Shown here piece by piece: positions 1-64,000 of a DNA stretch of 64,000 nt (position 1 is its first letter; each line of letters opens with the position of its first letter). This DNA is from an uncultured Clostridia bacterium (GTDB lineage: Bacteria; Bacillota; Clostridia; UBA1381): assembly GCA_947591315.1 (NCBI GenBank), contig CANQDD010000003.1, forward strand, positions 78,563 to 142,562, written 5' to 3'. Both the position numbers and the translations under genes were made by a program. Under the pieces are notes generated by a model that saw nothing but the letters and a program-made list of their open reading frames with translations, was not told the DNA's origin and ran no database searches.

Positions 1-1557
1 AAGGTACTCGCACACGCGGCGGAACACGTACAGGTCGAGCAGATGTATCGTGTCGTTTTCTTCCATTTCGGGAATAAAATCCATCGGCGAAACTATCATG
101 CCGTCCTCGCCGAAAAATCGAATAAACGCTTCGCTCCCGCACATTTCGTTCGTGACGGCTGAAAATCTCGGCTGGAACCATATAACGAACCTGTTGTCAC
201 GCATGAGGTTTTTGATACGCTCCGGCGTCGAAATGGCTATGTAGCTGTCGTTGCGCACTCTGTAACGTCCGTACTGTCCCGTGTGACGGTAAAACGCCTT
301 TTTGTCGCGGTACATATTTTCGTCAGCCGCCTTGACGACCTCGTTTATGTCACCCGCGCTTTGAGAATAACGGTAACCGACGGCGATTTTGTGCTTGCTG
401 TTGTCGTTTTGTCTGGCAAACTCGTCAATAAGCAAATTAAACGTTTCCTCGTCCGTGTTACGGCATATTACGGCGAACTCGTCGCCGCCTATTCTGTAGC
501 AGTCGTACTTGCCGAACACGCTGCGTATGACGGCGGCAATCTCTTTAATCGCGCTGTCACCCTCGCCGTGACCGTTTTTGTCGTTTATTTCCTTAAGACC
601 GTTAAGATCCATGTAAACTACGCCGAAGTTTGTTTCACCGTCCTGCGCCAGTATATCGCAGTCCTCGATGAACTTGTTGCGGTTGTATATGCCCGTGAGC
701 GTGTCCACATAGCTTAGTCTGCGCAGCGCGTTTGACGCGCGGTCGCGCACGATAACGGTGGAAATAAACGCGGAAAGCGTGAGGAATATAGACTTTCCGT
801 CGTCCATATTTCTGTTGGGCAGATTGTCCGCGCCTATAACGCCGACAAATTCGCTGTCAACATATATCGGTGCGGCAATAAGGTTTTTTATGCCCATATG
901 CTGCAAAAACAGATACCCTTCTGGGTACTCCTTTTTAAGCTCCCTTACATCGTTGATAACGGTGCTTGTATGGTTTTTGAACACATCGAGCATTTTAATT
1001 TTCTGCACTATTTCCGGAGACGAGCTGTTTTTGCCGCACCAGCTATGTGTTTTAACCATAAATTCGTTTTCATACTTAAATAAGTAAACGTGCTCCGCTT
1101 CAAGAAAGTTTCCGGTAAGCTGAAGAATTTTGTCTATCGTATCGTCGAACGGCTTGTTGTCCTGCAGTTCCATTATACAGCTTACAATCAAATGCTCTCT
1201 GTTAAGGCGCACCCGATACTCCTTGCGCTCCTCTTCGGCGTCGGTAATATCGACCGCCGTTTCTACAATAATCTCACCGTCGCCGGTGTCCTCGCGCGAA
1301 GAGTAAACGGCGTAGGTCATGCCGTTTACGGCGCTGTAAATTCCGACCGTCACGTCGCCGCCCGTATATATTCTGTAAGGGCGCATATCGTGCCTGAGCG
1401 TCAGAATGCCGTTTAAGGTTTCGGTGCGTGTTTTGCCGATGCTGTTACCCAAAAGCTCCTTTGCCGAATTATTCATATATATAATTTTATCGCTGTCCGC
1501 CTTGTACGCGTAGACAAGACCGGGAAATGCGTTCAGTATTGTGTTTGTATCGAGCAT
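1..1557 (-). CDS. PAS-GAF-GGDEF-EAL signalling protein, 3' end outside window
   Basis: Predicted cyclic-di-GMP signalling protein; 519 residues are visible and the reading frame stays open at the window edge. Order seen: a PAS-like segment (about 1-120), a GAF-like segment (about 130-280), a GGDEF domain with an intact GGDEF motif at residues 357-361, then the start of an EAL domain (from about 460). The EAL signature reads SEAF rather than xEAL, after a normal WFQP stretch. No RxxD inhibitory site precedes the GGDEF motif. The intact GGDEF suggests diguanylate cyclase activity; whether the EAL half is a phosphodiesterase cannot be judged because it is cut off. No transmembrane segment is seen, so it is probably cytosolic. 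The start is an ATG preceded by GGAGG, with its own promoter upstream. Confidence 0.9.
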   Translation of the reverse strand, partial: MLDTNTILNAFPGLVYAYKADSDKIIYMNNSAKELLGNSIGKTRTETLNGILTLRHDMRPYRIYTGGDVTVGIYSAVNGMTYAVYSSREDTGDGEIIVETAVDITDAEEERKEYRVRLNREHLIVSCIMELQDNKPFDDTIDKILQLTGNFLEAEHVYLFKYENEFMVKTHSWCGKNSSSPEIVQKIKMLDVFKNHTSTVINDVRELKKEYPEGYLFLQHMGIKNLIAAPIYVDSEFVGVIGADNLPNRNMDDGKSIFLTLSAFISTVIVRDRASNALRRLSYVDTLTGIYNRNKFIEDCDILAQDGETNFGVVYMDLNGLKEINDKNGHGEGDSAIKEIAAVIRSVFGKYDCYRIGGDEFAVICRNTDEETFNLLIDEFARQNDNSKHKIAVGYRYSQSAGDINEVVKAADENMYRDKKAFYRHTGQYGRYRVRNDSYIAISTPERIKNLMRDNRFVIWFQPRFSAVTNEMCGSEAFIRFFGEDGMIVSPMDFIPEMEENDTIHLLDLYVFRRVCEYL

Positions 1558-1601
1558 AGCTTTGCCCTCCGTAAGACCGTAATTTTTAAATAACATGGTC
1601 A

Positions 1602-1630
1602 ATTTTATCATATTCGCGGGAGAATTTCAA
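1602..1630 (-). promoter_or_regulatory. Sigma-A promoter of the GGDEF gene
   Basis: On the minus strand TTGAAA (1630-1625) is followed after 17 bp by TAAAAT (1607-1602), about 45 bp before the start codon. Confidence 0.7.
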
Positions 1631-1697
1631 TATAAAATACAGTATTATCCGTATTTTTGACGTAATCAAATCCTATAAAAGAATATTTTGTTAAATA

Positions 1698-1726
1698 TTG
1701 ACAATTTTTTGATTTTTAGTTATAAT
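1698..1726 (+). promoter_or_regulatory. Consensus sigma-A promoter of the 106-aa gene
   Basis: Perfect TTGACA (1698-1703), 17-bp spacer and perfect TATAAT (1721-1726), 34 bp before the start codon. It predicts strong constitutive transcription of the small gene that follows. Confidence 0.85.
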
Positions 1727-1760
1727 TTTATTATAAAAATAATATAAGGAGGTAACAACA

Positions 1761-2081
1761 ATGGATTTAAACTCAATTAAAGAATCGGTTGAAAAGCTGG
1801 TACAGGACGAGGCTACGAAGGAACAGCTCAAGAAAGATCCTATCCACACCATCGAGCAGACATTCGGCGTTGATTTACCCGACGAGCAGGTTCACGCTAT
1901 CATAGGACACCTCAAGGAAAAAATTGGTGAAGGCGACTATCTTGACAAGATCAAGGAAAAGTTCACAAGCGGCGAGATAGTTGAAAAGGTCAAGGACGAA
2001 GCCGAGGAAATCATCGAAAAGGTCAAGGAAGGCGGCAGCGGCATCGTTGACAAAATCAAGGGTATTTTCCATAAGGAATAA
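1761..2081 (+). CDS. Small charged helical protein of unknown function
   Basis: 106 residues, lysine- and glutamate-rich, with no signal peptide or membrane segment. The first 50 residues contain a segment (KDPIHTIEQTFGVDLPDEQ) whose spacing resembles the leader region of nitrile-hydratase-like leader peptides. The second half is made of amphipathic repeats (EIVEKVKDEAEEIIEKVKEG). No peptide-maturation enzyme lies nearby, so the leader resemblance may be only structural. It is monocistronic: a perfect consensus promoter, an AGGAGG site 8 nt before ATG, and an intrinsic terminator just after the stop. That layout suggests an abundant product. Function unknown. Confidence 0.85.
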   Translation: MDLNSIKESVEKLVQDEATKEQLKKDPIHTIEQTFGVDLPDEQVHAIIGHLKEKIGEGDYLDKIKEKFTSGEIVEKVKDEAEEIIEKVKEGGSGIVDKIKGIFHKE

Positions 2082-2087
2082 GACAAT

Positions 2088-2123
2088 AAAAAAACGGTTC
2101 GGCTATATGTCGAACCGTTTTTT
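2088..2123. terminator. Bidirectional intrinsic terminator
   Basis: A stem pairing 2090-2101 with 2111-2122 around a 9-nt loop, with an A-run before and a T-run after it, so it can stop transcription from both converging genes. Confidence 0.85.
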
Positions 2124-2180
2124 GTGGGGATGTGAAAACACGGGAAGTATCGCAGACAATATCTCAGAACAAAATTTATT

Positions 2181-3233
2181 TTAGTTGACGTATTTCGATA
2201 CATCATATGACTGGAATATTTTTTGTTTATTCATCTGTAAATACAACGCTTCTTTTGCAAGTTCCATGCCGTGCATGGAACCCTTACCATAAGAATCTCT
2301 TTTTATTTGTTCCCCATAACTTTCTAAATCCATAATCATCTGTTTGGTAGTCATATCAAAGATAATCGTTGTTTCATCTCTGGTAGTACCGCCAAACGAA
2401 TTTTGACCGGAGCTGTCAATAATTGCTGCCAATGCTTCACCGCTATCATCCTCATTGTAATCCGAACGCTCATAATATCCGGCGTAAATAGAATATATTT
2501 TTGCGCTCGAAGGATTTTTAAAGCTTGCTATGTGTTTATCAACCGCTGTTTGTATAAACTTTTCCAAAAGCTCCTGTTCCTTTTGTTTGATACGTTCGTC
2601 ATTATATTCGTTATATTTTGTCCTAGCTGAATTATACAAGTCATCAATAATTGCAATATCTGCATCCGATATGGTATGATATGTTTTTGCATTTTCGCAT
2701 TCCTGCATAGCTTCAAGGTACAATCCGTCGTTAATAAAGCCTTTTATTTGATTTACATTTGCGGAAATGTCCTCATATGAAATGGGGGCAACTTCACCTG
2801 CGTCGGACGATGTAATAGTTACCGTTCTTGTATCGCCGTTCCAGTCAACATTTGTATTATATGCTTCCGAAATCGCTCTTACCGGCACGAGCGTCCGACC
2901 ATCCACAACACACGCGGGACTGTCAAGAGTTACCTCATTGTCGTTTACGTACATTATACTGCTGTCAACAGTCATTTTTATTGATGTGCCGTCTTTTTCC
3001 GAAGTAATTGTACGAGTTGCTTCGTCCCAGTTAACGCTTGCGCCGAGAGCTTCAAATATAGCACGCAAGGGAACCATTGTTCTTTCGTTGATTATCTGCG
3101 GCGGAACGTCAAATTCCAGTGGCTGACCTCCACTAAACTTAACTGTTATTGCATCATCTGCCATTACTGAAATCTGCGTCAATGACAATAAAATTGATAA
3201 TACAATAGTAATAATTAAAAATTTCTTTTTCAT
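2181..3233 (-). CDS. Secreted protein with copper-amine-oxidase-like stalk domain
   Basis: 350 residues. A signal peptide (about 1-25, MKKKFLIITIVLSILLS start, ending near ADD) is followed by a copper-amine-oxidase N-terminal-like domain (PF07833 type, about 28-145). Two of its typical signatures are visible: RTMVPLRAIFEALGA and RTLVPVRAISEAY, each followed by a V-W-ENGDTRTVTI-type strand. The rest (about 150-350) is a charged, partly coiled-coil region of unknown fold. The stalk domain is generally a surface or cell-wall module, not an oxidase. The gene follows the DUF1413 gene by 18 bp and its GGATG-type ribosome site lies in that gap, so the two are probably co-transcribed. Confidence 0.85.
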   Translation of the reverse strand: MKKKFLIITIVLSILLSLTQISVMADDAITVKFSGGQPLEFDVPPQIINERTMVPLRAIFEALGASVNWDEATRTITSEKDGTSIKMTVDSSIMYVNDNEVTLDSPACVVDGRTLVPVRAISEAYNTNVDWNGDTRTVTITSSDAGEVAPISYEDISANVNQIKGFINDGLYLEAMQECENAKTYHTISDADIAIIDDLYNSARTKYNEYNDERIKQKEQELLEKFIQTAVDKHIASFKNPSSAKIYSIYAGYYERSDYNEDDSGEALAAIIDSSGQNSFGGTTRDETTIIFDMTTKQMIMDLESYGEQIKRDSYGKGSMHGMELAKEALYLQMNKQKIFQSYDVSKYVN

Positions 3234-3251
3234 TTTACTGCATCCTTTCTT

Positions 3252-3482
3252 TTAATTTCTGTTAATGTATTGGTTTGACTGTCTTGCGGCTCTTTGCACT
3301 CGTTCAATGCCTAGGTCGTTTTCTTCTATTATTTTCCTAAACTTTGTTCCCAGAGGACCGCGATAATTCCCCATTTCTGCCCATGGATCAGGCTCAAAAA
3401 GATCTTTTAATTCAAATGCTTGATTTGCAGGCATTTGCTTTGCTTTTTCCAAAGCAAAATTTAATAATGAATCATAATTCAT
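3252..3482 (-). CDS. DUF1413-like small protein
   Basis: 76 residues with the pattern AFELKDLFEP-W...-GPLGTKFRKII typical of DUF1413 proteins of Firmicutes, whose function is not known. An in-frame ATG exists upstream (3536), but the ATG at 3482 has a GGGGGAA ribosome site at good spacing and removes an unlikely hydrophobic N-terminus. It is first gene of a minus-strand pair and is transcribed divergently from an XRE repressor gene, which probably controls it. Confidence 0.75.
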   Translation of the reverse strand: MNYDSLLNFALEKAKQMPANQAFELKDLFEPDPWAEMGNYRGPLGTKFRKIIEENDLGIERVQRAARQSNQYINRN

Positions 3483-3511
3483 ATATATTCCCCCAATACT
3501 TATTGTAATTA

Positions 3512-3588
3512 CCAATATAATTATAGCATAAACCAATCATAAAGTCAAGAATATCCAATATAATTATTTGTATAAGCAATATTATTGG
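3512..3588. promoter_or_regulatory. Candidate operator boxes between divergent genes
   Basis: The 13-mer CCAATATAATTAT occurs at 3512-3524 and again at 3555-3567, 43 bp apart (about four helical turns). An inverted CAATATTATTGG lies at 3577-3588. All sit between the DUF1413 gene and the XRE gene, a usual place for the binding sites of a local repressor. The assignment to this repressor is inference. Confidence 0.45.
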
Positions 3589-3598
3589 GAGGATAGTC

Positions 3599-3925
3599 AT
3601 GAATAGAATAGCGGAGTTAAGAAAAGAAAAACATTTAAACCAAATCGGGCTTGCCATGAAATTAAATATATCACAGTATATGGTAAGTTCATACGAAACA
3701 GGCAGACATCAGCCGACAATGGATATGCTGATAGAATTGGCTGATTTTTTTAATGTTTCTATTGATTATTTAGTGGGAAAAAGCGAAGTGCGCTATCCTG
3801 CCGATATTTTCCTTAATAATAATATATCAAAGAAAGAACTGGCATTATTAAATATATTCCGAACATTAACGAAAGAAAAACAAGAGCAGGCAATAGGTGT
3901 TTTGTTCACACTGCAGAATCTATAA
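3599..3925 (+). CDS. XRE-family helix-turn-helix regulator
   Basis: 108 residues. The N-terminal half is a Cro/C1-type HTH (RIAELRKEKHLNQIGLAMKL...SQYMVSSYETGRHQPTMDML, about residues 3-58) followed by the common IDYLVGKSE linker; the C-terminal half is a short helical tail. GGGAGGATAGTC precedes the ATG. It is probably a DNA-binding repressor of itself and of the divergent DUF1413/stalk gene pair, because repeated CCAATATAATTAT boxes fill the shared promoter region. Confidence 0.85.
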   Translation: MNRIAELRKEKHLNQIGLAMKLNISQYMVSSYETGRHQPTMDMLIELADFFNVSIDYLVGKSEVRYPADIFLNNNISKKELALLNIFRTLTKEKQEQAIGVLFTLQNL

Positions 3926-3990
3926 AAGAAGTATTCCGACATATAAACATGGGGTAAACCGCATTTTACCCCGCAATACACACACAAAAA

Positions 3991-4016
3991 AATCCCGCTT
4001 ATACAAGCGGGATTTT
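3991..4016. terminator. Bidirectional intrinsic terminator
   Basis: AATCCCGCTT (3991-4000) pairs with AAGCGGGATT (4005-4014) around a 4-nt loop, with an A-run before and a T-run after. It serves the XRE gene and the converging stalk gene. A second stem (GGGGTAAA 3951-3958 with TTTACCCC 3965-3972) precedes it. Confidence 0.8.
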
Positions 4017-4025
4017 ATATCCTTT

Positions 4026-4487
4026 TTACTCCGTCTTTTCCATATCCTTTGTGATTGTAACGGTTCTCGTGTTTTCGTCCCAGTCCACCTGACTGTGCAT
4101 ACCCTCGGAAACGGCTCTTACAGGAACGACCGTTCTGTCATTCACAAGCCTTGCAGGAACGTCAAGCTCCACCGGCGTTTCGCCGACAAATATTGTCGCG
4201 GAGTCTACCTGCATGGTTATGCTTACGTCGCTTATAGGATCGTATGAAACAACCGTTTTTGTATCTTGATCCCAGTTTATATACGCGCCGAGCGCTTCAA
4301 AAATCGCGCGCATAGGTACAAGCGTGCGTCCCTCCTCAATATACGGCTGCGTGTCGCCTTCGGGTATGACGAGAGCCTCTCCGTTTATTATAACCGTTAC
4401 GGGTTCGTCGTCCGCAGCCGCGGGCAATGAAGCCGCGCCGAGTACGGTCATTGCCGCAGCCGTCAGCGCTATAATCTTTTTATTCAT
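4026..4487 (-). CDS. Secreted copper-amine-oxidase-like stalk-domain protein
   Basis: 153 residues, essentially only a signal peptide (1 to about 25, ending AAADD) plus one copper-amine-oxidase N-terminal-like domain. The twin signatures are RTLVPMRAIFEALGA and RTVVPVRAVSEGM, followed by QVDWDENTRTVTITK. A longer frame begins at 4514, but the ATG at 4487 follows GGAGGTAATACGT and starts a good signal sequence (MNKKIIALTAAAM). It probably acts as a small wall-associated module. It is monocistronic, with its own promoter back to back with that of rpsF. Confidence 0.85.
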   Translation of the reverse strand: MNKKIIALTAAAMTVLGAASLPAAADDEPVTVIINGEALVIPEGDTQPYIEEGRTLVPMRAIFEALGAYINWDQDTKTVVSYDPISDVSITMQVDSATIFVGETPVELDVPARLVNDRTVVPVRAVSEGMHSQVDWDENTRTVTITKDMEKTE

Positions 4488-4522
4488 ACGTATTACCTCC
4501 ATAAACAATTTCACTTACAGTA

Positions 4523-4551
4523 AGTATACCACACTGTAATGAATTTTTCAA
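4523..4551 (-). promoter_or_regulatory. Sigma-A promoter of the 153-aa stalk gene
   Basis: On the minus strand TTGAAA (4551-4546), 17-bp spacer, TATACT (4528-4523). Confidence 0.7.
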
Positions 4552-4587
4552 CAATATTTTTTCATAAGGGAAAATTAAGTAAAATAC

Positions 4588-4616
4588 TTGACAACACGGG
4601 AAAAGTGATATATAAT
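4588..4616 (+). promoter_or_regulatory. Consensus promoter of the rpsF-ssb-rpsR operon
   Basis: TTGACA (4588-4593), 17-bp spacer, TATAAT (4611-4616): a perfect sigma-A promoter, as expected for ribosomal protein genes. Confidence 0.85.
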
Positions 4617-4620
4617 ATCT

Positions 4621-4680
4621 GGGTTCGCAAACTGCGGACAATCCTTGCCTGCAAATGGTTTTGCAGGACTAATGTCCATA
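4621..4680 (+). promoter_or_regulatory. Structured rpsF mRNA leader, possible S6:S18 autoregulatory element
   Basis: Between promoter and start codon, CCTGCAAA (4648-4655) pairs with TTTGCAGG (4660-4667), and an outer GGAC (4636-4639) pairs with GTCC (4674-4677), leaving an internal loop on both sides. rpsF leaders in many bacteria bind the S6:S18 complex to shut down the operon. The position fits, but the conserved core was not matched to a covariance model. Confidence 0.4.
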
Positions 4681-4694
4681 AGGAGGTGCAGAAA

Positions 4695-4997
4695 ATGGCT
4701 GAAAAAATCATGAACAGCTATGAAACAATCTTTATCATTGACGCAACTCTCGACGAGGAGAACGTAACGGCGCTTAAGGATAAGTTTACATCGCTTATCG
4801 AGGCGAACGGCGAGCTTGAATCCGTTGACGAGTGGGGTAAGAGACGACTCGCTTACGAAATCAATGACAGAACAGAGGGTTTCTACTATCTTGTAAACTT
4901 CAAGGCTGAACCGGAATTTCCGAAGGAGCTTGAAAGACAGTACAGGATCACAGACGGAATACTCAGGACGATCATTGTAAGAAAAGACGAGGAATAA
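4695..4997 (+). CDS. rpsF: Ribosomal protein bS6
   Basis: 100 residues. It starts MAEKIMNSYETIFIIDATLDEE and carries the usual WGKRRLAYEINDRTEGFYY and ELERQYRITDGILRTIIVRKDE signatures. bS6 binds the 30S platform next to bS18. The start at 4695 is set by AGGAGGTGCAGAAA; a longer frame upstream covers the leader and is not coding. First gene of the rpsF-ssb-rpsR operon. Confidence 0.97.
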   Translation: MAEKIMNSYETIFIIDATLDEENVTALKDKFTSLIEANGELESVDEWGKRRLAYEINDRTEGFYYLVNFKAEPEFPKELERQYRITDGILRTIIVRKDEE

Positions 4998-5024
4998 GTC
5001 AAAGGCGAGAAAGCGGTGTAAGGA

Positions 5025-5501
5025 ATGAACAAAGTAATTTTAATGGGACGTCTTACCCGTGACGTCGAAATGCGTCAGACGCCGAGCGGAGTTTCGCTCG
5101 CGAGATTTTCAATCGCCGTAAACAGACGTTTCGCAGGCAAAGACGGTCAGCAGCAGGCTGATTTTATAAACTGCGTGGCGTGGAGGCAGACGGGCGAGTT
5201 TATCGCGAGATATTTCCGCAAGGGCAGCATGATTGCCGTAGTCGGCAGCCTGCAGTCGAGAAGCTGGGACGGTCAGGACGGTAAGAGACAGTATTCCACC
5301 GAGGTACAGGTGGACGAGGCGTACTTTACCGGTTCAAAAGCCGAAACGGGTACAACGGGCGGCAGCTACAGCGGCAACCAGGGCGGCTACAATCAAAGTG
5401 CGCCGCAGAATAACGCGCCGAGCGCGCCGGATTTCGGCGACGACTTTAACATGGACGGATTTTCCGACCTTGACGGCAGCGAGGACGATCTGCCGTTCTA
5501 A
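5025..5501 (+). CDS. ssb: Single-stranded DNA-binding protein
   Basis: 158 residues. An OB fold (about 1-105: MNKVILMGRLTRDVEMRQTPSG, then DFINCVAWRQTGEF, then VGSLQSRSWDGQDGKR) is followed by a glycine/asparagine-rich linker and the acidic tip DLDGSEDDLPF, which docks partner proteins of replication and repair. It lies between rpsF and rpsR, the standard Firmicute arrangement, and should be co-transcribed with them. Confidence 0.97.
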   Translation: MNKVILMGRLTRDVEMRQTPSGVSLARFSIAVNRRFAGKDGQQQADFINCVAWRQTGEFIARYFRKGSMIAVVGSLQSRSWDGQDGKRQYSTEVQVDEAYFTGSKAETGTTGGSYSGNQGGYNQSAPQNNAPSAPDFGDDFNMDGFSDLDGSEDDLPF

Positions 5502-5534
5502 CCCCGCATAAAATTTGATAAGGAGGAAACACAG

Positions 5535-5780
5535 ATGGCTGAAAGAAGTGAAAGACCTCAGAGAACAAGACGACCGAAGAAAAAGGTCTGCATGTTCTGT
5601 GTGGATAAGGTAGAGCATATCGATTACAAGGACACAGCAAAGCTCCGCAGATACGTTACGGAAAGAGGAAAGATTGTTCCCCGCCGTATCAGCGGTAACT
5701 GTGCGAAGCATCAGAGACAGCTCACCACAGCTATAAAGAGAGCGAGAATTATTGCGCTTCTCCCGTTCGTAGCTGAATAA
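5535..5780 (+). CDS. rpsR: Ribosomal protein bS18, zinc-ribbon form
   Basis: 81 residues with the conserved core [20 protein letters not shown] and the C-terminal [12 protein letters not shown]. Cys19 and Cys22 (CMFC) plus Cys56 and His59 (CAKH) form a zinc-binding set, so this is the C+ form of S18. AAGGAGGAAACACAG precedes the ATG. Last gene of its operon; a terminator follows within 10 bp. Confidence 0.97.
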
Positions 5781-5790
5781 TTTTGAACTT

Positions 5791-5824
5791 AATCCCCCGG
5801 ATATGCAAATCCGAGGGGATTTTT
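5791..5824 (+). terminator. Terminator of the rpsF-ssb-rpsR operon
   Basis: 5791-5802 pairs with 5809-5821 (one bulge) and is followed by TTTTTG. Confidence 0.8.
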
Positions 5825-5886
5825 GTATACGCCGCTTCCACGCCCGTGCGGGCGGTAGCACGAAGCATTACGGAGGTTTGTTGAAT

Positions 5887-6345
5887 ATGATAAGGGTTAT
5901 GATGATATGCTACGGCAATATATGCCGCAGTCCGATGGCGGAGTTCCTCCTGCGCGACATGGTGCAGAAGCGCGGTATCGGCGATAAATTTTACATAGCG
6001 TCCGCCGCCACGAGTACCGAGGAAATCGGTAACGGCGTGCATTACGGCACACGTAAAAAACTTGCGGAACACGGCATATCGACTGACGGCAAGACGGCGG
6101 TGCAGCTTAAACGCTCCGACGCGGACAATTACGACTATTTTATCGGTATGGACGCGCAGAACATACGCGCCATAACGCGCATACTCGGCGAGGGGCACAA
6201 AGACAAGATTTTCCGTCTGCTCGATTTCTCCGACAACCCGCGCGACATAGCCGATCCGTGGTACACGCACAATTTCGACGTTACATACGATGATATTGTC
6301 GAGGGCTGCGAGGCTTTTCTTAAATATATAAATGATTTTTCGTAA
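5887..6345 (+). CDS. Low-molecular-weight protein tyrosine phosphatase
   Basis: 152 residues. The P-loop CYGNICRS (Cys8, Arg14; CX5R) sits at the N-terminus, and the general-acid loop is DPWYTHNFDVTYDDI near residue 123, both diagnostic of the family. It hydrolyses phosphotyrosine, in bacteria often on tyrosine kinases of polysaccharide control; no kinase gene is adjacent. The frame opens at 5803 inside the rpsR terminator, so the ATG at 5887 with GGAGG 10 nt upstream is preferred. It probably has its own short unit before lysS. Confidence 0.93.
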   Translation: MIRVMMICYGNICRSPMAEFLLRDMVQKRGIGDKFYIASAATSTEEIGNGVHYGTRKKLAEHGISTDGKTAVQLKRSDADNYDYFIGMDAQNIRAITRILGEGHKDKIFRLLDFSDNPRDIADPWYTHNFDVTYDDIVEGCEAFLKYINDFS

Positions 6346-6351
6346 AAAACA

Positions 6352-6380
6352 TTGTCAAACGGACGAAAATGGTATATAAT
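6352..6380 (+). promoter_or_regulatory. Sigma-A promoter of lysS
   Basis: TTGTCA (6352-6357), 17-bp spacer, TATAAT (6375-6380), about 50 bp before the lysS start. Confidence 0.75.
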
Positions 6381-6432
6381 GTTTCAGTCTGTAGATTAAA
6401 ATCAGAATAAAACCGAGGAGGATTTTTAATAA

Positions 6433-7983
6433 ATGGATAACACGGAAAATACAAAGGAATTGTCGGCTCTCTTACAGGTGCGCCGCGACAAGTTCGCGGA
6501 GCTGCAAAGCGAGGGCAGAGATCCGTTCCAGATTACGAAATTTAACCGCACTCACACGTCCGGCGAGCTTAAGAACGGCGCGCGCGAGGAGCAGCGCGAG
6601 CTGACAAAGCGCGGCTCGGACGAGGTCGAGATAATCACCGCGAAAATTTCAAAATACGACGGTCAGCAGGTGTCGGTCGCGGGCAGAATTATGTCCAAGC
6701 GCGGCATGGGTAAGGTAGGATTTGTCCACATCGCGGACATTGACGGGCAAATTCAGCTTTTCGTCAAGAAGGATATTCTCGGCGAGGACGAGTATAATCG
6801 TTTTAAGAAGCTCGACATCGGCGATATAGTGGGCGCGCACGGCGAGGTGTTCACCACTCAGACCGGCGAAATTTCGATAAGGGTTGACGAGATAACGCTG
6901 CTCACAAAATCGCTCCAGCCGCTGCCGGAGAAGTTCCACGGTATGACCGATACCGATTTGCGCTATCGTCAGCGCTATATCGACCTCATTATGAACGAGG
7001 ACGTGAAAAAGACGTTTATGAACCGCTCGAAGATAATCGCGTCGATCCGCTCGTATCTGAACGGGCTGGGCTTTCTTGAGGTCGAAACGCCGATGCTCGT
7101 GTCAAACGCGGGCGGCGCGGCGGCAAGACCGTTTGAAACGCACTTTAACGCGCTCGACGAGGACTTTAAGCTTCGTATTTCGCTGGAGCTGTACTTAAAG
7201 CGCCTCATCGTGGGCGGCTTCGAGAAGGTTTACGAGATAGGCAGAGTGTTCAGAAACGAGGGTCTCGACACGCGCCACAACCCCGAATTCACGCTGATGG
7301 AGCTGTATCAGGCGTACACGGATTATCACGGCATGATGGATCTCACCGAGAATATGTACCGCCACGTCGCGCAGGAGGTGCTCGGCACGACGAAGATAAC
7401 GTATAACGGCGTGGAAATGGACCTCGGCAAGCCGTTTGAGCGTATTACAATGGTTGACGCGGTGAAGAAGTATTCGGGCGTTGACTTTAACGAGATACAC
7501 ACGCTCGACGAGGCTCGCGCGGCTGCGGACGAGCATCATGTGGAGTACGAGAAGCGTCACAAGAAGGGCGATATTTTGAACCTTTTCTTCGAGCATTTCG
7601 CCGAGGAGCACATGATCCAGCCGACATTCGTAATGGATCACCCGATAGAGATCTCGCCGCTCACAAAGAAAAAGCCGGACAACCCGGAATATGTGGAGCG
7701 TTTCGAGTTTTTCATGAACGGCTGGGAAATGGCGAACGCGTACTCGGAGCTTAACGACCCGATAGACCAGCGCGAGCGGTTCAAGGCGCAGGAGGAGCAG
7801 CTGGCGCAGGGCGACGAGGAAGCAAACACCACCGACGAAGATTTCATGCGCGCGCTTGAGATAGGCATGCCGCCTACCGGCGGTATCGGGTTTGGAATCG
7901 ACAGAATGTGTATGCTCCTGACCGATTCGCCGGCAATACGCGATGTATTGCTGTTCCCCACGATGAAGCCATTATCCGAATAA
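6433..7983 (+). CDS. lysS: Lysyl-tRNA synthetase, class II
   Basis: 516 residues, near the usual length. An OB-fold anticodon-binding domain (about 60-170, with [20 protein letters not shown]) is followed by the class II catalytic core with motif 2 ([20 protein letters not shown]) and motif 3 ([26 protein letters not shown]). It charges tRNA-Lys. GAGGAGG precedes the ATG. The last codons, FPTMKPLSE and stop, overlap the left border of the integrated element. A synonymous copy of exactly this end occurs 9.35 kb downstream, so the present 3' end is probably element-supplied and keeps the enzyme intact. Confidence 0.98.
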
Positions 7984-7992
7984 ACGGCATAA
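7952..7992 (+). repeat. Left attachment repeat (lysS tail)
   Basis: Matches 17303-17343 at 36 of 41 positions. Within the coding part all four differences are synonymous (CCC/CCG, AAG/AAA, CCA/CCG, GAA/GAG), so both copies encode FPTMKPLSE then TAA. Confidence 0.75.
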
Positions 7993-8024
7993 AACAAGGC
8001 TTTACAAGGCTTGCAAGCCTAAAT

Positions 8025-8045
8025 TTACGACCAACTTACGACCAA
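8025..8045 (+). repeat. Tandem TTACGACCAA boxes, candidate integrase arm sites
   Basis: TTACGACCAA at 8025-8034 and 8036-8045, just inside the left border. Paired short direct repeats near the ends are typical of arm-type integrase sites; the assignment is by position only. Confidence 0.45.
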
Positions 8046-8071
8046 ATAAAGAGAACACGCTAAAAAGATAA

Positions 8072-8107
8072 ATCCCCCTTAAGGAAATAAGCCTTAAGGG
8101 GGATATT
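8072..8107. terminator. Intrinsic terminator just inside the element
   Basis: ATCCCCCTTAAGG (8072-8084) pairs with CCTTAAGGGGGAT (8092-8104). A-rich and T-rich flanks let it serve lysS and the opposing NPCBM fragment. Confidence 0.7.
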
Positions 8108-8118
8108 TAACTTATTGT

Positions 8119-8469
8119 TTATTCTGCAAGAAAGCTCGCGTCGTACAGAGCAAGATTATTCTCTGTTATTTTTATTTCAAGATTTACTACACCTTTCAGA
8201 TTTACATCAATGTCGATTGGATCTTCTGTTTGTTTTAAGTCATAATTTGCAATTTCTGTTTTTGTGCCATCATTTTCTACACTGTAAAATATAATATTAC
8301 CTTCTTTTTGTGAGCCAACGGCTGTATAAGGATATACGACCTTTCCAATAAATCTGCTATAGTTATTGTTAAGGACATATAAATTAGAGCAATATTCAAA
8401 GCCTGATGACGAGGTCCATACGGTAGTTCCTAGCATAAGATTGTTACATTGAATTTCCTTGTCTTTCAT
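8119..8469 (-). pseudogene. Truncated NPCBM-like carbohydrate-binding fragment
   Basis: 116 residues resembling an NPCBM/NEW2 domain: ...VVYPYTAVGSQKEGNIIFYSV..., then LKGVVNLEIKITENN and ALYDASFLAE. Such domains are normally parts of large secreted glycosidases or surface proteins. Here there is no signal peptide, the first part of the domain is missing, and the start codon lies next to the boundary of a 190-bp repeat (8475-8665). The likeliest reading is the 3' remnant of a longer gene cut off when that repeat arrived. A functional short protein cannot be excluded. Confidence 0.55.
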
Positions 8470-8474
8470 TACAA

Positions 8475-8665
8475 ATTTTGAAAACAGGGTTCACAAAACC
8501 CCGACTTCATTCCATATAAGTGAGAGGACAATTCAAAAAATCAAGCAATCCTAAAACAGACGTGTACAAATGCTTCTTTTCAACGCTACATATTGGGAGG
8601 GTAAAATCTTGAACTATTCCTCTCACAAAAACTTAATAAGTCATTCACCAGGCACATTACCGATT
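8475..8665. repeat. 190-bp dispersed repeat, copy A
   Basis: About 92% identical to 15171-15364, same orientation, with two 1-nt gaps. It contains an inverted pair GTGAGAGGA (about 8520) and TCCTCTCAC (about 8618) and a GGGAGGG box near 8596. Function unknown; a mobile-element terminal or regulatory segment is possible. Confidence 0.8.
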
Positions 8666-8686
8666 AAATTTTATTTATTGAAAGAC

Positions 8687-8715
8687 TTGCGGAAACGGCA
8701 ATTCCGTGTTATGAT
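8687..8715 (+). promoter_or_regulatory. Promoter of the GNAT gene
   Basis: TTGCGG (8687-8692), 17-bp spacer, TATGAT (8710-8715). Confidence 0.55.
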
Positions 8716-8778
8716 ATATGTGCTGTTAATATAATTGTAGTGATGAACACAAAGATCGGATTTATAAAGGGGAAAAAG

Positions 8779-9336
8779 ATGTGTGTTATTAAAACAGAAC
8801 GGCTGTATATCAGAAAATGCACCGAAAACGATTACAAATATTATGCAATGTTATATGGAAGTGGCAACAGCCCATTAGCAAAATGGTTTAAAGATAGTCC
8901 TGAAACGTTTGAAGAAGTTTGCTATAATATATTTAAAAAATGCAGTGATGAAATTTTTTTGATATTCAGAAAAGATACAAACGAATTTTGCGGTCAACTG
9001 GAACTGCGAAATGACGATAACGGAGGCAAGGAATTAGGTATAAATTTTTTGCCGGAACAACAGAATAAAGGTTTTGGTACGGAATCAATCATTGGATTTT
9101 CAAATTGGCTATATAAAGAAAGAGCCTATTCTCATCTTACAATTTGTATAGATCCCGAAAATAACAGAAGCCAACACGTATTTAAAAAATTAGGAGCAAT
9201 TTTTGTTGAGCAAAACTTGGGAATTTCTCCTGATTTAATTGAATTAATGAAAAAGAGTGATATAAATTACAATAAATTTGGTGTGTACTGTTATAAATTG
9301 CCTTTGCCTATCAAAACCTTAAATAAGGAAAACTAA
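8779..9336 (+). CDS. GNAT-family N-acetyltransferase
   Basis: 185 residues of the RimJ/RimL-like GNAT type. It starts with TERLYIRKCTENDYKYY and has the acetyl-CoA-binding stretch LPEQQNKGFGTESIIGFSNWLY and the C-terminal ENNRSQHVFKKLGAIFVEQ. The substrate is unknown. An ATG at 8740 is in frame, but the one at 8779 has AAGGGG at good spacing. It is AT-richer than lysS and lies inside the integrated element. Own promoter upstream and terminator downstream, so an independent cargo gene. Confidence 0.85.
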   Translation: MCVIKTERLYIRKCTENDYKYYAMLYGSGNSPLAKWFKDSPETFEEVCYNIFKKCSDEIFLIFRKDTNEFCGQLELRNDDNGGKELGINFLPEQQNKGFGTESIIGFSNWLYKERAYSHLTICIDPENNRSQHVFKKLGAIFVEQNLGISPDLIELMKKSDINYNKFGVYCYKLPLPIKTLNKEN

Positions 9337-9419
9337 TAGGCGATGCTGCATAATGAATGTAAAATAGATAAAAAAGTGAAACGGGAATTTTCAGAGCCGA
9401 TAATAATTTATACAATAGA

Positions 9420-9452
9420 GATGTTGTTATGGAAGTAACGACATTTCTTTTT
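9420..9452 (+). terminator. Terminator after the GNAT gene
   Basis: GATGTTGTTA pairs with TAACGACATT (one G-U pair) around TGGAAG, followed by TCTTTTTG. Apart from this, 9337-9568 holds no convincing gene. Confidence 0.6.
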
Positions 9453-9568
9453 GTATCTAAAAATTACCAAACAGAAATCGAAGCGACAGAGGGTACACAC
9501 CTTGCGGAAATTGCCGCCCGTGATGTGGTGTATTTTACTTAGTATTTAAGTCGTAAAAATCATCGGCA

Positions 9569-10426
9569 TCATACCAGCAGCTTTGACAAGAAAAATATTG
9601 CAATGAACGTTCCCAGAAATATCGCCATCAGCATTGCCGCTATCGCATAGATCCGGTGGTACTTCGTTGAGAAAATGAATATCACCGCCGCCGCTAAGAG
9701 CATCAGCACACCTGTTACGGGCGCTGTTACAAGCTTAATCAATCCGAGAAACGCGATGACATACGCGGCGCATATCAGGAACGCGCTTTTCCATGCGCTT
9801 CTCATGGATTTAAGTGTCGATTTCTTTATTTCGTCCATTTCATCTTGAGTCATTCCCACATGATAAGAATTTCGCGGGGACGTATTTTCGGAGTTGACCG
9901 TTGTCCGTTCTGTGTTTACGTACGCGCCTGATGTGCCCAATCCATGAGTGTGGTATTCATTTTCACTGTTGTCGGCGCCGCACGAATATGGCTGCGTTGG
10001 TGAGTTTTCACGGGTGATTTTGATTTCGTTTCCGTCACCGAACACGTTTGACAGTGAGCTGTTTGTAATTCTAAAGCGGTTGCCGTGCGCGTCCTCCGCT
10101 ATTTTTTCATATCCATCGCCGAACACGTTTTGAAGGCTTGTATTGCGGATTGTATATTCGTTTGATCCGCTGTCCGAATACGGGGACGGGCTTTCGCGCG
10201 TGACCTTTATTTCATGTCCGTCACCGAACACATTTGTCAGCGAGCCGTTTGTGATCCTGAAACGGTTGCCGTGTTTATCCTCCGCAATTTTCTCATAACC
10301 ATCGCCGAAAACATTATGCATACTTGTGTTTCTGATAGTGTATTCGTTTCCGTCGTCATCGGTATATATCTGCACATAACCGTCGCCGAAGGTGTTTGTT
10401 ATGCTCGTATTTCTTAACGTACCCAT
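9569..10426 (-). CDS. FGDG-repeat membrane protein of unknown function
   Basis: 285 residues. Residues 1 to about 140 contain five imperfect repeats of about 26 residues, each centred on (T/N)xFGDG(Y/H/N) and mostly preceded by IRNTS or RITNxSL. They look like a beta-strand solenoid or a sticky ligand-binding region. A polar linker (about 140-210) leads to the C-terminus (about 215-285) with three or four hydrophobic segments. There is no signal peptide, so the repeats are probably cytosolic. It is divergent from the WYL regulator. Its promoter (TTGCAT-16-TAAAAT) overlaps the shared GTACAATTTTTTGCA motif, so the WYL protein probably controls it. Not assigned to any family I recognise. Confidence 0.8.
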   Translation of the reverse strand: MGTLRNTSITNTFGDGYVQIYTDDDGNEYTIRNTSMHNVFGDGYEKIAEDKHGNRFRITNGSLTNVFGDGHEIKVTRESPSPYSDSGSNEYTIRNTSLQNVFGDGYEKIAEDAHGNRFRITNSSLSNVFGDGNEIKITRENSPTQPYSCGADNSENEYHTHGLGTSGAYVNTERTTVNSENTSPRNSYHVGMTQDEMDEIKKSTLKSMRSAWKSAFLICAAYVIAFLGLIKLVTAPVTGVLMLLAAAVIFIFSTKYHRIYAIAAMLMAIFLGTFIAIFFLSKLLV

Positions 10427-10441
10427 GAAAATCCCTCCTTG

Positions 10442-10479
10442 ATTTTACAGTATCACATTTTATATGCAAAAAATTGTAC
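10442..10479 (-). promoter_or_regulatory. Promoter and candidate WYL operator of the FGDG gene
   Basis: On the minus strand, GTACAATTTTTTGCA (10479-10465) contributes the -35 box TTGCAT (10469-10464); 16 bp later is TAAAAT (10447-10442). The same 15-mer, in the same register, forms the AAA gene promoter at 11519. More GTAC steps (10480-10496) lie next to it towards the WYL gene. Confidence 0.6.
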
Positions 10480-10541
10480 TGTACTGTTTTTCGTACATCT
10501 AATATGGTATATTTATATTAAAGAAAAGGAGCTGAGAAAAA

Positions 10542-11516
10542 ATGAAGCTTACGGCAAAGGCTAACACGATATGCCTGTGGGAGATTCTCAACGAATATTC
10601 AGACTGCGACAATATCCTCAGAATGAGCGATATAATTTACAAAATGAGACGCGACTATGATTTGTCCGTTGACCGCCGCACGGTTTACAGCTGCGTAGCG
10701 GTGCTGACGGAAATGGGGTACGATATTTCCATACCCGATGAAAACGGGCGCGGATACTACCTCGCCTCGCGCGATTTCGACGTGTCGGAAATCCGGCTGC
10801 TCACCGACAGCGTGTGCGTCAATCCCGGCATATCGGGCGTTCACTCAGCGCAGCTTATAAAAAAGCTTCAAAAGCTGCTGCCGGTCGGCAAGCGCCATAA
10901 ATACAAAAATCTTTCAATCGCGAACGCTGGCAGGAAAACCGATAACAGGGAGGTTTTTTTGAATATCGACTATCTTGACGAGGCAATCTCAAAACGCAGA
11001 AAGGTAGCGTTTACATATATGAAATACGGGTTTGACAAAAAGCTGAAGCCGCGCCGCGAGGAAAAGTATATCGTAAGCCCGTATGAAATGGTCGCCGCGA
11101 ACGAGCGGTACTATCTGCTCTGCAAATGCGACAGCCACGAAAACGCGGTAAGTCAGTTCAGAATCGACAAGATAAAGGATATTGAGATAGTCGGCGGCAA
11201 ATATATTCCCGCGCCGGAAAGCTTTTCGCCGAAGCAGTACCGCGACAGGTCGGTGTTTATGTATGGCGGCGAGGTCGGTCATGCGGTTATACGCTGCGAT
11301 AACGGTATGCTCGATCAGGTAATTGACTTTTTTGGCAAAGACGCGCGTATCGCTCCGAACGGCGACGGGAAAACGTTTGATCTCACCGTCACCGGCAGCC
11401 TCGAGGGACTTAGCTACTGGGCGGGGCATTACATCGACACATGCGAGGTGCTCGAGCCCGCGGGTATGCGCGAAAGCGTGATGAACGTGATAAGGAATAA
11501 CGTGTACGGAATATAG
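10542..11516 (+). CDS. WYL-domain transcriptional regulator
   Basis: 324 residues. An N-terminal winged HTH (about 1-75, ending MGYDISIPDENGRGYYLASR) is followed by a WYL domain (about 145-225: VAFTYMKYGFDKKLKPRREEKYIVSPYEMVAANERYYLLC) and a WCX-like C-terminus (about 240-324). WYL proteins of this build (the BrxR/CapW type) often repress phage-defence operons and respond to a nucleic-acid or nucleotide ligand. AAAGGAGCTGAGAAAAA precedes the ATG. It lies between the divergent FGDG gene and the AAA+ gene, and the 15-mer GTACAATTTTTTGCA in both flanking promoters is its most probable operator. Confidence 0.9.
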   Translation: MKLTAKANTICLWEILNEYSDCDNILRMSDIIYKMRRDYDLSVDRRTVYSCVAVLTEMGYDISIPDENGRGYYLASRDFDVSEIRLLTDSVCVNPGISGVHSAQLIKKLQKLLPVGKRHKYKNLSIANAGRKTDNREVFLNIDYLDEAISKRRKVAFTYMKYGFDKKLKPRREEKYIVSPYEMVAANERYYLLCKCDSHENAVSQFRIDKIKDIEIVGGKYIPAPESFSPKQYRDRSVFMYGGEVGHAVIRCDNGMLDQVIDFFGKDARIAPNGDGKTFDLTVTGSLEGLSYWAGHYIDTCEVLEPAGMRESVMNVIRNNVYGI

Positions 11517-11518
11517 AT

Positions 11519-11556
11519 GTACAATTTTTTGCACACCGATTATGATATATTATAAT
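11519..11556 (+). promoter_or_regulatory. Promoter and candidate WYL operator of the AAA+ gene
   Basis: GTACAATTTTTTGCA (11519-11533) supplies TTGCAC (11529-11534) as -35 box; 16 bp later is TATAAT (11551-11556). It is identical in sequence and register to the site controlling the FGDG gene. Confidence 0.65.
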
Positions 11557-11586
11557 TATAATAAACGATTGGCGGGGGTGGAGAAA

Positions 11587-13569
11587 ATGATATTGTACAA
11601 GATAACGGCAAAAAGAAGTATCACAGAAGACGACGTCAATGAAAATCAAGCCGGTATAATCAGAAACAACACAGAGAAGCTGTACAGCAATTCGGGGAAA
11701 AAGTGTATAGCCGCGGTAACGGAGCTTGACAATGACTACTGTGAAATAGCCGCGGCGGTCAAGGCCGAAGCCGCGCGCGAATACACTCCGGAGAAAATCG
11801 CTGATATTATAGGCGGCATGAACGGCTGGAATCTTTCTCATGTGAGCTCATCGGAGCTTGTTGTGCGTGATTTCAAAAAAGCTTTGCGTGAAGCGGAGAT
11901 GGGGAATTTCATCATAAGCTATAAAAAGCTCCTGTGTGATATAAAAATCAATCCGCATAACGGTACAGATGACGAGTGTATCGCCGAAACGCTGCCGCGC
12001 TCTGAATTCGGGAGCCTTGCGGAAAACCTGCTTTGCAAAAGCACGCTGCTGCCGGAAATCGACCGTATATTCAAGCAAAGGAATATGACGGGCAGACTGT
12101 TTCATCCTGTGCACTACATAATCAAATCCGACAGCAAACGCGACGATAGCGAGATTATAAACTGCTTGATAAGCGCGCTTTACGAAAACGACCGCCTGTT
12201 ATCGGAAAGATACGCGACGGTAGATTTTTATACGAACGATTATATTGACGAGGACGACTTATCCAAGCTATACGAAACTCATGCGGGCGGCACGGTAGTT
12301 GTCCGTATGTATCCAGAAGAGGAAAACAACAATCCGTTCTGCAGATCCGATCCGGATGAAAATATGCAAGTCCTGATAAACGTGATAAATAAGTACAACG
12401 ACAATACTCTTACGATTGCCGTTTTCCCATGCGGGAACACAAAGGAAACGGGGAAGCTGTATCAGGGCGTGCTCTCACCGTTTGTGGAGATATACACCGA
12501 AAACGCGTCCGGCGGCGCGGCAAGGCAAAATCTTATCCACCGCGCAAAACGCGCCGGAATGGAGTGCGACGGTGAGCTGACAGATGTTGTAAAAGATAAC
12601 AAAACCTACTGTCCGTCAGAACTTAGCGAGCATTTCGAGCGATGGTACAAAAAGAAAACCACAGCGCAGCTTTATCCGCAGTATGCACAGCTTACAAACG
12701 TCAGTTCGGCGAAATCTGAACCGGGCAGCGGCGCTGCGCTCTGCGCGCTGAACAGTATGGTCGGCTTGTCGGCAGCAAAGGAAGTTATACACAAAGCGCT
12801 CGATTTCTACAAGGTTCAGCGAATGTACCGCGAATTCGGGAAACAGCGCAAAACGCTGTCCATGCACATGGTATTTACCGGAAGCCCCGGTACCGCGAAA
12901 ACAACAACGGCGCGGCTTTTCGCGGAAATTTTAAAGGATAACAGCATAATCACGAACGGCAGACTCGTCGAGGTCGGGCGCGCGGATTTAATCGGCAAAT
13001 ATATAGGTCATACTGCGCCGCGTGTAAAAAAAGCGTTTGCGGATGCGAAAGGCGGAGTGCTGTTTATCGACGAGGCGTATTCGCTTCTCGACCACGATAA
13101 TAATCTTTACGGCGATGAGGCGATTAACACCATTGTGCAGGAAATGGAAAACAGACGTAATGACACGATTGTGATTTTCGCGGGATATACAAATGAAATG
13201 GAGCAATTCTTAGACCGCAATCCCGGACTGCGCTCACGAATAGCGTTTAATGTTCCATTCGAGGACTATACTCCGGAGGAGCTTCTTAAAATCGCCGCGC
13301 TTATGGCGGACAACAAGGAAAACAAAATCGCTCCCGACGCGAACGGTAAGCTGCTCGGCATATTCCGTGACGCGTCAAAAGCGGAGAATTTCGGCAACGG
13401 ACGATTTGTGAGAAATATCATGGAACAAGCCGAAATGAACCGCGCGAGCCGCATCGCGAAAACGGACGCGGCGAAGATAACGCGCGATATGCTTGAAACA
13501 TTTACAGCCGACGATTTTGAATATGCACCTCCGAAGGCGATAAAGAATGGAATAGGGTTCGCAAGATAA
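11587..13569 (+). CDS. CbxX/SpoVK-like AAA+ ATPase with unknown N-terminal half
   Basis: 660 residues. The N-terminal about 385 residues match nothing I recognise. The C-terminal part is a AAA+ module of the CbxX/CfqX-SpoVK group: LNSMVGLSAAKEVI (about 400), Walker A GSPGTAKTTTA from residue 432 (alanine where many ATPases have glycine, common in this group), Walker B LFIDEAY (D495, E496), then DRNPGLRSRIAFNVPFEDYT with sensor and arginine-finger features and GNGRFVRNIMEQA. These ATPases usually remodel protein partners. The ATG at 11587 is used because GGCGGGGGTGGAG precedes it. It follows the WYL gene by 70 bp but has its own promoter. Role inferred: motor of a WYL-controlled module. Confidence 0.88.
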   Translation: MILYKITAKRSITEDDVNENQAGIIRNNTEKLYSNSGKKCIAAVTELDNDYCEIAAAVKAEAAREYTPEKIADIIGGMNGWNLSHVSSSELVVRDFKKALREAEMGNFIISYKKLLCDIKINPHNGTDDECIAETLPRSEFGSLAENLLCKSTLLPEIDRIFKQRNMTGRLFHPVHYIIKSDSKRDDSEIINCLISALYENDRLLSERYATVDFYTNDYIDEDDLSKLYETHAGGTVVVRMYPEEENNNPFCRSDPDENMQVLINVINKYNDNTLTIAVFPCGNTKETGKLYQGVLSPFVEIYTENASGGAARQNLIHRAKRAGMECDGELTDVVKDNKTYCPSELSEHFERWYKKKTTAQLYPQYAQLTNVSSAKSEPGSGAALCALNSMVGLSAAKEVIHKALDFYKVQRMYREFGKQRKTLSMHMVFTGSPGTAKTTTARLFAEILKDNSIITNGRLVEVGRADLIGKYIGHTAPRVKKAFADAKGGVLFIDEAYSLLDHDNNLYGDEAINTIVQEMENRRNDTIVIFAGYTNEMEQFLDRNPGLRSRIAFNVPFEDYTPEELLKIAALMADNKENKIAPDANGKLLGIFRDASKAENFGNGRFVRNIMEQAEMNRASRIAKTDAAKITRDMLETFTADDFEYAPPKAIKNGIGFAR

Positions 13570-13590
13570 AATCAATTATACGGATAAATA

Positions 13591-13619
13591 AACAGGTCGG
13601 GGAAGCTCCCGACCTGTTT
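13591..13619. terminator. Bidirectional terminator between the AAA+ and GIY-YIG genes
   Basis: AACAGGTCGGG (13591-13601) pairs with CCCGACCTGTT (13608-13618), with A/T-rich flanks on both sides. Confidence 0.8.
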
Positions 13620-13624
13620 GTGGG

Positions 13625-14773
13625 TTAATTTGTCTTTTTCTTTTTAAATTCGCCGTTAGCTTCAAAGTTGAAAAAGATCTTTTGCCAATACTCACCGTTG
13701 ATGTACTCGGAAAAATCAATATATTTGCCGATAAATTTTTCGCGCAGTGCCGTAAGCCTGTTCTTATCATCCTCGGATGTCAGATCCGCTTCAAAGAACA
13801 TTCTGTATTTTCCTTTTTCAAGAGTTCTGTTTTTAATCTGATTCTTTATCTTTTTATATTCCGATTCGCGTATATCCTTAATAGCAGACGGAAGCTTTTT
13901 TTTCGTTTCCTTTAAATCCTTTTTTTGTATCCAGTTTTTTTCATCTTTGTTGACGGAGTAAATACCCACAATCTGCGATTGATATAACGCGAAAACATAT
14001 TCGATTTTATCGAGCCGTTCCTGTGCAACATCCCAAAATCCGCTTGCCGCGTCAAGTATTCTATTTTTCTCGTCGTCGAAGCCTTTACAGAAATTAGGAT
14101 ATAAATGATTTATCTTTACAAACAAAATCCCGCATCCTTCTGCTGCCGTCTCTACGGTACATCCTTTGAGCTCCTGATATACGTCAAGAATTTCGGACAG
14201 CGGCTTCGCGGGCTCGACGCAGTTTGTCTCAAAGTCCTCAATTTTTTGTGCTTCGGTTTTGCAATAACGATTTTCCTTTTCTTTTTTGCTCATATGTCCG
14301 TTTGCAATATTGGTCAGAGGATTTTTACTGTCGATAAACTTATACATATTTATAAGCGCGGATTCGACCATGTATGCCTCATCATTTGTAAGTCCCCATT
14401 TAACTATAACCTTAGTTACGTTGCCGCTGCCGAGGTCTTTTATTCTTTTGTATTTTTCGCTGAGTTCATTTTCAAGCTTTGAACGAAAATCTTTTACTTG
14501 CTGTTTTTTCTTCGCTTTTTTCTCTTCGTCTTCCTCCTCATCGGAAGAATTTTTATTGAGTTCCTCTTCAAATTTTCTGACTTCCTCATCAATTTCTTCC
14601 TCTTTTGCGTGGGCACCCTCTTCATGCTGCCATATTCGCCCGCCCTCGCCTTTTCCTATATAAAACGGCTTCTTGTCTGCATCACACAGCATATAAACAT
14701 AATATTTTTTCTTATCATTCCCTTGTCCCAGCGTGTTGCATATCAATTCCTTGTTTAATTCTTTGTCCTCCAT
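13625..14773 (-). CDS. LEM-3-like GIY-YIG domain protein
   Basis: 382 residues. The N-terminus (about 23-140) is a GIY-YIG nuclease-like domain of the LEM-3 type: YYVYMLCDADKKPFYIGKGEGGR, with a charged insertion of glutamates and lysines (about 55-95), then VIVKWGLTNDEAYMVESALI. The C-terminal about 220 residues are unassigned and may recognise a target. GIY-YIG domains cut DNA or RNA using a metal ion. Convergent with the AAA+ gene. A near-copy of the shared promoter motif (GTACAAAAAATCGTAC, 14864-14879) lies upstream, which groups it with the WYL, AAA+ and FGDG genes. Activity as a nuclease is inferred from the family. Confidence 0.8.
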   Translation of the reverse strand: MEDKELNKELICNTLGQGNDKKKYYVYMLCDADKKPFYIGKGEGGRIWQHEEGAHAKEEEIDEEVRKFEEELNKNSSDEEEDEEKKAKKKQQVKDFRSKLENELSEKYKRIKDLGSGNVTKVIVKWGLTNDEAYMVESALINMYKFIDSKNPLTNIANGHMSKKEKENRYCKTEAQKIEDFETNCVEPAKPLSEILDVYQELKGCTVETAAEGCGILFVKINHLYPNFCKGFDDEKNRILDAASGFWDVAQERLDKIEYVFALYQSQIVGIYSVNKDEKNWIQKKDLKETKKKLPSAIKDIRESEYKKIKNQIKNRTLEKGKYRMFFEADLTSEDDKNRLTALREKFIGKYIDFSEYINGEYWQKIFFNFEANGEFKKKKTN

Positions 14774-14810
14774 AACAATTCCCCTCTCATATAAAATTTT
14801 TATTTTACAT

Positions 14811-14879
14811 ATTGTACCACAAAACTATAATTTTTGCAACACATCAATTATATCACAATATATGTACAAAAAATCGTAC
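14811..14879 (-). promoter_or_regulatory. Promoter and shared motif upstream of the GIY-YIG gene
   Basis: On the minus strand TTGCAA (14839-14834), 17-bp spacer, TACAAT (14816-14811). Further upstream, GTACGATTTTTTGTAC (14879-14864) matches the GTACAATTTTTTGCA boxes at 13 of 15 positions. Here it lies upstream of the -35 box rather than on it. Confidence 0.55.
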
Positions 14880-14889
14880 TGTTTTCCCG

Positions 14890-15170
14890 TATCAAGCCTG
14901 ACACCATTGCGGTGGATATACGACTTACTGATTAAACTGTGCCATCTGTAGCAAGCAGTGTTCTTGTGCTACAAAAACGTAAAAATGAAAATCCCGCCTA
15001 ACGCAAGATTTCCATTTTTGCTTGTTGGGGATAATTCCCCAAACCCCAAGAACAAAGGCTTACACCTTTGAGCCACGCCCCGGAACGGGGCTTTTTGCTT
15101 TTGCTCAAGTTGAACAAAAGCGGGATAATTAAAAATTCCTCCACATACTAAATATTTTATTTTCATTAAA
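14890..15170. other. Non-coding segment, possible mobilisation-region remnant
   Basis: No convincing gene. It holds a 70-bp sequence (14949-15018) repeated near 36.8 kb, a stem TTGGGG/CCCCAA (15025-15042), and an intrinsic terminator on the plus strand (15077-15101, GCCCCG-GAA-CGGGGC then TTTTTGCTTTTG). Similar hairpin-rich stretches occur beside relaxase genes in Firmicute mobilisable elements, so this may be what is left of such a region. That comparison is from memory and uncertain. Confidence 0.35.
14949..15018. repeat. 70-bp dispersed repeat, copy 1
   Basis: Begins TAGCAAGCAGTGTTCTTGT and matches 36794-36864 with about ten differences and one 1-nt gap. It links this element with the Z1 island. 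Confidence 0.7.
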
Positions 15171-15364
15171 ATTTTGAAAACAGGGGTCACAAAACCTCGA
15201 TTTCATTCCATATAAGTGAGAGGACAATTCAAAAAAGTCAAACAAACCTTAAAACAGACGTGTACAAATGCTTCTTTTCAACGCCTACATATTGGGAGGG
15301 TAAAATCTTGGACCATTCCTCTCCCAAAAACTTAATAAGTCATTCATCAGGCACATTGCCGATT
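15171..15364. repeat. 190-bp dispersed repeat, copy B
   Basis: Second copy of the 8475-8665 sequence, here just upstream of the xis region. Most differences are single substitutions. Confidence 0.8.
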
Positions 15365-15596
15365 GAAGGAGCTGTGCGGACCGGGCGCGATAACCTTTTA
15401 TTAAAGCGAGCGACAAACCGGATTTGCAATCTTTGATTTGCCGTCAAAGACGCGACGAGAGCAATCGGGTACAATGATACTTCCGTAATTCGCGGCTCGG
15501 TCATAAAGAAGACGGAGAGGTTAAACTCCTATGGAGCGATTGACAAATCGCCGCTTGATGAGGACAAAAATATTTCATCAAAGGGAGCGATATTAC

Positions 15597-15797
15597 TTGA
15601 AGTATGAAGTACCAATATGGGAGAAATTCACATTGAGCATAGAAGAAGCAGCGGCGTATTTTAGAATAGGCGAGAATAAACTGCGTCGCATTGTCAGTGA
15701 GAATCAAAATGCTGATTTTATTCTGTGGAATGGAAGCAGACCTCAAATAAAACGAGAAAAACTTGAGTCCGTAATAAACGATATTCATAATATATGA
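15597..15797 (+). CDS. xis: Tn916-type excisionase
   Basis: 66 residues, almost exactly the length of Tn916 Xis, with the same signature: VPIWEKFTLSIEEAAAYF, RIGENKLRRIVSE and RPQIKREKLESVI. Xis bends DNA at the element ends and steers integrase to excision. The start proposed is TTG at 15597, which follows AAGGGAGC and puts the protein in register with Tn916 Xis. A longer frame from an ATG at 15531 adds 22 residues without family support. It lies 95 bp before int, the usual xis-int order. Confidence 0.85.
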   Translation: MKYEVPIWEKFTLSIEEAAAYFRIGENKLRRIVSENQNADFILWNGSRPQIKREKLESVINDIHNI

Positions 15798-15892
15798 GAT
15801 TAAAATCACTTTAAACGGTTGAATTTTTGATGAGGATATGATAAAATATTACAGTACATTTTATTACGGCTCTAATCTGAAAGGAGATTTCT

Positions 15893-17161
15893 ATGTCAGA
15901 AAAGAGACGAGATAATAAAGGGAGGATACTTCTTCCGAATGAACGACAAAGAGCCGATGGAAAGTACGAATACAGATATACAGACAGCACCGGCAAAAAG
16001 CACAGCGTTTACAGCTGGAGGCTGGTTGCCACCGACAAAACTCCGCAAGGTAAAAAACATTCCGAGCCTTTACGGGAAACAGAACGGAAAATCAAACGGG
16101 ATTTAGAAGATGATATTGATTCATTTAATGCGCGGCGTACAACGCTAAATCATTTTTATGAAGAGTATATTGAATCGAAATTTGAACTCAAGCAATCAAC
16201 AAGAACAAACTATAAATATATGTATGAAAAGTATGTTGCGGATTGCTTGGGTAGGAAGAAAATCTCGGAGATAAAATACAGCGATGTAAAAAGGTTTTAT
16301 ATCCATCTGATAAAAGATATAGGATTTAAACCAAACAGTATGGAAGTAATCCATACAATATTGCATCCTGTGTTTTCTGTTGCGGTTCGGGACGGCTACA
16401 TACGTACAAATCCGACTGACGGAGTTATGGCAGAAATAAAGAAAATCCATGATTGGAAGAAAACCAAAAGACACGCGCTGACTGTTCCTCAACAAGAGGC
16501 ATTTGTGAACTTTTGTTCCGCAAACGCTCAATACAGTCATTGGATGACGATATTCACGTTTCTTTTGGGAACAGGATGCCGTGTGGGCGAAGCTGTAGGC
16601 TTACGCTGGGAAGACTGTGATTTTGAGGAAAATATGATTTCGATAAATCATAATCTTATCTATCGCAAGCAAGATAACGGGAAATGTGAATTTCATATCA
16701 CAACACCAAAAACATCTGTGGGAACGAGAATAATACCGATGTTCTCCGCCGTAAAAACCGCATTGACGCAGGAATACGAACGGCAAAAGCTTACTGGTTT
16801 CAATATGGCAGAGATTGACGGATATTCAGGATTTATCTTTATGAATCGCTTTGGTGATGTTATGTCCCCTCATTGCATAAACAGGGCAATAGACAGAATT
16901 GCAAGAGATTATAACGAGCGGGAGCGTATCAAAGCTGCGGAAGAACACAGAGAGCCGTTAATACTTCCTCATTTTTCGGCGCATAATCTGAGACATACAT
17001 TCTGTACTCGATTTTGTGAGAATGAAACAAACATCAAAATCATTCAAGAGATAATGGGACATGCGGACATCAGCACCACTATGGATATTTACAACGAAGC
17101 GACAACCGAAAAGAAGATTGAGAGCTTCGCCAATCTTGAAGGTAAGATTAAAATATGCTGA
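15893..17161 (+). CDS. int: Tn916-family tyrosine recombinase (integrase)
   Basis: 422 residues. The N-terminal arm-binding domain starts MSEKRRDNKGRILLPNE, very like Tn916 Int. A SAM-like core-binding domain (about 85-170) is followed by the catalytic domain with the expected set: Arg in TGCRVGEAVGLRWED, H-x-x-R in SAHNLRHTFCTRF, and His plus Tyr nucleophile in MGHADISTTMDIYNEA. It integrates and excises the element. AAAGGAG precedes the ATG. Tn916 itself inserts at many AT-rich sites; here the borders carry lysS tails, which suggests a site-specific relative. Confidence 0.95.
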   Translation: MSEKRRDNKGRILLPNERQRADGKYEYRYTDSTGKKHSVYSWRLVATDKTPQGKKHSEPLRETERKIKRDLEDDIDSFNARRTTLNHFYEEYIESKFELKQSTRTNYKYMYEKYVADCLGRKKISEIKYSDVKRFYIHLIKDIGFKPNSMEVIHTILHPVFSVAVRDGYIRTNPTDGVMAEIKKIHDWKKTKRHALTVPQQEAFVNFCSANAQYSHWMTIFTFLLGTGCRVGEAVGLRWEDCDFEENMISINHNLIYRKQDNGKCEFHITTPKTSVGTRIIPMFSAVKTALTQEYERQKLTGFNMAEIDGYSGFIFMNRFGDVMSPHCINRAIDRIARDYNERERIKAAEEHREPLILPHFSAHNLRHTFCTRFCENETNIKIIQEIMGHADISTTMDIYNEATTEKKIESFANLEGKIKIC

Positions 17162-17168
17162 ACGACAT

Positions 17169-17190
17169 TACCACTTTTTCTACCACTTTT
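17169..17190 (+). repeat. Tandem TACCACTTTT boxes, candidate integrase arm sites
   Basis: TACCACTTTT at 17169-17178 and 17181-17190, 12 bp apart, right after int. Arm-type sites of Tn916-like integrases lie near the element ends as short direct repeats. Confidence 0.5.
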
Positions 17191-17302
17191 GACGGCAAAG
17201 TTATAAAAAGATACAAGAAGATGTATGAAAAATAAACTGCCGTAAAGCGCATAACCGTGGCAATTCGGGAAGTTATGAAAAATTATGTGCGGATTCCAAA
17301 AA

Positions 17303-17343
17303 TGTTCCCGACGATGAAACCGTTATCCGAGTAAATGGCATAA
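17303..17343 (+). repeat. Right attachment repeat (displaced lysS tail)
   Basis: Encodes the same [13 protein letters not shown] as the lysS end with synonymous differences. A plus-strand terminator follows about 100 bp later, so this is probably the original lysS 3' end pushed away by the insertion. Confidence 0.75.
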
Positions 17344-17374
17344 CAGCGTGGTTCTTTGGGGTTTCACTGCTCCT

Positions 17375-17396
17375 ACTACACCATTACTGCACCATT
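17375..17396 (+). repeat. Tandem ACTACACCATT/ACTGCACCATT boxes beyond the right border
   Basis: Two adjacent 11-mers, one mismatch apart, 32 bp after the right lysS-tail copy. At the left border a similar pair (8025-8045) also lies about 32 bp after the lysS tail. This may mark the left end of a second, lost element. Confidence 0.4.
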
Positions 17397-17442
17397 TTAT
17401 GCAAAAATTTATGTTTGAAAAGACAATATGTTAATCATCACA

Positions 17443-17480
17443 AATGAACCGTAGAATATTCTGCGGTTCATTTTGTTTTG
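17443..17480 (+). terminator. Terminator, probably the original one of lysS
   Basis: AATGAACCG (17443-17451) pairs with CGGTTCATT (17464-17472), with a further AGAATATTCT palindrome between, then TTTTGTTTT. Together with the att copy and arm boxes this explains the gene-free stretch 17162-17547. Confidence 0.65.
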
Positions 17481-17547
17481 AGAAATTTGGGAAGGAGAAA
17501 TTACAATCCAAATATTCTGTAAACGACCGCCTATATTCAAAACAAAC

Positions 17548-19518
17548 CTAAGCGCGTTTATGCCCTGTCAGCCACCGAATAATATCCCTGTCGTGCGCTA
17601 TATACCAGCCGCCGCCGTGGTAGCTTGACGTGCCCGCGGGGAAGTATTCGTCCGGCTTTATATCGAGGACGAGCAGATCATCAAGCTCGTCACCTGTTAT
17701 GTCTATTCCTTCGTAGGCTGATTTTAATCCCTCATACGCGCGTCTTGCCGTGTCCGAGCCGTAATACTCGTCATGCTCCGCCATGCTGATGTAGACGGGC
17801 ATTTTGTGCTCCGCGACAGTGTCATAGCCGCCGTCCCACTGTGTCGCGCAATGCAGATATGCGGCGAACAGTTCAGGGCGCATATCGACAACTCGTGAAA
17901 GCGTTTCGCCGCCCGCGCTGAAACCTGCGGCGTATATCCGCGAAGTGTCAACATTATAATTTTCAATAAACCAATCCGCCAGCTCTATCGTCTGCCTTGC
18001 CGATTTTTCGCCCCAGTCGGTCAGGTTCGGCGACACAACGATCATATCGCCGTTAAGCTCCGTCCAGACCTCGGCGTTGCTTTTCGCATACGCGTTGTCG
18101 GTAAGCGGCGTTGTCGTGATAGTGTTAAATCTGTTGCTCCAGCCGGGGAGCGTCATAAGCATCGGATATGCTTTGTTCCTGTCATAACCCGATGGGAGAT
18201 AATATGTGTAATGGAGCGTTCCGTCCGCCGTGTCAAGCGTGTTGTTGAGGTATTCTGTAAGTTCCGTTCTCTCAATTTTGAGATCATCAAACGAAACGCA
18301 TTGCGTAAGCGGCTTCATAGTACCCTTTTCCCATGCAAATATTTTCATTTTATATGAACCGTCGGGCAGATCACCAAATTCACCTTCCGATTTGTCCGTC
18401 CGTACCGCATAAAGCGTTCCGTTTTCGTCATAAAGCGCGGCTATCAGATACATATTGTCGGCGTTCGTATTTACGGAAAATTTAATGCTTCTTCCTTCAA
18501 CGATTGGTTCATCGGCTTCAAGCTCCGGCAGAGGCAATTCCTCCTTCGGGAACACGCTCATAAGAAATTCGTCAAAATCGGGACACCAGTTGCCGTTCGC
18601 GCCGAAGCCGTGCGAATAGCCTTCGAGCATATTCACGCCCACGGTTACTCCCGCTTCACGGAGCGCCGTAATATGACGCTCGATCTGACTTCTGAACACC
18701 TCGTTTGTGCCGTAGCACACATAAGTCGGCGGCAGGTTTGCGTTTCTCAATTTTTCAACGTCAAGCTCCGCCACGCTCAATCTGCCGTAGAACGAATATA
18801 TTACGCCCACCGCCGCAACGTCGGCATTTACCTCGTCCAGTTCATCGGGGATATAGCTGCTGTCGAGCGCCGTTCCGTTTACGCTGCCCTTAAAATTCAT
18901 AGCCTGCTCGCCCGCTTGTATGCCGCCCGCGCTGAAGCCCGCGACCACGATATTGTCGGGATCGATGCGGTAAATATCCGCGTTCTTTCTCACGAACCGC
19001 ACCGCGCGCTGAAGGTCTAACGCGCCCTCCTCCTGCGTGTACGGGTGAAGCCGGTAATCGACTATAAAGCACTGATAGCCGAGCTTGTTCATTTCCTCCG
19101 CCGTCGGTGCGGTGTCGGTATAGTCGCCGCGAAACGCGAACGCGCCGCCCGCGCAGAGCAGTACCGCGCCCTTCGGCTTAACGTCCTCCGGCACGAGCAT
19201 CGAAGTTACATACGGGACAAAATCGGGATCGTCATAGTAGTTTCCGTTATTCGTCGTGTAATTCGTTCTCGCGGGAACATTGTTTTTATCCCATAAATAC
19301 AAGCTCTGTTCGGTATATCCGTCAGCCCTTGCGGTCGTCACCGTGTTGCTCACGCCCTCCACGGGGAACGGCGGCTTTCTTTGCCAGTCGCCCGTGTAAT
19401 CGCGTATATTTGAGGGAGAGTCTACCTTCGTTTCGGTCGGCGCGGCGTATGATGTTATGCCAACTGAGAGCATCGCGGTCAATATAATACCTGTTTTTAC
19501 AATTCTTGAGATAATCAT
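17548..19518 (-). CDS. Secreted two-domain alpha/beta-hydrolase (esterase)
   Basis: 656 residues. Signal peptide 1 to about 26 (ends TSYA-A). First hydrolase domain about 95-325 with oxyanion stretch CAGGAFAFRG and nucleophile elbow GFSAGG (Ser196), HGFG near the catalytic His. A beta-rich accessory domain (about 340-412, ending KMKIFAWEKGTMKPLTQCVSF) is followed by a second, feruloyl-esterase-like hydrolase domain (about 435-656) with GFSAGG (Ser534). It probably removes acyl groups from plant polysaccharides or other esters outside the cell. The start at 19518 is chosen because its ATG overlaps the previous gene's stop (ATGA), implying translational coupling. Confidence 0.88.
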   Translation of the reverse strand: MIISRIVKTGIILTAMLSVGITSYAAPTETKVDSPSNIRDYTGDWQRKPPFPVEGVSNTVTTARADGYTEQSLYLWDKNNVPARTNYTTNNGNYYDDPDFVPYVTSMLVPEDVKPKGAVLLCAGGAFAFRGDYTDTAPTAEEMNKLGYQCFIVDYRLHPYTQEEGALDLQRAVRFVRKNADIYRIDPDNIVVAGFSAGGIQAGEQAMNFKGSVNGTALDSSYIPDELDEVNADVAAVGVIYSFYGRLSVAELDVEKLRNANLPPTYVCYGTNEVFRSQIERHITALREAGVTVGVNMLEGYSHGFGANGNWCPDFDEFLMSVFPKEELPLPELEADEPIVEGRSIKFSVNTNADNMYLIAALYDENGTLYAVRTDKSEGEFGDLPDGSYKMKIFAWEKGTMKPLTQCVSFDDLKIERTELTEYLNNTLDTADGTLHYTYYLPSGYDRNKAYPMLMTLPGWSNRFNTITTTPLTDNAYAKSNAEVWTELNGDMIVVSPNLTDWGEKSARQTIELADWFIENYNVDTSRIYAAGFSAGGETLSRVVDMRPELFAAYLHCATQWDGGYDTVAEHKMPVYISMAEHDEYYGSDTARRAYEGLKSAYEGIDITGDELDDLLVLDIKPDEYFPAGTSSYHGGGWYIAHDRDIIRWLTGHKRA

Positions 19519-20753
19519 TTCATATTCCTTTCCCAAAACGCGACGGCGTTATTTATCCAACCCTCCGCGACCGTACCCTGACCGAGCCCGAATCCGTGCG
19601 GAAGTCCGTCGAAGACCTCTATCATAGCGTCCGTGCCGTTTGCCTTAATTCGCTCAATTCTGTTCTCCATTGTTCGATACGACGCGATACCGTCGCTCGT
19701 GCCGACGCAGTTGTACGTCGGCGGCTCATTGCCCGTGACCTCGCTGTGACCTGTGTACTGCATTATGACCGCGCCCGCTTTCGGATACTCGGCTTCGCCG
19801 TAGTATTCCGTACCGTATGTGCCGAGATCGGCAGCCATTCTCGCGCCCGCACTGCCGCCCCAAAGCGAATAATCGTCAACGTCTATCTCAAGCTCCGCCG
19901 CGTGGTCGTGAATAAACGCGATCGCCCGCGCCAGATCCTCCATAGCGGTGTCCCAGCCGGGACGATAAATAAGCGCGAACGCGTTATAGCCCATTTTGCT
20001 GAGTTCAAGCGCGTGGGGGAAGCTGTCGTGCATAGCCCCGACATACGAGAAACCGCCTCCGGCGTTGCATATCGCCGTTTTAGCGTTTTTATCTCCTCTG
20101 AAAAAGAACAGTCCCGTATCGCGTTTCGCGCTGTCAGCCGCCTTTTCCGCGTCGCTGTAAATGTCGTAAAAAATCGTATTTCCCTTTAGTGCGTTTTCCT
20201 TCATGTAGTTTACAATTTCAACGGTCTTGTCGGGATTGATATAGTTATACCATGTAAGGCGCAGATCATCAAGGGTATCGCCACTCCAATAGCTCGTGTT
20301 TACCGGGAAAATCAGTCTGCCGTAATCACCGAACGCGGGATCGGACATTACATCGGATATTTTTGTGTCGCGGGTAAACGGTTCAAAGTCCGCCGGCGTA
20401 TCACTGTCGGGAGTATTATTTGTCGTAAGCTCATCGAAGCTGACAGCATCGCAGAGCGGCTCTAAATTTTCCTTTTTCCACGCGAATATTTTTAATTTGT
20501 AGCTCCTGCCGCTTTTCATCTCAAATTCACCATCCGAAGCGTTAATTTTAACAGCCGATAATACTCCTTCGTCGTAGAGCGCGCTGAGCAGCAAGGCGTC
20601 GTTCATGTCTAAGTCGGTTTGAACCGAATATGAGAGAGTGCTGCCCGAAATCACGGGCGTTACCTTCAATATATTATCCTCTTCCGCGGCACAGGCGGAA
20701 ACCGAGCCGAACACCACGGAAATTCCCAATAGCAGAGATATTAGTTTCTTCAT
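19515..20753 (-). CDS. Secreted alpha/beta-hydrolase with N-terminal accessory domain
   Basis: 412 residues. Signal peptide about 1-23 (cleavage near CAA-EE; a lipobox is not clear). Residues 30-108 form the same accessory domain as in the downstream esterase (KLKIFAWKKENLEPLCDAVSFDEL). The hydrolase domain (about 185-412) has CNAGGGFSYVGA as oxyanion region, GGSAG with Ser301, and PHGFG around the catalytic His. Esterase or lipase-like; substrate unknown. It lies between the permease (11 bp) and the double esterase (4-bp overlap), so it is part of one operon. Confidence 0.88.
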   Translation of the reverse strand: MKKLISLLLGISVVFGSVSACAAEEDNILKVTPVISGSTLSYSVQTDLDMNDALLLSALYDEGVLSAVKINASDGEFEMKSGRSYKLKIFAWKKENLEPLCDAVSFDELTTNNTPDSDTPADFEPFTRDTKISDVMSDPAFGDYGRLIFPVNTSYWSGDTLDDLRLTWYNYINPDKTVEIVNYMKENALKGNTIFYDIYSDAEKAADSAKRDTGLFFFRGDKNAKTAICNAGGGFSYVGAMHDSFPHALELSKMGYNAFALIYRPGWDTAMEDLARAIAFIHDHAAELEIDVDDYSLWGGSAGARMAADLGTYGTEYYGEAEYPKAGAVIMQYTGHSEVTGNEPPTYNCVGTSDGIASYRTMENRIERIKANGTDAMIEVFDGLPHGFGLGQGTVAEGWINNAVAFWERNMK

Positions 20754-20764
20754 AGCCGTTCTCC

Positions 20765-21676
20765 TTACGCAATCAAATTCACGATAAATCCGCTCACGAG
20801 GGCGTAGAACATAACGAACGCAAAGTACATCGCAAAATGCTTTATACCGAGTACGATTTTAAGCGCGCCGAGGTTTGTTATCTTCGTCGCGGGACCTGTT
20901 ATCATAAACGCGGTCGCGCTGCCCATGCTCATGCCGTCAGCGAGCCATTGCTGTAACAATGGAATTGTTCCGCCGCCGCAGGCGTAGAGCGGTACGCCGA
21001 TCGTCGCCGCCATTAAAAGACCGAAGCCTCTGTTATTCACAAACAGGCTTGCGAACGCGTCCTGCGGAACGTATCTTTGGAATAACGCACTAAGCAGAAT
21101 ACCAAGCAGAAAATAGGGACCTGTCGCTTTGATGTTTCGTCCGATATTTTTCAAAAGCCGCATAAACGGGTTAGGATCGGTGTCGTGGCTCGCGCGCTCG
21201 GAAAAGCCGTCGAAGTTGAAAAAATGCTTGTCCTTAAAGCAGAACCTCACAACCAATCCCGCCGCAATTCCGCATAAGAAGCACGATATAAATCTCACGC
21301 ACAATGCAAAATTGCCAAGAGCGGCGCTATATATGAGAAGCTGTGGATTGAGTAGAATACTGCTCATCATAAACGCCGCGAGGTAATCGTCGCGCATACC
21401 CTTCTGTGAAAACGATGCGGCGATTGGGATCGTGCCGTACATACACAAGGGCGATGCTATTCCGATAAGGCTTGCCGGAATTATGCCGAACACACCGAGG
21501 TGCTTGTCCTGAATGACCGTCATAAGCGAGTGTATCTTCTGCTTGCCGAACACGGATATAACCGAGCCGATAACAATACCGAGCGCCCAATAAAATACTA
21601 TCTGCCGCAGCTGTACCTCGAAATAGTACCATATATAAACAAATTCACGATGGAGTATATCAAGCATTTCAGCCAC
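20765..21676 (-). CDS. Permease of the ArsP/UPF0718 type
   Basis: 303 residues, about eight hydrophobic segments. The paired signatures IASPLCMYGTIPIAASF and IGVPLYACGGGTIPLLQQW, with AFMITGPATKITNL, are typical of the DUF318/UPF0718 permeases that include ArsP. Known members export organoarsenicals or act on other small molecules, often together with thiol or metal chemistry. The ArsP-type cysteine pair is not clearly present, so the substrate is open. It follows larE by 5 bp and precedes the esterases. Confidence 0.85.
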   Translation of the reverse strand: MAEMLDILHREFVYIWYYFEVQLRQIVFYWALGIVIGSVISVFGKQKIHSLMTVIQDKHLGVFGIIPASLIGIASPLCMYGTIPIAASFSQKGMRDDYLAAFMMSSILLNPQLLIYSAALGNFALCVRFISCFLCGIAAGLVVRFCFKDKHFFNFDGFSERASHDTDPNPFMRLLKNIGRNIKATGPYFLLGILLSALFQRYVPQDAFASLFVNNRGFGLLMAATIGVPLYACGGGTIPLLQQWLADGMSMGSATAFMITGPATKITNLGALKIVLGIKHFAMYFAFVMFYALVSGFIVNLIA

Positions 21677-21681
21677 TCTCC

Positions 21682-22479
21682 TTATTTCTCAAGCGTTTCA
21701 TTCATACTGCCCGTTCTGTACCCGCCCAGGTCGAGCGAAACGTATGTAAATCCGAGCGATTTCAAATAATCGTACACGCTGTCCGATTTTTCAAGGATTT
21801 TCGGAAATTCGTTTTGGTTAATCTCAATTCTTGCCATGTCCCCGTGTACGCGCACGCGAACCTGCGTAAAGCCCAAGTCAAGAAGATACTGCTCCGCTTT
21901 ATCGACCATACCGAGCTTTTCCTCCGTGATCGTTTCGCCGTACACAAATCGTGACGAAAGACAGGCGAACGACTGCTTATTCCATGTATCTAAACCCAAT
22001 GCTTTGGATAATTCTCGTATTTCGTTTTTCGTAAGTCCCGCGTGACGAAGCGGACTTTTAATATTTTGCTCCTTAACCGCGATAAGTCCGGGGCGATAGT
22101 CGCCGTTATCGTCGATATTCGAGCCTTCCGCGATGTTTTCTATGCCAAGCTCCGCAGCGGCTTTTCGCATTTTTGTAAATAATTCCGTCTTGCAGAGGTA
22201 ACAGCGGTTTTTCGGATTTTGCGCGAAGCCGTCAATACCAAGCTCCTCAGACTCGATAACTATATGTTTTATCCCTTCCTTTTCGCAGAACGCCTTTGCT
22301 TCGTTAAGCTCGCGCTGCGGAAACGAGCAGGAGCGCGCCGTTATTGCGACGCACCTGTCGCCCAAAACATCATGCGCGGTTTTAAGCAAAAACGTCGAGT
22401 CCACGCCGCCCGAAAAGGCAACAGCAACGGATTTTAATGATTTTATATATTCCTTCAGATCGTTATATTTTTCGTTCAT
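21682..22479 (-). CDS. larE: LarE-type ATP-dependent sacrificial sulfur transferase
   Basis: 265 residues. PP-loop SGGVDSTFLLK (about 22) and the family stretches SCSFPQRELNEA, AEGSNIDDNGDYRPGL and LGGYRTGSMNE. LarE adenylates the pyridinium cofactor precursor and donates sulfur for the nickel-pincer nucleotide. Three cysteines are placed as in cluster-carrying LarE proteins (CYLC near 94-97 and SFAC near 169), so a [4Fe-4S] route rather than self-sacrifice is possible. larB, larC and larA are not in the window. AAAGGAG precedes ATG; it overlaps no neighbour but is 5 bp from the permease gene. Confidence 0.9.
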   Translation of the reverse strand: MNEKYNDLKEYIKSLKSVAVAFSGGVDSTFLLKTAHDVLGDRCVAITARSCSFPQRELNEAKAFCEKEGIKHIVIESEELGIDGFAQNPKNRCYLCKTELFTKMRKAAAELGIENIAEGSNIDDNGDYRPGLIAVKEQNIKSPLRHAGLTKNEIRELSKALGLDTWNKQSFACLSSRFVYGETITEEKLGMVDKAEQYLLDLGFTQVRVRVHGDMARIEINQNEFPKILEKSDSVYDYLKSLGFTYVSLDLGGYRTGSMNETLEK

Positions 22480-22498
22480 GTTATATTCTCCTTTACTC

Positions 22499-22530
22499 GA
22501 AACGGCTCCGCGCTTTTGCGAAGCCGTTTC
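22499..22530. other. Hairpin between the 115-aa gene and larE
   Basis: GAAACGGCT pairs with AGCCGTTTC (22499-22507 with 22522-22530), with a second GCG/CGC step inside. On the minus strand no U-run follows, so read-through, attenuation or RNA processing is more likely than termination. Confidence 0.45.
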
Positions 22531-22549
22531 AAAAAATTAAGAATGGGAG

Positions 22550-22897
22550 TTAACTTTGTAATTCTGCCGGACGTTTTGCGATTGAGTTGGTAACCGCGAC
22601 AATTCCCGCCCATACCGCAGTAACGAGAAGCGCCATTCCCACGCCGGACGTTGCCATTTCGTGAAGCATCTCAGCCGTGCTTGCGGGCGTCGCGGCGTTC
22701 GTGAGGAACGGGAACCACGGCACTACTTCTCCGTGCCAAACGTGCTCGAATGCGAGAAGCGCAGAGCCGCCCCAAAGCATATTGTTGAGCCAGTTAAGTC
22801 TTTTGATAAAAGGATTGTGAGTTTCCTTTTTATCCGTGGTTTTCTTTACAATCGTTGTTACGACTGCCTCCGCAGCCGGTGCTATAAAACAAGCCAT
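22550..22897 (-). CDS. Small membrane protein of unknown function
   Basis: 115 residues starting MACFIAPAAEAVVTTIVKK. Two hydrophobic stretches (about 36-52 and 85-103) flank a loop with histidines and tryptophans (FEHVWHGEVVPWFPFL). Proteins of this kind occur as conserved hypotheticals in Clostridia, with no function known to me. AAGGAGGAAAACAA precedes the ATG. It is first gene of the small unit leading to larE, the permease and the esterases; a hairpin separates it from larE. Confidence 0.75.
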   Translation of the reverse strand: MACFIAPAAEAVVTTIVKKTTDKKETHNPFIKRLNWLNNMLWGGSALLAFEHVWHGEVVPWFPFLTNAATPASTAEMLHEMATSGVGMALLVTAVWAGIVAVTNSIAKRPAELQS

Positions 22898-22974
22898 TTT
22901 GTTTTCCTCCTTGTATTGAATTATGGTTTTTTATACCAATTAAATTATACTGTTTTTAATTTGCTCTGTCAATA

Positions 22975-24930
22975 TTATGAATCTATGCTGACTAAGTTAT
23001 ATTCGCGGCTTCCCAAGCCTATTTCAGCCGCATGTTCGAGCGTATGCAGACCGTTTCTACTCTCAATACGGTTTACCAAAGATGCGCCGTCGCCGTCCTT
23101 TTGCGCGTAGACTAAATCAAGGCACGCTTGGTCGAGAGCAACGGGGTCATACGAGGCGAGTATGCCTATATCGTGCATATCCGGCTCAGCGGGATTTCCG
23201 TCGCAGTCGCAGTCTACGGAAAGGCGGTTCATTACGTTAATATATACAACCTTGCCGTCAAGGAAATTGACAACGCTGCTTGTCGCGTCGCCCATCGACT
23301 CAAGAAATTTATCTTGATCTCCGCCCCACGGACTGTCATGCGACTGACCGCCGGTATGGATAAGGCACTTGCCCTCCTGCGAGCCGATACCGATCGACAT
23401 ATTCTTTATCGCTCCGCCGTAGCCCGCCATAGCGTGACCTTTGAAGTGGGCAAGTGAAATAAGCGAGTCATAATTTTCAAGATGCGCTCCGACATAGTTT
23501 TCCGTTATCGTCGATGACGCGCCCGTTGCGGGCGTGGGAACGGGAATTATCTTAGAGCCGTCTCTGTCCATAATATCGACAAATCCGTCTTTTGAAATTG
23601 TGTCAAGCTCATGATCTTTTATTACCTGCTCGTGCATGGCTGTTTCGCTTCTTGAACCGCCGTAAGCCGTGTTGCACTCGACAATCGTTCCGTCAACCTT
23701 TTTAACCAAATCGCCGATAAGCTCAGGTCTTAAGTAGTTGCTGTTGGGCGGCTCGCCCGTTGACATTTTAACCGCCACGTTACCCTCCGGCTCAAAGCCG
23801 AGCTTATCATAGATTTCTACAAGCGCTTCCGGCGTGATATCGGTTGTCATGTAAACCGTTGAAGCAGCCGCGGTTGTTCCCGTGCCGCCCGATGCCGGCA
23901 GGTCAAGACTGTCGATCCATTCTTGCACCTGTTCATCCGTTGCGCTCGAACCGAAACGCATACCGTCGAGCCACGTTCCCGTAGTCGTTTTCTCCGCCAA
24001 ATGCTTCGCGCTGTCGCCAAGTCCCGACGACATCGACGTGCAGAACGGAACAACTGTTTTGCCGGTGAAGTCGGTATTCTCGACAAACTCGTCGATTACC
24101 CACGAGAACTCCTGCCACCATATCGGCGCGCCGATATAGACGGTATTATAGCTGTCCCAGTTGGGAACGTCCGTTGTTACAAGCTCCACGTCCGTATTAT
24201 CAAGGTCGTTATGCTCCTTCACAACGCGGCTGTTGTCGTCTGTCCAATCAAGGTCGTCGTCCGTGTACGGCTCTTTCGGCTCAAGCTCGAACAAGTCCGC
24301 GCCGGTGTAATCGGCAATTTTCTGCGCCACGCCTTCGGTAGTGTTCGTCGCCGAGAAGTACACCACAACCGATTTTGAAGCTGTGTCAGTATTCGGCGCC
24401 GTTGCATCCGGCGTCTGGGCATCAGCAGGAACGGTTATCGTTACCGTCTGTGTGTTCGCATTCCAGTCTACCGTAAACTTAAAGCTCTCCGCGATAAACC
24501 GTATCGGAAGCATTGTACGGTCGTTGATGATAACAGGCGTTACGTCAAGCGTCTGCGCCGCGTCGTTCAGATATGCAGTAGTGCTGTCGATAGTGAGCTT
24601 TATTACATCGCTCTTATACGTCAGCGTGGTCGTGCGAGTATCGCCGTCCCACTCGACCGTGCCGCCGACAGCCTCTACTACCGCGCGCACAGGTAGAAGC
24701 GTTCTCTCGTCAATGATTACCGGCACGGTGCCGCTGTCGTCGATGTTGACGCTTTCACCGTCAACCGTCATTTGCGGATTGCCTATCTGCAGAGTTAAGA
24801 TCTGTTCCGCGCTTGCGGCAAGAGCCGACTCGCCGCTCGGCTTGTTTGTATGCCATGCGAACAGTCCGAACGCAAGACAAACCACCGCCATAGCCGTGAT
24901 AAAGGCTATGCTTTTCTTTGCTTTTGTCAT
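22975..24930 (-). CDS. Secreted stalk-flavodoxin-DUF362 fusion protein
   Basis: 651 residues. A membrane anchor or signal (about 8-28) leads to a copper-amine-oxidase-like stalk domain (about 45-165: RTLLPVRAVVEAVGGTVEW, RTMLPIRFIAESF). A flavodoxin-like domain follows (about 185-345: VVVYFSATNTTEGVAQKIA, APIWWQEFSWVIDEF), then DUF362 (about 360-651: AHFKGHAMAGYGGAIKNM, CDCDGNPAEPDMHDIGIL, SYDPVALDQACLDL). Flavodoxins carry FMN for electron transfer; DUF362 is found with redox proteins but has no settled role. The next gene upstream holds the same two domains in the opposite order. Start at 24930 by GGGAGA. Confidence 0.88.
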   Translation of the reverse strand: MTKAKKSIAFITAMAVVCLAFGLFAWHTNKPSGESALAASAEQILTLQIGNPQMTVDGESVNIDDSGTVPVIIDERTLLPVRAVVEAVGGTVEWDGDTRTTTLTYKSDVIKLTIDSTTAYLNDAAQTLDVTPVIINDRTMLPIRFIAESFKFTVDWNANTQTVTITVPADAQTPDATAPNTDTASKSVVVYFSATNTTEGVAQKIADYTGADLFELEPKEPYTDDDLDWTDDNSRVVKEHNDLDNTDVELVTTDVPNWDSYNTVYIGAPIWWQEFSWVIDEFVENTDFTGKTVVPFCTSMSSGLGDSAKHLAEKTTTGTWLDGMRFGSSATDEQVQEWIDSLDLPASGGTGTTAAASTVYMTTDITPEALVEIYDKLGFEPEGNVAVKMSTGEPPNSNYLRPELIGDLVKKVDGTIVECNTAYGGSRSETAMHEQVIKDHELDTISKDGFVDIMDRDGSKIIPVPTPATGASSTITENYVGAHLENYDSLISLAHFKGHAMAGYGGAIKNMSIGIGSQEGKCLIHTGGQSHDSPWGGDQDKFLESMGDATSSVVNFLDGKVVYINVMNRLSVDCDCDGNPAEPDMHDIGILASYDPVALDQACLDLVYAQKDGDGASLVNRIESRNGLHTLEHAAEIGLGSREYNLVSIDS

Positions 24931-24974
24931 ATTGACATCTCCCTTCATGTATGTATGTGAAATATTTATGGCAT

Positions 24975-25146
24975 GCATCAGCCTCCCTTGTCAAAGGGAG
25001 GGGGACCATGCGGAGCATGGTGGAGGGATTCATTGTGTAAATTGAAAAGGAATCCCCCAGTCAGTTCCGCTGACAGCCCCTTTAACAAGGGGGCCTTTCG
25101 TAGGGGCGACCATTGGTCGCCCGCGGGCGGCGAATCGCCGCCCCGA
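24975..25146. repeat. Palindromic intergenic repeat cluster
   Basis: Several nested palindromes: CCTCCC...GGGAGG (about 24980), CATGCGGAGCATG (25007-25019), GTCAGTTCCGCTGAC (25060-25074), GCCCCC...GGGGGC (about 25076-25096), then GGGGCGACCATTGGTCGCCC and GGGCGGCGAATCGCCGCCC (25105-25145). It has the look of a REP/BIME-like family common in Clostridia. It fills the gap between the two DUF362 genes and may limit read-through. Confidence 0.75.
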
Positions 25147-25151
25147 CAAAT

Positions 25152-26939
25152 TTAATTCAAATTCAAGCTATCAATCCACGACTGTACATCTGTGTCCGAT
25201 GCGCTCGAGTCGAAGCGCCTACCGTCGAGCCAATTTCCACCGCTTGATTTTGCCGCCAAATGCTTCGCGCTATCCCCAAGCAGAGTCGATGATGACGTGC
25301 AGAACGGAACAACTGTTTTGTCCGTGAAGTCGGCATTCTCGACAAAATCGTCAATTACCCATGAAAACTCGCCCCACCATATCGGCGCGCCGATATAGAC
25401 GGTATCGTAGCTGTCCCAGTTGGGAACGTTGATCGTTTCAAGCTCCACATGACGGTTAGGGTCGTTATGCTCGGTAACAACTCGGCTCGATGGACTACTC
25501 CAATTCAAATCATCGCTTGTATACGGCTGCTTAGGCTGAAGTTCAAACATATCGGCTCCGGTGTAATCGGCGATTTTCTGCGCCACGCCTTCGGTAGTGT
25601 TCGTTGCCGAGAAATACACCACAACGGTATCAATAGTTCCCGTTTCAACCGTAACCGGCTCACACAGCGGCAGCATTTCACCGATCGTACTCCACAGCAT
25701 AAACTTATCGCCGTTTCTCGTTCCAATCTGCTGCGTACCGTTTGCCGCGTCGGTTATTTCAACCTTTGAAAGCGCGCCGTTTGTGTATGACGCGTGGATG
25801 AGCTTTGCGCTGCCTTCGAGGTCGCTTATCGTAAGCGCTCCGTTCGCGTAGGTCATAGTCGCCGTCGGTGTTTCCGGCGGAATTTCCGGCGGAATTTCTT
25901 CGTTGTCTATGTCAATCAGATTATACGACCTGCTGCCCAAGCCGATTTCCTCCGCGTGTTCGAGCGTATGCAGACCGTTCCTCGACTCGATACGGTTTAC
26001 CAAAGAAGCGCCGTCGCCGTCCTTCTGCTCGTAGATTAAATCAAGACACGCTTGGTCGAGCGCAACGGGATCATACGAGGCGAGTATGCCTATATCGTGC
26101 ATATCCGGCTCGTGGGGATTTCCGTCGCAGTCGCAGTCTATGGAAAGGCGGTTCATTACGTTAATATACACGACCTTGCCATCAAAGAAATTTACAACGC
26201 TGCTCGTCGCGTCGCCCATTGATTCAAGGAATTTATCCTGATCGCCGCCCCACGGACTTGTACTTGAACTTCCGCCCGTGTGAATTAAACATTTACCCGC
26301 TACCGAGCCTATACCTATTGACATATTCTTAATCGCTCCGCCGTAGCCCGCCATAGCATGACCTTTGAAGTGTGCGAGCGAGATAAGGGAATCATAGTTT
26401 TGAAGGTGCGCACCAACACGATTTGTTGTAATTGTGGAAGTCGCACCGGCGGGCGGCGTAGGAACGTTGATCGTCATATCGCCTTCCTCGTCCATAATAT
26501 CGGCAGCGCCGTTCTTTGATATTGCGTTAAGACCATGATCCTCTATAACCTGCTTGTGCAAAGCGGTTGAGGAACGCTGTCCTCCGTATGCGGTATTACA
26601 TTCAACGATCGTGCCGTCGACCTGTTGTACCAGTTTGCCGATAAGTTCGGGTCTTAAATAGTTACTGTTGGGCTGCTCGCCCGTTGACATTTTAACCGCT
26701 ACTTCGCCGGTCGGCTCAAATCCGAGCCTGTCGTAAATTTTTACAAGCGCGTCGGGAGTGATCTCAGTCGTCATATACACGTCCGGCGCATTGGGATCGT
26801 CCGTGAGATAAATCACATCGTCCGCATACGCCGTGTCTGTTTCCGCGTCCTTATGCGTAAACACCGCAAATCCCGCGCATATCAGCGCCATTGTCATGAT
26901 GAACGCGGCTCCCTTTTTCAAAGCGGATAAATTTTTCAT
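25152..26939 (-). CDS. Secreted DUF362-flavodoxin fusion protein
   Basis: 595 residues. Signal or anchor about 10-40, DUF362 about 50-345 (near-identical blocks to the neighbouring gene: AHFKGHAMAGYGGAIKNM, MGDATSSVVNFFDGKVVYINV), a proline hinge (EEIPPEIPPETP), a beta-rich accessory domain about 360-432 (FMLWSTIGEMLPLCEP) like that of the two esterases, then flavodoxin about 440-595 (VVVYFSATNTTEGVAQKIA, APIWWGEFSWVIDDF). The domain order is permuted relative to the next gene, which suggests duplication with module shuffling. AAGGAGGTGCGGT precedes the ATG; 17 bp from the giant fusion gene. Confidence 0.88.
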   Translation of the reverse strand: MKNLSALKKGAAFIMTMALICAGFAVFTHKDAETDTAYADDVIYLTDDPNAPDVYMTTEITPDALVKIYDRLGFEPTGEVAVKMSTGEQPNSNYLRPELIGKLVQQVDGTIVECNTAYGGQRSSTALHKQVIEDHGLNAISKNGAADIMDEEGDMTINVPTPPAGATSTITTNRVGAHLQNYDSLISLAHFKGHAMAGYGGAIKNMSIGIGSVAGKCLIHTGGSSSTSPWGGDQDKFLESMGDATSSVVNFFDGKVVYINVMNRLSIDCDCDGNPHEPDMHDIGILASYDPVALDQACLDLIYEQKDGDGASLVNRIESRNGLHTLEHAEEIGLGSRSYNLIDIDNEEIPPEIPPETPTATMTYANGALTISDLEGSAKLIHASYTNGALSKVEITDAANGTQQIGTRNGDKFMLWSTIGEMLPLCEPVTVETGTIDTVVVYFSATNTTEGVAQKIADYTGADMFELQPKQPYTSDDLNWSSPSSRVVTEHNDPNRHVELETINVPNWDSYDTVYIGAPIWWGEFSWVIDDFVENADFTDKTVVPFCTSSSTLLGDSAKHLAAKSSGGNWLDGRRFDSSASDTDVQSWIDSLNLN

Positions 26940-26956
26940 ACCGCACCTCCTTAATT

Positions 26957-29900
26957 TTAATATTTGTAATCAGGCTCCAACATTTCAAACAACGTCTTGT
27001 CATGGTTATGAGCAAGATATGATTCGTCGTCCAAAATCATCATCGCCATATTTTCTCTGTCATACGCTTCCCATTCGGGCAAGCCGTCTGCCGACGGAAC
27101 TCCGGTTTTTGCAAAATTCGCCCATGCCTCGCTCATCGTATCGGCGAGCTTATCGTCGGCACTGCCGAATACAAACGGAATTTCCGCGCCGTGATACGAG
27201 CCCATATCGCCGATTTGCTTTGTGAACAAATACGCGTAAACCTTCGCGCCGTTCTGGTCGGCTTTATGCGACATGATTTTCAGCATCGGCTTTCTTATCA
27301 GCGTATCGACGTAAACAGCCGTTTCGGGTGCTTCGTTGGGATACGCTTTTTCATACTCAGCTTTTTCGGCGTCGGTCATATCCGTATGCGCCTCCGTCGG
27401 TATCCACATTGACCACTCGTTGAGATTGCTGCCTATGAGCAGCGGAATATCCTTTCCCGCCTCCGCGAAGCCGTTTTCGAGAACGGGGTCGGTCGGGAGA
27501 AAATCGCCGTCCACAACGGGCTCCCACTCATAAGCGTAGCCTTCGCCGAGCGATACGGGTATTTTATACTTTTCCGCGACCTCTGCCATAGCCTCATTGG
27601 ACGCGTTCTGGATTTCCGCGTTTGATTTATTCTGTATTTCATCTACCGTTTGAGCGGTAAGTCCGAGCTTTTCAAGCGTCAGCGCGCCTATTTCCTCACT
27701 GTGTTCTTTTTTCGCAAAATACACGCCCATTCCCTCGGTAGCGCCGCTTTCGACTATGCCCTTGCCGAACAGTCCTTTCGCGTATGGGCTTGTCATAAGC
27801 GCGAGTACCTTCGCGCCGCCGCCCGATTCGCCGAATACGGTCACATTGGAGCTGTCGCCGCCGAAGCTCTCAATATTATTTTTTATCCATGTAAGCGCGT
27901 CGATAATATCCCAAATGCCTATGTTTTCGGAATATTTGTACTTCTCGCCGTATGATGAAAGGTCAAGATGTCCGAACACGTTGAGCCGGTGATTTACGCC
28001 TACGACCACAACGTCTTGATTTTTCGCAAGATTTGCGCCATTAAACTGTTCCTCGTTCGCGCTGCCCGACGAAAATCCGCCGCCGTGCAGCCATACCATA
28101 ACGGCGCGCTTTTTGCCGTCATTCGCGGGCGTCCAGATATTGAGGTTCTGACAGTTATTGCTCGTTCCGTCGCCGGAATCAATGTTCGTTCCGCCAGCGA
28201 TCGCGCCCTGCGGCGATGTATTGCCGTACTGCGTCGCGTCGCGCACACCGTCCCACGGCGTTACCGCGTCGGCTCTCACAAACATTTCCTTTGCCTCTGC
28301 ATAGGGTACGCCGAGATATTGATAAACGCCGTCCGTATAGCTGCCGTGAACCTGCCCCGCCGTCGTTTGAGCTATCGCGGAGCTGTCGCTTGTACCGCGC
28401 GCCGAGGTATATTCCTCCTCCGTTACGGCTTTGTCCCACGTTATTTTATCGTTTCCGGGATCGCCATTTACCGCGATATACGCAAAATTACCGTCAGCCG
28501 CGCCGTGCCAGTGCTTCACTCCCGGCGCAGCCGTTATCACGTCGCCCGCCTTTATAATCCGCGGCTCGCCGCCTTCCTCTTGGTAAACGCCCGTGCCGTT
28601 AGTTACGGCGATTATCTGACCGCCCTCGTGAGAGTGCCATGCTGTGCGCGCTCCGGCTTCAAATGTGTAATTGTTCACTTCGGGGCAGTTCCATACGCTC
28701 TCATATTCCACGAGCGTGTTTTTATGGATCGTTCCCGTATAACCTTCGCCGCTGAAGCTGTTTCCGATGGGGAACATTGTCGTATTATCAACAGTTCTCG
28801 CGGGCTGCGCCTTTGCCTCTGCGACAAACTGCGCGTATTCCTCATCGCTTACCTTTTCAAACCAGTTCGTTGTTCCCGCGTTCGGATTTGTGGAAAGCGC
28901 TATATGCGCGAACCAACTGTCGTCCGCCGCCGCGTGGACGTGCTTTTTGCCCGGAGGAATGAGAATAACGTCGCCCGGCATCATATACCGCGCGTCCTCG
29001 CCCTCCATTTTGAATATACCCTTGCCCTCGGTCACGAGGAGTATCTGCTCGCCGTCGTGAGAGTGCCAGTCTGTTCTCGTACACGGCTCGAACGTCACCA
29101 GTCCCATTGACGGGATCTTCATTGTTTCGTCATAGCCGGTAAGAAAATTCAGATACGATGTTCCCGTAAAATTCGGGACGGGGTTTTCGCTGCCGCGCGG
29201 AAAAACGTAATTGATTTTATCCGCGTTCATAATAGTCACGGTTTGCGTATCTGAGTTCCACATCACCGTGTAACCGAAGCTCTCCGCGATAAAGCGTATC
29301 GGGAGCATTGTGCGGTCGTTTATTATGACCGGCGTAACGTCGAGCGTCTGCGCCTCGTCGTTTAAGTACGCTGTCGTGCTGTCAATAGTCAGCTTTATCA
29401 CATTGCCGTTGTACGCGAGCGTAGCGGTTTTTGCGCTTTCGTCCCATTCGACCGTGCCGCCTATGCCCTCGACAAACGCGCGGACAGGAAGCAGAGTTCT
29501 GTCGTCGATTATAACGGGAACAGTGCCGTTTTCGTCGATATTCTTTTCCGCGCCGTTTATCGTCATGACGGGATCGTTTATCCGCATCGTAACCGTTGTT
29601 TTATCCGATTGTGCCGGCGCGGCGTTCACCGCCGAATTTATCGCGCTCATGATATTGAGCGTTCTGGGAAAACCGTTGTACGGCGTGCAAAGGAGCGCGG
29701 CAGCAAGCATTGTGTCGGCAGTATTGCCCGCCGCTATATTCGCCGCGTAATTTGCGGGAACCTCGTCCTCGCGTCCGCCCTGTGCCGCTATGACGGTCAG
29801 GTCGATAAGCGCCTTAGCTTTCGCGTCGTCCGACGTGGGAACGGCTGTCCCTTCGATCACCGCGTTTACCGTATTTAAGATAACCTCCTGCGTCTTGGCA

Positions 29901-30820
29901 TCGAGATTTTTGTCTATAAAACCGTCCTTGTCGTCCGCGTCATAATGCGCGATTATTCCCAAAAGCTCCTCGCTGTCGCTCTTGTAGGAGGTCGTTATCG
30001 TTTCCGTTTTTCCTGTCGGCTCTGTCGGAGCGGTTTTACTTTCGCCGCTGTCAACCGTGTTTATTACGCTTAACGCAAGCGCGGTCTTTTCCGCGCCGTT
30101 GTATTTTTCGTTGAGCAACACCGCCGCGCGGAGCATATCAGCCGAATGACCGACGTTCAGATTACCGTTCGCGTGTCCCATAAGCTGACCGCCGCAGTTA
30201 CCATTCGCGACGATCGTGCAGAACGTCAGGAACTCGCGCGTGTAAAGCGAAAGACCTGTTCTGTTATAAAAATCGCCGAAGCAAATTCCCGACAGATAAA
30301 GCGTTTGCAGCTTCATAGCCTCGCTCATATCGTCCGTGATAGTGCCAATCTGCGGACCGAATAATTCACGCTGCACATTAAGTCCGTCGTTATATCTATT
30401 TTCCTCGGTCGAGGTTATGCGGCTCGAATACGGAATATCCTTTCCGAGAGATTTCAGCGCCTCGTCCGCCGCGTCGAGCGCACCTGCGGCGCGTGTGTAG
30501 CCGCAGTATGCCGCGCTGTGATATATCGCCTCTTTGATCTCGACCGCCGTAAGTCCGTCGTCAAGAGCGGCTTTCACCTCGTCGGCGACCGCGTCATACG
30601 CTCGGTTTGCGCTTAATGTCGCAAGCGTTGACAAATGCTGCATTTTTACATCAAGATTTTCATTTACAAATTCCGTTTTCTCAGTGTCGCTCATGCTCGT
30701 AAGCGTATCCGTCAGCACCGCCGTGTCGGTCGATTTCAAATCAACGTCCGCCGCAAACACCGTTGTCATGCCCGCAAGCGTAATCGCGAGCGCGGTAATT
30801 ATCGCTAATACTCTTCTCAT
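26957..30820 (-). CDS. Giant CMD-stalk-cupin-cupin-carboxylesterase fusion
   Basis: 1287 residues. Signal peptide 1-23 (ends VFA-A). Residues about 50-250 and 290-395 are carboxymuconolactone-decarboxylase (AhpD-like) segments (AIYHSAAYCGYTRAAGALDAADEA; GHANGNLNVGHSADMLRAAVLL). About 405-525 is a copper-amine-oxidase-like stalk. About 545-800 holds two cupin domains (TDWHSHDGEQILLVTEGKG; TAWHSHEGGQIIAVTNGTG). From about 825 comes a type B carboxylesterase (VWLHGGGFSSGSAN; elbow GESGGG with Ser999). CMD plus cupin pairs are common as two small proteins or one short fusion; joining them to a stalk and a carboxylesterase is unusual. Probably surface-exposed; a detoxifying or ester-processing role is inference. 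Confidence 0.88.
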   Translation of the reverse strand: MRRVLAIITALAITLAGMTTVFAADVDLKSTDTAVLTDTLTSMSDTEKTEFVNENLDVKMQHLSTLATLSANRAYDAVADEVKAALDDGLTAVEIKEAIYHSAAYCGYTRAAGALDAADEALKSLGKDIPYSSRITSTEENRYNDGLNVQRELFGPQIGTITDDMSEAMKLQTLYLSGICFGDFYNRTGLSLYTREFLTFCTIVANGNCGGQLMGHANGNLNVGHSADMLRAAVLLNEKYNGAEKTALALSVINTVDSGESKTAPTEPTGKTETITTSYKSDSEELLGIIAHYDADDKDGFIDKNLDAKTQEVILNTVNAVIEGTAVPTSDDAKAKALIDLTVIAAQGGREDEVPANYAANIAAGNTADTMLAAALLCTPYNGFPRTLNIMSAINSAVNAAPAQSDKTTVTMRINDPVMTINGAEKNIDENGTVPVIIDDRTLLPVRAFVEGIGGTVEWDESAKTATLAYNGNVIKLTIDSTTAYLNDEAQTLDVTPVIINDRTMLPIRFIAESFGYTVMWNSDTQTVTIMNADKINYVFPRGSENPVPNFTGTSYLNFLTGYDETMKIPSMGLVTFEPCTRTDWHSHDGEQILLVTEGKGIFKMEGEDARYMMPGDVILIPPGKKHVHAAADDSWFAHIALSTNPNAGTTNWFEKVSDEEYAQFVAEAKAQPARTVDNTTMFPIGNSFSGEGYTGTIHKNTLVEYESVWNCPEVNNYTFEAGARTAWHSHEGGQIIAVTNGTGVYQEEGGEPRIIKAGDVITAAPGVKHWHGAADGNFAYIAVNGDPGNDKITWDKAVTEEEYTSARGTSDSSAIAQTTAGQVHGSYTDGVYQYLGVPYAEAKEMFVRADAVTPWDGVRDATQYGNTSPQGAIAGGTNIDSGDGTSNNCQNLNIWTPANDGKKRAVMVWLHGGGFSSGSANEEQFNGANLAKNQDVVVVGVNHRLNVFGHLDLSSYGEKYKYSENIGIWDIIDALTWIKNNIESFGGDSSNVTVFGESGGGAKVLALMTSPYAKGLFGKGIVESGATEGMGVYFAKKEHSEEIGALTLEKLGLTAQTVDEIQNKSNAEIQNASNEAMAEVAEKYKIPVSLGEGYAYEWEPVVDGDFLPTDPVLENGFAEAGKDIPLLIGSNLNEWSMWIPTEAHTDMTDAEKAEYEKAYPNEAPETAVYVDTLIRKPMLKIMSHKADQNGAKVYAYLFTKQIGDMGSYHGAEIPFVFGSADDKLADTMSEAWANFAKTGVPSADGLPEWEAYDRENMAMMILDDESYLAHNHDKTLFEMLEPDYKY

Positions 30821-30849
30821 CTTAACTCTCCTGTTCGCCGTCGATAGGT

Positions 30850-32094
30850 TTATTTAACATTCTCTTTGATCCAATTTTCGATATGGCTCGCGATCTCCTC
30901 ACTGTTCATCTCCTGGAACATGAAATGCGAATTGCCCGTTATGCCTATATCGGGAAGATTTATAACCGTGCAGTTGCCGCCGTCCGCGTTATACTGCTCC
31001 GCGAACGCGACCGCTCCGTCGCGGACGCCCTTCCAGAAGCCTGTGGACTGAATATCCTCCGGCCCGTTATCGATATAGTCGCCGAAGTAAATCACCATAG
31101 GAATTTTCGCGTCGAGGAATTTCTTGTACTGCTCCGAACCTATCTCGGGAGTGCCGCCCGGCTCTATCGCAACGATCGCCGCGACATTTTCCGTATCGAC
31201 GTCCCAGCCGACTCTGCCGCCCTGCGAGTGCGTAACGTATATGCTCTTTTTGCCTGTCTTTTCCTTAACGTCCTTCATAACCTCATCCATCGCCGCGGCA
31301 TCGACAGCCTGATCAAAGCTGCCCGTATTCGGCGTCATCTGACGGAAGAACTGATCCTGCGCTTCCTCGCCTTCGGGGAACTGCGAGCCTTCATAGCGTT
31401 CCGGCGCGACGCGTCCTATTCTGAAATGCGTGTACCACGCCTGATCGCCCGGCATATATTCCTTCGACTCAGCCGACCATGTGTCTATATTGTCGTTGGT
31501 CATCGCCGTTGTTGCTCCCGCTTCTCCTCTGCGCGGCTGATCCACGAGAAATACGCTGTGTCCTTTGCGAAGGAACGACGTTGACCAGCCCTCGCGTCCG
31601 TCGGGCGTCGTCATCCAGCCCATTCTCGACTGTCCGTAGCCATGCAGGAATACCATCGGCAAGCCCGTTTCATTTTCGGGTATCTGATACAAGACGTTTG
31701 CGTGGTCTACATGAGCGGTATTGCCCGCGCGCGTTCCGTCAAGCCAGTTCGTCGTTTCGTCAAACTCGCCCTCGACGGGTTCCGTAACCGTGCCGCCCGA
31801 CGAGAACATACCTTCCTCGGCGATCGAAAGCGTGTTTGACGTGTTTGACGCTTTCGACGATAATGCGATAGTGTCGTCCTTAAAATCAACATCGAAACCG
31901 CCGACCGTATCCGAAATATCGCGCAGCTTGAAATATGTGTAGTCCTCTATGTTGTAGCCTTCAATGTTTGCGGAATTTCCGTCAAACGTGATCGGAAACT
32001 CGTTCGGGGTAGCAATCAGATCCGCCGCAAGCGCGCCCGCCATACCGAATATTACCGCGCCCGCGATAAAGCCTGTTACAAAATTTCTTTTCAT
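30850..32094 (-). CDS. Secreted alpha/beta-hydrolase with N-terminal beta domain
   Basis: 414 residues. A signal or anchor (about 3-24) precedes a small beta domain (about 28-80: GYNIEDYTYFKLRDISDTVGGFDVDF) of the kind found in other Clostridial surface proteins. The hydrolase (about 115-414) has FLHGYGQSRMGW as oxyanion region and THSQGG as nucleophile elbow, with GNSHF near the end for the His. Lactone or ester hydrolase; substrate unknown. Two ATGs compete: that at 32100 is only 2 nt from GGAGG, so 32094 (8 nt) is preferred. It lies between Fe-ADH (13 bp) and the giant fusion gene (29 bp). Confidence 0.85.
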   Translation of the reverse strand: MKRNFVTGFIAGAVIFGMAGALAADLIATPNEFPITFDGNSANIEGYNIEDYTYFKLRDISDTVGGFDVDFKDDTIALSSKASNTSNTLSIAEEGMFSSGGTVTEPVEGEFDETTNWLDGTRAGNTAHVDHANVLYQIPENETGLPMVFLHGYGQSRMGWMTTPDGREGWSTSFLRKGHSVFLVDQPRRGEAGATTAMTNDNIDTWSAESKEYMPGDQAWYTHFRIGRVAPERYEGSQFPEGEEAQDQFFRQMTPNTGSFDQAVDAAAMDEVMKDVKEKTGKKSIYVTHSQGGRVGWDVDTENVAAIVAIEPGGTPEIGSEQYKKFLDAKIPMVIYFGDYIDNGPEDIQSTGFWKGVRDGAVAFAEQYNADGGNCTVINLPDIGITGNSHFMFQEMNSEEIASHIENWIKENVK

Positions 32095-32107
32095 TGTCAT
32101 ATCCTCC

Positions 32108-33274
32108 TTAATAACATTCGTTTAGTATATCTAAGATTTCGGAATGTGTAAGCTGCCTGTAGCTTCCCGCCGAAATATTGCACGACTGTGCGATTTCGGG
32201 TAATATTCCTTTATCCTCGATACCTAATTCACGCAAATTTTTAGGCAGCTCGATCTCATTTATAAAGTCCTCAAGAGCCTTAATTCCCGCGAGAGCAAGC
32301 TCCTCGTCCGTTTTGCCGTCCGCGCTTATTTCCCAAACATTACGCGCAAATCTTACAAACTTGTCCAAACCGCTTTTATAAATATGTCTGTAATACGTCG
32401 GGTGAATGACCGCCAGTCCGCAGCCATGGTTACAGTCGGTGTACGCGCCGAGCTGATGCTCTATCTGATGCGCCTCGAAGTCCGTTTTCTTGCCGAGCTT
32501 TATAACCCTGTTTTCCGCCATAGTCGAAGCCCACATCAAATTGCTGCGCGCCGTGTAGTCCGCAGGATTTTCAAGCGCAATCGGGAGATTATGAATTACG
32601 CTTTTCATAAGGGCTTCGGCTATGTCGTCGGAAACATTGTTTTCGTCCGGCTCGCTGAAATATATTTCCATTATATGGCTCAGCGTGTCAAAGCCGCCGG
32701 AGGCTGTCTGTAATTTCGGTACACTGAAGGTGTATTCGGGATCCATCAGCGCAAAGCGCGGATTGCAAGCGGGATAATCACGTCCCGTTTTGATTTTAGT
32801 TTCCTCGTTCGTGATAACAGCGCCGCCGTTCATCTCGCTGCCCGTGCCGCTTACTGTCACCACCACTCCGAGAGGCAGAGGCTCGAAGGCGATACAGCCG
32901 TGGTTTTGCCAGAAATCTCTCCAAACGTCGCCGTCATATACCGCCGCCATAGAGATCGCCTTGCAGCAGTCCATAACCGAGCCGCCGCCGACACCCAAAA
33001 TCACGTCAACATTATTTTCACGAGCCATTCCCGCACCTTCTAAAACCTTAGAGTATGTAGGATTTGACGGAATACCGCCAAACTCCACTACGGTCTTATC
33101 CTCCTTTTCGAGAATCGTCATGATCTCATCGTAAATGCCGTTCCGTTTAATAGAGCCGCCTCCGTAGGCGAGCATCACGTTTTGATAATTTTTCAGCTTG
33201 CACGCAAGGTATTCCTTGACACAGCCCTTACCGAAATATACCTTCGTGCTGTTTTCAAAAATAAAGTTATTCAT
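32108..33274 (-). CDS. Iron-containing alcohol dehydrogenase
   Basis: 388 residues of the YqhD/BDH group of Fe-ADH. NAD(P)-binding GVGGGSVMDCCKA (about 95-107), the metal-ligand region FDTLSHIMEIYF, EAHQIEHQLGAYTDCNHG with its histidines, and GLAVIHPTYYRH. It reduces aldehydes or ketones to alcohols with NAD(P)H, using Fe2+ or another divalent metal. It is first gene of the long minus-strand operon. Its promoter carries the 25-bp dyad also found before the flavodoxin operon, so it is probably controlled by the nearby LysR protein. Confidence 0.94.
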   Translation of the reverse strand: MNNFIFENSTKVYFGKGCVKEYLACKLKNYQNVMLAYGGGSIKRNGIYDEIMTILEKEDKTVVEFGGIPSNPTYSKVLEGAGMARENNVDVILGVGGGSVMDCCKAISMAAVYDGDVWRDFWQNHGCIAFEPLPLGVVVTVSGTGSEMNGGAVITNEETKIKTGRDYPACNPRFALMDPEYTFSVPKLQTASGGFDTLSHIMEIYFSEPDENNVSDDIAEALMKSVIHNLPIALENPADYTARSNLMWASTMAENRVIKLGKKTDFEAHQIEHQLGAYTDCNHGCGLAVIHPTYYRHIYKSGLDKFVRFARNVWEISADGKTDEELALAGIKALEDFINEIELPKNLRELGIEDKGILPEIAQSCNISAGSYRQLTHSEILDILNECY

Positions 33275-33306
33275 ATCTAATCCTCCGCTCTGTTTTGTTT
33301 GTTAAT

Positions 33307-33447
33307 TCTATTGTAACGCACATTTACCAAAATGAGAAGTTCCATTTAGTTCATCAGTTATAACTAAAAGTTATAACTGCTTCGCAGTTGCAATCGTTCG
33401 CAAGCTTTGCTTTAAGCAAGCTTAGCAAAGCATTGCTCCGATTTAAA
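33307..33447. repeat. 141-bp promoter-region repeat, copy A
   Basis: Same length as 35513-35653; the last 103 bp differ at 7 positions. Paired changes keep a stem (GCTTTGC/GCAAAGC here, GCTCTGC/GCAGAGC in copy B). It includes the -10 region and a 25-bp dyad. Confidence 0.8.
33310..33379 (-). promoter_or_regulatory. Fe-ADH promoter with LysR-type dyad
   Basis: -10 TACAAT (33315-33310). The dyad CAGTTATAAC-5-GTTATAACTG (33355-33379) is centred about 64 bp upstream of the predicted transcription start, where LysR-type regulators usually bind. The predicted regulator is the LysR gene at 35655. Confidence 0.6.
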
Positions 33448-33463
33448 CTGATTTTTTACACAA

Positions 33464-33493
33464 TAAAAAAATGAGACCCGCGCGGGGTCTCAT
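33464..33493 (-). terminator. Terminator of the flavodoxin-flavin reductase-AKR operon
   Basis: ATGAGACCCCG (33493-33483) pairs with CGGGTCTCAT (33480-33471) and a T-run follows on the minus strand (33470-33464). Confidence 0.8.
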
Positions 33494-33498
33494 CAGTA

Positions 33499-34353
33499 TT
33501 ATTTCTGTTCGTCCACAGGCGGAACCATCGCCGCGTATTGCTTGAGCATTTGCGGTGTACTGTGATAGTAACGCTCGTTTTTGTCGAGTTTCTTGATTTC
33601 CGCCATTTCCTCGTCGGTAAGCTCGAAATCAAACAAATCAAAATTCGCTTTGATATGGTCGGGATTTTTCGAGCCGGGTATCACGACGTTTTCGTCCTGA
33701 ATGTGCCAGCGGAGGATGATCTGCGCGTTGCTCTTATTGTATTTTTCGGCAAGCCTTGTGAATATGTCCTCTCCGATAAGCGCCTTGTCGCCGTGTCCGA
33801 GCGGATACCACGCCTGAATTACAATGCCCTCCTTCGCGAGAAATTCCTTCAGCTCGCGCTCCTGCGAATATGGGTGCAGCTCCGTCTGCAAAATCGCGGG
33901 CTTTATTTCGCACTTGTCAAGGATCTCCTGTACCTGCTCCGCGCTGAAATTGGAAAGTCCTATCGCCTTTACCTTGCCCTCCTTATACGCCTTTTCCATA
34001 AGGCGGTATCCCGCGATATAGTTTCCGGCGGGCTGATGAATAAGCAGCAGGTCGATATAGTCCGTGCCGAGCCGCTCCAAGGTTTTCTCTACCGCGTCCT
34101 CCTGCTCGTAGAACGACGGCCATAATTTTGTTTCGAGGAAAATATTCTCTCTTGCCGCGCCCGACTTTCTCATCGCTCTGCCGACCGCCTTTTCGTTGAC
34201 GTAAGCGTTTGCCGTGTCGATCAGCCGATACCCGTCCTTTAGCGCGGAAATGCAGGACGCTTCCGCCTCGTCGGGGCTTAACATAAACGTGCCGATACCC
34301 GCCACAGGCATCATAACTCCGTTGTTTAATTTGATATACATTTGCTCACTCAT
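33499..34353 (-). CDS. Aldo/keto reductase
   Basis: 284 residues, family length. The catalytic tetrad is visible: Asp and Tyr in LIDTANAYVNE, Lys in LETKLW, His in LLIHQPAGNY. The NADPH-binding end is VIPGSKNPDHIKANFDLFDF. A 2,5-diketogluconate-reductase-like member that reduces carbonyls. Last gene of the flavodoxin-flavin reductase-AKR operon, with a strong terminator behind it. Confidence 0.95.
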   Translation of the reverse strand: MSEQMYIKLNNGVMMPVAGIGTFMLSPDEAEASCISALKDGYRLIDTANAYVNEKAVGRAMRKSGAARENIFLETKLWPSFYEQEDAVEKTLERLGTDYIDLLLIHQPAGNYIAGYRLMEKAYKEGKVKAIGLSNFSAEQVQEILDKCEIKPAILQTELHPYSQERELKEFLAKEGIVIQAWYPLGHGDKALIGEDIFTRLAEKYNKSNAQIILRWHIQDENVVIPGSKNPDHIKANFDLFDFELTDEEMAEIKKLDKNERYYHSTPQMLKQYAAMVPPVDEQK

Positions 34354-34368
34354 TTTTCATTCTCCTTT

Positions 34369-34920
34369 TTATTTTAATTTCGCGCCGTCCTTAAACGCGT
34401 TTCCTACTTTTTCTCCGAGACGAATATATGCCGCGGCTGTCGGGTCAAATATAATCGCATCGAGCTTTTTATAATCTAATTTATCATCTGTCAATATGCT
34501 TTCATCTGCACTGACATTGATGATCTCTCCTATAACATTTCCGTCCTCGTTGAATTTTAACAGCTTACACTCCAGTGTGAGAGGCAGTTCGTTGATTATC
34601 GGAGCGTCTACAAGCTCGCTCTTAACTACGGTAAAACCCGCTTTTTTGAGTTTATTCGGCTCATTGTTTGCGGATACAATACCAACGTAATCACAGGGGA
34701 TTACCGTTCCCGCTGTTGCGAAGCTGACAGTAAATGCACCTTTCAGCTTGATGTTGTCCGTTGTTTTGTGTGAGCCCAGACACAGCATAACGGTGTTTGC
34801 GCCATACTGTCCGCCCCATGCGGCATTCATCAGATTGGGCGTTCCGTTCTCATCGTATGTGCCGATCATCAGCACAGGCTGCGGATATACCCACGGCTTC
34901 TTTCCAAAATTTTTTCTCAT
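34369..34920 (-). CDS. Flavin reductase-like FMN-binding protein
   Basis: 183 residues with the flavin-reductase-like fold: PQPVLMIGTYDENGTPNLMNAAWGG at the N-terminus, KLKGAFTVSFA, and a C-terminal IRLGEKVGNAFKDG. Members bind FMN and reduce it or act as small flavoproteins. The gene is 15 bp from the AKR gene and 18 bp from the flavodoxin gene, so the three probably work as a redox set: reductase, FMN carrier and NADPH-dependent carbonyl reductase. Confidence 0.9.
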   Translation of the reverse strand: MRKNFGKKPWVYPQPVLMIGTYDENGTPNLMNAAWGGQYGANTVMLCLGSHKTTDNIKLKGAFTVSFATAGTVIPCDYVGIVSANNEPNKLKKAGFTVVKSELVDAPIINELPLTLECKLLKFNEDGNVIGEIINVSADESILTDDKLDYKKLDAIIFDPTAAAYIRLGEKVGNAFKDGAKLK

Positions 34921-34938
34921 GTCAAATCATTCCTTTCT

Positions 34939-35439
34939 TTATATTATAATATTTTTTACATTTTCAATCCATTTTGAAATTTCTGCTTCCGGCGTTTCCA
35001 GATGCGCGCCGCCGGAGGAGTCAAATTGTATTTCCGCTTCACATACGAATTTTGCGCCTTTGCATAATTTCTTCATATCGCGGATAACATGACCGGGCCA
35101 ACCGCCGTTTGTCATAAACGGAATAACCGTCTTGCTTGTCCAGTCATTACCGCTCAAATAAGTCAGAACCGCGGGCGCCGTTGTGTACCACCATGTCGGA
35201 GTTCCGACGGCAATATAATCGTAGTCGCCGATGTTATACGGAAGTTGTTTTATTTCCGGCATAAAACCGCTGTCAACCTCGCGCTTACCCTGCTCTACAA
35301 CGTCTTGATGACTTCCCTTATATTCCTCAACCGTTTCGATTTCAGCCATATCCGCACCCGTTGCCTTTTGCAGCATTTGAGCAATTCTTTTTGTATTCCC
35401 GTTAGACCACGAATAATATACAATCAACATCTTTGCCAT
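34939..35439 (-). CDS. Flavodoxin
   Basis: 166 residues. Phosphate-binding loop YYSWSNGNTKRIA (8-20), isoalloxazine loops VGTPTWWYTTAPAVLTYL and FMTNGGWPG. It carries electrons through FMN. The frame extends to 35454, but the ATG at 35439 has GGGAGG at 7 nt. First gene of its operon. Its promoter region contains the dyad at 35561-35585. Confidence 0.93.
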   Translation of the reverse strand: MAKMLIVYYSWSNGNTKRIAQMLQKATGADMAEIETVEEYKGSHQDVVEQGKREVDSGFMPEIKQLPYNIGDYDYIAVGTPTWWYTTAPAVLTYLSGNDWTSKTVIPFMTNGGWPGHVIRDMKKLCKGAKFVCEAEIQFDSSGGAHLETPEAEISKWIENVKNIII

Positions 35440-35512
35440 AAAAGTTCCTCCCATATTTTCTCGTTATTCCGTTATTCGGAATTACACATAAAACTCTTTT
35501 ATAATTGATAAC

Positions 35513-35653
35513 TCTATTATAACGCAAAAGAGACCTCTTGAGAAGTCTCTTTTAGTTCATCAGTTATAACCAAAAGTTATAACTGCTTCGCAGTTGCAAT
35601 CTGTCGCAAGCTCTGCTTTAAGCGAGCTTAGCAGAGCGTTGCTCCGATTTAAA
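35513..35653. repeat. 141-bp promoter-region repeat, copy B
   Basis: Partner of 33307-33447. It ends 2 bp from the lysR stop codon and fills the gap between lysR and the flavodoxin operon. Confidence 0.8.
35516..35585 (-). promoter_or_regulatory. Flavodoxin-operon promoter with LysR-type dyad
   Basis: -10 TATAAT (35521-35516). The dyad CAGTTATAAC-5-GTTATAACTG (35561-35585) is centred about 64 bp upstream of the predicted start, exactly as at the Fe-ADH promoter. Confidence 0.65.
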
Positions 35654-35654
35654 G

Positions 35655-36548
35655 CTACTCCTGTATAACCGTTTTCACCGCCGACAAAAACCGTTCGACG
35701 ATTTCTGATGGCTTGGGCGAATACAGCACGCCGAACGGGATATTATATTCCCATTCCACCGGCACTACCTTCATCATCGGGTGAATACAGTCCCAATCGC
35801 GGATAACGACAAGCAGATCCTTATTCCGCTCGCAGGTGTTGAAAACGCCGACGTCGTAAAAATCGAAATCAATTACGTTTATCTGACTGTGATTTTGGAA
35901 AATATCGTCGCGCAAAGCGTCAATATATCTGCTCCAGTCGCGGTGGATAAGCATCAGATTTTCTCCGTACATATCACGCATCGTGAGCTTGTCCTTATTC
36001 GCGAGCGGGTGATTTATCGACATGGCGCAGCAGAGCGGCTCGCGGGCGATCTCAAAGCCCTCGCATTTTCGCAGATCGAGAAGCGTATCATCGAAAATAC
36101 CCGTCACAATATCTATGTTCCGACCGAGATTTGCGAGGATCTCTCTCGCGTTTTCGGGCGTGTTCTCGAATGGGATCAACTGAAAATGAATATCGGGACA
36201 ATGCTCGTGTATCCTCGGCCATAAGTCCATCAAAATCTGCGCCGGAGTCATGGGCGATGTGCCGATTCGTATAACATTTTCGCTTTCGCTCATTGCCTGC
36301 CGCGCGCGCAAAACCGTTTCGCGCATATACTCTATTATGTATTTCGAGTCCTTATAGAGCGAATTTCCCGCCGGAGTAAGCGTAAGTCCGCGGTGGGTGC
36401 GCTCAAACAACGGAGCGCCAAGCTCCGTTTCAAGCTGATTAACCTGCTTGATAACAGCCGTGGACGTGATAAACATCTCCTCCGAAGCCTTGTTGAAGCT
36501 CCCCGCCTCGACTACCCGCACAAATGTTTCAAGCTGCGTAGTATTCAT
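35655..36548 (-). CDS. LysR-family transcriptional regulator
   Basis: 297 residues. N-terminal winged HTH (1-60: QLETFVRVVEAGSFNKASEEMFITSTAVIKQVNQLETELGAPLFER) and a C-terminal substrate-binding domain (about 90-295). It probably activates the two redox operons downstream, because their promoters share a 25-bp dyad near -64. A GTG at 36560 is in frame, but the ATG at 36548 with GGAGG upstream is better. Codons for EAGSFNKASE lie in a 30-bp sequence repeated exactly at 40331-40360. Confidence 0.92.
   Translation of the reverse strand: MNTTQLETFVRVVEAGSFNKASEEMFITSTAVIKQVNQLETELGAPLFERTHRGLTLTPAGNSLYKDSKYIIEYMRETVLRARQAMSESENVIRIGTSPMTPAQILMDLWPRIHEHCPDIHFQLIPFENTPENAREILANLGRNIDIVTGIFDDTLLDLRKCEGFEIAREPLCCAMSINHPLANKDKLTMRDMYGENLMLIHRDWSRYIDALRDDIFQNHSQINVIDFDFYDVGVFNTCERNKDLLVVIRDWDCIHPMMKVVPVEWEYNIPFGVLYSPKPSEIVERFLSAVKTVIQE
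36480..36509. repeat. 30-bp direct repeat, copy inside lysR
   Basis: Identical over 30 bp to 40331-40360. It lies in the HTH-coding part of lysR; the other copy lies between the Z1 gene and the next gene. The two bracket a 3.85-kb segment. Confidence 0.85.
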
Positions 36549-36585
36549 TTTTGCACCCACCTCCCAATTTTTTCGGCTATGTATA

Positions 36586-36756
36586 TTATAGCAACACCTT
36601 CGGGCGGTAAGTCAATAGGATTTGGGGAAAGTTTATAAAAAGTTTACAAATATATCGCCCTATCGTTTCGTCCCCGCGAAAGCGGCTGAGGGCTGCCCCG
36701 TCATGGTGTCCGTGCTGATTATACTTGCCGACAGGTATTACTGCATATTTAGGCAT
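36586..36756 (-). CDS. Possible 56-aa remnant ORF
   Basis: Reads MPKYAVIPVGKYNQHGHHDG at the start, with AAGGAGG only 2 nt before the ATG, and runs into the lysR promoter region, where the tail looks random. It could be the 5' end of a gene lost when the neighbouring mobile DNA decayed. No family recognised. The stretch 36549-36943 otherwise holds the lysR promoter and a 70-bp repeat. Confidence 0.25.
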   Translation of the reverse strand: MPKYAVIPVGKYNQHGHHDGAALSRFRGDETIGRYICKLFINFPQILLTYRPKVLL

Positions 36757-36793
36757 GACCTCCTTAGGATATGATTTAGGATTTCACATTCTT

Positions 36794-36864
36794 TAGCAAG
36801 CAGTGTTCTTGTATATACAAAAACGTAAAAAAGAAAATCCCGCTTTACGCGAGATTTCCGTTTT
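36794..36864. repeat. 70-bp dispersed repeat, copy 2
   Basis: Matches 14949-15018 inside the integrated element; here it lies beside the Z1 gene, a trace of related mobile DNA. Confidence 0.7.
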
Positions 36865-36943
36865 ATAAAGGGGAAGGGAAAAGATATAGGTATTTACCGT
36901 AATACTCGTCATGAATATTTGAGGGATCCGGCGAAGCCTTGAC

Positions 36944-39900
36944 TCAAATATTTGTTTCTATATCCCGATACGCTTTCGGCATATCACTAAGCGAATCGGT
37001 ATACATATTTGAGTACAAATCGTTATACGCGCCGCGGCAGTCGGGACGTTCCTTTTCTTCAAGAATAAGACATCCGCTGTAGCCGCCGTCATACGGGAAA
37101 TTTTCAACCTTTCGTATGGTGCGGATATATTTTATTACGCTGTCGTCGCGTATCATATCCTTTGAATAGCACAGCGCAAAATATTCGGCAAGTGTTTCCT
37201 TTACTGCTCTTTGCTTCATAAAATCCCGGTTCTTGTAAATCCACCTTCCGCTTTCGGTCATAACATCGGCATAATGCAGCGCGTGGAACATTTCATGCGA
37301 TAATACGTTTTCAAACATAGCCGCCGCTGTTACCGAATGATTTTCACACACATTTAAGATTGTGTTATAGTATAATTGTATTTCGCATTTGCCCGCGCCG
37401 GTTATTGTAAAGCAGCCGAAGGTTTCGAGGTTAAAGCTGACTAAATCCTCCGCTTCGTCAATCAATCGCTGCAGCTTGTCCTTGTATACCGCCTTATTTA
37501 TTTTGCTGATTTCGTTAATAGCCGCCTCTCTGGTTATGTCCGTGATATGTATATCCTTTAAATCCGAGAAATAAGCGAGTATTTTATCGCGCCGCAGCAT
37601 AGAGATTTCCTGCTCAGTCAGTATCTTTTCCGCTTCCGCGTAAATTTTTTCCAGCCGGCGTTCCGTGTCCTCTTTTGAGCCAATGAAGCCCTCGTCCATT
37701 ATAACAACGGCACACTCTATCTTTTTCCGCTTTTCCCCGCTTTCAGGAATATTGTCAATGCGGAACAAGCTGTCGTAATATTCGCGCACATTCTGAACGC
37801 CGTCGTTTAATTTCGCGATGAGTTCCGCATCGATGCCCGCGTTATCCACAACCGGAAAGCTTTCTATTTCAATCGCGGACGCGCTCAGGCTGAAAATGTT
37901 TTCCCCGACGCCCGTTCTTTGACTTTCGTCAGCGTAAATTCCTACGTTCATGTCTACGGGAGTGTAGTACACGGGCCACCAGAATTTCGCGCCCCATTCG
38001 GGATGAGTTTGCTCCGTCAGCACCAGAACCGGCATTTTCTGACGCAGTATTTTCGCCAGCGCGCCCTCGTTTTTACCGTCGTCAGGACTGTCCTGATACG
38101 CCGTTCCGTTACGCTTCATTTTGCTCAGTTTTCTGTTCGTTCTTACAATCAGCGCAACTCTGTCACCGCTCTTTTCAAGACGGTCAGACATTGAGAACCA
38201 GAAAATAGGGTCTAAATCCCTGAATTCATTGCATACTCCGTCGTCCTTCGGCATGATCACGGAATACGCCTGCTTTATCAATTCATTGGCTGTCTCCGAA
38301 TCGACAACAACATATTTCCCGTCGGTTGAACTGCCATTTTCGTATACGGCGTTTGCTCCGGTCAAAATGGCGTTTAACGATTCCAATTCGCGCAATATCT
38401 CATCATGCGTCGTATTAGCCAGCTTTTTGTTAATATCAAATCCAACCGGCAGATATCGTTTTTCCGGCAATATGCTGTTGATTTTGGACGCGAGCACCTT
38501 CTGCGGCGAGCAGGATTTAATTTTACCGCCCGCCTCAAGATATATAACCTCGCCGCTGCTGTCGCTTTTCTGCATACGCGCTCTTAAAATGTTGTCTCGT
38601 ATAGTGATTTCCTTCATGTCACTGAACAGGCGGTATGTAGTGTAAAAACGTGTTACCGACAGAAGCTCAGGCGCTCTGTAACCGAACATTCTGCAATGCT
38701 GCATAACCGTGTCCTGCTGCATTGTGACGGGGTCGCGTCCGTAGAAGAAGCTTATTATATTCGGAATAGTTATGCCTCTGTCCAGAACCTGACCGCCGAC
38801 AAAAATTGTTATTGACGTTTCAAGCTTTAATTCGCCGGTGTTGCCGTTTAAAAGCGTCATTATGTCGTTATCGCTGTTGATTTCCTTAATGTCTATTTCG
38901 GTTATAAGTCCTTCAAGCTCTCCGTCTGAATTTACAGATGCTATTCTGTTTATTACCGCGTCAAGCGGCGGCAGAGCAAGAACGCCGTATGCCGAGACGG
39001 ATTGCGCCAGGTTATTGTATGACTGTTCTGCAAAGAATCGGAAATCGGAATCGGATATATTTTCCTCAAGAACCGCCGTGACCTCATTTATCGCGCCCTC
39101 AATAAGCTCGCGCTCCTTTTTGTGTAGATTTTTCTGAATTGCCGCATGGAGCACAGCGGACACATAATAATCCTCGTTGCCGGGATTAAGCTGTATTATC
39201 GCCGCTCCCACAAGCATATCAAAAAGCCAGCTTCGCATTGATGGCAGTACAAATGTGGATTTTTTGCTTTGACCGCGCAGAAAGTTTTCTATTTTGACCG
39301 TCCGCTTGTCCGAGATTACATTCCTCTTGCCGCTGTTTTTACGCGAGCCGTTTAGAATACTCATTTCCTCCTGCTCGACAATGTACGGCAGATATTTCGC
39401 TTTTTTGTTATGCACAGCCGTTTCATCGTCCGAGTCTATAAAATAGTACTGGCCGCCGATATAGCCTTTGCCTGTCGGCAGAACGACTGTCCTGTTCGGC
39501 TTGATAGGCATTATATTGTTGTCGGAAAACGACTCAGGCTGAAGATACAGCGCGTACGGCGTCGCCGTGACCTGCATGAGCGCATGTTCAATATTACTGT
39601 GAAGCTGTTTTCGCATAGTGTTGATCGCGCCCGATATACGCCGCAGTGAAATGTCGTCGCGCTGCTTTATTTTCTCGTAGCCGATAGAGGTAATATCTGC
39701 CTCGTCATCGACGATGAGAATACGCTTATACACATTCTGCGCTATAAGCTCGCGTATAAACATATTCATTCTGTCAACATTGTCGGCTTGCTTTTTTACG
39801 ACTATAATTCTTTTTTTGCCGGGGTATCGCTTGAGGAATTTCCCGACAATCGCTTCTTTTTCAGACATTGTTTCAGTGCCGCTGAAGTCAATATCGAGAA

Positions 39901-40252
39901 TATCCTGCGCCATAACGTCGCCGACGGTAGCGTTGCCGCTGCGGAATCCGCTGAACTCTGAAATCATACGGCTGACTGTCTGACTGACAAGAGCCTTACT
40001 GCATTTCGTAAGTATAATTGTCATATCAAAATCATTGTCGAAACAAAGCGACATAAGACCGATAAACGCTCTTGTTTTGCCGGACTGAATACTTCCCAGA
40101 AGCATAATAGGGGAGTATATCTCGTTGTTGATGTTGTCAAGACAAAGCTGCCCCGCCTGCTCTATGCAGCGCTTAAGCTCGCTTGAATATTTTTCGTTTC
40201 CCTCCGCGCTGTCGCCGGTTATCTGCGTATAAAATCTGCCGTTAGTAATCAT
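36944..40252 (-). CDS. Z1-domain helicase-like protein fused to a HExxH metallopeptidase
   Basis: 1102 residues. The N-terminal about 620 residues are an SF2-type ATPase with a Z1 domain: Walker A GSIQSGKT (53-60), DDEAD (182-186), QVTATPYAL (227-235), GGQVLDRGITIPN (486-498) and MQQDTVMQHCRMFGYR (511-526). Z1 proteins are known from restriction and defence islands, usually beside other nucleases or ATPases. The C-terminal part carries a zinc-peptidase motif HEMFH (986-990) and a downstream KETLAEYFAL, a plausible third ligand, so it resembles a gluzincin. A Z1-peptidase fusion is not one I know. A single gene, no partner beside it, in an island with mobile-DNA traces and a 30-bp flanking repeat. 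Defence role is inference. Confidence 0.85.
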   Translation of the reverse strand: MITNGRFYTQITGDSAEGNEKYSSELKRCIEQAGQLCLDNINNEIYSPIMLLGSIQSGKTRAFIGLMSLCFDNDFDMTIILTKCSKALVSQTVSRMISEFSGFRSGNATVGDVMAQDILDIDFSGTETMSEKEAIVGKFLKRYPGKKRIIVVKKQADNVDRMNMFIRELIAQNVYKRILIVDDEADITSIGYEKIKQRDDISLRRISGAINTMRKQLHSNIEHALMQVTATPYALYLQPESFSDNNIMPIKPNRTVVLPTGKGYIGGQYYFIDSDDETAVHNKKAKYLPYIVEQEEMSILNGSRKNSGKRNVISDKRTVKIENFLRGQSKKSTFVLPSMRSWLFDMLVGAAIIQLNPGNEDYYVSAVLHAAIQKNLHKKERELIEGAINEVTAVLEENISDSDFRFFAEQSYNNLAQSVSAYGVLALPPLDAVINRIASVNSDGELEGLITEIDIKEINSDNDIMTLLNGNTGELKLETSITIFVGGQVLDRGITIPNIISFFYGRDPVTMQQDTVMQHCRMFGYRAPELLSVTRFYTTYRLFSDMKEITIRDNILRARMQKSDSSGEVIYLEAGGKIKSCSPQKVLASKINSILPEKRYLPVGFDINKKLANTTHDEILRELESLNAILTGANAVYENGSSTDGKYVVVDSETANELIKQAYSVIMPKDDGVCNEFRDLDPIFWFSMSDRLEKSGDRVALIVRTNRKLSKMKRNGTAYQDSPDDGKNEGALAKILRQKMPVLVLTEQTHPEWGAKFWWPVYYTPVDMNVGIYADESQRTGVGENIFSLSASAIEIESFPVVDNAGIDAELIAKLNDGVQNVREYYDSLFRIDNIPESGEKRKKIECAVVIMDEGFIGSKEDTERRLEKIYAEAEKILTEQEISMLRRDKILAYFSDLKDIHITDITREAAINEISKINKAVYKDKLQRLIDEAEDLVSFNLETFGCFTITGAGKCEIQLYYNTILNVCENHSVTAAAMFENVLSHEMFHALHYADVMTESGRWIYKNRDFMKQRAVKETLAEYFALCYSKDMIRDDSVIKYIRTIRKVENFPYDGGYSGCLILEEKERPDCRGAYNDLYSNMYTDSLSDMPKAYRDIETNI

Positions 40253-40330
40253 TTTTTATCCTCCGATTAGCGTAATTCAATGCTCACAGGCGCCAAAGGC
40301 TTGCCTTTGATACCGTTATGTTTCAATGTT

Positions 40331-40360
40331 CTCCGAAGCCTTGTTGAAGCTCCCCGCCTC
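40331..40360. repeat. 30-bp direct repeat, copy upstream of the Z1 gene
   Basis: Exact copy of 36480-36509 (lysR coding sequence). The stretch 40253-40423 contains this, a short palindrome and a terminator, but no gene. Confidence 0.85.
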
Positions 40361-40366
40361 AAAAGC

Positions 40367-40394
40367 AAGAAACGGCTCATCGTTTGATGAGCCG
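40367..40394 (-). terminator. Terminator of the small helical gene
   Basis: On the minus strand GCGGCTCATC pairs with GATGAGCCG around AAAC, followed by TTTCTTGCTTTT. Confidence 0.75.
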
Positions 40395-40423
40395 CAAAAT
40401 TCATTTTGTTAGGCTGCGGAAAA

Positions 40424-40642
40424 TTACACAAGCTTACCCAAAGGCCCGAGGATACTCATCATTTTATCCTTCATTTCAACAAGCTCCTTCGCCTTTGCTT
40501 TAAGGTCGTCGAGCTTACCCTCCGCGTGAAGCTGCTCAATCTCCTTTTCCACCGACTCCAGAAGCGGATTAAAGTCCGAGCCGGCTTTTGCCGCTTCCTT
40601 GGATTTCTTTATGAAGTTCTTAACTCCGTCAAAAAATGCTAT
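40424..40642 (-). CDS. Small helical protein with probable AUA start
   Basis: 72 residues, strongly amphipathic and lysine/glutamate-rich (KKSKEAAKAGSDFNPLLES, KAKAKELVEMKDKMMSILG). The frame contains no ATG, GTG or TTG between its upstream stop and residue 56. AAGGAAGG lies 8 nt before an ATA codon at 40642, so AUA is the likely start; this is rare and weak, and normally limited by IF3. A clear terminator follows. Similar short helical proteins occur in Clostridia, with unknown function. The alternative is a frame whose true start was lost. Confidence 0.6.
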   Translation of the reverse strand: MAFFDGVKNFIKKSKEAAKAGSDFNPLLESVEKEIEQLHAEGKLDDLKAKAKELVEMKDKMMSILGPLGKLV

Positions 40643-40707
40643 TTTTGTTTCCTTCCTTGTTTTTATTGACTTATTTTATCACATACGGTTCAAAAAATCA
40701 ATATATC

Positions 40708-40736
40708 TTGAAATTTTTCGGAATATGTGATATACT
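40708..40736 (+). promoter_or_regulatory. Promoter of the membrane-protein/sigma-factor unit
   Basis: TTGAAA (40708-40713), 17-bp spacer, TATACT (40731-40736). Confidence 0.7.
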
Positions 40737-40782
40737 GCATATATCTGTTATATTTCGCGGAATACGGAGGGAGGATTGTTTT

Positions 40783-41445
40783 ATGGCTGAAAAATACGGC
40801 ACCGTACCGCCGCGGTTTACGCGCGCGTGGTGGGAGTATTTCTGGGAATATTACAAGTGGCATGTTATAATTACCGCGGCGGCGATACTCATAACGGTCG
40901 TTACTATCGTTCAGTGCGCGACGCGCAAGGAATATGATTTTATAGTCGTGTACGGCGGCTATATGCACCTCGATGAAACAAGCGAAAGCGTACTCGACGA
41001 AACGGCGCAGAATTACGCGGTTGACGCGGACGGTAGCGGCGAAACGCTTACGCACATCGTACCGCTTGAATTTACGAATATTGACGGCAATGAGGATTAC
41101 GATATGGCAATCCAGCAGAAGCTGGATATTACGTTCATGGACGATTGCACGTTTATCTATCTGATGGACGAGACGCTTGCGCAGCGGTACGCCGAACGCA
41201 AGGATACGATGGTGGCGTTTGAGAATATAGAGGAAATCGTTGACACGTCGGGCGCGGAGGTACTGCGCCACGCTCCCGAGAACACCGGCTTCGCGGTAAG
41301 TCTGAAGGATAGCACGTATCTTAAGGAAAAGGGTATAAAGTGCGATAAGCTGTACCTGCTTGTGCGCCGTAACATGCGCGGCGGTGAGAAAAACGACAAG
41401 GCGTATGACGCAGCCGTGAACATGGCGCGGGAGCTTATACGGTAA
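40783..41445 (+). CDS. Single-pass membrane protein of unknown function
   Basis: 220 residues. A tryptophan- and tyrosine-rich N-terminus (RAWWEYFWEYYKWH) leads to one transmembrane helix (about 30-50) and an extracytoplasmic domain of mixed alpha/beta character. The ATG at 40783 follows GGAGGGAGG. No family recognised. It is 27 bp upstream of a SigB-family sigma factor and probably co-transcribed, so it might sense envelope state for it, but no anti-sigma signature (HATPase or zinc-anti-sigma) is present. Confidence 0.75.
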   Translation: MAEKYGTVPPRFTRAWWEYFWEYYKWHVIITAAAILITVVTIVQCATRKEYDFIVVYGGYMHLDETSESVLDETAQNYAVDADGSGETLTHIVPLEFTNIDGNEDYDMAIQQKLDITFMDDCTFIYLMDETLAQRYAERKDTMVAFENIEEIVDTSGAEVLRHAPENTGFAVSLKDSTYLKEKGIKCDKLYLLVRRNMRGGEKNDKAYDAAVNMARELIR

Positions 41446-41472
41446 AGCTATACCGAATGGGAGGGAAGAACC

Positions 41473-42210
41473 GTGGCTTTGGTTAAACCCGAGATAGTAA
41501 CAAGTGAATACGAGCTGTTTTCGCGCTACAGACGGACGCACGATTCCAAGCTGCGCGACTCCCTCGTGGAGTCATACATATACATCGCAGAAATACTGTC
41601 GCGCAAATTCATAAACCGCGGCGTGGAATATGACGACATATATCAGGTGGCGTGCCTCGGTATTCTGTACGCGGTGGAGCGGTTCGATCCCGACAGGGGC
41701 GTAAAATTCGCAACGTTCGCCACTCCCACGGTACTCGGTGAAATACGGCGTTATTTCCGCGACAAGGGCAATTTTATACGCATACCGCGGAAGCTCTACG
41801 AGGTGTTCTACAAGGCGGAAAAGATACGCCGCCTGTCGTCCGACATATCGCTCGCGGAAATCGCGAGAATACTGAATATACCGGAGCGTACGCTCGAATC
41901 GCTCTACGAGGCGGGGGATATGTCGTTTATAAAGTCGCTTGAATACGAGGCTTACGCCGACGGCGAGGCGGCGCTGTCAAGCGTCGTCGGAATTGACGAC
42001 AAGCATTATCTTATGATAGAAAACCGCGATTTTATACGGTCGTGCATGGACAGGCTTGCAGAGGACGAAAAACAGTTCGTAAAGCTGCGCTACTACGAGG
42101 AAAAGAGCCAGAAGGAGATTGCGGATATTACCGGCGTGTCGCAGATGCAGATAAGCCGGCTTGAAAAGAAGGTACTGAAAAAGATAAGGAATATGTACTT
42201 CCGCGACTGA
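41473..42210 (+). CDS. SigB/SigF-type RNA polymerase sigma factor
   Basis: 245 residues. Region 2 (LRDSLVESYIYIAEILSRKFINRGVEYDDIYQVACLGILYAVERFDPDRGVKFATFATPTVLGEIRRYFRD) is followed by region 3 (IRIPRKLYEVFYK) and region 4 (LRYYEEKSQKEIADITGVSQMQISRLEKKVLKKIR). The GEIRRYFRD stretch is typical of the SigB/SigF/SigG group. It directs RNA polymerase to a stress or developmental regulon. The start is GTG with GGGAGGG upstream. No RsbW/RsbV or SpoIIAA/AB partner is adjacent, which is unusual for this group. Confidence 0.92.
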   Translation: MALVKPEIVTSEYELFSRYRRTHDSKLRDSLVESYIYIAEILSRKFINRGVEYDDIYQVACLGILYAVERFDPDRGVKFATFATPTVLGEIRRYFRDKGNFIRIPRKLYEVFYKAEKIRRLSSDISLAEIARILNIPERTLESLYEAGDMSFIKSLEYEAYADGEAALSSVVGIDDKHYLMIENRDFIRSCMDRLAEDEKQFVKLRYYEEKSQKEIADITGVSQMQISRLEKKVLKKIRNMYFRD

Positions 42211-42224
42211 GAAAGGAGAAAATA

Positions 42225-42890
42225 ATGCTCAAAGAGGAAAAGAAGGAATTTATTGAATTTATGATGAAATCGGACGTGCTGCGGTTCGGCGATTTTGTCA
42301 CAAAGAGCGGCAGAAACACGCCGTACTTCGTAAACACCGGCAATTTCAAAACCGGCGGACAAATCGCGACGCTCGGCAAATTTTACGCGTCGCTCATCAA
42401 GGGAAGCTGCGGCGACGCGTTCGACGCGATGTTCGGTCCGGCGTACAAGGGTATTCCGCTCGCTACGGCTGCTGCGTCGGCGCTCTACAACGAGTACGCG
42501 ATAGACAAGCCGTACTTCTTCAACCGTAAGGAGGAGAAGGATCACGGCGAGGGCGGCTCGCTCGTCGGCTACAAGCCGAAGGACGGCGACAGAGTTATAA
42601 TCATCGAGGACGTTATCACGGCGGGTACTGCTGTACGCGAGACGATGCCGATTTTGAAGGGCGCGGCTGACGTTACGGTAAACGACATGTTTATCTCGGT
42701 AAACCGCTGCGAGGTCGGACAAAACCCCGAAAAAACCACCGTTATGGAGATAATGGAGGACTTCGGCATCAATATCCACGCAATCATCACCGTTAAGGAC
42801 ATATATGAATATTTAAAAGAAAACGGCAGCTACTCTGATATGCTCCCGAAAATGGAGGCGTATATGGCGAAGTACTGCGTATTCGATTAA
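42225..42890 (+). CDS. pyrE: Orotate phosphoribosyltransferase
   Basis: 221 residues. PRPP-binding motif VIIIEDVITAGTAVRE and the FGPAYKGIPLATAAASALY and FFNRKEEKDHGEGGSLVGY stretches identify PyrE. It makes orotidine-5'-phosphate from orotate and PRPP in pyrimidine synthesis. GAAAGGAG precedes the ATG. It follows the sigma factor by 14 bp and stands apart from other pyr genes. Confidence 0.96.
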   Translation: MLKEEKKEFIEFMMKSDVLRFGDFVTKSGRNTPYFVNTGNFKTGGQIATLGKFYASLIKGSCGDAFDAMFGPAYKGIPLATAAASALYNEYAIDKPYFFNRKEEKDHGEGGSLVGYKPKDGDRVIIIEDVITAGTAVRETMPILKGAADVTVNDMFISVNRCEVGQNPEKTTVMEIMEDFGINIHAIITVKDIYEYLKENGSYSDMLPKMEAYMAKYCVFD

Positions 42891-42903
42891 AGAAGGTGTA
42901 AAT

Positions 42904-43947
42904 GTGAAAAAATTACTTAAAGTATTTGCGGCTGCGGCGATAATATTGTCCGCATCCGTAACGGCGCACGCGTACAACGTCGTCAATCTGCCCGAAAGCA
43001 TGACGTTTTCAGACGCGATTGAAATTTTTAACGCGTCGGATATAACAAGTATTACCGTGTCGGACATTGCAAACGGTGATTACACGGCTCTCGGCAGAGA
43101 GGATATTGACAAGTTTTACGACACTGTTAAAGACCTCACGGTGCACAGGACGACAAACCCGACGCCGTTCCGCGGCATAGCCGTGAACATATTCTCGAAT
43201 GACGGCACAAAAACATACTGCTTAAATTCGGGTATTGAAATAGGAAAGTTCGGCAGCGGCAATTACGTGTGCTACAAGCTGAGCGATTTTGACACCGAGA
43301 AGCTTTTGTACCTCGACAGCATGTACTGGGACGATACGGCAAAGGCAACGGGCGAGACGTTTTACAGAAGCACGGAGCGCGACTTTTTGAAAATGCCCGA
43401 AGCGCCGTGGTCGAGAACATTCGTCACCGAGGCGGCGGCAAAAAATCTGCTGCCGTACGAGTTTACGGCGAGCTACAGCGACAATATCACGCGCGAGCAG
43501 TTCTGTAAGCTTCTCGGCAACTTTATAGCCGTTAAGGAGAATTACAAGTCGCTGGAGGCGTATATGTCCGACAACGGCGGCGCGTACCTGCGCAACTACT
43601 TTGAGGACTGTGACGGCGTTGATAACTCGGTAAACATTCTGTACGCGCTGGGAATAGTAAACGGCAAGGACAGCACTCATTTCGATCCGCAAGGTATTAT
43701 AACACGCGAGCAGGCGGCAACACTGCTCACAAAGGCGGCGGAAAAGTACTGGACGATAGAAACGACCACCTCGCTTCCTTACGAAGACGCGTGGAGCGTT
43801 TCGGAGTGGTCAAGGGTATACGTCACATGGGTGAACGAAAACCGCGTAATGACCGGCGTGTCCGCGACGGAATTCGCGCCGCAGGGAACATACACGGTTG
43901 AACAGGCAATCGCCACTATTGTCAGACTTTATAACCTGCTCGGATAA
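42904..43947 (+). CDS. Secreted SLH-domain protein
   Basis: 347 residues. Signal peptide 1 to about 23 (ends AHA-Y). The N-terminal half is unassigned. The C-terminal half contains SLH-like repeats (ITREQFCKLLGNF; LGIVNGKDSTHFDPQGIITREQAATLLTKAAE; TGVSATEFAPQGTYTVEQAIATIVRLY) that hold proteins to secondary wall polymers. The start is GTG with GAAGG upstream. Probably co-transcribed with pyrE; a terminator follows. Confidence 0.85.
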   Translation: MKKLLKVFAAAAIILSASVTAHAYNVVNLPESMTFSDAIEIFNASDITSITVSDIANGDYTALGREDIDKFYDTVKDLTVHRTTNPTPFRGIAVNIFSNDGTKTYCLNSGIEIGKFGSGNYVCYKLSDFDTEKLLYLDSMYWDDTAKATGETFYRSTERDFLKMPEAPWSRTFVTEAAAKNLLPYEFTASYSDNITREQFCKLLGNFIAVKENYKSLEAYMSDNGGAYLRNYFEDCDGVDNSVNILYALGIVNGKDSTHFDPQGIITREQAATLLTKAAEKYWTIETTTSLPYEDAWSVSEWSRVYVTWVNENRVMTGVSATEFAPQGTYTVEQAIATIVRLYNLLG

Positions 43948-43951
43948 GCAA

Positions 43952-43984
43952 TAAAAAAGACGGTTTCCAAAACCGCCTTTTTTA
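43952..43984. terminator. Bidirectional terminator
   Basis: AAAAAAG-A-CGGTTT pairs with AAACCG-C-CTTTTTT around CCA, between converging SLH-protein genes. Confidence 0.85.
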
Positions 43985-43997
43985 CTGCGCTTTTTTA

Positions 43998-46988
43998 TCA
44001 GCTATAGATTATAATCAGCTTTGCCGTACCCTTTGACATGAACACGAGTATCTTCGAGCAGTCGATGCCGTAATTCTTCGCGTCTCTCAGGTCGTTTATG
44101 CTGAGAGCGGAGGTCGTGTCGGCAACGTACGGACTTACCTCGTCATAATCCGATTCCATACGTACGAATTTTGTTGACGAGGAGATTGGAATTTCCTCGT
44201 AATCCTCATCGTCGAGCTTCCACGCTCCGTCAACCTCTTCAAAGCCGTTCTTTGTAACGTACAGCTTCTTTTCTTCCGTAAGCACCTGGCTCACGTTGAA
44301 CATAACGGCTCTTGAATTGGGTACTGTACCGTAGGTGGAGCTTGTATACACTTCATCGTTTGACGTACCCGCAACCTTGAACCTGTAATCGAATTTCATG
44401 GTCTGCATATTGTTTTCCTCGGTAGGCTCTACGGTTTCCGCCCAGTTATAAAGCTGACCGTCATTCATGCTGTTACCGTCAAGAACCTCTTTAATATCGG
44501 AGAATTTAATATTATTTATGCGTCCCTGTATCAAATTGTCGCTGTCGTACGCGAACTGGATAACATCGCCGACCTTAACGTCCGCAAATTCATTGTCGTC
44601 GTATGTGTTCCACGATTTTACGGTACTCGACGCGCCGGTGAACATATCTATTTTGAGTACGGTGCCGTCCTTAACCGAGCTGTACTCGCTCTGCGGCGCT
44701 TTTGCAACAACGGAGAAATCACTGTCCTTTTTAACCTTTGTAAGCGTTCCGTCGTTGCCGTAAAGAATAATCAATCCCGCCGTTCTCGATGAGTTTATGT
44801 CGTAAGCTTCGAGGTAGTACCGCTCGCCCGATGTAAATGCCGAGGACGGTGCTTTTTTTGCGTACTTTTTCTTCTGGTCTCTGTCCTGCGGGATATATAT
44901 AACAACAGTTGATGAATTTACGGAGAATGAGGTTTTTCCGTCGAGCGTAAAGCTGTTGTTTGAGTAGGTGTACTCGTCAAGCTCTCTGCACTTTACTATC
45001 TGCTCCTTATCCTCGTTCTGTGACTCCGTGTCCGCGCTTGTCAGCAGAACGATGTCGGTAACTTCGTTGTTTGTGATTTTCACCCTTGCCGCCTGAGAGT
45101 AATTTGTATTTTCCGGCACTTTGCCCGCGCCGTATATTTTATCGGCAAATTCGCTTTCGTCGGTTGTGTATCCGGCAGCCGCTTGTATTCTGGAAACGGC
45201 GTTTTCCGCCTTTACGCTTGCGCCGTTAATTCTGACGCTGCTCTTCAGCGGGTACGATGATGCCTCGCTCGTGCTTACCGACGGAGCGTACACCGTTATG
45301 TAATACTTGCCGTCCTCTCGGAAGGTGTTCGTTATATACGCGTACGGTGACGCCGCGACCTCCTGTATCGTGCCATACACAGCCGTGCCGAACGCGTCGA
45401 GATAGAATGTACCGGTCGCGCCTGTCTTTATTTCCTTGCTGTTTTTTTCTCTGATATAATCGGCGCACTTATCGCCTATCACGTAATCCTCGCCGTTTAT
45501 CGTCATTTCGTTGCTTTCCGGCGACATGGACGTTATCGATCCCGTTACCGACTTGTTTGTTACAAGCAGCGTGTAATGCTCGTCGTCAAGATCCCTCGCG
45601 TAAAGAACAATGTCATTCGCGGCGATTGACGTTACGGGTATCTCGGAGCCGTCCTTTGTGATTGTGAACGTGTGATTTGCGCTCTGCGGATCGAGGATAA
45701 TATAATTGCCCGATACGATTTTATCCGATATACGGTAATCGGACGTTGACGGCGCAGAAAGAGCGACTATCGTTTCGTAATTGTAAATCTGAATCATATC
45801 GTAGCTGCCGTCATTGCCGTTGTCGGTAAGCTTTATGCTGCCGTATATGAAATTCTCGCTGTCGGGATTGAGCCATTCCAAAAGCGCTTCGTCTCTTGTG
45901 TAAACATCGTCTCCGAGCGTTATGCTGTCATCGGAGGCAACCGTTTTACCATTATATCTTACCGATACATCTTTTGGTTTAAGCGTAAGATTTCTCGATT
46001 TGTTGGAGTCCGAAACGTAATATTTAAGCGTTGTGCCGTCGTATTCGCCTATGTCGCGCGAAGCTATTTCAAGCGATGAATTTTTTGTTGTCTCCGCGTC
46101 TATGCTGATGAGGTGCCTGTCATCGCCTTCGCTTGTTTGTCTGTAATACAGCGTTATCGTGCTGCCCAAATACTTTGAAAGGTCGGACGCCTGCTGTGAA
46201 TATGTCGAGTAGTCTATAACGATTTCCTCGCCTTTGCTTGTCAGAATGTCGATGCACTGCTCCGGAAGCGAGATTTTGCAGTCCTCGGTCACATCATTAT
46301 CAACGCCCACAAGAGTACCCTTCAGCCTTTTTACCTTAAGGTAGTCGTTCATAAGCGTCTTTTCCGTTTTGACATTGGTAAAGCCGTTATTTTCGTACAT
46401 CTCTATTTCGAGAGCGTTATCGAGTAACTGCGCCACAACTCCGCGCGACGCCTCTCCGTAAAACGTCGTGTTGGTAATACCCTTGGTAAGACCGAGAATT
46501 CCTGCCTCCTGAATATACTTGTCCGCCCAGCCGCCTTCCGCTCCGTCGCTAAGCTCCAGAGCAAAGTCCTCATATCCGAGCGTGCAGACTACCATTTTAA
46601 GAGCCTGCGCGTATGTAACGCTTTCCTCAGACTTAAAGGTGCCGTCGTCAAAACCCGCGATAATGCCGCGGTCGTATCCTGTCTGTATGTAATTTCTCGC
46701 CCAGTGGTCGGCTGATACGTCCTCAAATGTATAATTCATATACTCGATATCCTGCAAACCGAGCATGAACACTATGAGCTTTGTAAATTCGGCGCGCGTT
46801 ATCGCACCGTCGGGTTTGAATGTATTGTCGTCATAACCGCTTATTACCGAAAGGGTTGAAAGAGTGGTAATAGCGTTTTTGTACGGATTTGTATCGCTGA
46901 CGTCGCTGAACGCCGCGCTCACCGGTAGCTGAAAAACGTATGCCGCGAGCATGGCGGCAGTCATCAGCATTGCCATAAGCTTTTTCAT
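43998..46988 (-). CDS. Large S-layer protein with three SLH domains
   Basis: 996 residues. Signal peptide 1-25 (ends VSA-A), then three SLH repeats (about 26-205: YKNAITTLSTLSVISGYDDNTFKPDGAITRAEFTKLI; ARNYIQTGYDRGIIAGFDDGTFKSEESVTYAQALKMV; DKYIQEAGILGLTKGITNTTF). The rest is a long beta-rich region with many Ig-like stretches and almost no cysteine, as expected of an S-layer subunit. It probably forms or decorates the surface array. It has a consensus-like promoter and a long 5' leader of about 100 nt. Confidence 0.9.
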   Translation of the reverse strand: MKKLMAMLMTAAMLAAYVFQLPVSAAFSDVSDTNPYKNAITTLSTLSVISGYDDNTFKPDGAITRAEFTKLIVFMLGLQDIEYMNYTFEDVSADHWARNYIQTGYDRGIIAGFDDGTFKSEESVTYAQALKMVVCTLGYEDFALELSDGAEGGWADKYIQEAGILGLTKGITNTTFYGEASRGVVAQLLDNALEIEMYENNGFTNVKTEKTLMNDYLKVKRLKGTLVGVDNDVTEDCKISLPEQCIDILTSKGEEIVIDYSTYSQQASDLSKYLGSTITLYYRQTSEGDDRHLISIDAETTKNSSLEIASRDIGEYDGTTLKYYVSDSNKSRNLTLKPKDVSVRYNGKTVASDDSITLGDDVYTRDEALLEWLNPDSENFIYGSIKLTDNGNDGSYDMIQIYNYETIVALSAPSTSDYRISDKIVSGNYIILDPQSANHTFTITKDGSEIPVTSIAANDIVLYARDLDDEHYTLLVTNKSVTGSITSMSPESNEMTINGEDYVIGDKCADYIREKNSKEIKTGATGTFYLDAFGTAVYGTIQEVAASPYAYITNTFREDGKYYITVYAPSVSTSEASSYPLKSSVRINGASVKAENAVSRIQAAAGYTTDESEFADKIYGAGKVPENTNYSQAARVKITNNEVTDIVLLTSADTESQNEDKEQIVKCRELDEYTYSNNSFTLDGKTSFSVNSSTVVIYIPQDRDQKKKYAKKAPSSAFTSGERYYLEAYDINSSRTAGLIILYGNDGTLTKVKKDSDFSVVAKAPQSEYSSVKDGTVLKIDMFTGASSTVKSWNTYDDNEFADVKVGDVIQFAYDSDNLIQGRINNIKFSDIKEVLDGNSMNDGQLYNWAETVEPTEENNMQTMKFDYRFKVAGTSNDEVYTSSTYGTVPNSRAVMFNVSQVLTEEKKLYVTKNGFEEVDGAWKLDDEDYEEIPISSSTKFVRMESDYDEVSPYVADTTSALSINDLRDAKNYGIDCSKILVFMSKGTAKLIIIYS

Positions 46989-47093
46989 GAATTTCTCATA
47001 TCCTTTCCTTAATCTGCCTTTTCAATCCTCAGCAGAGATTACCGCGCCGCTGCCGGCGCATATATCATTGGTTTATATATCAAACACACATGT

Positions 47094-47122
47094 ATTTTAA
47101 CACTTCTCGGAGCATAAGTCAA
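47094..47122 (-). promoter_or_regulatory. Promoter of the S-layer gene
   Basis: On the minus strand TTGACT (47122-47117), 17-bp spacer, TAAAAT (47099-47094). The transcript would carry a roughly 95-nt untranslated leader (46989-47085), common for abundant, stable S-layer mRNA. Confidence 0.7.
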
Positions 47123-47174
47123 CCTAAATAATATATCCTATTTGTGAACAAATTGAGAATTATCAATAAAATTA

Positions 47175-47203
47175 TTGAAAAAATTTGAATATGGTGGTAC
47201 AAT
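47175..47203 (+). promoter_or_regulatory. Promoter of ftsH
   Basis: TTGAAA (47175-47180), 17-bp spacer, TACAAT (47198-47203). Confidence 0.7.
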
Positions 47204-47244
47204 ATTAGCGGCTTATGCCCAAATCTTAGGAGGATAAATTTATA

Positions 47245-49194
47245 ATGAACAACGATAAACAAAACCGATCGCCTTTCAAAAACCCGTTGGTAATGTTTCT
47301 CATCATATCCGTAATTGCAACCATTATCCTTAACGCGGCGATGATTTCGCTTCAATCGCTGCAAAAAGAGGAGATTTCTTATAATGAATTTACAGCCATG
47401 ATTGATGAAGGCAAGGTCGACGAGGTTATAATCAACCGCGACGAGATTGACATATACACAAAACCCGACGCAGATGAGGCAAAAGGCTCCGCAATAGTAG
47501 GGATACTCGGCGGCGGAAGCTATGACGGACATCACAGGAAAATATATTACACGGGATATTTGTACGACGAGAAGCTGCTCGAAAGGCTCAACAATGCAAA
47601 TGTCAAGTACTCAACCCCCGTGCAGCACGAAAACCCCATACTCGATTTCATACTGACGTGGATACTGCCGCTCGGCATTATTTACCTTTTGTTCTTCCTT
47701 TTGACGCGCACCATGTCGAAGCGCATGGGCGGCGGAGGCGGAATTATGGGAATAGGTCAGTCGAACGCAAAAATGTATAACATGGAAAACGCGACGGGCG
47801 TGACGTTTAACGACGTTGCCGGTCAGGACGAGGCGAAGGAAAGTCTCGATGAAATTGTGGATTACCTCCATAACCCGTCCAAATACAAGGCGATAGGCGC
47901 GAAGCAGCCGCGCGGCGCGCTGCTCGTCGGACCGCCGGGAACGGGTAAAACGCTTCTGGCAAAGGCTGTCGCGGGCGAGGCGAAAGTGCCGTTTTTCTCA
48001 CTCTCCGGCTCGGAATTTGTCGAAATGTTCGTCGGCGTGGGCGCGTCGAGGGTGCGCGACCTGTTTAAGCAGGCGGCGGCAAAGGCTCCGTGTATCATAT
48101 TCATAGACGAGATCGACGCGATAGGCAAGTCGCGGGACAGTCAGTTAAGCACAAACGACGAGCGCGAGCAGACTTTAAATCAGCTCCTTAACGAAATGGA
48201 CGGCTTTGACTCTTCAAAGGGACTTGTCGTAATAGCGGCGACGAACCGTCCCGAAATACTCGACAAGGCGCTTCTGCGTCCCGGGCGCTTCGACAGGCGC
48301 ATAATTGTGGAAAAGCCCGACCTAAAGGGACGCGAGGATATTTTGAGGGTGCATATAAAGCACGTCAAGACAGATCCCGACATAAATCTTCACGATATGG
48401 CTCTCGCCACGAGCGGCGCGGCGGGCGCAGATCTCGCGAACATGGTAAACGAGGCGGCGCTTAGAGCCGTGCGTATGGGCAGAAAGACCGTTTCGCAGGA
48501 GGATTTGATGGAGGCGGTCGAGGTTATCATAGCAGGTAAGGAAAAGAAAGACCGCATACTGTCCGAAAAGGAAAAGAGAATAGTTTCGTTCCACGAGGTA
48601 GGACACGCGCTTGCTACGGCTGTGCAGAAGCACACGCAGCCGGTGCACAAGATTACTATCGTGCCGCGCACTATGGGTGCGCTCGGTTACACAATGCAGA
48701 TGCCCGAGGAAGAGGAGCATTACCTCATGTCAAAGGACGAAATCCTCGACCAGATAACCGTTCTCGTCGCGGGACGCGCGGCCGAGGAGCTTGTATTTAA
48801 CACAAAGACCACGGGCGCGTCGAACGATATAGAACGCGCGACGTCGCTTGCCAGAAACATGATAACGATGTACGGAATGTCGGACAAGTTCGGCATGGCG
48901 GGACTTGAAAGCATACAGAACAAGTACCTCGATGGCAGAAGCGTGTCAAACTGCTCCGAGGAAACAAAGACCGCGATTGACAACGAGGTTATACGCGTCC
49001 TTAAGGAAAGATACGAAAAAGCCACGGAGATACTCAAATCGAACCGTGACGCGCTTGACAAGATAGCAGAGTGTCTGATCGAGGAGGAAACGATTACGGG
49101 CGAGCGGTTCATGAGTATATTCAACGAGGTATGCTCGGCGAGAGAAAACGGTGAAAGCGGCGGTGACAATGAACAAGGCAGTGAATTGGAATAA
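47245..49194 (+). CDS. ftsH: ATP-dependent zinc metalloprotease FtsH
   Basis: 649 residues. Two transmembrane segments (about 13-35 and 132-152) bracket a small extracytoplasmic domain. The AAA+ domain follows (Walker A GPPGTGKT 229-236, Walker [12 protein letters not shown], pore loop [13 protein letters not shown]), then the M41 peptidase with HEVGH (450-454; most members have HEAGH). It degrades membrane and regulatory proteins. TTAGGAGG precedes the ATG. Confidence 0.97.
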
Positions 49195-49516
49195 AACAGC
49201 GTCAAGAATACGATCGCTCAGACGCGAAAAAAGAATGAGCCAGTTATACCTTGCCGAAAAGCTCGGCGTGTCGCGCTCGCTCGTGTCGGCGTGGGAGAAC
49301 GGCTCCTGCACGCCTGATATAAACAAAATCAGGGTTATGACAATGCTGTTCGGCGTTCCGGCTGACTATATATACGGCTCGACCGACAGACGGTACAATA
49401 TAAAAATTCCCAACGGGTTCGAGTTTGACCTCACAAAGCTGAACAGCGCGGGAATACAGATGATTCACAGCATATACAAGCTGCTGATAAATTCAGACGA
49501 ATACAGACAAAAGTAA
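49169..49516 (+). CDS. XRE-family helix-turn-helix regulator
   Basis: 115 residues. HTH (about 9-63: RIRSLRREKRMSQLYLAEKLGVSRSLVSAWENGSCTPDINKI), then FGVPADYIYGSTDRRY and a short tail that may form a dimer helix. The start overlaps the end of ftsH by 26 nt; a GTG at 49151 is an alternative. It lies 12 bp before the GH13 gene, so it may regulate that operon. Targets unknown. Confidence 0.85.
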   Translation: MNKAVNWNKTASRIRSLRREKRMSQLYLAEKLGVSRSLVSAWENGSCTPDINKIRVMTMLFGVPADYIYGSTDRRYNIKIPNGFEFDLTKLNSAGIQMIHSIYKLLINSDEYRQK

Positions 49517-49528
49517 AGGAGACAATTT

Positions 49529-50839
49529 ATGTGGGCATATAACAGCGTATTTTATCAGATTTACCCTCTGGGCTTCTGCGGCGCGCCGTTTGAAAACGAC
49601 GGCGTGGAAAAAAGCAGGATTTTGAAGGTAAAGGACTGGATTCCTCATATTAAAAAGCTCGGCGCGGACGCGATATATTTCTCGCCCGTGTTCGAGAGCG
49701 ACACGCACGGCTACAACACGCGCGACTACAAAAAAATCGACTGCCGTCTTGGTACGAACGATGATTTCAAGGACATTGTAAAGGCTCTGCACGAAAACGG
49801 CATAAAAGTCGTGCTTGACGGCGTGTTCAACCATGTCGGACGCGGCTTTTGGGCGTTTATGGACGTTTTGCAGAACCGTGAAAATTCGCGGTACAGGGAC
49901 TGGTTCCACATTGATTTCGGCGGTAACTCCAATTACAATGACGGTCTTTGGTACGAGGGCTGGGAAGGCAACTACGACCTTGTAAAGCTCAATCTCCACA
50001 ACGAGGAAGTCATAAATCATATCCTTGACGCAGTGAAATACTGGGTGGACGAGTTCGACATAGACGGACTGCGGCTTGACGTGGCGTACTGTCTTGACCG
50101 CGACTTTTTGAAGCGCCTGCGGTACTTCACAGGTACGCTTAAGGACGATTTTGTACTTATCGGCGAGCTTCTGCACGGTGACTACAATCAGTTCGTAAAT
50201 GGCGAAATGTGCCATAGCTGCACGAATTACGAGTGCTATAAGGGCGTTTACTCGTCATTTAACAGCATGAATATGTTTGAGATTATACATTCGCTTTTAC
50301 GTCAGTTCGGTCCTGAAAACTGGACATTGTACAAGGGCAAGCATCTTCTTAGCTTTGTCGATAACCATGATGTGAGCAGAATAGCGAGCATACTTACAAA
50401 CGAAAAGCACCTGCCGCTCGCGTACGGCATGATATTCGGCATGCCGGGTATACCGTGCGTTTACTACGGCAGCGAGTGGGGCGCGAAGGCTGATAAGAGC
50501 GAGGGCGATCCCGCGCTTCGCGCGTGCTTCGACGAGCCTGTTGAAAACGAGCTGACGGAGTGGATCTCAAAGCTTGCGAACGCGCACAAAAACAGCAAAG
50601 CGCTCTGTTACGGCGATTTCCGCAGCGTTGTGTTGCAAAACGGCTACTGCATATTCGAGCGCAAAACGGAAGGCGAGCGCGTAATGGTCGCGATCAACGC
50701 CACGGACAGTCCCGTCACGGCGCATTTTGACGCGGGCTGCGGACTTGCGGAGGATTTAATAACCGGCAATACTCACGATTTCGGCGGAGGCAGCGAGCTT
50801 CCCCCGTACAGCGTGCAGTACTGGAAAATGGAGAGATAG
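49529..50839 (+). CDS. GH13 family alpha-amylase-like glucan hydrolase
   Basis: 436 residues, no signal peptide, so cytosolic. The four GH13 regions are visible: DGVFNH (region I), GLRLDVA with nucleophile Asp184, GELLH with acid/base Glu213, and FVDNHD ending at Asp281. The short length and missing N-terminal domain suggest a cyclomaltodextrinase or maltogenic-type enzyme acting on imported oligosaccharides; the exact specificity cannot be read. AAAGGAG precedes the ATG; rimO starts 3 bp after its stop. Confidence 0.92.
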   Translation: MWAYNSVFYQIYPLGFCGAPFENDGVEKSRILKVKDWIPHIKKLGADAIYFSPVFESDTHGYNTRDYKKIDCRLGTNDDFKDIVKALHENGIKVVLDGVFNHVGRGFWAFMDVLQNRENSRYRDWFHIDFGGNSNYNDGLWYEGWEGNYDLVKLNLHNEEVINHILDAVKYWVDEFDIDGLRLDVAYCLDRDFLKRLRYFTGTLKDDFVLIGELLHGDYNQFVNGEMCHSCTNYECYKGVYSSFNSMNMFEIIHSLLRQFGPENWTLYKGKHLLSFVDNHDVSRIASILTNEKHLPLAYGMIFGMPGIPCVYYGSEWGAKADKSEGDPALRACFDEPVENELTEWISKLANAHKNSKALCYGDFRSVVLQNGYCIFERKTEGERVMVAINATDSPVTAHFDAGCGLAEDLITGNTHDFGGGSELPPYSVQYWKMER

Positions 50840-50842
50840 CTT

Positions 50843-52165
50843 ATGTACAGCATAGGTATTGTTTCGCTCGGCTGCGCGAAAAATCAGACAGACGCGGAGA
50901 CAATGCTCGGCATACTCGCCGAGGACGGATTCACAATTACAGCCGACAGCGCCGACGCGGACATTATAATAGTAAATACCTGCGGATTTATCGAGTCGGC
51001 TAAGCGCGAGTCGATAGACGCGATACTCGAAATGGCGGAGTACAAAAACGGTAAATGCAGGCTTCTCATAGCCACGGGCTGCCTCGCGGAGCGCTACAGC
51101 GGCGAGATGTTGAAGGAGCTTCCCGAGGTTGACGCGGTGGTGGGCACGGGCGATTACGACAAGATAGCCGAAGTTATCCGCACGGCGGTAAACGGTGAAA
51201 AGCCCGTTATAAGCGGTCACATAAACCGCTCCGTACCCGAAAGACTGCCGAGAATTTTATCCACGCCCCCGTATACGGCGTACCTCAAAATCGCCGACGG
51301 CTGCGACAACAACTGCACATACTGCGCAATTCCCCTGATACGCGGACGCTACCGCAGCAGACGCATGGAGGATATTGTCGAGGAAGCCGAAACGCTCGCC
51401 GAAAGCGGTGTTAAGGAGCTTATTTTGATAGCGCAGGACACGTCGCGCTACGGCACGGACATTTACGGCGAAAGCTGTCTTGACCGCCTTTTGGAGCGGC
51501 TTGTCGAAGTAGACGGCATAGAGTGGATACGCGTCCACTACCTTTACCCCGAAGCGATTACGGAACGCCTTATTGACATAATGGCAAAATATGATAAAAT
51601 ATGTAATTATATAGATATGCCGGTGCAGCACGGCGACGACTACATACTGCGCCGCATGGCAAGACGCACGACGCGCGGACAGATTATGTCAAAAATCAAC
51701 ATGATACGCGAAAAAATGCCCGACTGCACGATCCGTACCTCGATAATAGTCGGCTTCCCCGGTGAAACCGAGGAGCATTTTAACAGCCTTTACAAGTTTG
51801 TGAAGGAGGCGCGGTTCGACAGAATGGGCGTGTTTACGTATTCCGCCGAGGAGGACACGCCCGCGGCGTCGTTCCCCGACCAAATCGAAGAAAGCGTCAA
51901 GGAAGAGCGGTACGCGTCGCTTATGACGCTCCAGCAGGGCATATCGCTTGAACTCAACAAAGGAAAAATCGGCAGTATAATCGAGGTCATCGCCGAGGGC
52001 TACGATGAGGAAAGCTTTCTGTTTTACGGCAGGAGCCGCGGTGACAGCATCGACGTTGACGGCAGAGTGTACTTTGCGACGGAGGACGAAATCAGCGAGG
52101 GCGACATACTTCGCGTCAGAATACTCGACGCGGACGAATATGATTTAACCGGAGAGGTGGTTTGA
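50843..52165 (+). CDS. rimO: Ribosomal protein S12 methylthiotransferase
   Basis: 440 residues. N-terminal UPF0004 domain (SLGCAKNQTDAETMLGIL, NTCGFIESAKRESIDAIL, ATGCLAERY with cluster cysteines), radical-SAM core with CDNNCTYCAIP (CxxxCxxC near residue 150), and a C-terminal TRAM domain. It adds a methylthio group to Asp of protein uS12. The CAKN form and the GFIESAK stretch favour RimO over MiaB. The operon continues into pgsA after 1 bp. Confidence 0.95.
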   Translation: MYSIGIVSLGCAKNQTDAETMLGILAEDGFTITADSADADIIIVNTCGFIESAKRESIDAILEMAEYKNGKCRLLIATGCLAERYSGEMLKELPEVDAVVGTGDYDKIAEVIRTAVNGEKPVISGHINRSVPERLPRILSTPPYTAYLKIADGCDNNCTYCAIPLIRGRYRSRRMEDIVEEAETLAESGVKELILIAQDTSRYGTDIYGESCLDRLLERLVEVDGIEWIRVHYLYPEAITERLIDIMAKYDKICNYIDMPVQHGDDYILRRMARRTTRGQIMSKINMIREKMPDCTIRTSIIVGFPGETEEHFNSLYKFVKEARFDRMGVFTYSAEEDTPAASFPDQIEESVKEERYASLMTLQQGISLELNKGKIGSIIEVIAEGYDEESFLFYGRSRGDSIDVDGRVYFATEDEISEGDILRVRILDADEYDLTGEVV

Positions 52166-52166
52166 A

Positions 52167-52724
52167 TTGAATACGGCAAATAAAGTAACGATGATACGCG
52201 TGTTTCTTGTGCCTGTGTTTATGGTGCTGTTCCTCATGGACAGCGCCGCGTACCCTTGGGCGCATTGGGCGGCTCTCGGCGTGTTCATACTCGCGTCAAT
52301 AACGGACGCGATTGACGGACACATAGCGCGCAAGTACAGCCAAATTACGACGTTCGGCAAATTTGTCGATCCGCTTGCGGATAAGGTGCTTACGACAGCC
52401 GCGTTTCTGATACTCATGCACTACGGCAGAATGAACGTCTGGGCGCTTATGGCGGTTATCACGCGCGAATTTATGGTCGCGGGAGTAAGACTTCTCGCGG
52501 CGGGCGAGGGCAACGTCATAGCGGCGAGTATATGGGGCAAATTAAAGACCGTGACGCAGATGGTCGCTATCATAGCGGCGATGATGCTGTTTGAGCTCGG
52601 CGGCTTTCTCGGTACACCGGCGGCGCTCATATCGGATATTCTGATATGGATTTCCGTTGTGTTTACTATTATATCGGGTATAGATTACCTTATTAAAAAC
52701 AGACACCTGATAAAGCTGAAATAA
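52167..52724 (+). CDS. pgsA: CDP-diacylglycerol-glycerol-3-phosphate 3-phosphatidyltransferase
   Basis: 185 residues, about five hydrophobic helices. The CDP-alcohol phosphotransferase signature D-G-x2-A-R-x8-G-x3-D-x3-D is seen as ATDAIDGHIARKYSQITTFGKFVDPLADK with one substitution pattern typical of PgsA. It makes phosphatidylglycerol phosphate. The start is TTG at 52167, with GGAGAGG upstream; an in-frame ATG lies eight codons further in. rimO-pgsA order is common in Firmicutes. Confidence 0.93.
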   Translation: MNTANKVTMIRVFLVPVFMVLFLMDSAAYPWAHWAALGVFILASITDAIDGHIARKYSQITTFGKFVDPLADKVLTTAAFLILMHYGRMNVWALMAVITREFMVAGVRLLAAGEGNVIAASIWGKLKTVTQMVAIIAAMMLFELGGFLGTPAALISDILIWISVVFTIISGIDYLIKNRHLIKLK

Positions 52725-52748
52725 AGGAAATAAAGGAAGGATATTCAA

Positions 52749-53384
52749 ATGGAATTTATAAAGGAACTCAAATTTGACGCGTCGGGACTTATACCGGCGG
52801 TCGTTCAGAATATAGAAACGAAAGAGGTTTTAATGGTCGCGTATATGAACGCGGACACCGTTAAGCAGACCGTTGAAACGGGCAGAGCCACCTTCTGGTC
52901 GCGCAGCAGGCAGGAGGTTTGGGTAAAGGGTGCGACGTCGGGGAATTATATGTACGTTAAGGAAATACGCGTTGACTGCGATGCGGACTGCCTCGTGCTT
53001 CTTGTAAACCCCGCCGGAAGCGCGTGTCATACGGGCGAGAGAAGCTGCTTCTTCCGCGTTGTAAAGGACGGTAAGCTCGTTAAGGAAACGACCGTTCCCG
53101 AGCGCAGCGACGTGTTCGAGCGCGAGCAGGCAGTCGTAATAGACCGCAAGGCGCACCCGGAGGACGGCAGCTATACGAATTACCTGTTTGACAAGGGCGA
53201 GGATAAAATACTGAAAAAGGTCGGCGAGGAGGCGGCTGAGGTCGTTATCGCCGGAAAGAACCGCGATAAGGCGGAGATAAGCTACGAGGTAAGCGACCTT
53301 ATCTACCACCTTACCGTTATGCTTGTCGATAATGACATGACATGGGACGATATTTACAGGGAAATGGAGCGGAGACGTAATTAA
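52749..53384 (+). CDS. hisI: Bifunctional phosphoribosyl-AMP cyclohydrolase / phosphoribosyl-ATP pyrophosphatase
   Basis: 211 residues. The HisI half (1-110) has VLMVAYMNADTVKQTVETGRATFWSRSRQEVW and the metal cysteines in DCDADC and CHTGERSC. The HisE half (115-211) has ILKKVGEEAAEVVIAGKNRDKAEISYEVSDLIYHLTVML. It carries out steps 2 and 3 of histidine synthesis. No other his gene is nearby. AAGGAAGG precedes the ATG. It converges on a transporter gene with a 4-bp overlap of the ends. Confidence 0.96.
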   Translation: MEFIKELKFDASGLIPAVVQNIETKEVLMVAYMNADTVKQTVETGRATFWSRSRQEVWVKGATSGNYMYVKEIRVDCDADCLVLLVNPAGSACHTGERSCFFRVVKDGKLVKETTVPERSDVFEREQAVVIDRKAHPEDGSYTNYLFDKGEDKILKKVGEEAAEVVIAGKNRDKAEISYEVSDLIYHLTVMLVDNDMTWDDIYREMERRRN

Positions 53385-54229
53385 ACGACCGCAATCACAA
53401 TACCGGCAATAACCACCAAAGCGCACGCTATTTTATACAGCGTGCGTTTTTCTTTGAACATTAGCCGTCCGCCGATAATCGTAACTAAAACGGAGCACTG
53501 TTTTATGAGCGTCATCGTCACAACGGTGCTGCTCGGATCGGAGTTTGCGATAAACAGCGCCCTGTCGCCTATTACGAACAGCACGCTCAATATTATTATC
53601 CAGTAATTTTTGAATGAGTTTTTCCAGTCTATTTTTGTTCGCGTCGCAAGTATGTACCCGAAATACAGAACGGTCAGAAACAGCATGTACCAGAACTGGA
53701 GCTGTCCGCTAGTCATGTGATCGCCGCTCATGAGCACCTTGTCGAGCGCGCCCGACACGGCGTTGCCGATACACGACACCGCCACGAGCGCGATGTAAAC
53801 GCCCTTTGTCCGCTCGCCGCCGCCATTGCCATGACGGAGATTTACAAACACAAGACCGATTATGACAAGCAGCATACCGACCGTTTTGTTGACTGTGACC
53901 GCCTCGCCGAGTATAACGACGCCGATAGCCGTCGAAATAAGCACGCGCGCCATATCCATAACGCCGTACAGTCCGACGGGCAGTCTTTTTATCGCGTTAA
54001 AGCCGCATATCCACGCTATAAATATCACGAGCGACTTCACGGCTATGAGCCACATATACCCGTAATCTATGCCGAATGCGTCGCCGGCGGTGGGGACGGT
54101 GAGGATAAAGCTGAAAAACGTATAGAAAAACAGCACCTCCACGGCGCTGCTTTTCTCCATCGCCTTTTTCTTTATAACGTCTCTCATGCCCTTGATTACG
54201 CCGTACAGGCATACAAGCGCTATCCACAT
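53381..54229 (-). CDS. DMT/EamA-family transporter
   Basis: 282 residues with ten predicted transmembrane helices in two repeats. Helix ends such as RLPVGLYGVMDMARVLISTAIGVVILGEAVT and a matching LFIANSDPSSTVVTMTLIKQCSVLVTIIGG are typical of EamA domains. It probably exports a small metabolite. GGGAGGG lies 8 nt before the ATG; 4 bp separate it from the radical-SAM gene, so one operon. Confidence 0.88.
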   Translation of the reverse strand: MWIALVCLYGVIKGMRDVIKKKAMEKSSAVEVLFFYTFFSFILTVPTAGDAFGIDYGYMWLIAVKSLVIFIAWICGFNAIKRLPVGLYGVMDMARVLISTAIGVVILGEAVTVNKTVGMLLVIIGLVFVNLRHGNGGGERTKGVYIALVAVSCIGNAVSGALDKVLMSGDHMTSGQLQFWYMLFLTVLYFGYILATRTKIDWKNSFKNYWIIILSVLFVIGDRALFIANSDPSSTVVTMTLIKQCSVLVTIIGGRLMFKEKRTLYKIACALVVIAGIVIAVV

Positions 54230-54233
54230 AAAA

Positions 54234-54836
54234 TCAGCCCTCCCACGGACGTATGCGGTACGTCACTCCGATATGCTCACAGATAAGCGCGCATTTCTTT
54301 TCCTCTTCCTCCGTCAGCGTGGTGGAAACGGTGGACATAATGACGTTCGGGACGTATTTCTTTACGTTTTCCGCAAAAGCAATCATCGCGTCGAACGATT
54401 TGATGCCGAATTTACTGCGCGTAAGCTCCAGGTACCGCTCGGGACTGGGTGTGTTGAGGCTTATCGAAACCGTGTCGACCAAGCCCTCAAATTCCGGCGC
54501 GGTGTTCCTGCCGTGAATTAAATCGGCAAGACCGTTTGTGTTGACGCGTATGGGTTTGCTGTACTTTTCCTTTATGAAGCGGCAGACCTTAAGCATATCG
54601 TCAAGCCTTTCGGTCGGCTCACCGAAGCCGCAGAATACTATTTCATCGTATTTCGCTATATCAAATTTTTCAAATTCAGCCTTAACCTCGTCAACGGTCG
54701 GCTCTCTTTCGAGCCATAGACTGCCCGAACCGTTCATTTCCTCGCGCGTCTGCCTTAAACAGAACGTGCACGCGCACGGACATTTATTTGTCATATTGAC
54801 GTATAAATTGTTGTGTACCTCGTAAAGTATTACCAT
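54234..54836 (-). CDS. Radical SAM protein, TatD-associated type
   Basis: 200 residues, short for a radical SAM enzyme. The cluster motif CACTFC sits inside NKCPCACTFCLRQ (CxxxCxxC), followed by IVFCGFGEPTERLDDML and IRVNTNGLADLIHGRNTAPEFEGLVDTVSISLN. The pattern resembles the small TatD-linked radical SAM family, whose reaction is unknown to me. tatD is not in the window. First gene of a two-gene operon with its own promoter. Confidence 0.8.
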   Translation of the reverse strand: MVILYEVHNNLYVNMTNKCPCACTFCLRQTREEMNGSGSLWLEREPTVDEVKAEFEKFDIAKYDEIVFCGFGEPTERLDDMLKVCRFIKEKYSKPIRVNTNGLADLIHGRNTAPEFEGLVDTVSISLNTPSPERYLELTRSKFGIKSFDAMIAFAENVKKYVPNVIMSTVSTTLTEEEEKKCALICEHIGVTYRIRPWEG

Positions 54837-54868
54837 GATTTACGCCTTCTTTCCTTAAAGCTGGGAAA

Positions 54869-54897
54869 AGTATAACATATTATACCGCCGATTGCAA
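54869..54897 (-). promoter_or_regulatory. Promoter of the radical SAM-EamA operon
   Basis: On the minus strand TTGCAA (54897-54892), 17-bp spacer, TATACT (54874-54869). Confidence 0.65.
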
Positions 54898-54942
54898 GCA
54901 AAAAATCCTGCTTCTCCGCCGCCCGACGTAAAATAAGCCGAT

Positions 54943-54975
54943 AAAAACAAACAAGCGGAAAAATCCCGCTTGTTT
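54943..54975 (-). terminator. Intrinsic terminator of the crRNA-like RNA
   Basis: On the minus strand AAACAAGCGG (54975-54966) pairs with CCGCTTGTTT (54958-54949) around a 7-nt loop, then GTTTTTAT. Confidence 0.85.
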
Positions 54976-55011
54976 CATAATTCATGTGAGCCGTTCCGCA
55001 GAACGGCAGGG

Positions 55012-55045
55012 AATAAAACTCACGCGCCCCCTGCGGGGCGCGACC
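55012..55045 (-). repeat. Degenerate type I-C repeat (pseudo-repeat 2)
   Basis: Aligns with the array repeat over 34 nt with 8 differences: five A-to-G or T-to-C changes in the stem-loop region, which keep all stem pairs, and three in the last five bases. The changes give GCGCCCC pairing with GGGGCGC. Confidence 0.8.
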
Positions 55046-55065
55046 TTGGTATAATAAATTTCAAA

Positions 55066-55077
55066 ATTTCAACTCAC
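55066..55077 (-). repeat. Half repeat with intact crRNA handle (pseudo-repeat 1)
   Basis: GTGAGTTGAAAT, identical to the last 12 nt of every array repeat. The upstream stem part of the repeat is not conserved here. Confidence 0.75.
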
Positions 55078-55148
55078 GTGCTTATCAAACTGCAAAAATA
55101 CAACATGGTAACAGTGTTTCAGCACGAACACTTCAAAAAACTAACTGA

Positions 55149-55177
55149 ATTATAGCATAATTATAGAATTATGTCAA
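55149..55177 (-). promoter_or_regulatory. Consensus promoter of the crRNA-like RNA
   Basis: On the minus strand perfect TTGACA (55177-55172), 17-bp spacer, perfect TATAAT (55154-55149). It points away from cas3, through the half repeat. Confidence 0.85.
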
Positions 55178-55251
55178 TATACTTAACATTTCTCTTGTGG
55201 TAGAATTCATTTATAGTTTTATAAAAATTTTATTTGTTTTTCCCAAAAGTA

Positions 55252-55293
55252 TTGACATATAATAAAATGCATTGTATAATAAATATCAAAGAG
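55252..55293 (+). promoter_or_regulatory. Consensus promoter of the cas operon with built-in guide target
   Basis: TTGACA (55252-55257), 17-bp spacer, TATAAT (55275-55280). The target of the pseudo-spacer covers 55271-55290, that is the -10 box and the predicted start; its PAM-side triplet is CTC on the minus strand (55293-55291). Cascade bound here would block initiation. Confidence 0.8.
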
Positions 55294-55324
55294 TTTATAT
55301 TCATTAAAAGAAGAGGTGATAATT

Positions 55325-57487
55325 ATGGTAAATTATATTGGACATACGTCCGAAGATGGCAGAATACAGAGTGTAAAAGAGCATCTTGAACAGACGGCTC
55401 GGTTAAGCTGCGACAATGCTGTACAGGAATTTAAGGAGCTTGCGTATTGCTGCGGACTGTATCACGATTTGGGCAAATATTCGCGGGAGTTTCAGAACTA
55501 CATACGAGGCGAGGGAGCAAAGACGGTACACGCGAGGTTCGGCGCTGTGCGCATTATCGAAAAATGCCCAAAATCGTATGCGGCGATGCTCGGATATTGC
55601 ATCGGCGGACATCATTCGGGTTTGCCGGACGGCGGCGTCAGGAATGACAATCCCGAACAGCCGACCCTTTGGGGAATGACCAAAAGAGAAAGATACGATT
55701 GTTCCGCGTTTGATAAGGAAATCGGGGATTGGATTCCGGACGATTCTCTATATGATATTTTGAACCGGCTTCCTACAGATAAAGAGCGTGTTGAAATATA
55801 TTCGTTTTTGACGAGGTACATTTATTCCTGCCTCACCGACGCGGATTTTATTGACACTGAACGGTTTTGTCAACCTGACGCCGAGCGCGGCATTGAGGGG
55901 GATTTTGAAGCAGCGTATGAAAAGGTCCGCGCGAAGCTTGACGCCTTTGAATGCGTGACGGAGTTGCAGAAGGCGCGAAGCGGTATTCAAAGCCAGGTTT
56001 ACGAGAGCATGAGAAACGGCGACGCGAATATTTACGTAGTGGACATGCCGACCGGCAGCGGCAAGACGCTGTGCAGTATAAAAGCCGCTCTTGAAACGGC
56101 GATCAGGCATAATAAGAAGAGAATTATTTACATTATACCATTCACCAGTGTTGTCGAACAAACAGCCAAAACCTTCCGTGACATATTCGGTGATGTGCTG
56201 CCGGTTTTGGAGCACCACTCAAATTACGATTTTGACGACCCGAACAAAAATGACGACGAGAGCGGCAAAACAGGCGAAAAATTAAAAAAGACGTGTGAAA
56301 ACTACGACGCGCCTTTAATCATTACAACAAACGTCCAGTTTTTCGAGTCTCTGTATCACAACAAAAGCAGCCGCCTCCGGAAACTTCACAATTTTGCGGA
56401 CAGCGTGCTTGTATTCGATGAAATTCATACGCTTCCAATCAAATACATTCAGCCGTGCCTGCGCGCGGTCGGCTATATAACCCGATACTTAAACTCTACG
56501 GCAATTCTGATGTCGGCGACAATGCCCGACTACACGCGTTTCGCCGAAAAATACATTCCTCAAAGCACGATTGAATACGCGGTCAGGGACAACAGCCTTT
56601 TCAGCCGCTTCGACAAGTGCAAGTATGAATATATCGGTCAAAGCGATATACAGACCGTAGCGGAAAAGGCGCTTGCCGAGGAAAACGCGCTTGTCATTGT
56701 CAACAAAAGAAGCACGGCGCGCGAAATGTATAATATATGTAAGGACGCACCCGATTTCAACGTGTACCACCTATCCACATACATGACTCCCGTTGACCGC
56801 ACGAAAATCATAGACAAAATACGGGACGATCTTAAAAACGGATTAAAAACGGTTGTAATTTCCACCTCGCTTATAGAGGCGGGCGTTGACCTTGATTTTA
56901 AGTCGGTGTTCCGCGAAATCGCGGGACTTGACAACGTTATTCAGTCGGGCGGACGCTGCAACCGCGAGGGTAAAATGAAAGTAGGCAACGTGGTCGTGTT
57001 CAGGCTCGGGCATTTGAGGGGAGATATGGATCTCAAAGCAGATATCACGGAAAAGCTTTTCGAGGAGTATGAAAACATTGCCTCCGCGGAGGCTGTGCAG
57101 TCGTACTATGAAAGAATATTTGCTGCCGCCGATAAAATGATCGAAAGCAATTCGATAACGACGCTTATGGGCAAAATGCGGTTTGACGGAATACCGTTCC
57201 GAACTTATGCGCAATCGTTTAATTTTATAGAATCGGAGACGATAGGCATAGTTATTCCGTGCAAGGAGAACGCGGAGCTTATAGAAAAATTGAAATACGG
57301 AGCGCTCTCCGCAAAACGAAAGCTGCAGCCCTACTGCGCGTCGGTTCATGTATATGAGCTTGACGATATGATAAAAAACGGAATAGCGGAGAAACTGCCG
57401 GGCGATGTATGTATTTTGTCAAATCCCGATTATTACAGCGGAGAAACGGGACTTGATATAAATAAAAATTTTAATTATGTTTTGTAA
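55325..57487 (+). CDS. cas3: CRISPR-associated helicase-nuclease Cas3, type I-C
   Basis: 720 residues. N-terminal HD nuclease (His20, then YHDLGKYSREFQ with H47-D48, and GHHSGLPDGG), followed by SF2 helicase motifs: PTGSGKT (242-248), DEIH (365-368), LMSATMP, STSLIEAGVDLDF and QSGGRCNREG. It is recruited by Cascade and shreds target DNA. A GTG at 55316 is in frame, but the ATG at 55325 has AGAAGAGG at good spacing. First gene of a seven-gene cas operon. Confidence 0.96.
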   Translation: MVNYIGHTSEDGRIQSVKEHLEQTARLSCDNAVQEFKELAYCCGLYHDLGKYSREFQNYIRGEGAKTVHARFGAVRIIEKCPKSYAAMLGYCIGGHHSGLPDGGVRNDNPEQPTLWGMTKRERYDCSAFDKEIGDWIPDDSLYDILNRLPTDKERVEIYSFLTRYIYSCLTDADFIDTERFCQPDAERGIEGDFEAAYEKVRAKLDAFECVTELQKARSGIQSQVYESMRNGDANIYVVDMPTGSGKTLCSIKAALETAIRHNKKRIIYIIPFTSVVEQTAKTFRDIFGDVLPVLEHHSNYDFDDPNKNDDESGKTGEKLKKTCENYDAPLIITTNVQFFESLYHNKSSRLRKLHNFADSVLVFDEIHTLPIKYIQPCLRAVGYITRYLNSTAILMSATMPDYTRFAEKYIPQSTIEYAVRDNSLFSRFDKCKYEYIGQSDIQTVAEKALAEENALVIVNKRSTAREMYNICKDAPDFNVYHLSTYMTPVDRTKIIDKIRDDLKNGLKTVVISTSLIEAGVDLDFKSVFREIAGLDNVIQSGGRCNREGKMKVGNVVVFRLGHLRGDMDLKADITEKLFEEYENIASAEAVQSYYERIFAAADKMIESNSITTLMGKMRFDGIPFRTYAQSFNFIESETIGIVIPCKENAELIEKLKYGALSAKRKLQPYCASVHVYELDDMIKNGIAEKLPGDVCILSNPDYYSGETGLDINKNFNYVL

Positions 57488-57504
57488 AGGAGGTTGACGC
57501 AAAA

Positions 57505-58227
57505 ATGGGCTATGGATTTAAAATCATGGTGAGCGGACAATACGCGTGCTTTACCCGTCCCGAGATGAAAACGGAACGAGTAAGCTACGACGTTCCGACG
57601 CCGGGCGCCATGGAAGGACTTATCAAGAGCATTTACTGGAAGCCCGCGCTGCGGATTGTGGTGGACAAGATCGTGGTGTTCAGTCCGATCAAATTCATCA
57701 ATATACGCCGTAACGAAGTTGAGGAAAAAGTAAGCTTCTCAAAGGTAAAGCGGCAGATGAAGGACGGTCAGGAGCGGGCGGCGCTGTACACATCGGATAT
57801 CAGAAGTCAGCGCGGCAGTATGATTCTCAAAGACGTTCTGTACGGTGTCGAGTTCCATTTCGAGCTTACCGGCATAAGGAGCGAGCATGACGATGAAAGC
57901 GAGGAAAAGCACTACAATATCATGCTCCGCAGATTGAAAAACGGGCAGTTTTTCAGACAGCCGGTTCTCGGCTGCCGCGAGTTCGCGGTCGACAAAATCG
58001 AGCTTGTGGACGAGTTCCCTATGGACAGGGTGTCCGAAGAATTAAAGGGCGACGTGGATCTCGGTTATATGCTGTACCACATGAAATTCCGCGACGGCGG
58101 CATTCCGAAGAACAATGACTGGGACGCACGCAAATTCTCGGATGAGGCGGACGCGATGTTTTACCGTCCGCACATGGTTGACGGCGTGATAGACGTTGCG
58201 AAATACAAGGAGGTGGTGAAATGCTGA
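57505..58227 (+). CDS. cas5c: Cas5 (type I-C, crRNA-processing endonuclease)
   Basis: 240 residues. In subtype I-C there is no Cas6, and Cas5 cuts the repeat and keeps the 5' handle. Visible features: FKIMVSGQYACFTRPEMKTERVSYDVPTPGAMEGLI at the N-terminus and GQFFRQPVLGCREFAVDKIEL in the middle, both typical of Cas5d/c. AAGGAGG precedes the ATG; its 3' end overlaps cas8c by 7 bp. Confidence 0.95.
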   Translation: MGYGFKIMVSGQYACFTRPEMKTERVSYDVPTPGAMEGLIKSIYWKPALRIVVDKIVVFSPIKFINIRRNEVEEKVSFSKVKRQMKDGQERAALYTSDIRSQRGSMILKDVLYGVEFHFELTGIRSEHDDESEEKHYNIMLRRLKNGQFFRQPVLGCREFAVDKIELVDEFPMDRVSEELKGDVDLGYMLYHMKFRDGGIPKNNDWDARKFSDEADAMFYRPHMVDGVIDVAKYKEVVKC

Positions 58228-60017
58228 TAAACGCGCTTAATGATTATTACGATTTTTTATCTGCGGCGGGAAAGGCCGCGCCGCAGGGAACATCGCCGCA
58301 GAAAATCACTCATATGATAGCGCTCAGAGCAGACGGCTCGGTAAGCGATATTATTGATGTGCGCGAACCGGGAGAACCCGACAAAAACAGTAAGTCAAAG
58401 CTTGAACGCATTAATGTCATATTGCCGAAGCGCGAGCAGAGAACATCGGACATTCACCCCAATATAATAGAGCATGATCCGCAGTATATTTTCGGATTGA
58501 GCTATGACAAAGGGGCGGAAATCTTCAGTGACAAAAATAAAAAAGACAAAGAGAAGCATGAGCGCTTTGTTGAATTGAATTTGGAGTATACCGAAGGTAT
58601 GACCTCCGATATTGTGACGGCGTACAGAAATTTTCTGAAAAGCTGGGTGCCGGAGAATGAGACGGAAAACGCGGAACTTCTGAAGATAGCGAAGGACTAC
58701 CCGAGCGCGTATTTTATCTTTTGTCTCGACGGACATCCGGAAATCACTCTGCATGACGAGAACGGAGAGATAATGCAAAAGGTCGCGCAAAACGCGGACG
58801 CGGGCAACGAAAAAATCGACGGCGTGTGCGCGGTAACGGGTAAACCGGCGGAGATCTCAGATAAACATGATGTAATAAAAGGAATTCGCGGTGGGGCGGT
58901 TTCTGATAAACGTCTTGTAAGTTTTAAGCATTCGGCTTTTGAATCGTACGGAAAAAAGAAGTCGTATAACAGCTCAATATCCAAGGAGGTAATGAAGCGT
59001 TATACCGAAGCCTTTAACATTCTCTTAAGCGACCCGAAGCATCATATTTATCTTGACGACATGACCGTGGTATTCTGGGCGATGTCAAAGGACGACGGCA
59101 AAGAAACGGACACGCTTATGAGCATGTTCGGCTTCGGAGATGAAAAAGCCGATGCGTCCGAGGTGGACGAATGGCTTGAGAACGCGTTAAAGGAATTGAG
59201 CGAAGGCAGAAAAATTGATTTGTCAACCGCGGGCATTGATGAAAACGTCACGTTTTACGTGGCGGGTCTCGCGCCGAACAGCTCGCGAATTGCGCAGAAA
59301 TTCATATACCGCGACAAATACGGGAAAATTTTTGAGAACGCCGCGAGACATCAGCTTGATATGAAGATTGACGGCGGCGAAAGACAGATATCGATTGGAC
59401 GTATGCTGTACGAAATGAGATCGCCCAAAAGCAGAAACGAAACGACGCCTCCGCCCGTTATCGCGGCAATTTTTACGGCGATACTTAACGGAACGCGCTA
59501 CCCCGACACTTTGCTTGAAACTATAGTAAGGCGGGTTAAGGTTGACAAGTCAATAAATTGTGAGAGAGCCGGAATTATAAAGGCTTGCATAAACAGAAAT
59601 TTAAGGTTAAACGAGAAGGAGGAAATTGAAGTGTCACTTGACAAAACAAACACAAACGAGGCATACCTGTGCGGAAGGCTGTTCGCGGTGCTTGAACGCA
59701 TACAGACGAACGCGCTTGGAAATTTGAACAGGACGATCAAGGACTCATATTTTGCGTCCGCGTGTTCAACGCCGTCGCTGGTATTCCCGAAGCTGATATC
59801 TTTGGCGCAAAATCACCTTAAAAAGGTTAAATCTCAGAAGGAAGCGCTGTATATAAAATACAACAAACTTATAGGTGAGATCATAGACATGCTCGGAACG
59901 GAATTTCCGTCAACACTGTCGCTTCAGGAACAGGGCAGATTTATGATAGGCTACTATCAGCAGGTGCAGGATTTTTACAAGAAAAACGGTAAACAGGAAA
60001 ATGCAAATAACGATTGA
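58221..60017 (+). CDS. cas8c: Cas8c, large subunit of type I-C Cascade
   Basis: 598 residues, near the family length. Csd1-type features: LNDYYDFLSAAGKAAPQGTSP at the start, CAVTGKPAEISDKHDVIKGI, FYVAGLAPNSSRIAQKFIYRD, and TPPPVIAAIFTAILNGTRYP. It recognises the PAM and, in I-C, an internal start can also give a Cas11-like small subunit. A candidate internal site is AAGGAGG at about 58982 before ATG 58992, but that ATG lies rather early; the true Cas11c start is not certain. Confidence 0.94.
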   Translation: MLINALNDYYDFLSAAGKAAPQGTSPQKITHMIALRADGSVSDIIDVREPGEPDKNSKSKLERINVILPKREQRTSDIHPNIIEHDPQYIFGLSYDKGAEIFSDKNKKDKEKHERFVELNLEYTEGMTSDIVTAYRNFLKSWVPENETENAELLKIAKDYPSAYFIFCLDGHPEITLHDENGEIMQKVAQNADAGNEKIDGVCAVTGKPAEISDKHDVIKGIRGGAVSDKRLVSFKHSAFESYGKKKSYNSSISKEVMKRYTEAFNILLSDPKHHIYLDDMTVVFWAMSKDDGKETDTLMSMFGFGDEKADASEVDEWLENALKELSEGRKIDLSTAGIDENVTFYVAGLAPNSSRIAQKFIYRDKYGKIFENAARHQLDMKIDGGERQISIGRMLYEMRSPKSRNETTPPPVIAAIFTAILNGTRYPDTLLETIVRRVKVDKSINCERAGIIKACINRNLRLNEKEEIEVSLDKTNTNEAYLCGRLFAVLERIQTNALGNLNRTIKDSYFASACSTPSLVFPKLISLAQNHLKKVKSQKEALYIKYNKLIGEIIDMLGTEFPSTLSLQEQGRFMIGYYQQVQDFYKKNGKQENANND

Positions 60018-60034
60018 TAAAGGAGAGATTAAAA

Positions 60035-60898
60035 ATGGAAACAATTAAAAACAGATACGAATTTATAGCGCTTTTTGACGTTGAAAACGGCAATCCAAAC
60101 GGTGATCCCGACGCGGGCAATATGCCGAGGGTAGATCCCGAAACCGCGCACGGCATAGTTACGGACGTGTGCATCAAGAGAAAGATACGCAACTATGTCG
60201 AGCTTTGCAAGGAAGGCGAGGCGGGATATAACATACTTATTAAAACCGACAAATCGCTTAACTCAAAGTTTACGGCGGCATACGAGGCGGAAGGTCTTGT
60301 GACCGGACAGGAGGGCAAAAATCCCGACGATGTAAAAAAGGCACGCAGCTATATATGCAGAAATTATTTCGACGTGCGCGCATTCGGCGCTGTAATGAAC
60401 ACGGGTAAAGATCCGTGCGGCATTGTGCGCGGTCCGGTTCAGGTTAATTTCGCGAGAAGCATCGATCCGGTATATCAGCAGGACATCACAATTACAAGAC
60501 AGGCGAGAACCACGGAAGAGAGAATGAAAACCGGCGAAACGGAAATGGGTAAAAAAAGCATCGTACCCTACGGACTGTATAAGGCGGAGGGCTACGTGTC
60601 GGCAATGCTCGCGCAGAAGGTCACGGGATTTTCAGAGGACGATCTTGAGCTTCTATGGACTGCGATTATCAATATGTTCGAGCATGACCACAGCGCCGCG
60701 CGCGGTAAAATGTGCATGAGAAAGCTCATCGTGTTTAAGCACGAAAGTCCTCTCGGTAACGCTCCCTCGCATATTTTGTTCGACAAAGTGTCGGTCAATA
60801 AAAAAGCGGGCGTGGAATTTGCGAGAGCGTATGACGATTACGATGTTACAATCGACAAAAACATGCCCGAAGGCGTAACGCTTATTGAAAAGCTATGA
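60035..60898 (+). CDS. cas7c: Cas7, backbone subunit of type I-C Cascade
   Basis: 287 residues of the Csd2 type: NRYEFIALFDVENGNPNGDPDAGNMPRVDPETAHG, then VRAFGAVMNTGKDPCGIVRGPVQVNFARSIDPV, and EHDHSAARGKMCMRKLIVFKHE. Several copies coat the crRNA spacer. A frame from 60014 exists, but the ATG at 60035 has AAAGGAGAG and matches the family start. Confidence 0.95.
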   Translation: METIKNRYEFIALFDVENGNPNGDPDAGNMPRVDPETAHGIVTDVCIKRKIRNYVELCKEGEAGYNILIKTDKSLNSKFTAAYEAEGLVTGQEGKNPDDVKKARSYICRNYFDVRAFGAVMNTGKDPCGIVRGPVQVNFARSIDPVYQQDITITRQARTTEERMKTGETEMGKKSIVPYGLYKAEGYVSAMLAQKVTGFSEDDLELLWTAIINMFEHDHSAARGKMCMRKLIVFKHESPLGNAPSHILFDKVSVNKKAGVEFARAYDDYDVTIDKNMPEGVTLIEKL

Positions 60899-61542
60899 CG
60901 GTAAATATTCGCACAATTCAGCATTATATGTATTGTCCGCGAAGGTTCGGCTTATTGGAATTAAATCAAGACTGGTCGGAAAACGCGTTCGTCGTAATGG
61001 CGAATATTATGCACGAGCGCGTCCACTCCGGCAAGCACGAGCTTCATTCAAAGAATAAAATCGAGCTTAGCTCCGTTTCGCTGTACCATGACGAGCTTGA
61101 CCTGTACGGCGTCGCGGACTGTATTGAATTTGTAAGAAGCAAAACGGGAACATATATCGAGCAGCTCGGTGACAAATTTGATGTAAACATAGTCGAATAC
61201 AAACCGCGTCAGCCGGATTCCGGAGCAGCGAACGAAACGGATATAATACAGGTTTTCGCTCAAAAGCTTTGCGCGGATTATATATGGAAATGCAAAAGCA
61301 CGGGCTATATTTATTACGGCGATACGCGCCGCAGGGTAAAGCTGCAGTTGAATGAAGAATATGATAAATACTATTCCTTGCTCCAAAAGCTGATTTCCGA
61401 AATGAATGAAATTCTCGAAAGCGGAAACATTCCGGTGCGAATTAAAGGGCAGAAATGCAGCGGATGTTCAATTAAGGACGTATGTGTGCCGCAGAATAAA
61501 AAATATACAGTCCGCAGTCTTGTTAAGGAGGAGAGTGTATGA
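60895..61542 (+). CDS. cas4: Cas4 nuclease, type I-C
   Basis: 215 residues. The N-terminal YCPRRFGLLEL supplies the first cluster cysteine. The catalytic stretch includes GVADCIEFV and VEYKPRQP (motifs II-III), and the C-terminal CSGCSIKDVCVP gives the other cysteines. Cas4 trims and orients new spacers so that they carry the right PAM. It overlaps cas7 and cas1 by 4 bp each. Confidence 0.95.
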   Translation: MTVNIRTIQHYMYCPRRFGLLELNQDWSENAFVVMANIMHERVHSGKHELHSKNKIELSSVSLYHDELDLYGVADCIEFVRSKTGTYIEQLGDKFDVNIVEYKPRQPDSGAANETDIIQVFAQKLCADYIWKCKSTGYIYYGDTRRRVKLQLNEEYDKYYSLLQKLISEMNEILESGNIPVRIKGQKCSGCSIKDVCVPQNKKYTVRSLVKEESV

Positions 61543-62561
61543 GGAAGCTTTTGAACTCACTGTATATAACCGATGAGAGCATATATCTGACGCTTGACGG
61601 AGAAAACATTGTGTGCAGAAAGGATAACAAAATTCAGTTACGCTTGCCTTTTTCAAATATCGAGGCTGTGTACTGCTTCGGCTATCTCGGCTGCTCGCCC
61701 GCTTTAATGGGAAAATGCGCGGAATACGGTATACCGATAACCTTCATATCGCCGCAGGGACGTTTTCTCGCAAGTGTTCACGGAGCGTCGCACGGCAATA
61801 TACTATTGCGTAAGGCGCAGTTCGAGAAATTTGCAGATCCTCCCGCGCTGCTGCGTCAGAATACGGTTGCCGCAAAAATGGCAAACACGCGCAGCGTTGT
61901 AAAGCGAACGCTGAAGGACTATCCGTCGGTCAATGACGACGGCAGTCTCTCGCATTGTATTGAGCTGCTGAACCAATACATAGAAAACGTGTATGCGACA
62001 GAGGACGTAAATGAAATTCTCGGCATAGAAGGCCGCGGAGCGAAGGCGTATTTCGACATTTTTGACAGCCTGATTTTGCATCAAAAAGACGATTTTCATT
62101 TTGCCATGCGCACAAAGCGTCCCCCGTTGGACAGAGTAAACGCGGTGCTGTCGTTTTTGTATACCGTCTGGACGAACGACTACGCGTCAGCTCTTGAAAG
62201 TGTGGGGTTGGACAGCTATATGGGTTTTTATCACGCTGTCCGTCCGGGACGCGCGTCGCTTGCGTGCGACCTCGTTGAAGAAAGCCGCTGCATAGTGGAA
62301 CGGTTTGTTCTTACCATGATAAATTTGAAGATATTAAACGCGAAGGATTTTGAAACGCAGGTAAGCGGAGCGGTATTTCTGAACACGGACGGCAAAAAGA
62401 AGCTCCTCGCAAAGTGGCAGGAGAAGAAGCGCACAGATATAACGCACCCGTATTTGAAGCAGAAAATACAGCTTGGGCTTTTGCCGTACGCGCAAAGTAT
62501 GCTGCTCGCGAAGTATATCCGCGGCGAAATCGAGGAATACCCGTGTTATATTGTGAAGTAA
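61539..62561 (+). CDS. cas1: Cas1 integrase, type I-C
   Basis: 340 residues. N-terminal beta domain with LYITDESIYLTLDGENIVC, then the helical catalytic domain with Glu in EVNEILGIEGRGAKAYFD-type stretch (EDVNEILGIEGRGAK), His in GFYHAVRPGRASLACDLVEESR, and the C-terminal SGAVFLNTDGKKKLLAKWQEKK. It inserts spacers at the leader end of the array with Cas2. Confidence 0.96.
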   Translation: MRKLLNSLYITDESIYLTLDGENIVCRKDNKIQLRLPFSNIEAVYCFGYLGCSPALMGKCAEYGIPITFISPQGRFLASVHGASHGNILLRKAQFEKFADPPALLRQNTVAAKMANTRSVVKRTLKDYPSVNDDGSLSHCIELLNQYIENVYATEDVNEILGIEGRGAKAYFDIFDSLILHQKDDFHFAMRTKRPPLDRVNAVLSFLYTVWTNDYASALESVGLDSYMGFYHAVRPGRASLACDLVEESRCIVERFVLTMINLKILNAKDFETQVSGAVFLNTDGKKKLLAKWQEKKRTDITHPYLKQKIQLGLLPYAQSMLLAKYIRGEIEEYPCYIVK

Positions 62562-62579
62562 GGAAAGGAAACCGAAATT

Positions 62580-62870
62580 ATGATGAGTGTGGTAAGCTAT
62601 GATGTTTCGACAACCGACGCGGAGGGCAGGCGAAGGCTCAGGAGGGTTGCGAAAGAATGTGTCAATTACGGTCAGCGCGTCCAAAATTCCGTTTTTGAGG
62701 TTGATGTTGACTACTCAACATTTTTGAAGCTGAAGGATAAATTGGAAAATATTATCAACCATGATAAGGACAGCCTCAGAATATATTACCTCGGCAACAA
62801 CTGGAAAAGGCGCGTCGAGCATATCGGCGCCAAAGCAACGTATGATCCGGAGGGTGCGCTGATTATATGA
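62580..62870 (+). CDS. cas2: Cas2, type I-C
   Basis: 96 residues. VVSYDVSTTDAEGRRRLRRVAKECVNYGQRVQNSVFEVDVD is the standard ferredoxin-like start with the YDV motif. It forms the core of the Cas1-Cas2 spacer integrase. AAGGAAAGGAA precedes two adjacent ATGs; the first has the better spacing. Confidence 0.96.
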   Translation: MMSVVSYDVSTTDAEGRRRLRRVAKECVNYGQRVQNSVFEVDVDYSTFLKLKDKLENIINHDKDSLRIYYLGNNWKRRVEHIGAKATYDPEGALII

Positions 62871-63013
62871 CATCGGCGGCGAACTGTAAGCAATATTGAA
62901 AACCCAAATAGGTTCGCCTGAAAAATCACTTGATTTTTTGTAAAAATTATGCTAAACTTAAGAAAAGTCCGCCGAATTGCGGGGCAAACACTGTATATTA
63001 TACAATATATAGG
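62871..63013 (+). promoter_or_regulatory. CRISPR leader
   Basis: AT-rich 143 bp between cas2 and the first repeat, ending TATTATACAATATATAGG. It should contain the array promoter and the Cas1-Cas2 docking sequence. A GGCGAAC/GTTCGCC inverted repeat lies near 62880-62930. Confidence 0.75.
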
Positions 63014-64000
63014 GGTCACGCCTCGCAAGAGGCGTGTGAGTTGAAATGTTATAAAGTTTGCCCGTAAGCGCGACCTTTGTACCGGTCACGCCTCGCAAGA
63101 GGCGTGTGAGTTGAAATGTCAGGTAAACCGGCGCTCGGCGTCGGTGCGGGAGGTCACGCCTCGCAAGAGGCGTGTGAGTTGAAATAACAATGTGGGCTCA
63201 GTGAAAGGAATGTATCATGGTCACGCCTCGCAAGAGGCGTGTGAGTTGAAATTTTCTTCAGCTCGTCGTACAGTATGGCAAATACGGGTCACGCCTCGCA
63301 AGAGGCGTGTGAGTTGAAATGATTACCATACCGCCCTTTGCCAACGCGTATTCGGTCACGCCTCGCAAGAGGCGTGTGAGTTGAAATCAACCCAGAAGAT
63401 TTTTAAGAGTTCATCTGTATTGGTCACGCCTCGCAAGAGGCGTGTGAGTTGAAATAACGCGATGAGCTCGCCGACGCGCGCGCCTGTGTGGTCACGCCTC
63501 GCAAGAGGCGTGTGAGTTGAAATCGCCGGTCTTTGTGCTTCGCGCCGGTGTCGGCTGGGTCACGCCTCGCAAGAGGCGTGTGAGTTGAAATGTGCAAGGG
63601 ACTTCTATACCCTCAAGCCCTCAAGGTCACGCCTCGCAAGAGGCGTGTGAGTTGAAATAAAAACGCCGTATTTATCCAAAAAATTTTTTACCTGGTCACG
63701 CCTCGCAAGAGGCGTGTGAGTTGAAATTCCCTGGCGCGGGGGCGCTGTGGGGTGTGCTGTGGGTCACGCCTCGCAAGAGGCGTGTGAGTTGAAATTTACG
63801 GTCATGGGAATCGGGAATCGGACACAGGGGGGTCACGCCTCGCAAGAGGCGTGTGAGTTGAAATTAAGTTAGCCGACCTCGCGACGGGCAATTACGTGGT
63901 CACGCCTCGCAAGAGGCGTGTGAGTTGAAATTTGCAGAGCGCGGACAAGATGAAAACGACGCGGGGTCACGCCTCGCAAGAGGCGTGTGAGTTGAAATTC
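63014..64000 (+). CRISPR. Type I-C CRISPR array, 15 repeats seen, continues past window
   Basis: Fifteen identical 34-nt repeats, starting GGTCACGCCTCGCAAGAGGC and ending GTGTGAGTTGAAAT, first at 63014, last at 63965-63998. Fourteen complete spacers of 33-36 nt; the array runs off the right edge. The stem is ACGCCTC/GAGGCGT. Repeats show no decay even at the last one seen. The cas genes lie upstream in the same direction, so the leader end is at 63014. No spacer obviously matches elsewhere in the window. Confidence 0.98.

Follow-up and report, generated by a model that had tools for sequence, protein, structure and literature searches.

Upstream of the type I-C cas operon in the 64,000-nucleotide stretch of DNA analysed here (the window) lies a crRNA-like gene whose product is most likely a CreR, and Cascade loaded with this RNA would repress its own operon. 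We consider it highly probable that Cas5c trims the predicted creR RNA and that Cascade, once loaded with it, is brought to the -10 box of the cas promoter, where it blocks cas transcription without cutting the DNA. This reading is built on directly observed features, namely the anatomy of the element, its match to the cas promoter, the uniqueness of that match in the assembly, the triplet adjoining the target and the co-evolution of guide and target in relatives.

Type I-C ranks as one of the most common CRISPR subtypes, and to our knowledge little is known about how its cas genes are controlled. CreRs, or cas-regulating RNAs, were reportedly the subject of a 2023 article in Cell Host Microbe. 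They are described in two reviews (PMC13131331, PMC12737573), the accessible part of the former stating their occurrence for types I-B, I-E and V-A. A CreR, like the window RNA, is a crRNA-like gene with partial complementarity to a cas promoter and predicted autorepression by the effector; the window RNA differs in going with a type I-C effector and Cas5c processing and in pairing through three 5-nt segments (15 nt). No I-C CreR appeared among the literature matches listed, and the original 2023 CreR tables may hold an I-C prediction. PMC12948488 names CreR while type I-C is absent from its text, and the accessible text of a 2023 review of cas regulation mentions type I-C in three places, which concern Cas5 processing and VicR/K (PMC10013973).

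The operon (55325-62870) has the type I-C gene order cas3-cas5c-cas8c-cas7-cas4-cas1-cas2, and the spacers of its array are 34-37 nt long. The crRNA-like gene lies on the minus strand and is divergent from the operon (Table 1).

Table 1. Positions of the creR element, its target and the surrounding type I-C locus, counted from the first letter of the window
Feature	Position	Strand	Remarks
creR promoter, -35 box TTGACA	55172..55177	-	TTGACA-17-TATAAT, 12/12 consensus
creR promoter, -10 box TATAAT	55149..55154	-	TG precedes -10
Predicted CreR primary transcript	54943..55142	-	ends inferred from promoter and terminator
Degenerate first repeat	55077..55126	-	stem CGTGCT/AGCACG abutting handle, 38-nt loop; centroid fold
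Intact 11-nt crRNA 5' handle TGAGTTGAAAT	55066..55076	-	last 11 nt, counted from repeat-stem base
Pseudo-spacer, 21 nt up to GTC of second repeat	55045..55065	-	guide positions 1-17 = 55065-55049
Degenerate second repeat	55012..55044	-	stem retained via two compensatory pairs; handle destroyed
Extra hairpin GCCGTTCTGCGGAACGGC	54990..55007	-	fold and sequence
Intrinsic terminator	54949..54975	-	12-pair stem and GTTTTTA
Target (protospacer) in cas promoter	55274..55290	-	16/17 letters, 15/15 read positions
PAM CTC	55291..55293	-	beside target
cas operon promoter, -35 box TTGACA	55252..55257	+	TTGACA-17-TATAAT, 12/12
cas operon promoter, -10 box TATAAT	55275..55280	+	within guide target
cas3	55325..57487	+	TIGR01587, TIGR01596
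cas5c	57505..58227	+	TIGR01876
cas8c	58221..60017	+	TIGR01863
cas7c	60014..60898	+	TIGR02589
cas4	60895..61542	+	TIGR00372
cas1c	61539..62561	+	TIGR03640
cas2	62580..62870	+	TIGR01573
CRISPR array, repeat GTCACGCCTCGCAAGAGGCGTGTGAGTTGAAAT	63015..64000	+	runs to window end

Both ends of the gene agree with the original prediction, which had placed a minus-strand TTGACA-17-TATAAT promoter before the element and an intrinsic terminator after it. The RNA fold of 55143-54940 reaches -65 kcal/mol (z -3.99 against 200 dinucleotide shuffles); the 5' stem by itself is not significant (shuffle p 0.17). The 12-mer GTGAGTTGAAAT (55077-55066, minus strand), which holds the handle, is intact as had been claimed, but the handle proper, counted from the stem base, is 11 nt rather than 12. 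In the assembly searched (2,342,639 bases, 85% complete) this 12-mer occurs 16 times, 15 of them in the array; the creR copy, whose handle sits 248 nt upstream of the cas3 start, is the sole one outside it, so that a repeat-derived handle is found in the cas locus apart from the main array, as in a CreR. The expected pseudo-spacer is present, though one nucleotide longer than the 20 first given. For the second repeat, five stem-loop changes that preserve pairing had been described; four of these form two compensatory stem pairs (4/21 and 9/16, with pairing read from sequence) and one (14) lies in the loop, while three more (29, 30 and 32) abolish the handle, bringing the changes relative to the array repeat to eight. 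The element thereby has the form of a mini-CRISPR, with hairpin and handle 5' of the pseudo-spacer and a degenerate repeat 3' of it. An ordinary CRISPR array is ruled out by the 21-nt spacer, against 34-37 nt in the array, and by a second repeat with eight changes and no handle. A search of 54800-55400 against Rfam returned sub-threshold matches only (sraA, E 0.59; Qrr, E 0.65). A radical SAM gene of the TIGR04100 family lies at 54234-54836 on the minus strand, downstream of the creR terminator; no link between it and CRISPR was seen.

Every sixth guide nucleotide is flipped out in Class 1 complexes (PMC11127173). Written in this register, the guide TTTGA-A-ATTTA-T-TATAC and the target TTTGA-T-ATTTA-T-TATAC agree in every one of the 15 letters expected to be read by Cascade (positions 1-5, 7-11 and 13-17), and the target covers the cas -10 box, as had been proposed. 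The pseudo-spacer thus shows the limited complementarity to its cognate cas promoter that marks a CreR, with CTC alongside as a putative PAM. The 17 of 20 identities between pseudo-spacer and cas promoter on which the original prediction drew are borne out by alignment; they are, however, the weaker form of the evidence, since 4 of 5000 dinucleotide shuffles of 55080-55330 reach this plain identity. A chance likeness between two A+T-rich, TATAAT-like stretches, beside a decayed mini-array, could draw on that figure, but none of 5000 shuffles of the same interval reached 15 of 15 read positions together with a YYY PAM (best 14, once). The resemblance between guide and cas promoter in the window is confirmed as real and is stronger than first stated.

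Across the 2.34-Mb assembly, YYY-TTTGANATTTANTATAC has a single exact site, the cas promoter, and with up to two mismatches it is found at eight places, the pseudo-spacer itself included. This uniqueness bears on a different reading, in which the RNA is a CreA-type antitoxin that would direct Cascade to a toxin-RNA promoter, such that loss of Cascade would poison the cell. Antitoxins of this kind share the anatomy of two degenerate repeats around a pseudo-spacer (PMC8501985). A CreTA pair would have a toxin-RNA promoter as its target, whereas in the assembly searched the window guide fits exactly only the cas promoter, and we reject CreTA for the window on this ground.

Comparison with close relatives supplies changes on both sides of the match. 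Some Cas3 match was present in 10 of 16 same-genus genomes, the window's own counted, and the same divergent element was found in four of the same genus (G012, G013, G015 and G009; Cas3 82-89% identical to the window's), which with the window make up a clade of five species. Read positions 2, 4, 5, 7, 8 and 17 vary among the five guides, and every change is mirrored in the targets (75/75 cells), a score reached only by the true guide-target pairing among 120 permutations. At position 6 all five guides have A, and the letters in the targets are T, T, T, A and T. When four loci picked as distinct guides of the next layout (L076, L077, L081 and L083) are added, 134 of 135 cells match, a level reached by none of 200000 random assignments. 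The original prediction had asked whether guide and promoter change together in related genomes, and they do.

A lack of conservation of handle and match among relatives had been named beforehand as refuting the prediction; when this was checked, the prediction held. Handle, guide and a PAM-flanked promoter match are all present in 11 of the 12 closest I-C systems under analysis, a set that includes the window and whose Cas3 proteins are 71-100% identical to the one encoded there; the match is 15/15 in ten of them and 14/15 in L076. Guide and cas promoter are conserved as a pair, as expected of a CreR. The twelfth system, L080, has deletions in both: its intergenic region aligns closely with that of L076 minus 13 nt, comprising the handle end and the guide start, and a 66-nt gap removes the cas promoter, while the cas reading frames are open. 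Guide and promoter have been lost together at this locus. Its interval 4860-5236 holds a decayed creR and no cas promoter, and transcription of the operon may now start at the creR promoter; the paired decay constitutes a natural experiment on how such control is lost. In the elements upstream of cas3 in L073 and L075, the handle of the second repeat is still intact; beyond it, L073 has a spacer of normal length and then a third repeat, which probably shows what the ancestral mini-array looked like. Two more distant I-C loci of the same family (G049 and G001) showed no detectable element.

A wider survey was based on named genomes scanned with a Cas7c alignment, from which the best 80 loci were kept. 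With the window, 62 of 81 loci were analysed, the 19 omitted being those without the cas3 N-terminus; one of the 62, L148, holds just 13 nt upstream of cas3. A locus was counted when it had a handle of at least 8/11 followed by a guide that matched at least 14 of 15 read positions at a site beside a YYY triplet, located either upstream of cas3 or between cas3 and cas5. Such a guide was present in 24 of the 62 related loci, 21 of the 24 at 15/15; reversed targets gave 0/62 and the targets of other loci 0/310. The loci are phylogenetically non-independent, with 21 distinct guides among the 24 and L128 and L130 being near copies. In a class and phylum set, of which 54 of 56 fetched loci were analysed under stricter settings (PAM YTY, handle at least 9/11), 6 of the 54 carry such a guide, against 0/540 in the control. 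In this set L153, which has no match, is the same DNA as L136 of the 62; L169, L170 and L172, the same DNA as L086, L085 and L076, were kept out of the count; and cas5 start offsets lie about 90 nt too far upstream owing to a truncated query, leaving the matches unaffected. Altogether, guides of the same build that match DNA ahead of the local CRISPR genes occur in 29 bacterial loci besides the window, and under these strict criteria 38 of the 62 near and 48 of the 54 distant loci have none. A relaxed criterion adds five loci (L095, L104, L105, L107 and L127), two of them via array spacers, with a control rate of 14/620; under this looser rule, the perfect pairing of L104 and L105 is confined to segments one and two. 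The L107 match, from an array spacer of ordinary appearance 9.36 kb after the cas3 start, covers 15/15 read positions upstream of cas3 beside CTT, is of low complexity and may be due to chance.

Mismatches in the 24 loci fall at position 6 (18 loci), 12 (14), 15 (1) and 17 (2), and at no other position up to 17; at each position from 18 to 34 they number 16-22, the level of unrelated sequence. Read positions had served to select the 24, and the test was therefore redone on 27 elements without favouring any position, taking the best 17-mer nearby and requiring no PAM. These 27 were drawn from 33 ectopic handles, leaving aside the second handles of L075 and L073, two in L145 and one each in L100 and L109. 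Mismatches again piled up at positions 6 (21), 12 (18) and 18 (23), with 0-1 at each of 1-5 and 7-11 and 0-5 at 13-17, so that the proposal that Cascade leaves positions 6 and 18 unread generalises beyond the window. Although no PAM was asked for, 26 of the 27 best sites are flanked by CTC, CTT or TTC, and the exception, L111, is probably not a true element. A chance origin of the match is contradicted by these comparative data (the mirrored changes in relatives, the cross-locus controls and the period-six mismatch profile), and we reject it as having a next to negligible probability.

The triplets beside the 24 targets are CTC (11), CTT (10) and TTC (3). CTC does adjoin the window target, as the original prediction held, but its standing as a working I-C PAM is not matched by the I-C PAMs named in the accessible parts of PMC6546366 and PMC10865793, which are NTTC, TTC and TTT. 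The window system's own PAM was sought through its spacers, and no protospacer was found for the 3 of 14 complete spacers scanned in viral contigs or in two array searches of phage records.

The pairing profile also separates the preferred reading from that of an antisense RNA, which would pair with the 5' leader of the cas mRNA and block translation without Cascade. The guide is indeed complementary to the coding strand, with which the RNA would pair in 23 of the 24 loci, and in six of these (L076, L077, L079, L081, L082 and L083) the targets lie downstream of the predicted -10 box, near the start codon. Free mismatches at 6, 12 and 18 nevertheless mark pairing by Cascade and not RNA-RNA pairing; the targets of L113, L123, L132 and L139 lie upstream of the predicted -35 box; and little of the window target would be transcribed, because it straddles the -10 box. 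We regard an antisense RNA as highly improbable.

Beyond the pairing rule, the elements attributed here to CreR were compared in their 5' stems and in their placement. Where a stem precedes the handle, its end is flush with the handle. Compensatory variation is seen in the stems of 18 elements, picked from the 24 because they have such a stem and trimmed by hand (L091, L096, L109, L118, L128 and L130 omitted): pair 3 is T-A in 6, C-G in 10 and G-C in 2, and pair 5 is C-G in 8, T-A in 6, G-C in 1 and T-G in 1. Taken singly, 8 of 24 stems fall below p 0.05. The I-C elements have at least three layouts, one of them inside the operon, which sets them apart from described CreRs. Layout A is divergent with the target on the -10 box (window, L073, L074, L075 and L133). 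In layout B the element runs in the cas3 direction; its members comprise the two groups just distinguished, with targets downstream of the predicted -10 box or above the predicted -35 box, and three loci of uncertain promoter (L128, L130 and L144). Layout C occupies the minus strand between cas3 and cas5c with the target ahead of cas5c (L091, L096, L118, L121 and L124), and its guide runs almost straight into a terminator-like hairpin without a second repeat. A distant locus, L159 (G346), carries two creR-like elements, one matching 15/15 ahead of cas5 and the other 14/15 ahead of cas3, both beside TTC; such separate guides for two sites are a further difference from described CreRs.

In 23 of the 24 loci, no more than 215 nt separate the target from the start of cas3 or cas5c, which argues against the antitoxin reading. 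A distant relative, L109, speaks for it: about 400-520 nt upstream of cas3, a minus-strand handle and guide match 17/17 letters on the plus strand, 416 nt upstream of cas3, at a position that precedes another promoter-like site rather than the cas3 promoter. L109 is possibly a CreTA-like pair; for the window RNA, a CreA-type function is very unlikely. The CreAs of haloarchaeal type I-B resemble the I-C elements in having degenerate repeats, a short pseudo-spacer and a PAM, in pairing at 1-5 and 7-11 with positions 6 and 12 free, and in coming either with two repeats or with a terminator where the second repeat would be (PMC8501985). As described there, pairing at 1-5 and 7-11 suffices for I-B CreA, and the third segment is therefore a point of difference: CreA needs two segments and targets a toxin promoter, whereas the I-C elements also pair at 13-17 and target cas promoters.

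How a CreR would act in the window can be outlined from these features. The creR gene would be transcribed from its own predicted promoter. Type I-C Cas5c processes crRNA and grips its handle (PMC7684278), which makes cleavage by Cas5c at the hairpin-handle junction the natural inference, and the processed RNA would be expected to begin UGAGUUGAAAU-UUUGAAAUUUAUUAUAC. Cascade would then assemble on the creR RNA, sit on the cas promoter and lower cas transcription. Cutting would presumably be absent because pairing stops at position 17, its 15 paired letters probably being too short for Cas3 action. A response of CreR to crRNA supply and to anti-CRISPRs has been described (PMC12737573); by analogy, ordinary crRNAs or phage anti-CRISPRs that draw Cascade off would relieve repression, and more Cas proteins would therefore be made when Cascade is scarce or disabled. 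An engineered Neisseria lactamica I-C Cascade does repress transcription when aimed at a site that covers a -10 box and has TTC as its PAM (PMC10865793); that system is man-made, has a 35-nt spacer and had Cas3 removed, whereas the window locus has Cas3.

If this reading is true, RNA-guided self-repression reaches type I-C, in which Cas5c makes the guide, and natural loci themselves reveal the pairing rule: three blocks totalling 15 letters would hold Cascade on a promoter, presumably without licensing Cas3. Such cells would also be anti-CRISPR alarm systems, since disabling Cascade would raise cas expression, and the elements would serve as a ready template for silencing genes with I-C systems that retain Cas3. 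On balance, we lean towards a broader view as well: a self-aimed RNA thermostat may be widespread in the type I-C systems of Bacillota, its code fixed as a YTY PAM plus the 5-nt segments 1-5, 7-11 and 13-17 and its site repeatedly changed (to the -10 box, the transcript start, above the -35 box, or between cas3 and cas5c), with some cells setting nuclease and effector separately by two guides and with 15-letter pairing as the I-C set-point that excludes RNA polymerase without licensing Cas3.

The RNA might instead be a decoy of the Racr kind or an orphan mini-array, tying up Cas proteins without aiming them. Racrs, including RacrIC1, are lone repeat units whose I-F and I-C representatives have been shown to inhibit, and like the window RNA a Racr is a lone crRNA-repeat-like RNA that would load I-C Cas proteins (PMC10651486). 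In the accessible part of that source, however, Racrs are phage-borne inhibitors described from viral genomes and not with a cas-promoter guide, whereas the window element belongs to a host cas locus and has a guide that follows the changes of the cas promoter. A Racr, as a solitary viral repeat without a targeting guide, is rejected for the window, and a decoy role in general is most improbable.

A phage-borne repeat was also encountered. A pattern search for phage-borne copies of the element gave five stretches, none with a repeat-like hairpin. The array searches matched two phage records, MT838203 and L218 (MT836150.1), the latter a Bacteriophage sp. record from human faeces. For L218, tblastn with the window's Cas proteins found nothing, and the 17 nt that follow its repeat matched no PAM-flanked cas-promoter site among 220 sequences. 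At 3744-3776 it carries one lone type I-C repeat of the present group with the handle TGAGAAGAAAT, preceded by TATAAT and followed, after those 17 nt, by a strong terminator-like hairpin; judged by this arrangement, the lone repeat looks like an RNA anti-CRISPR.
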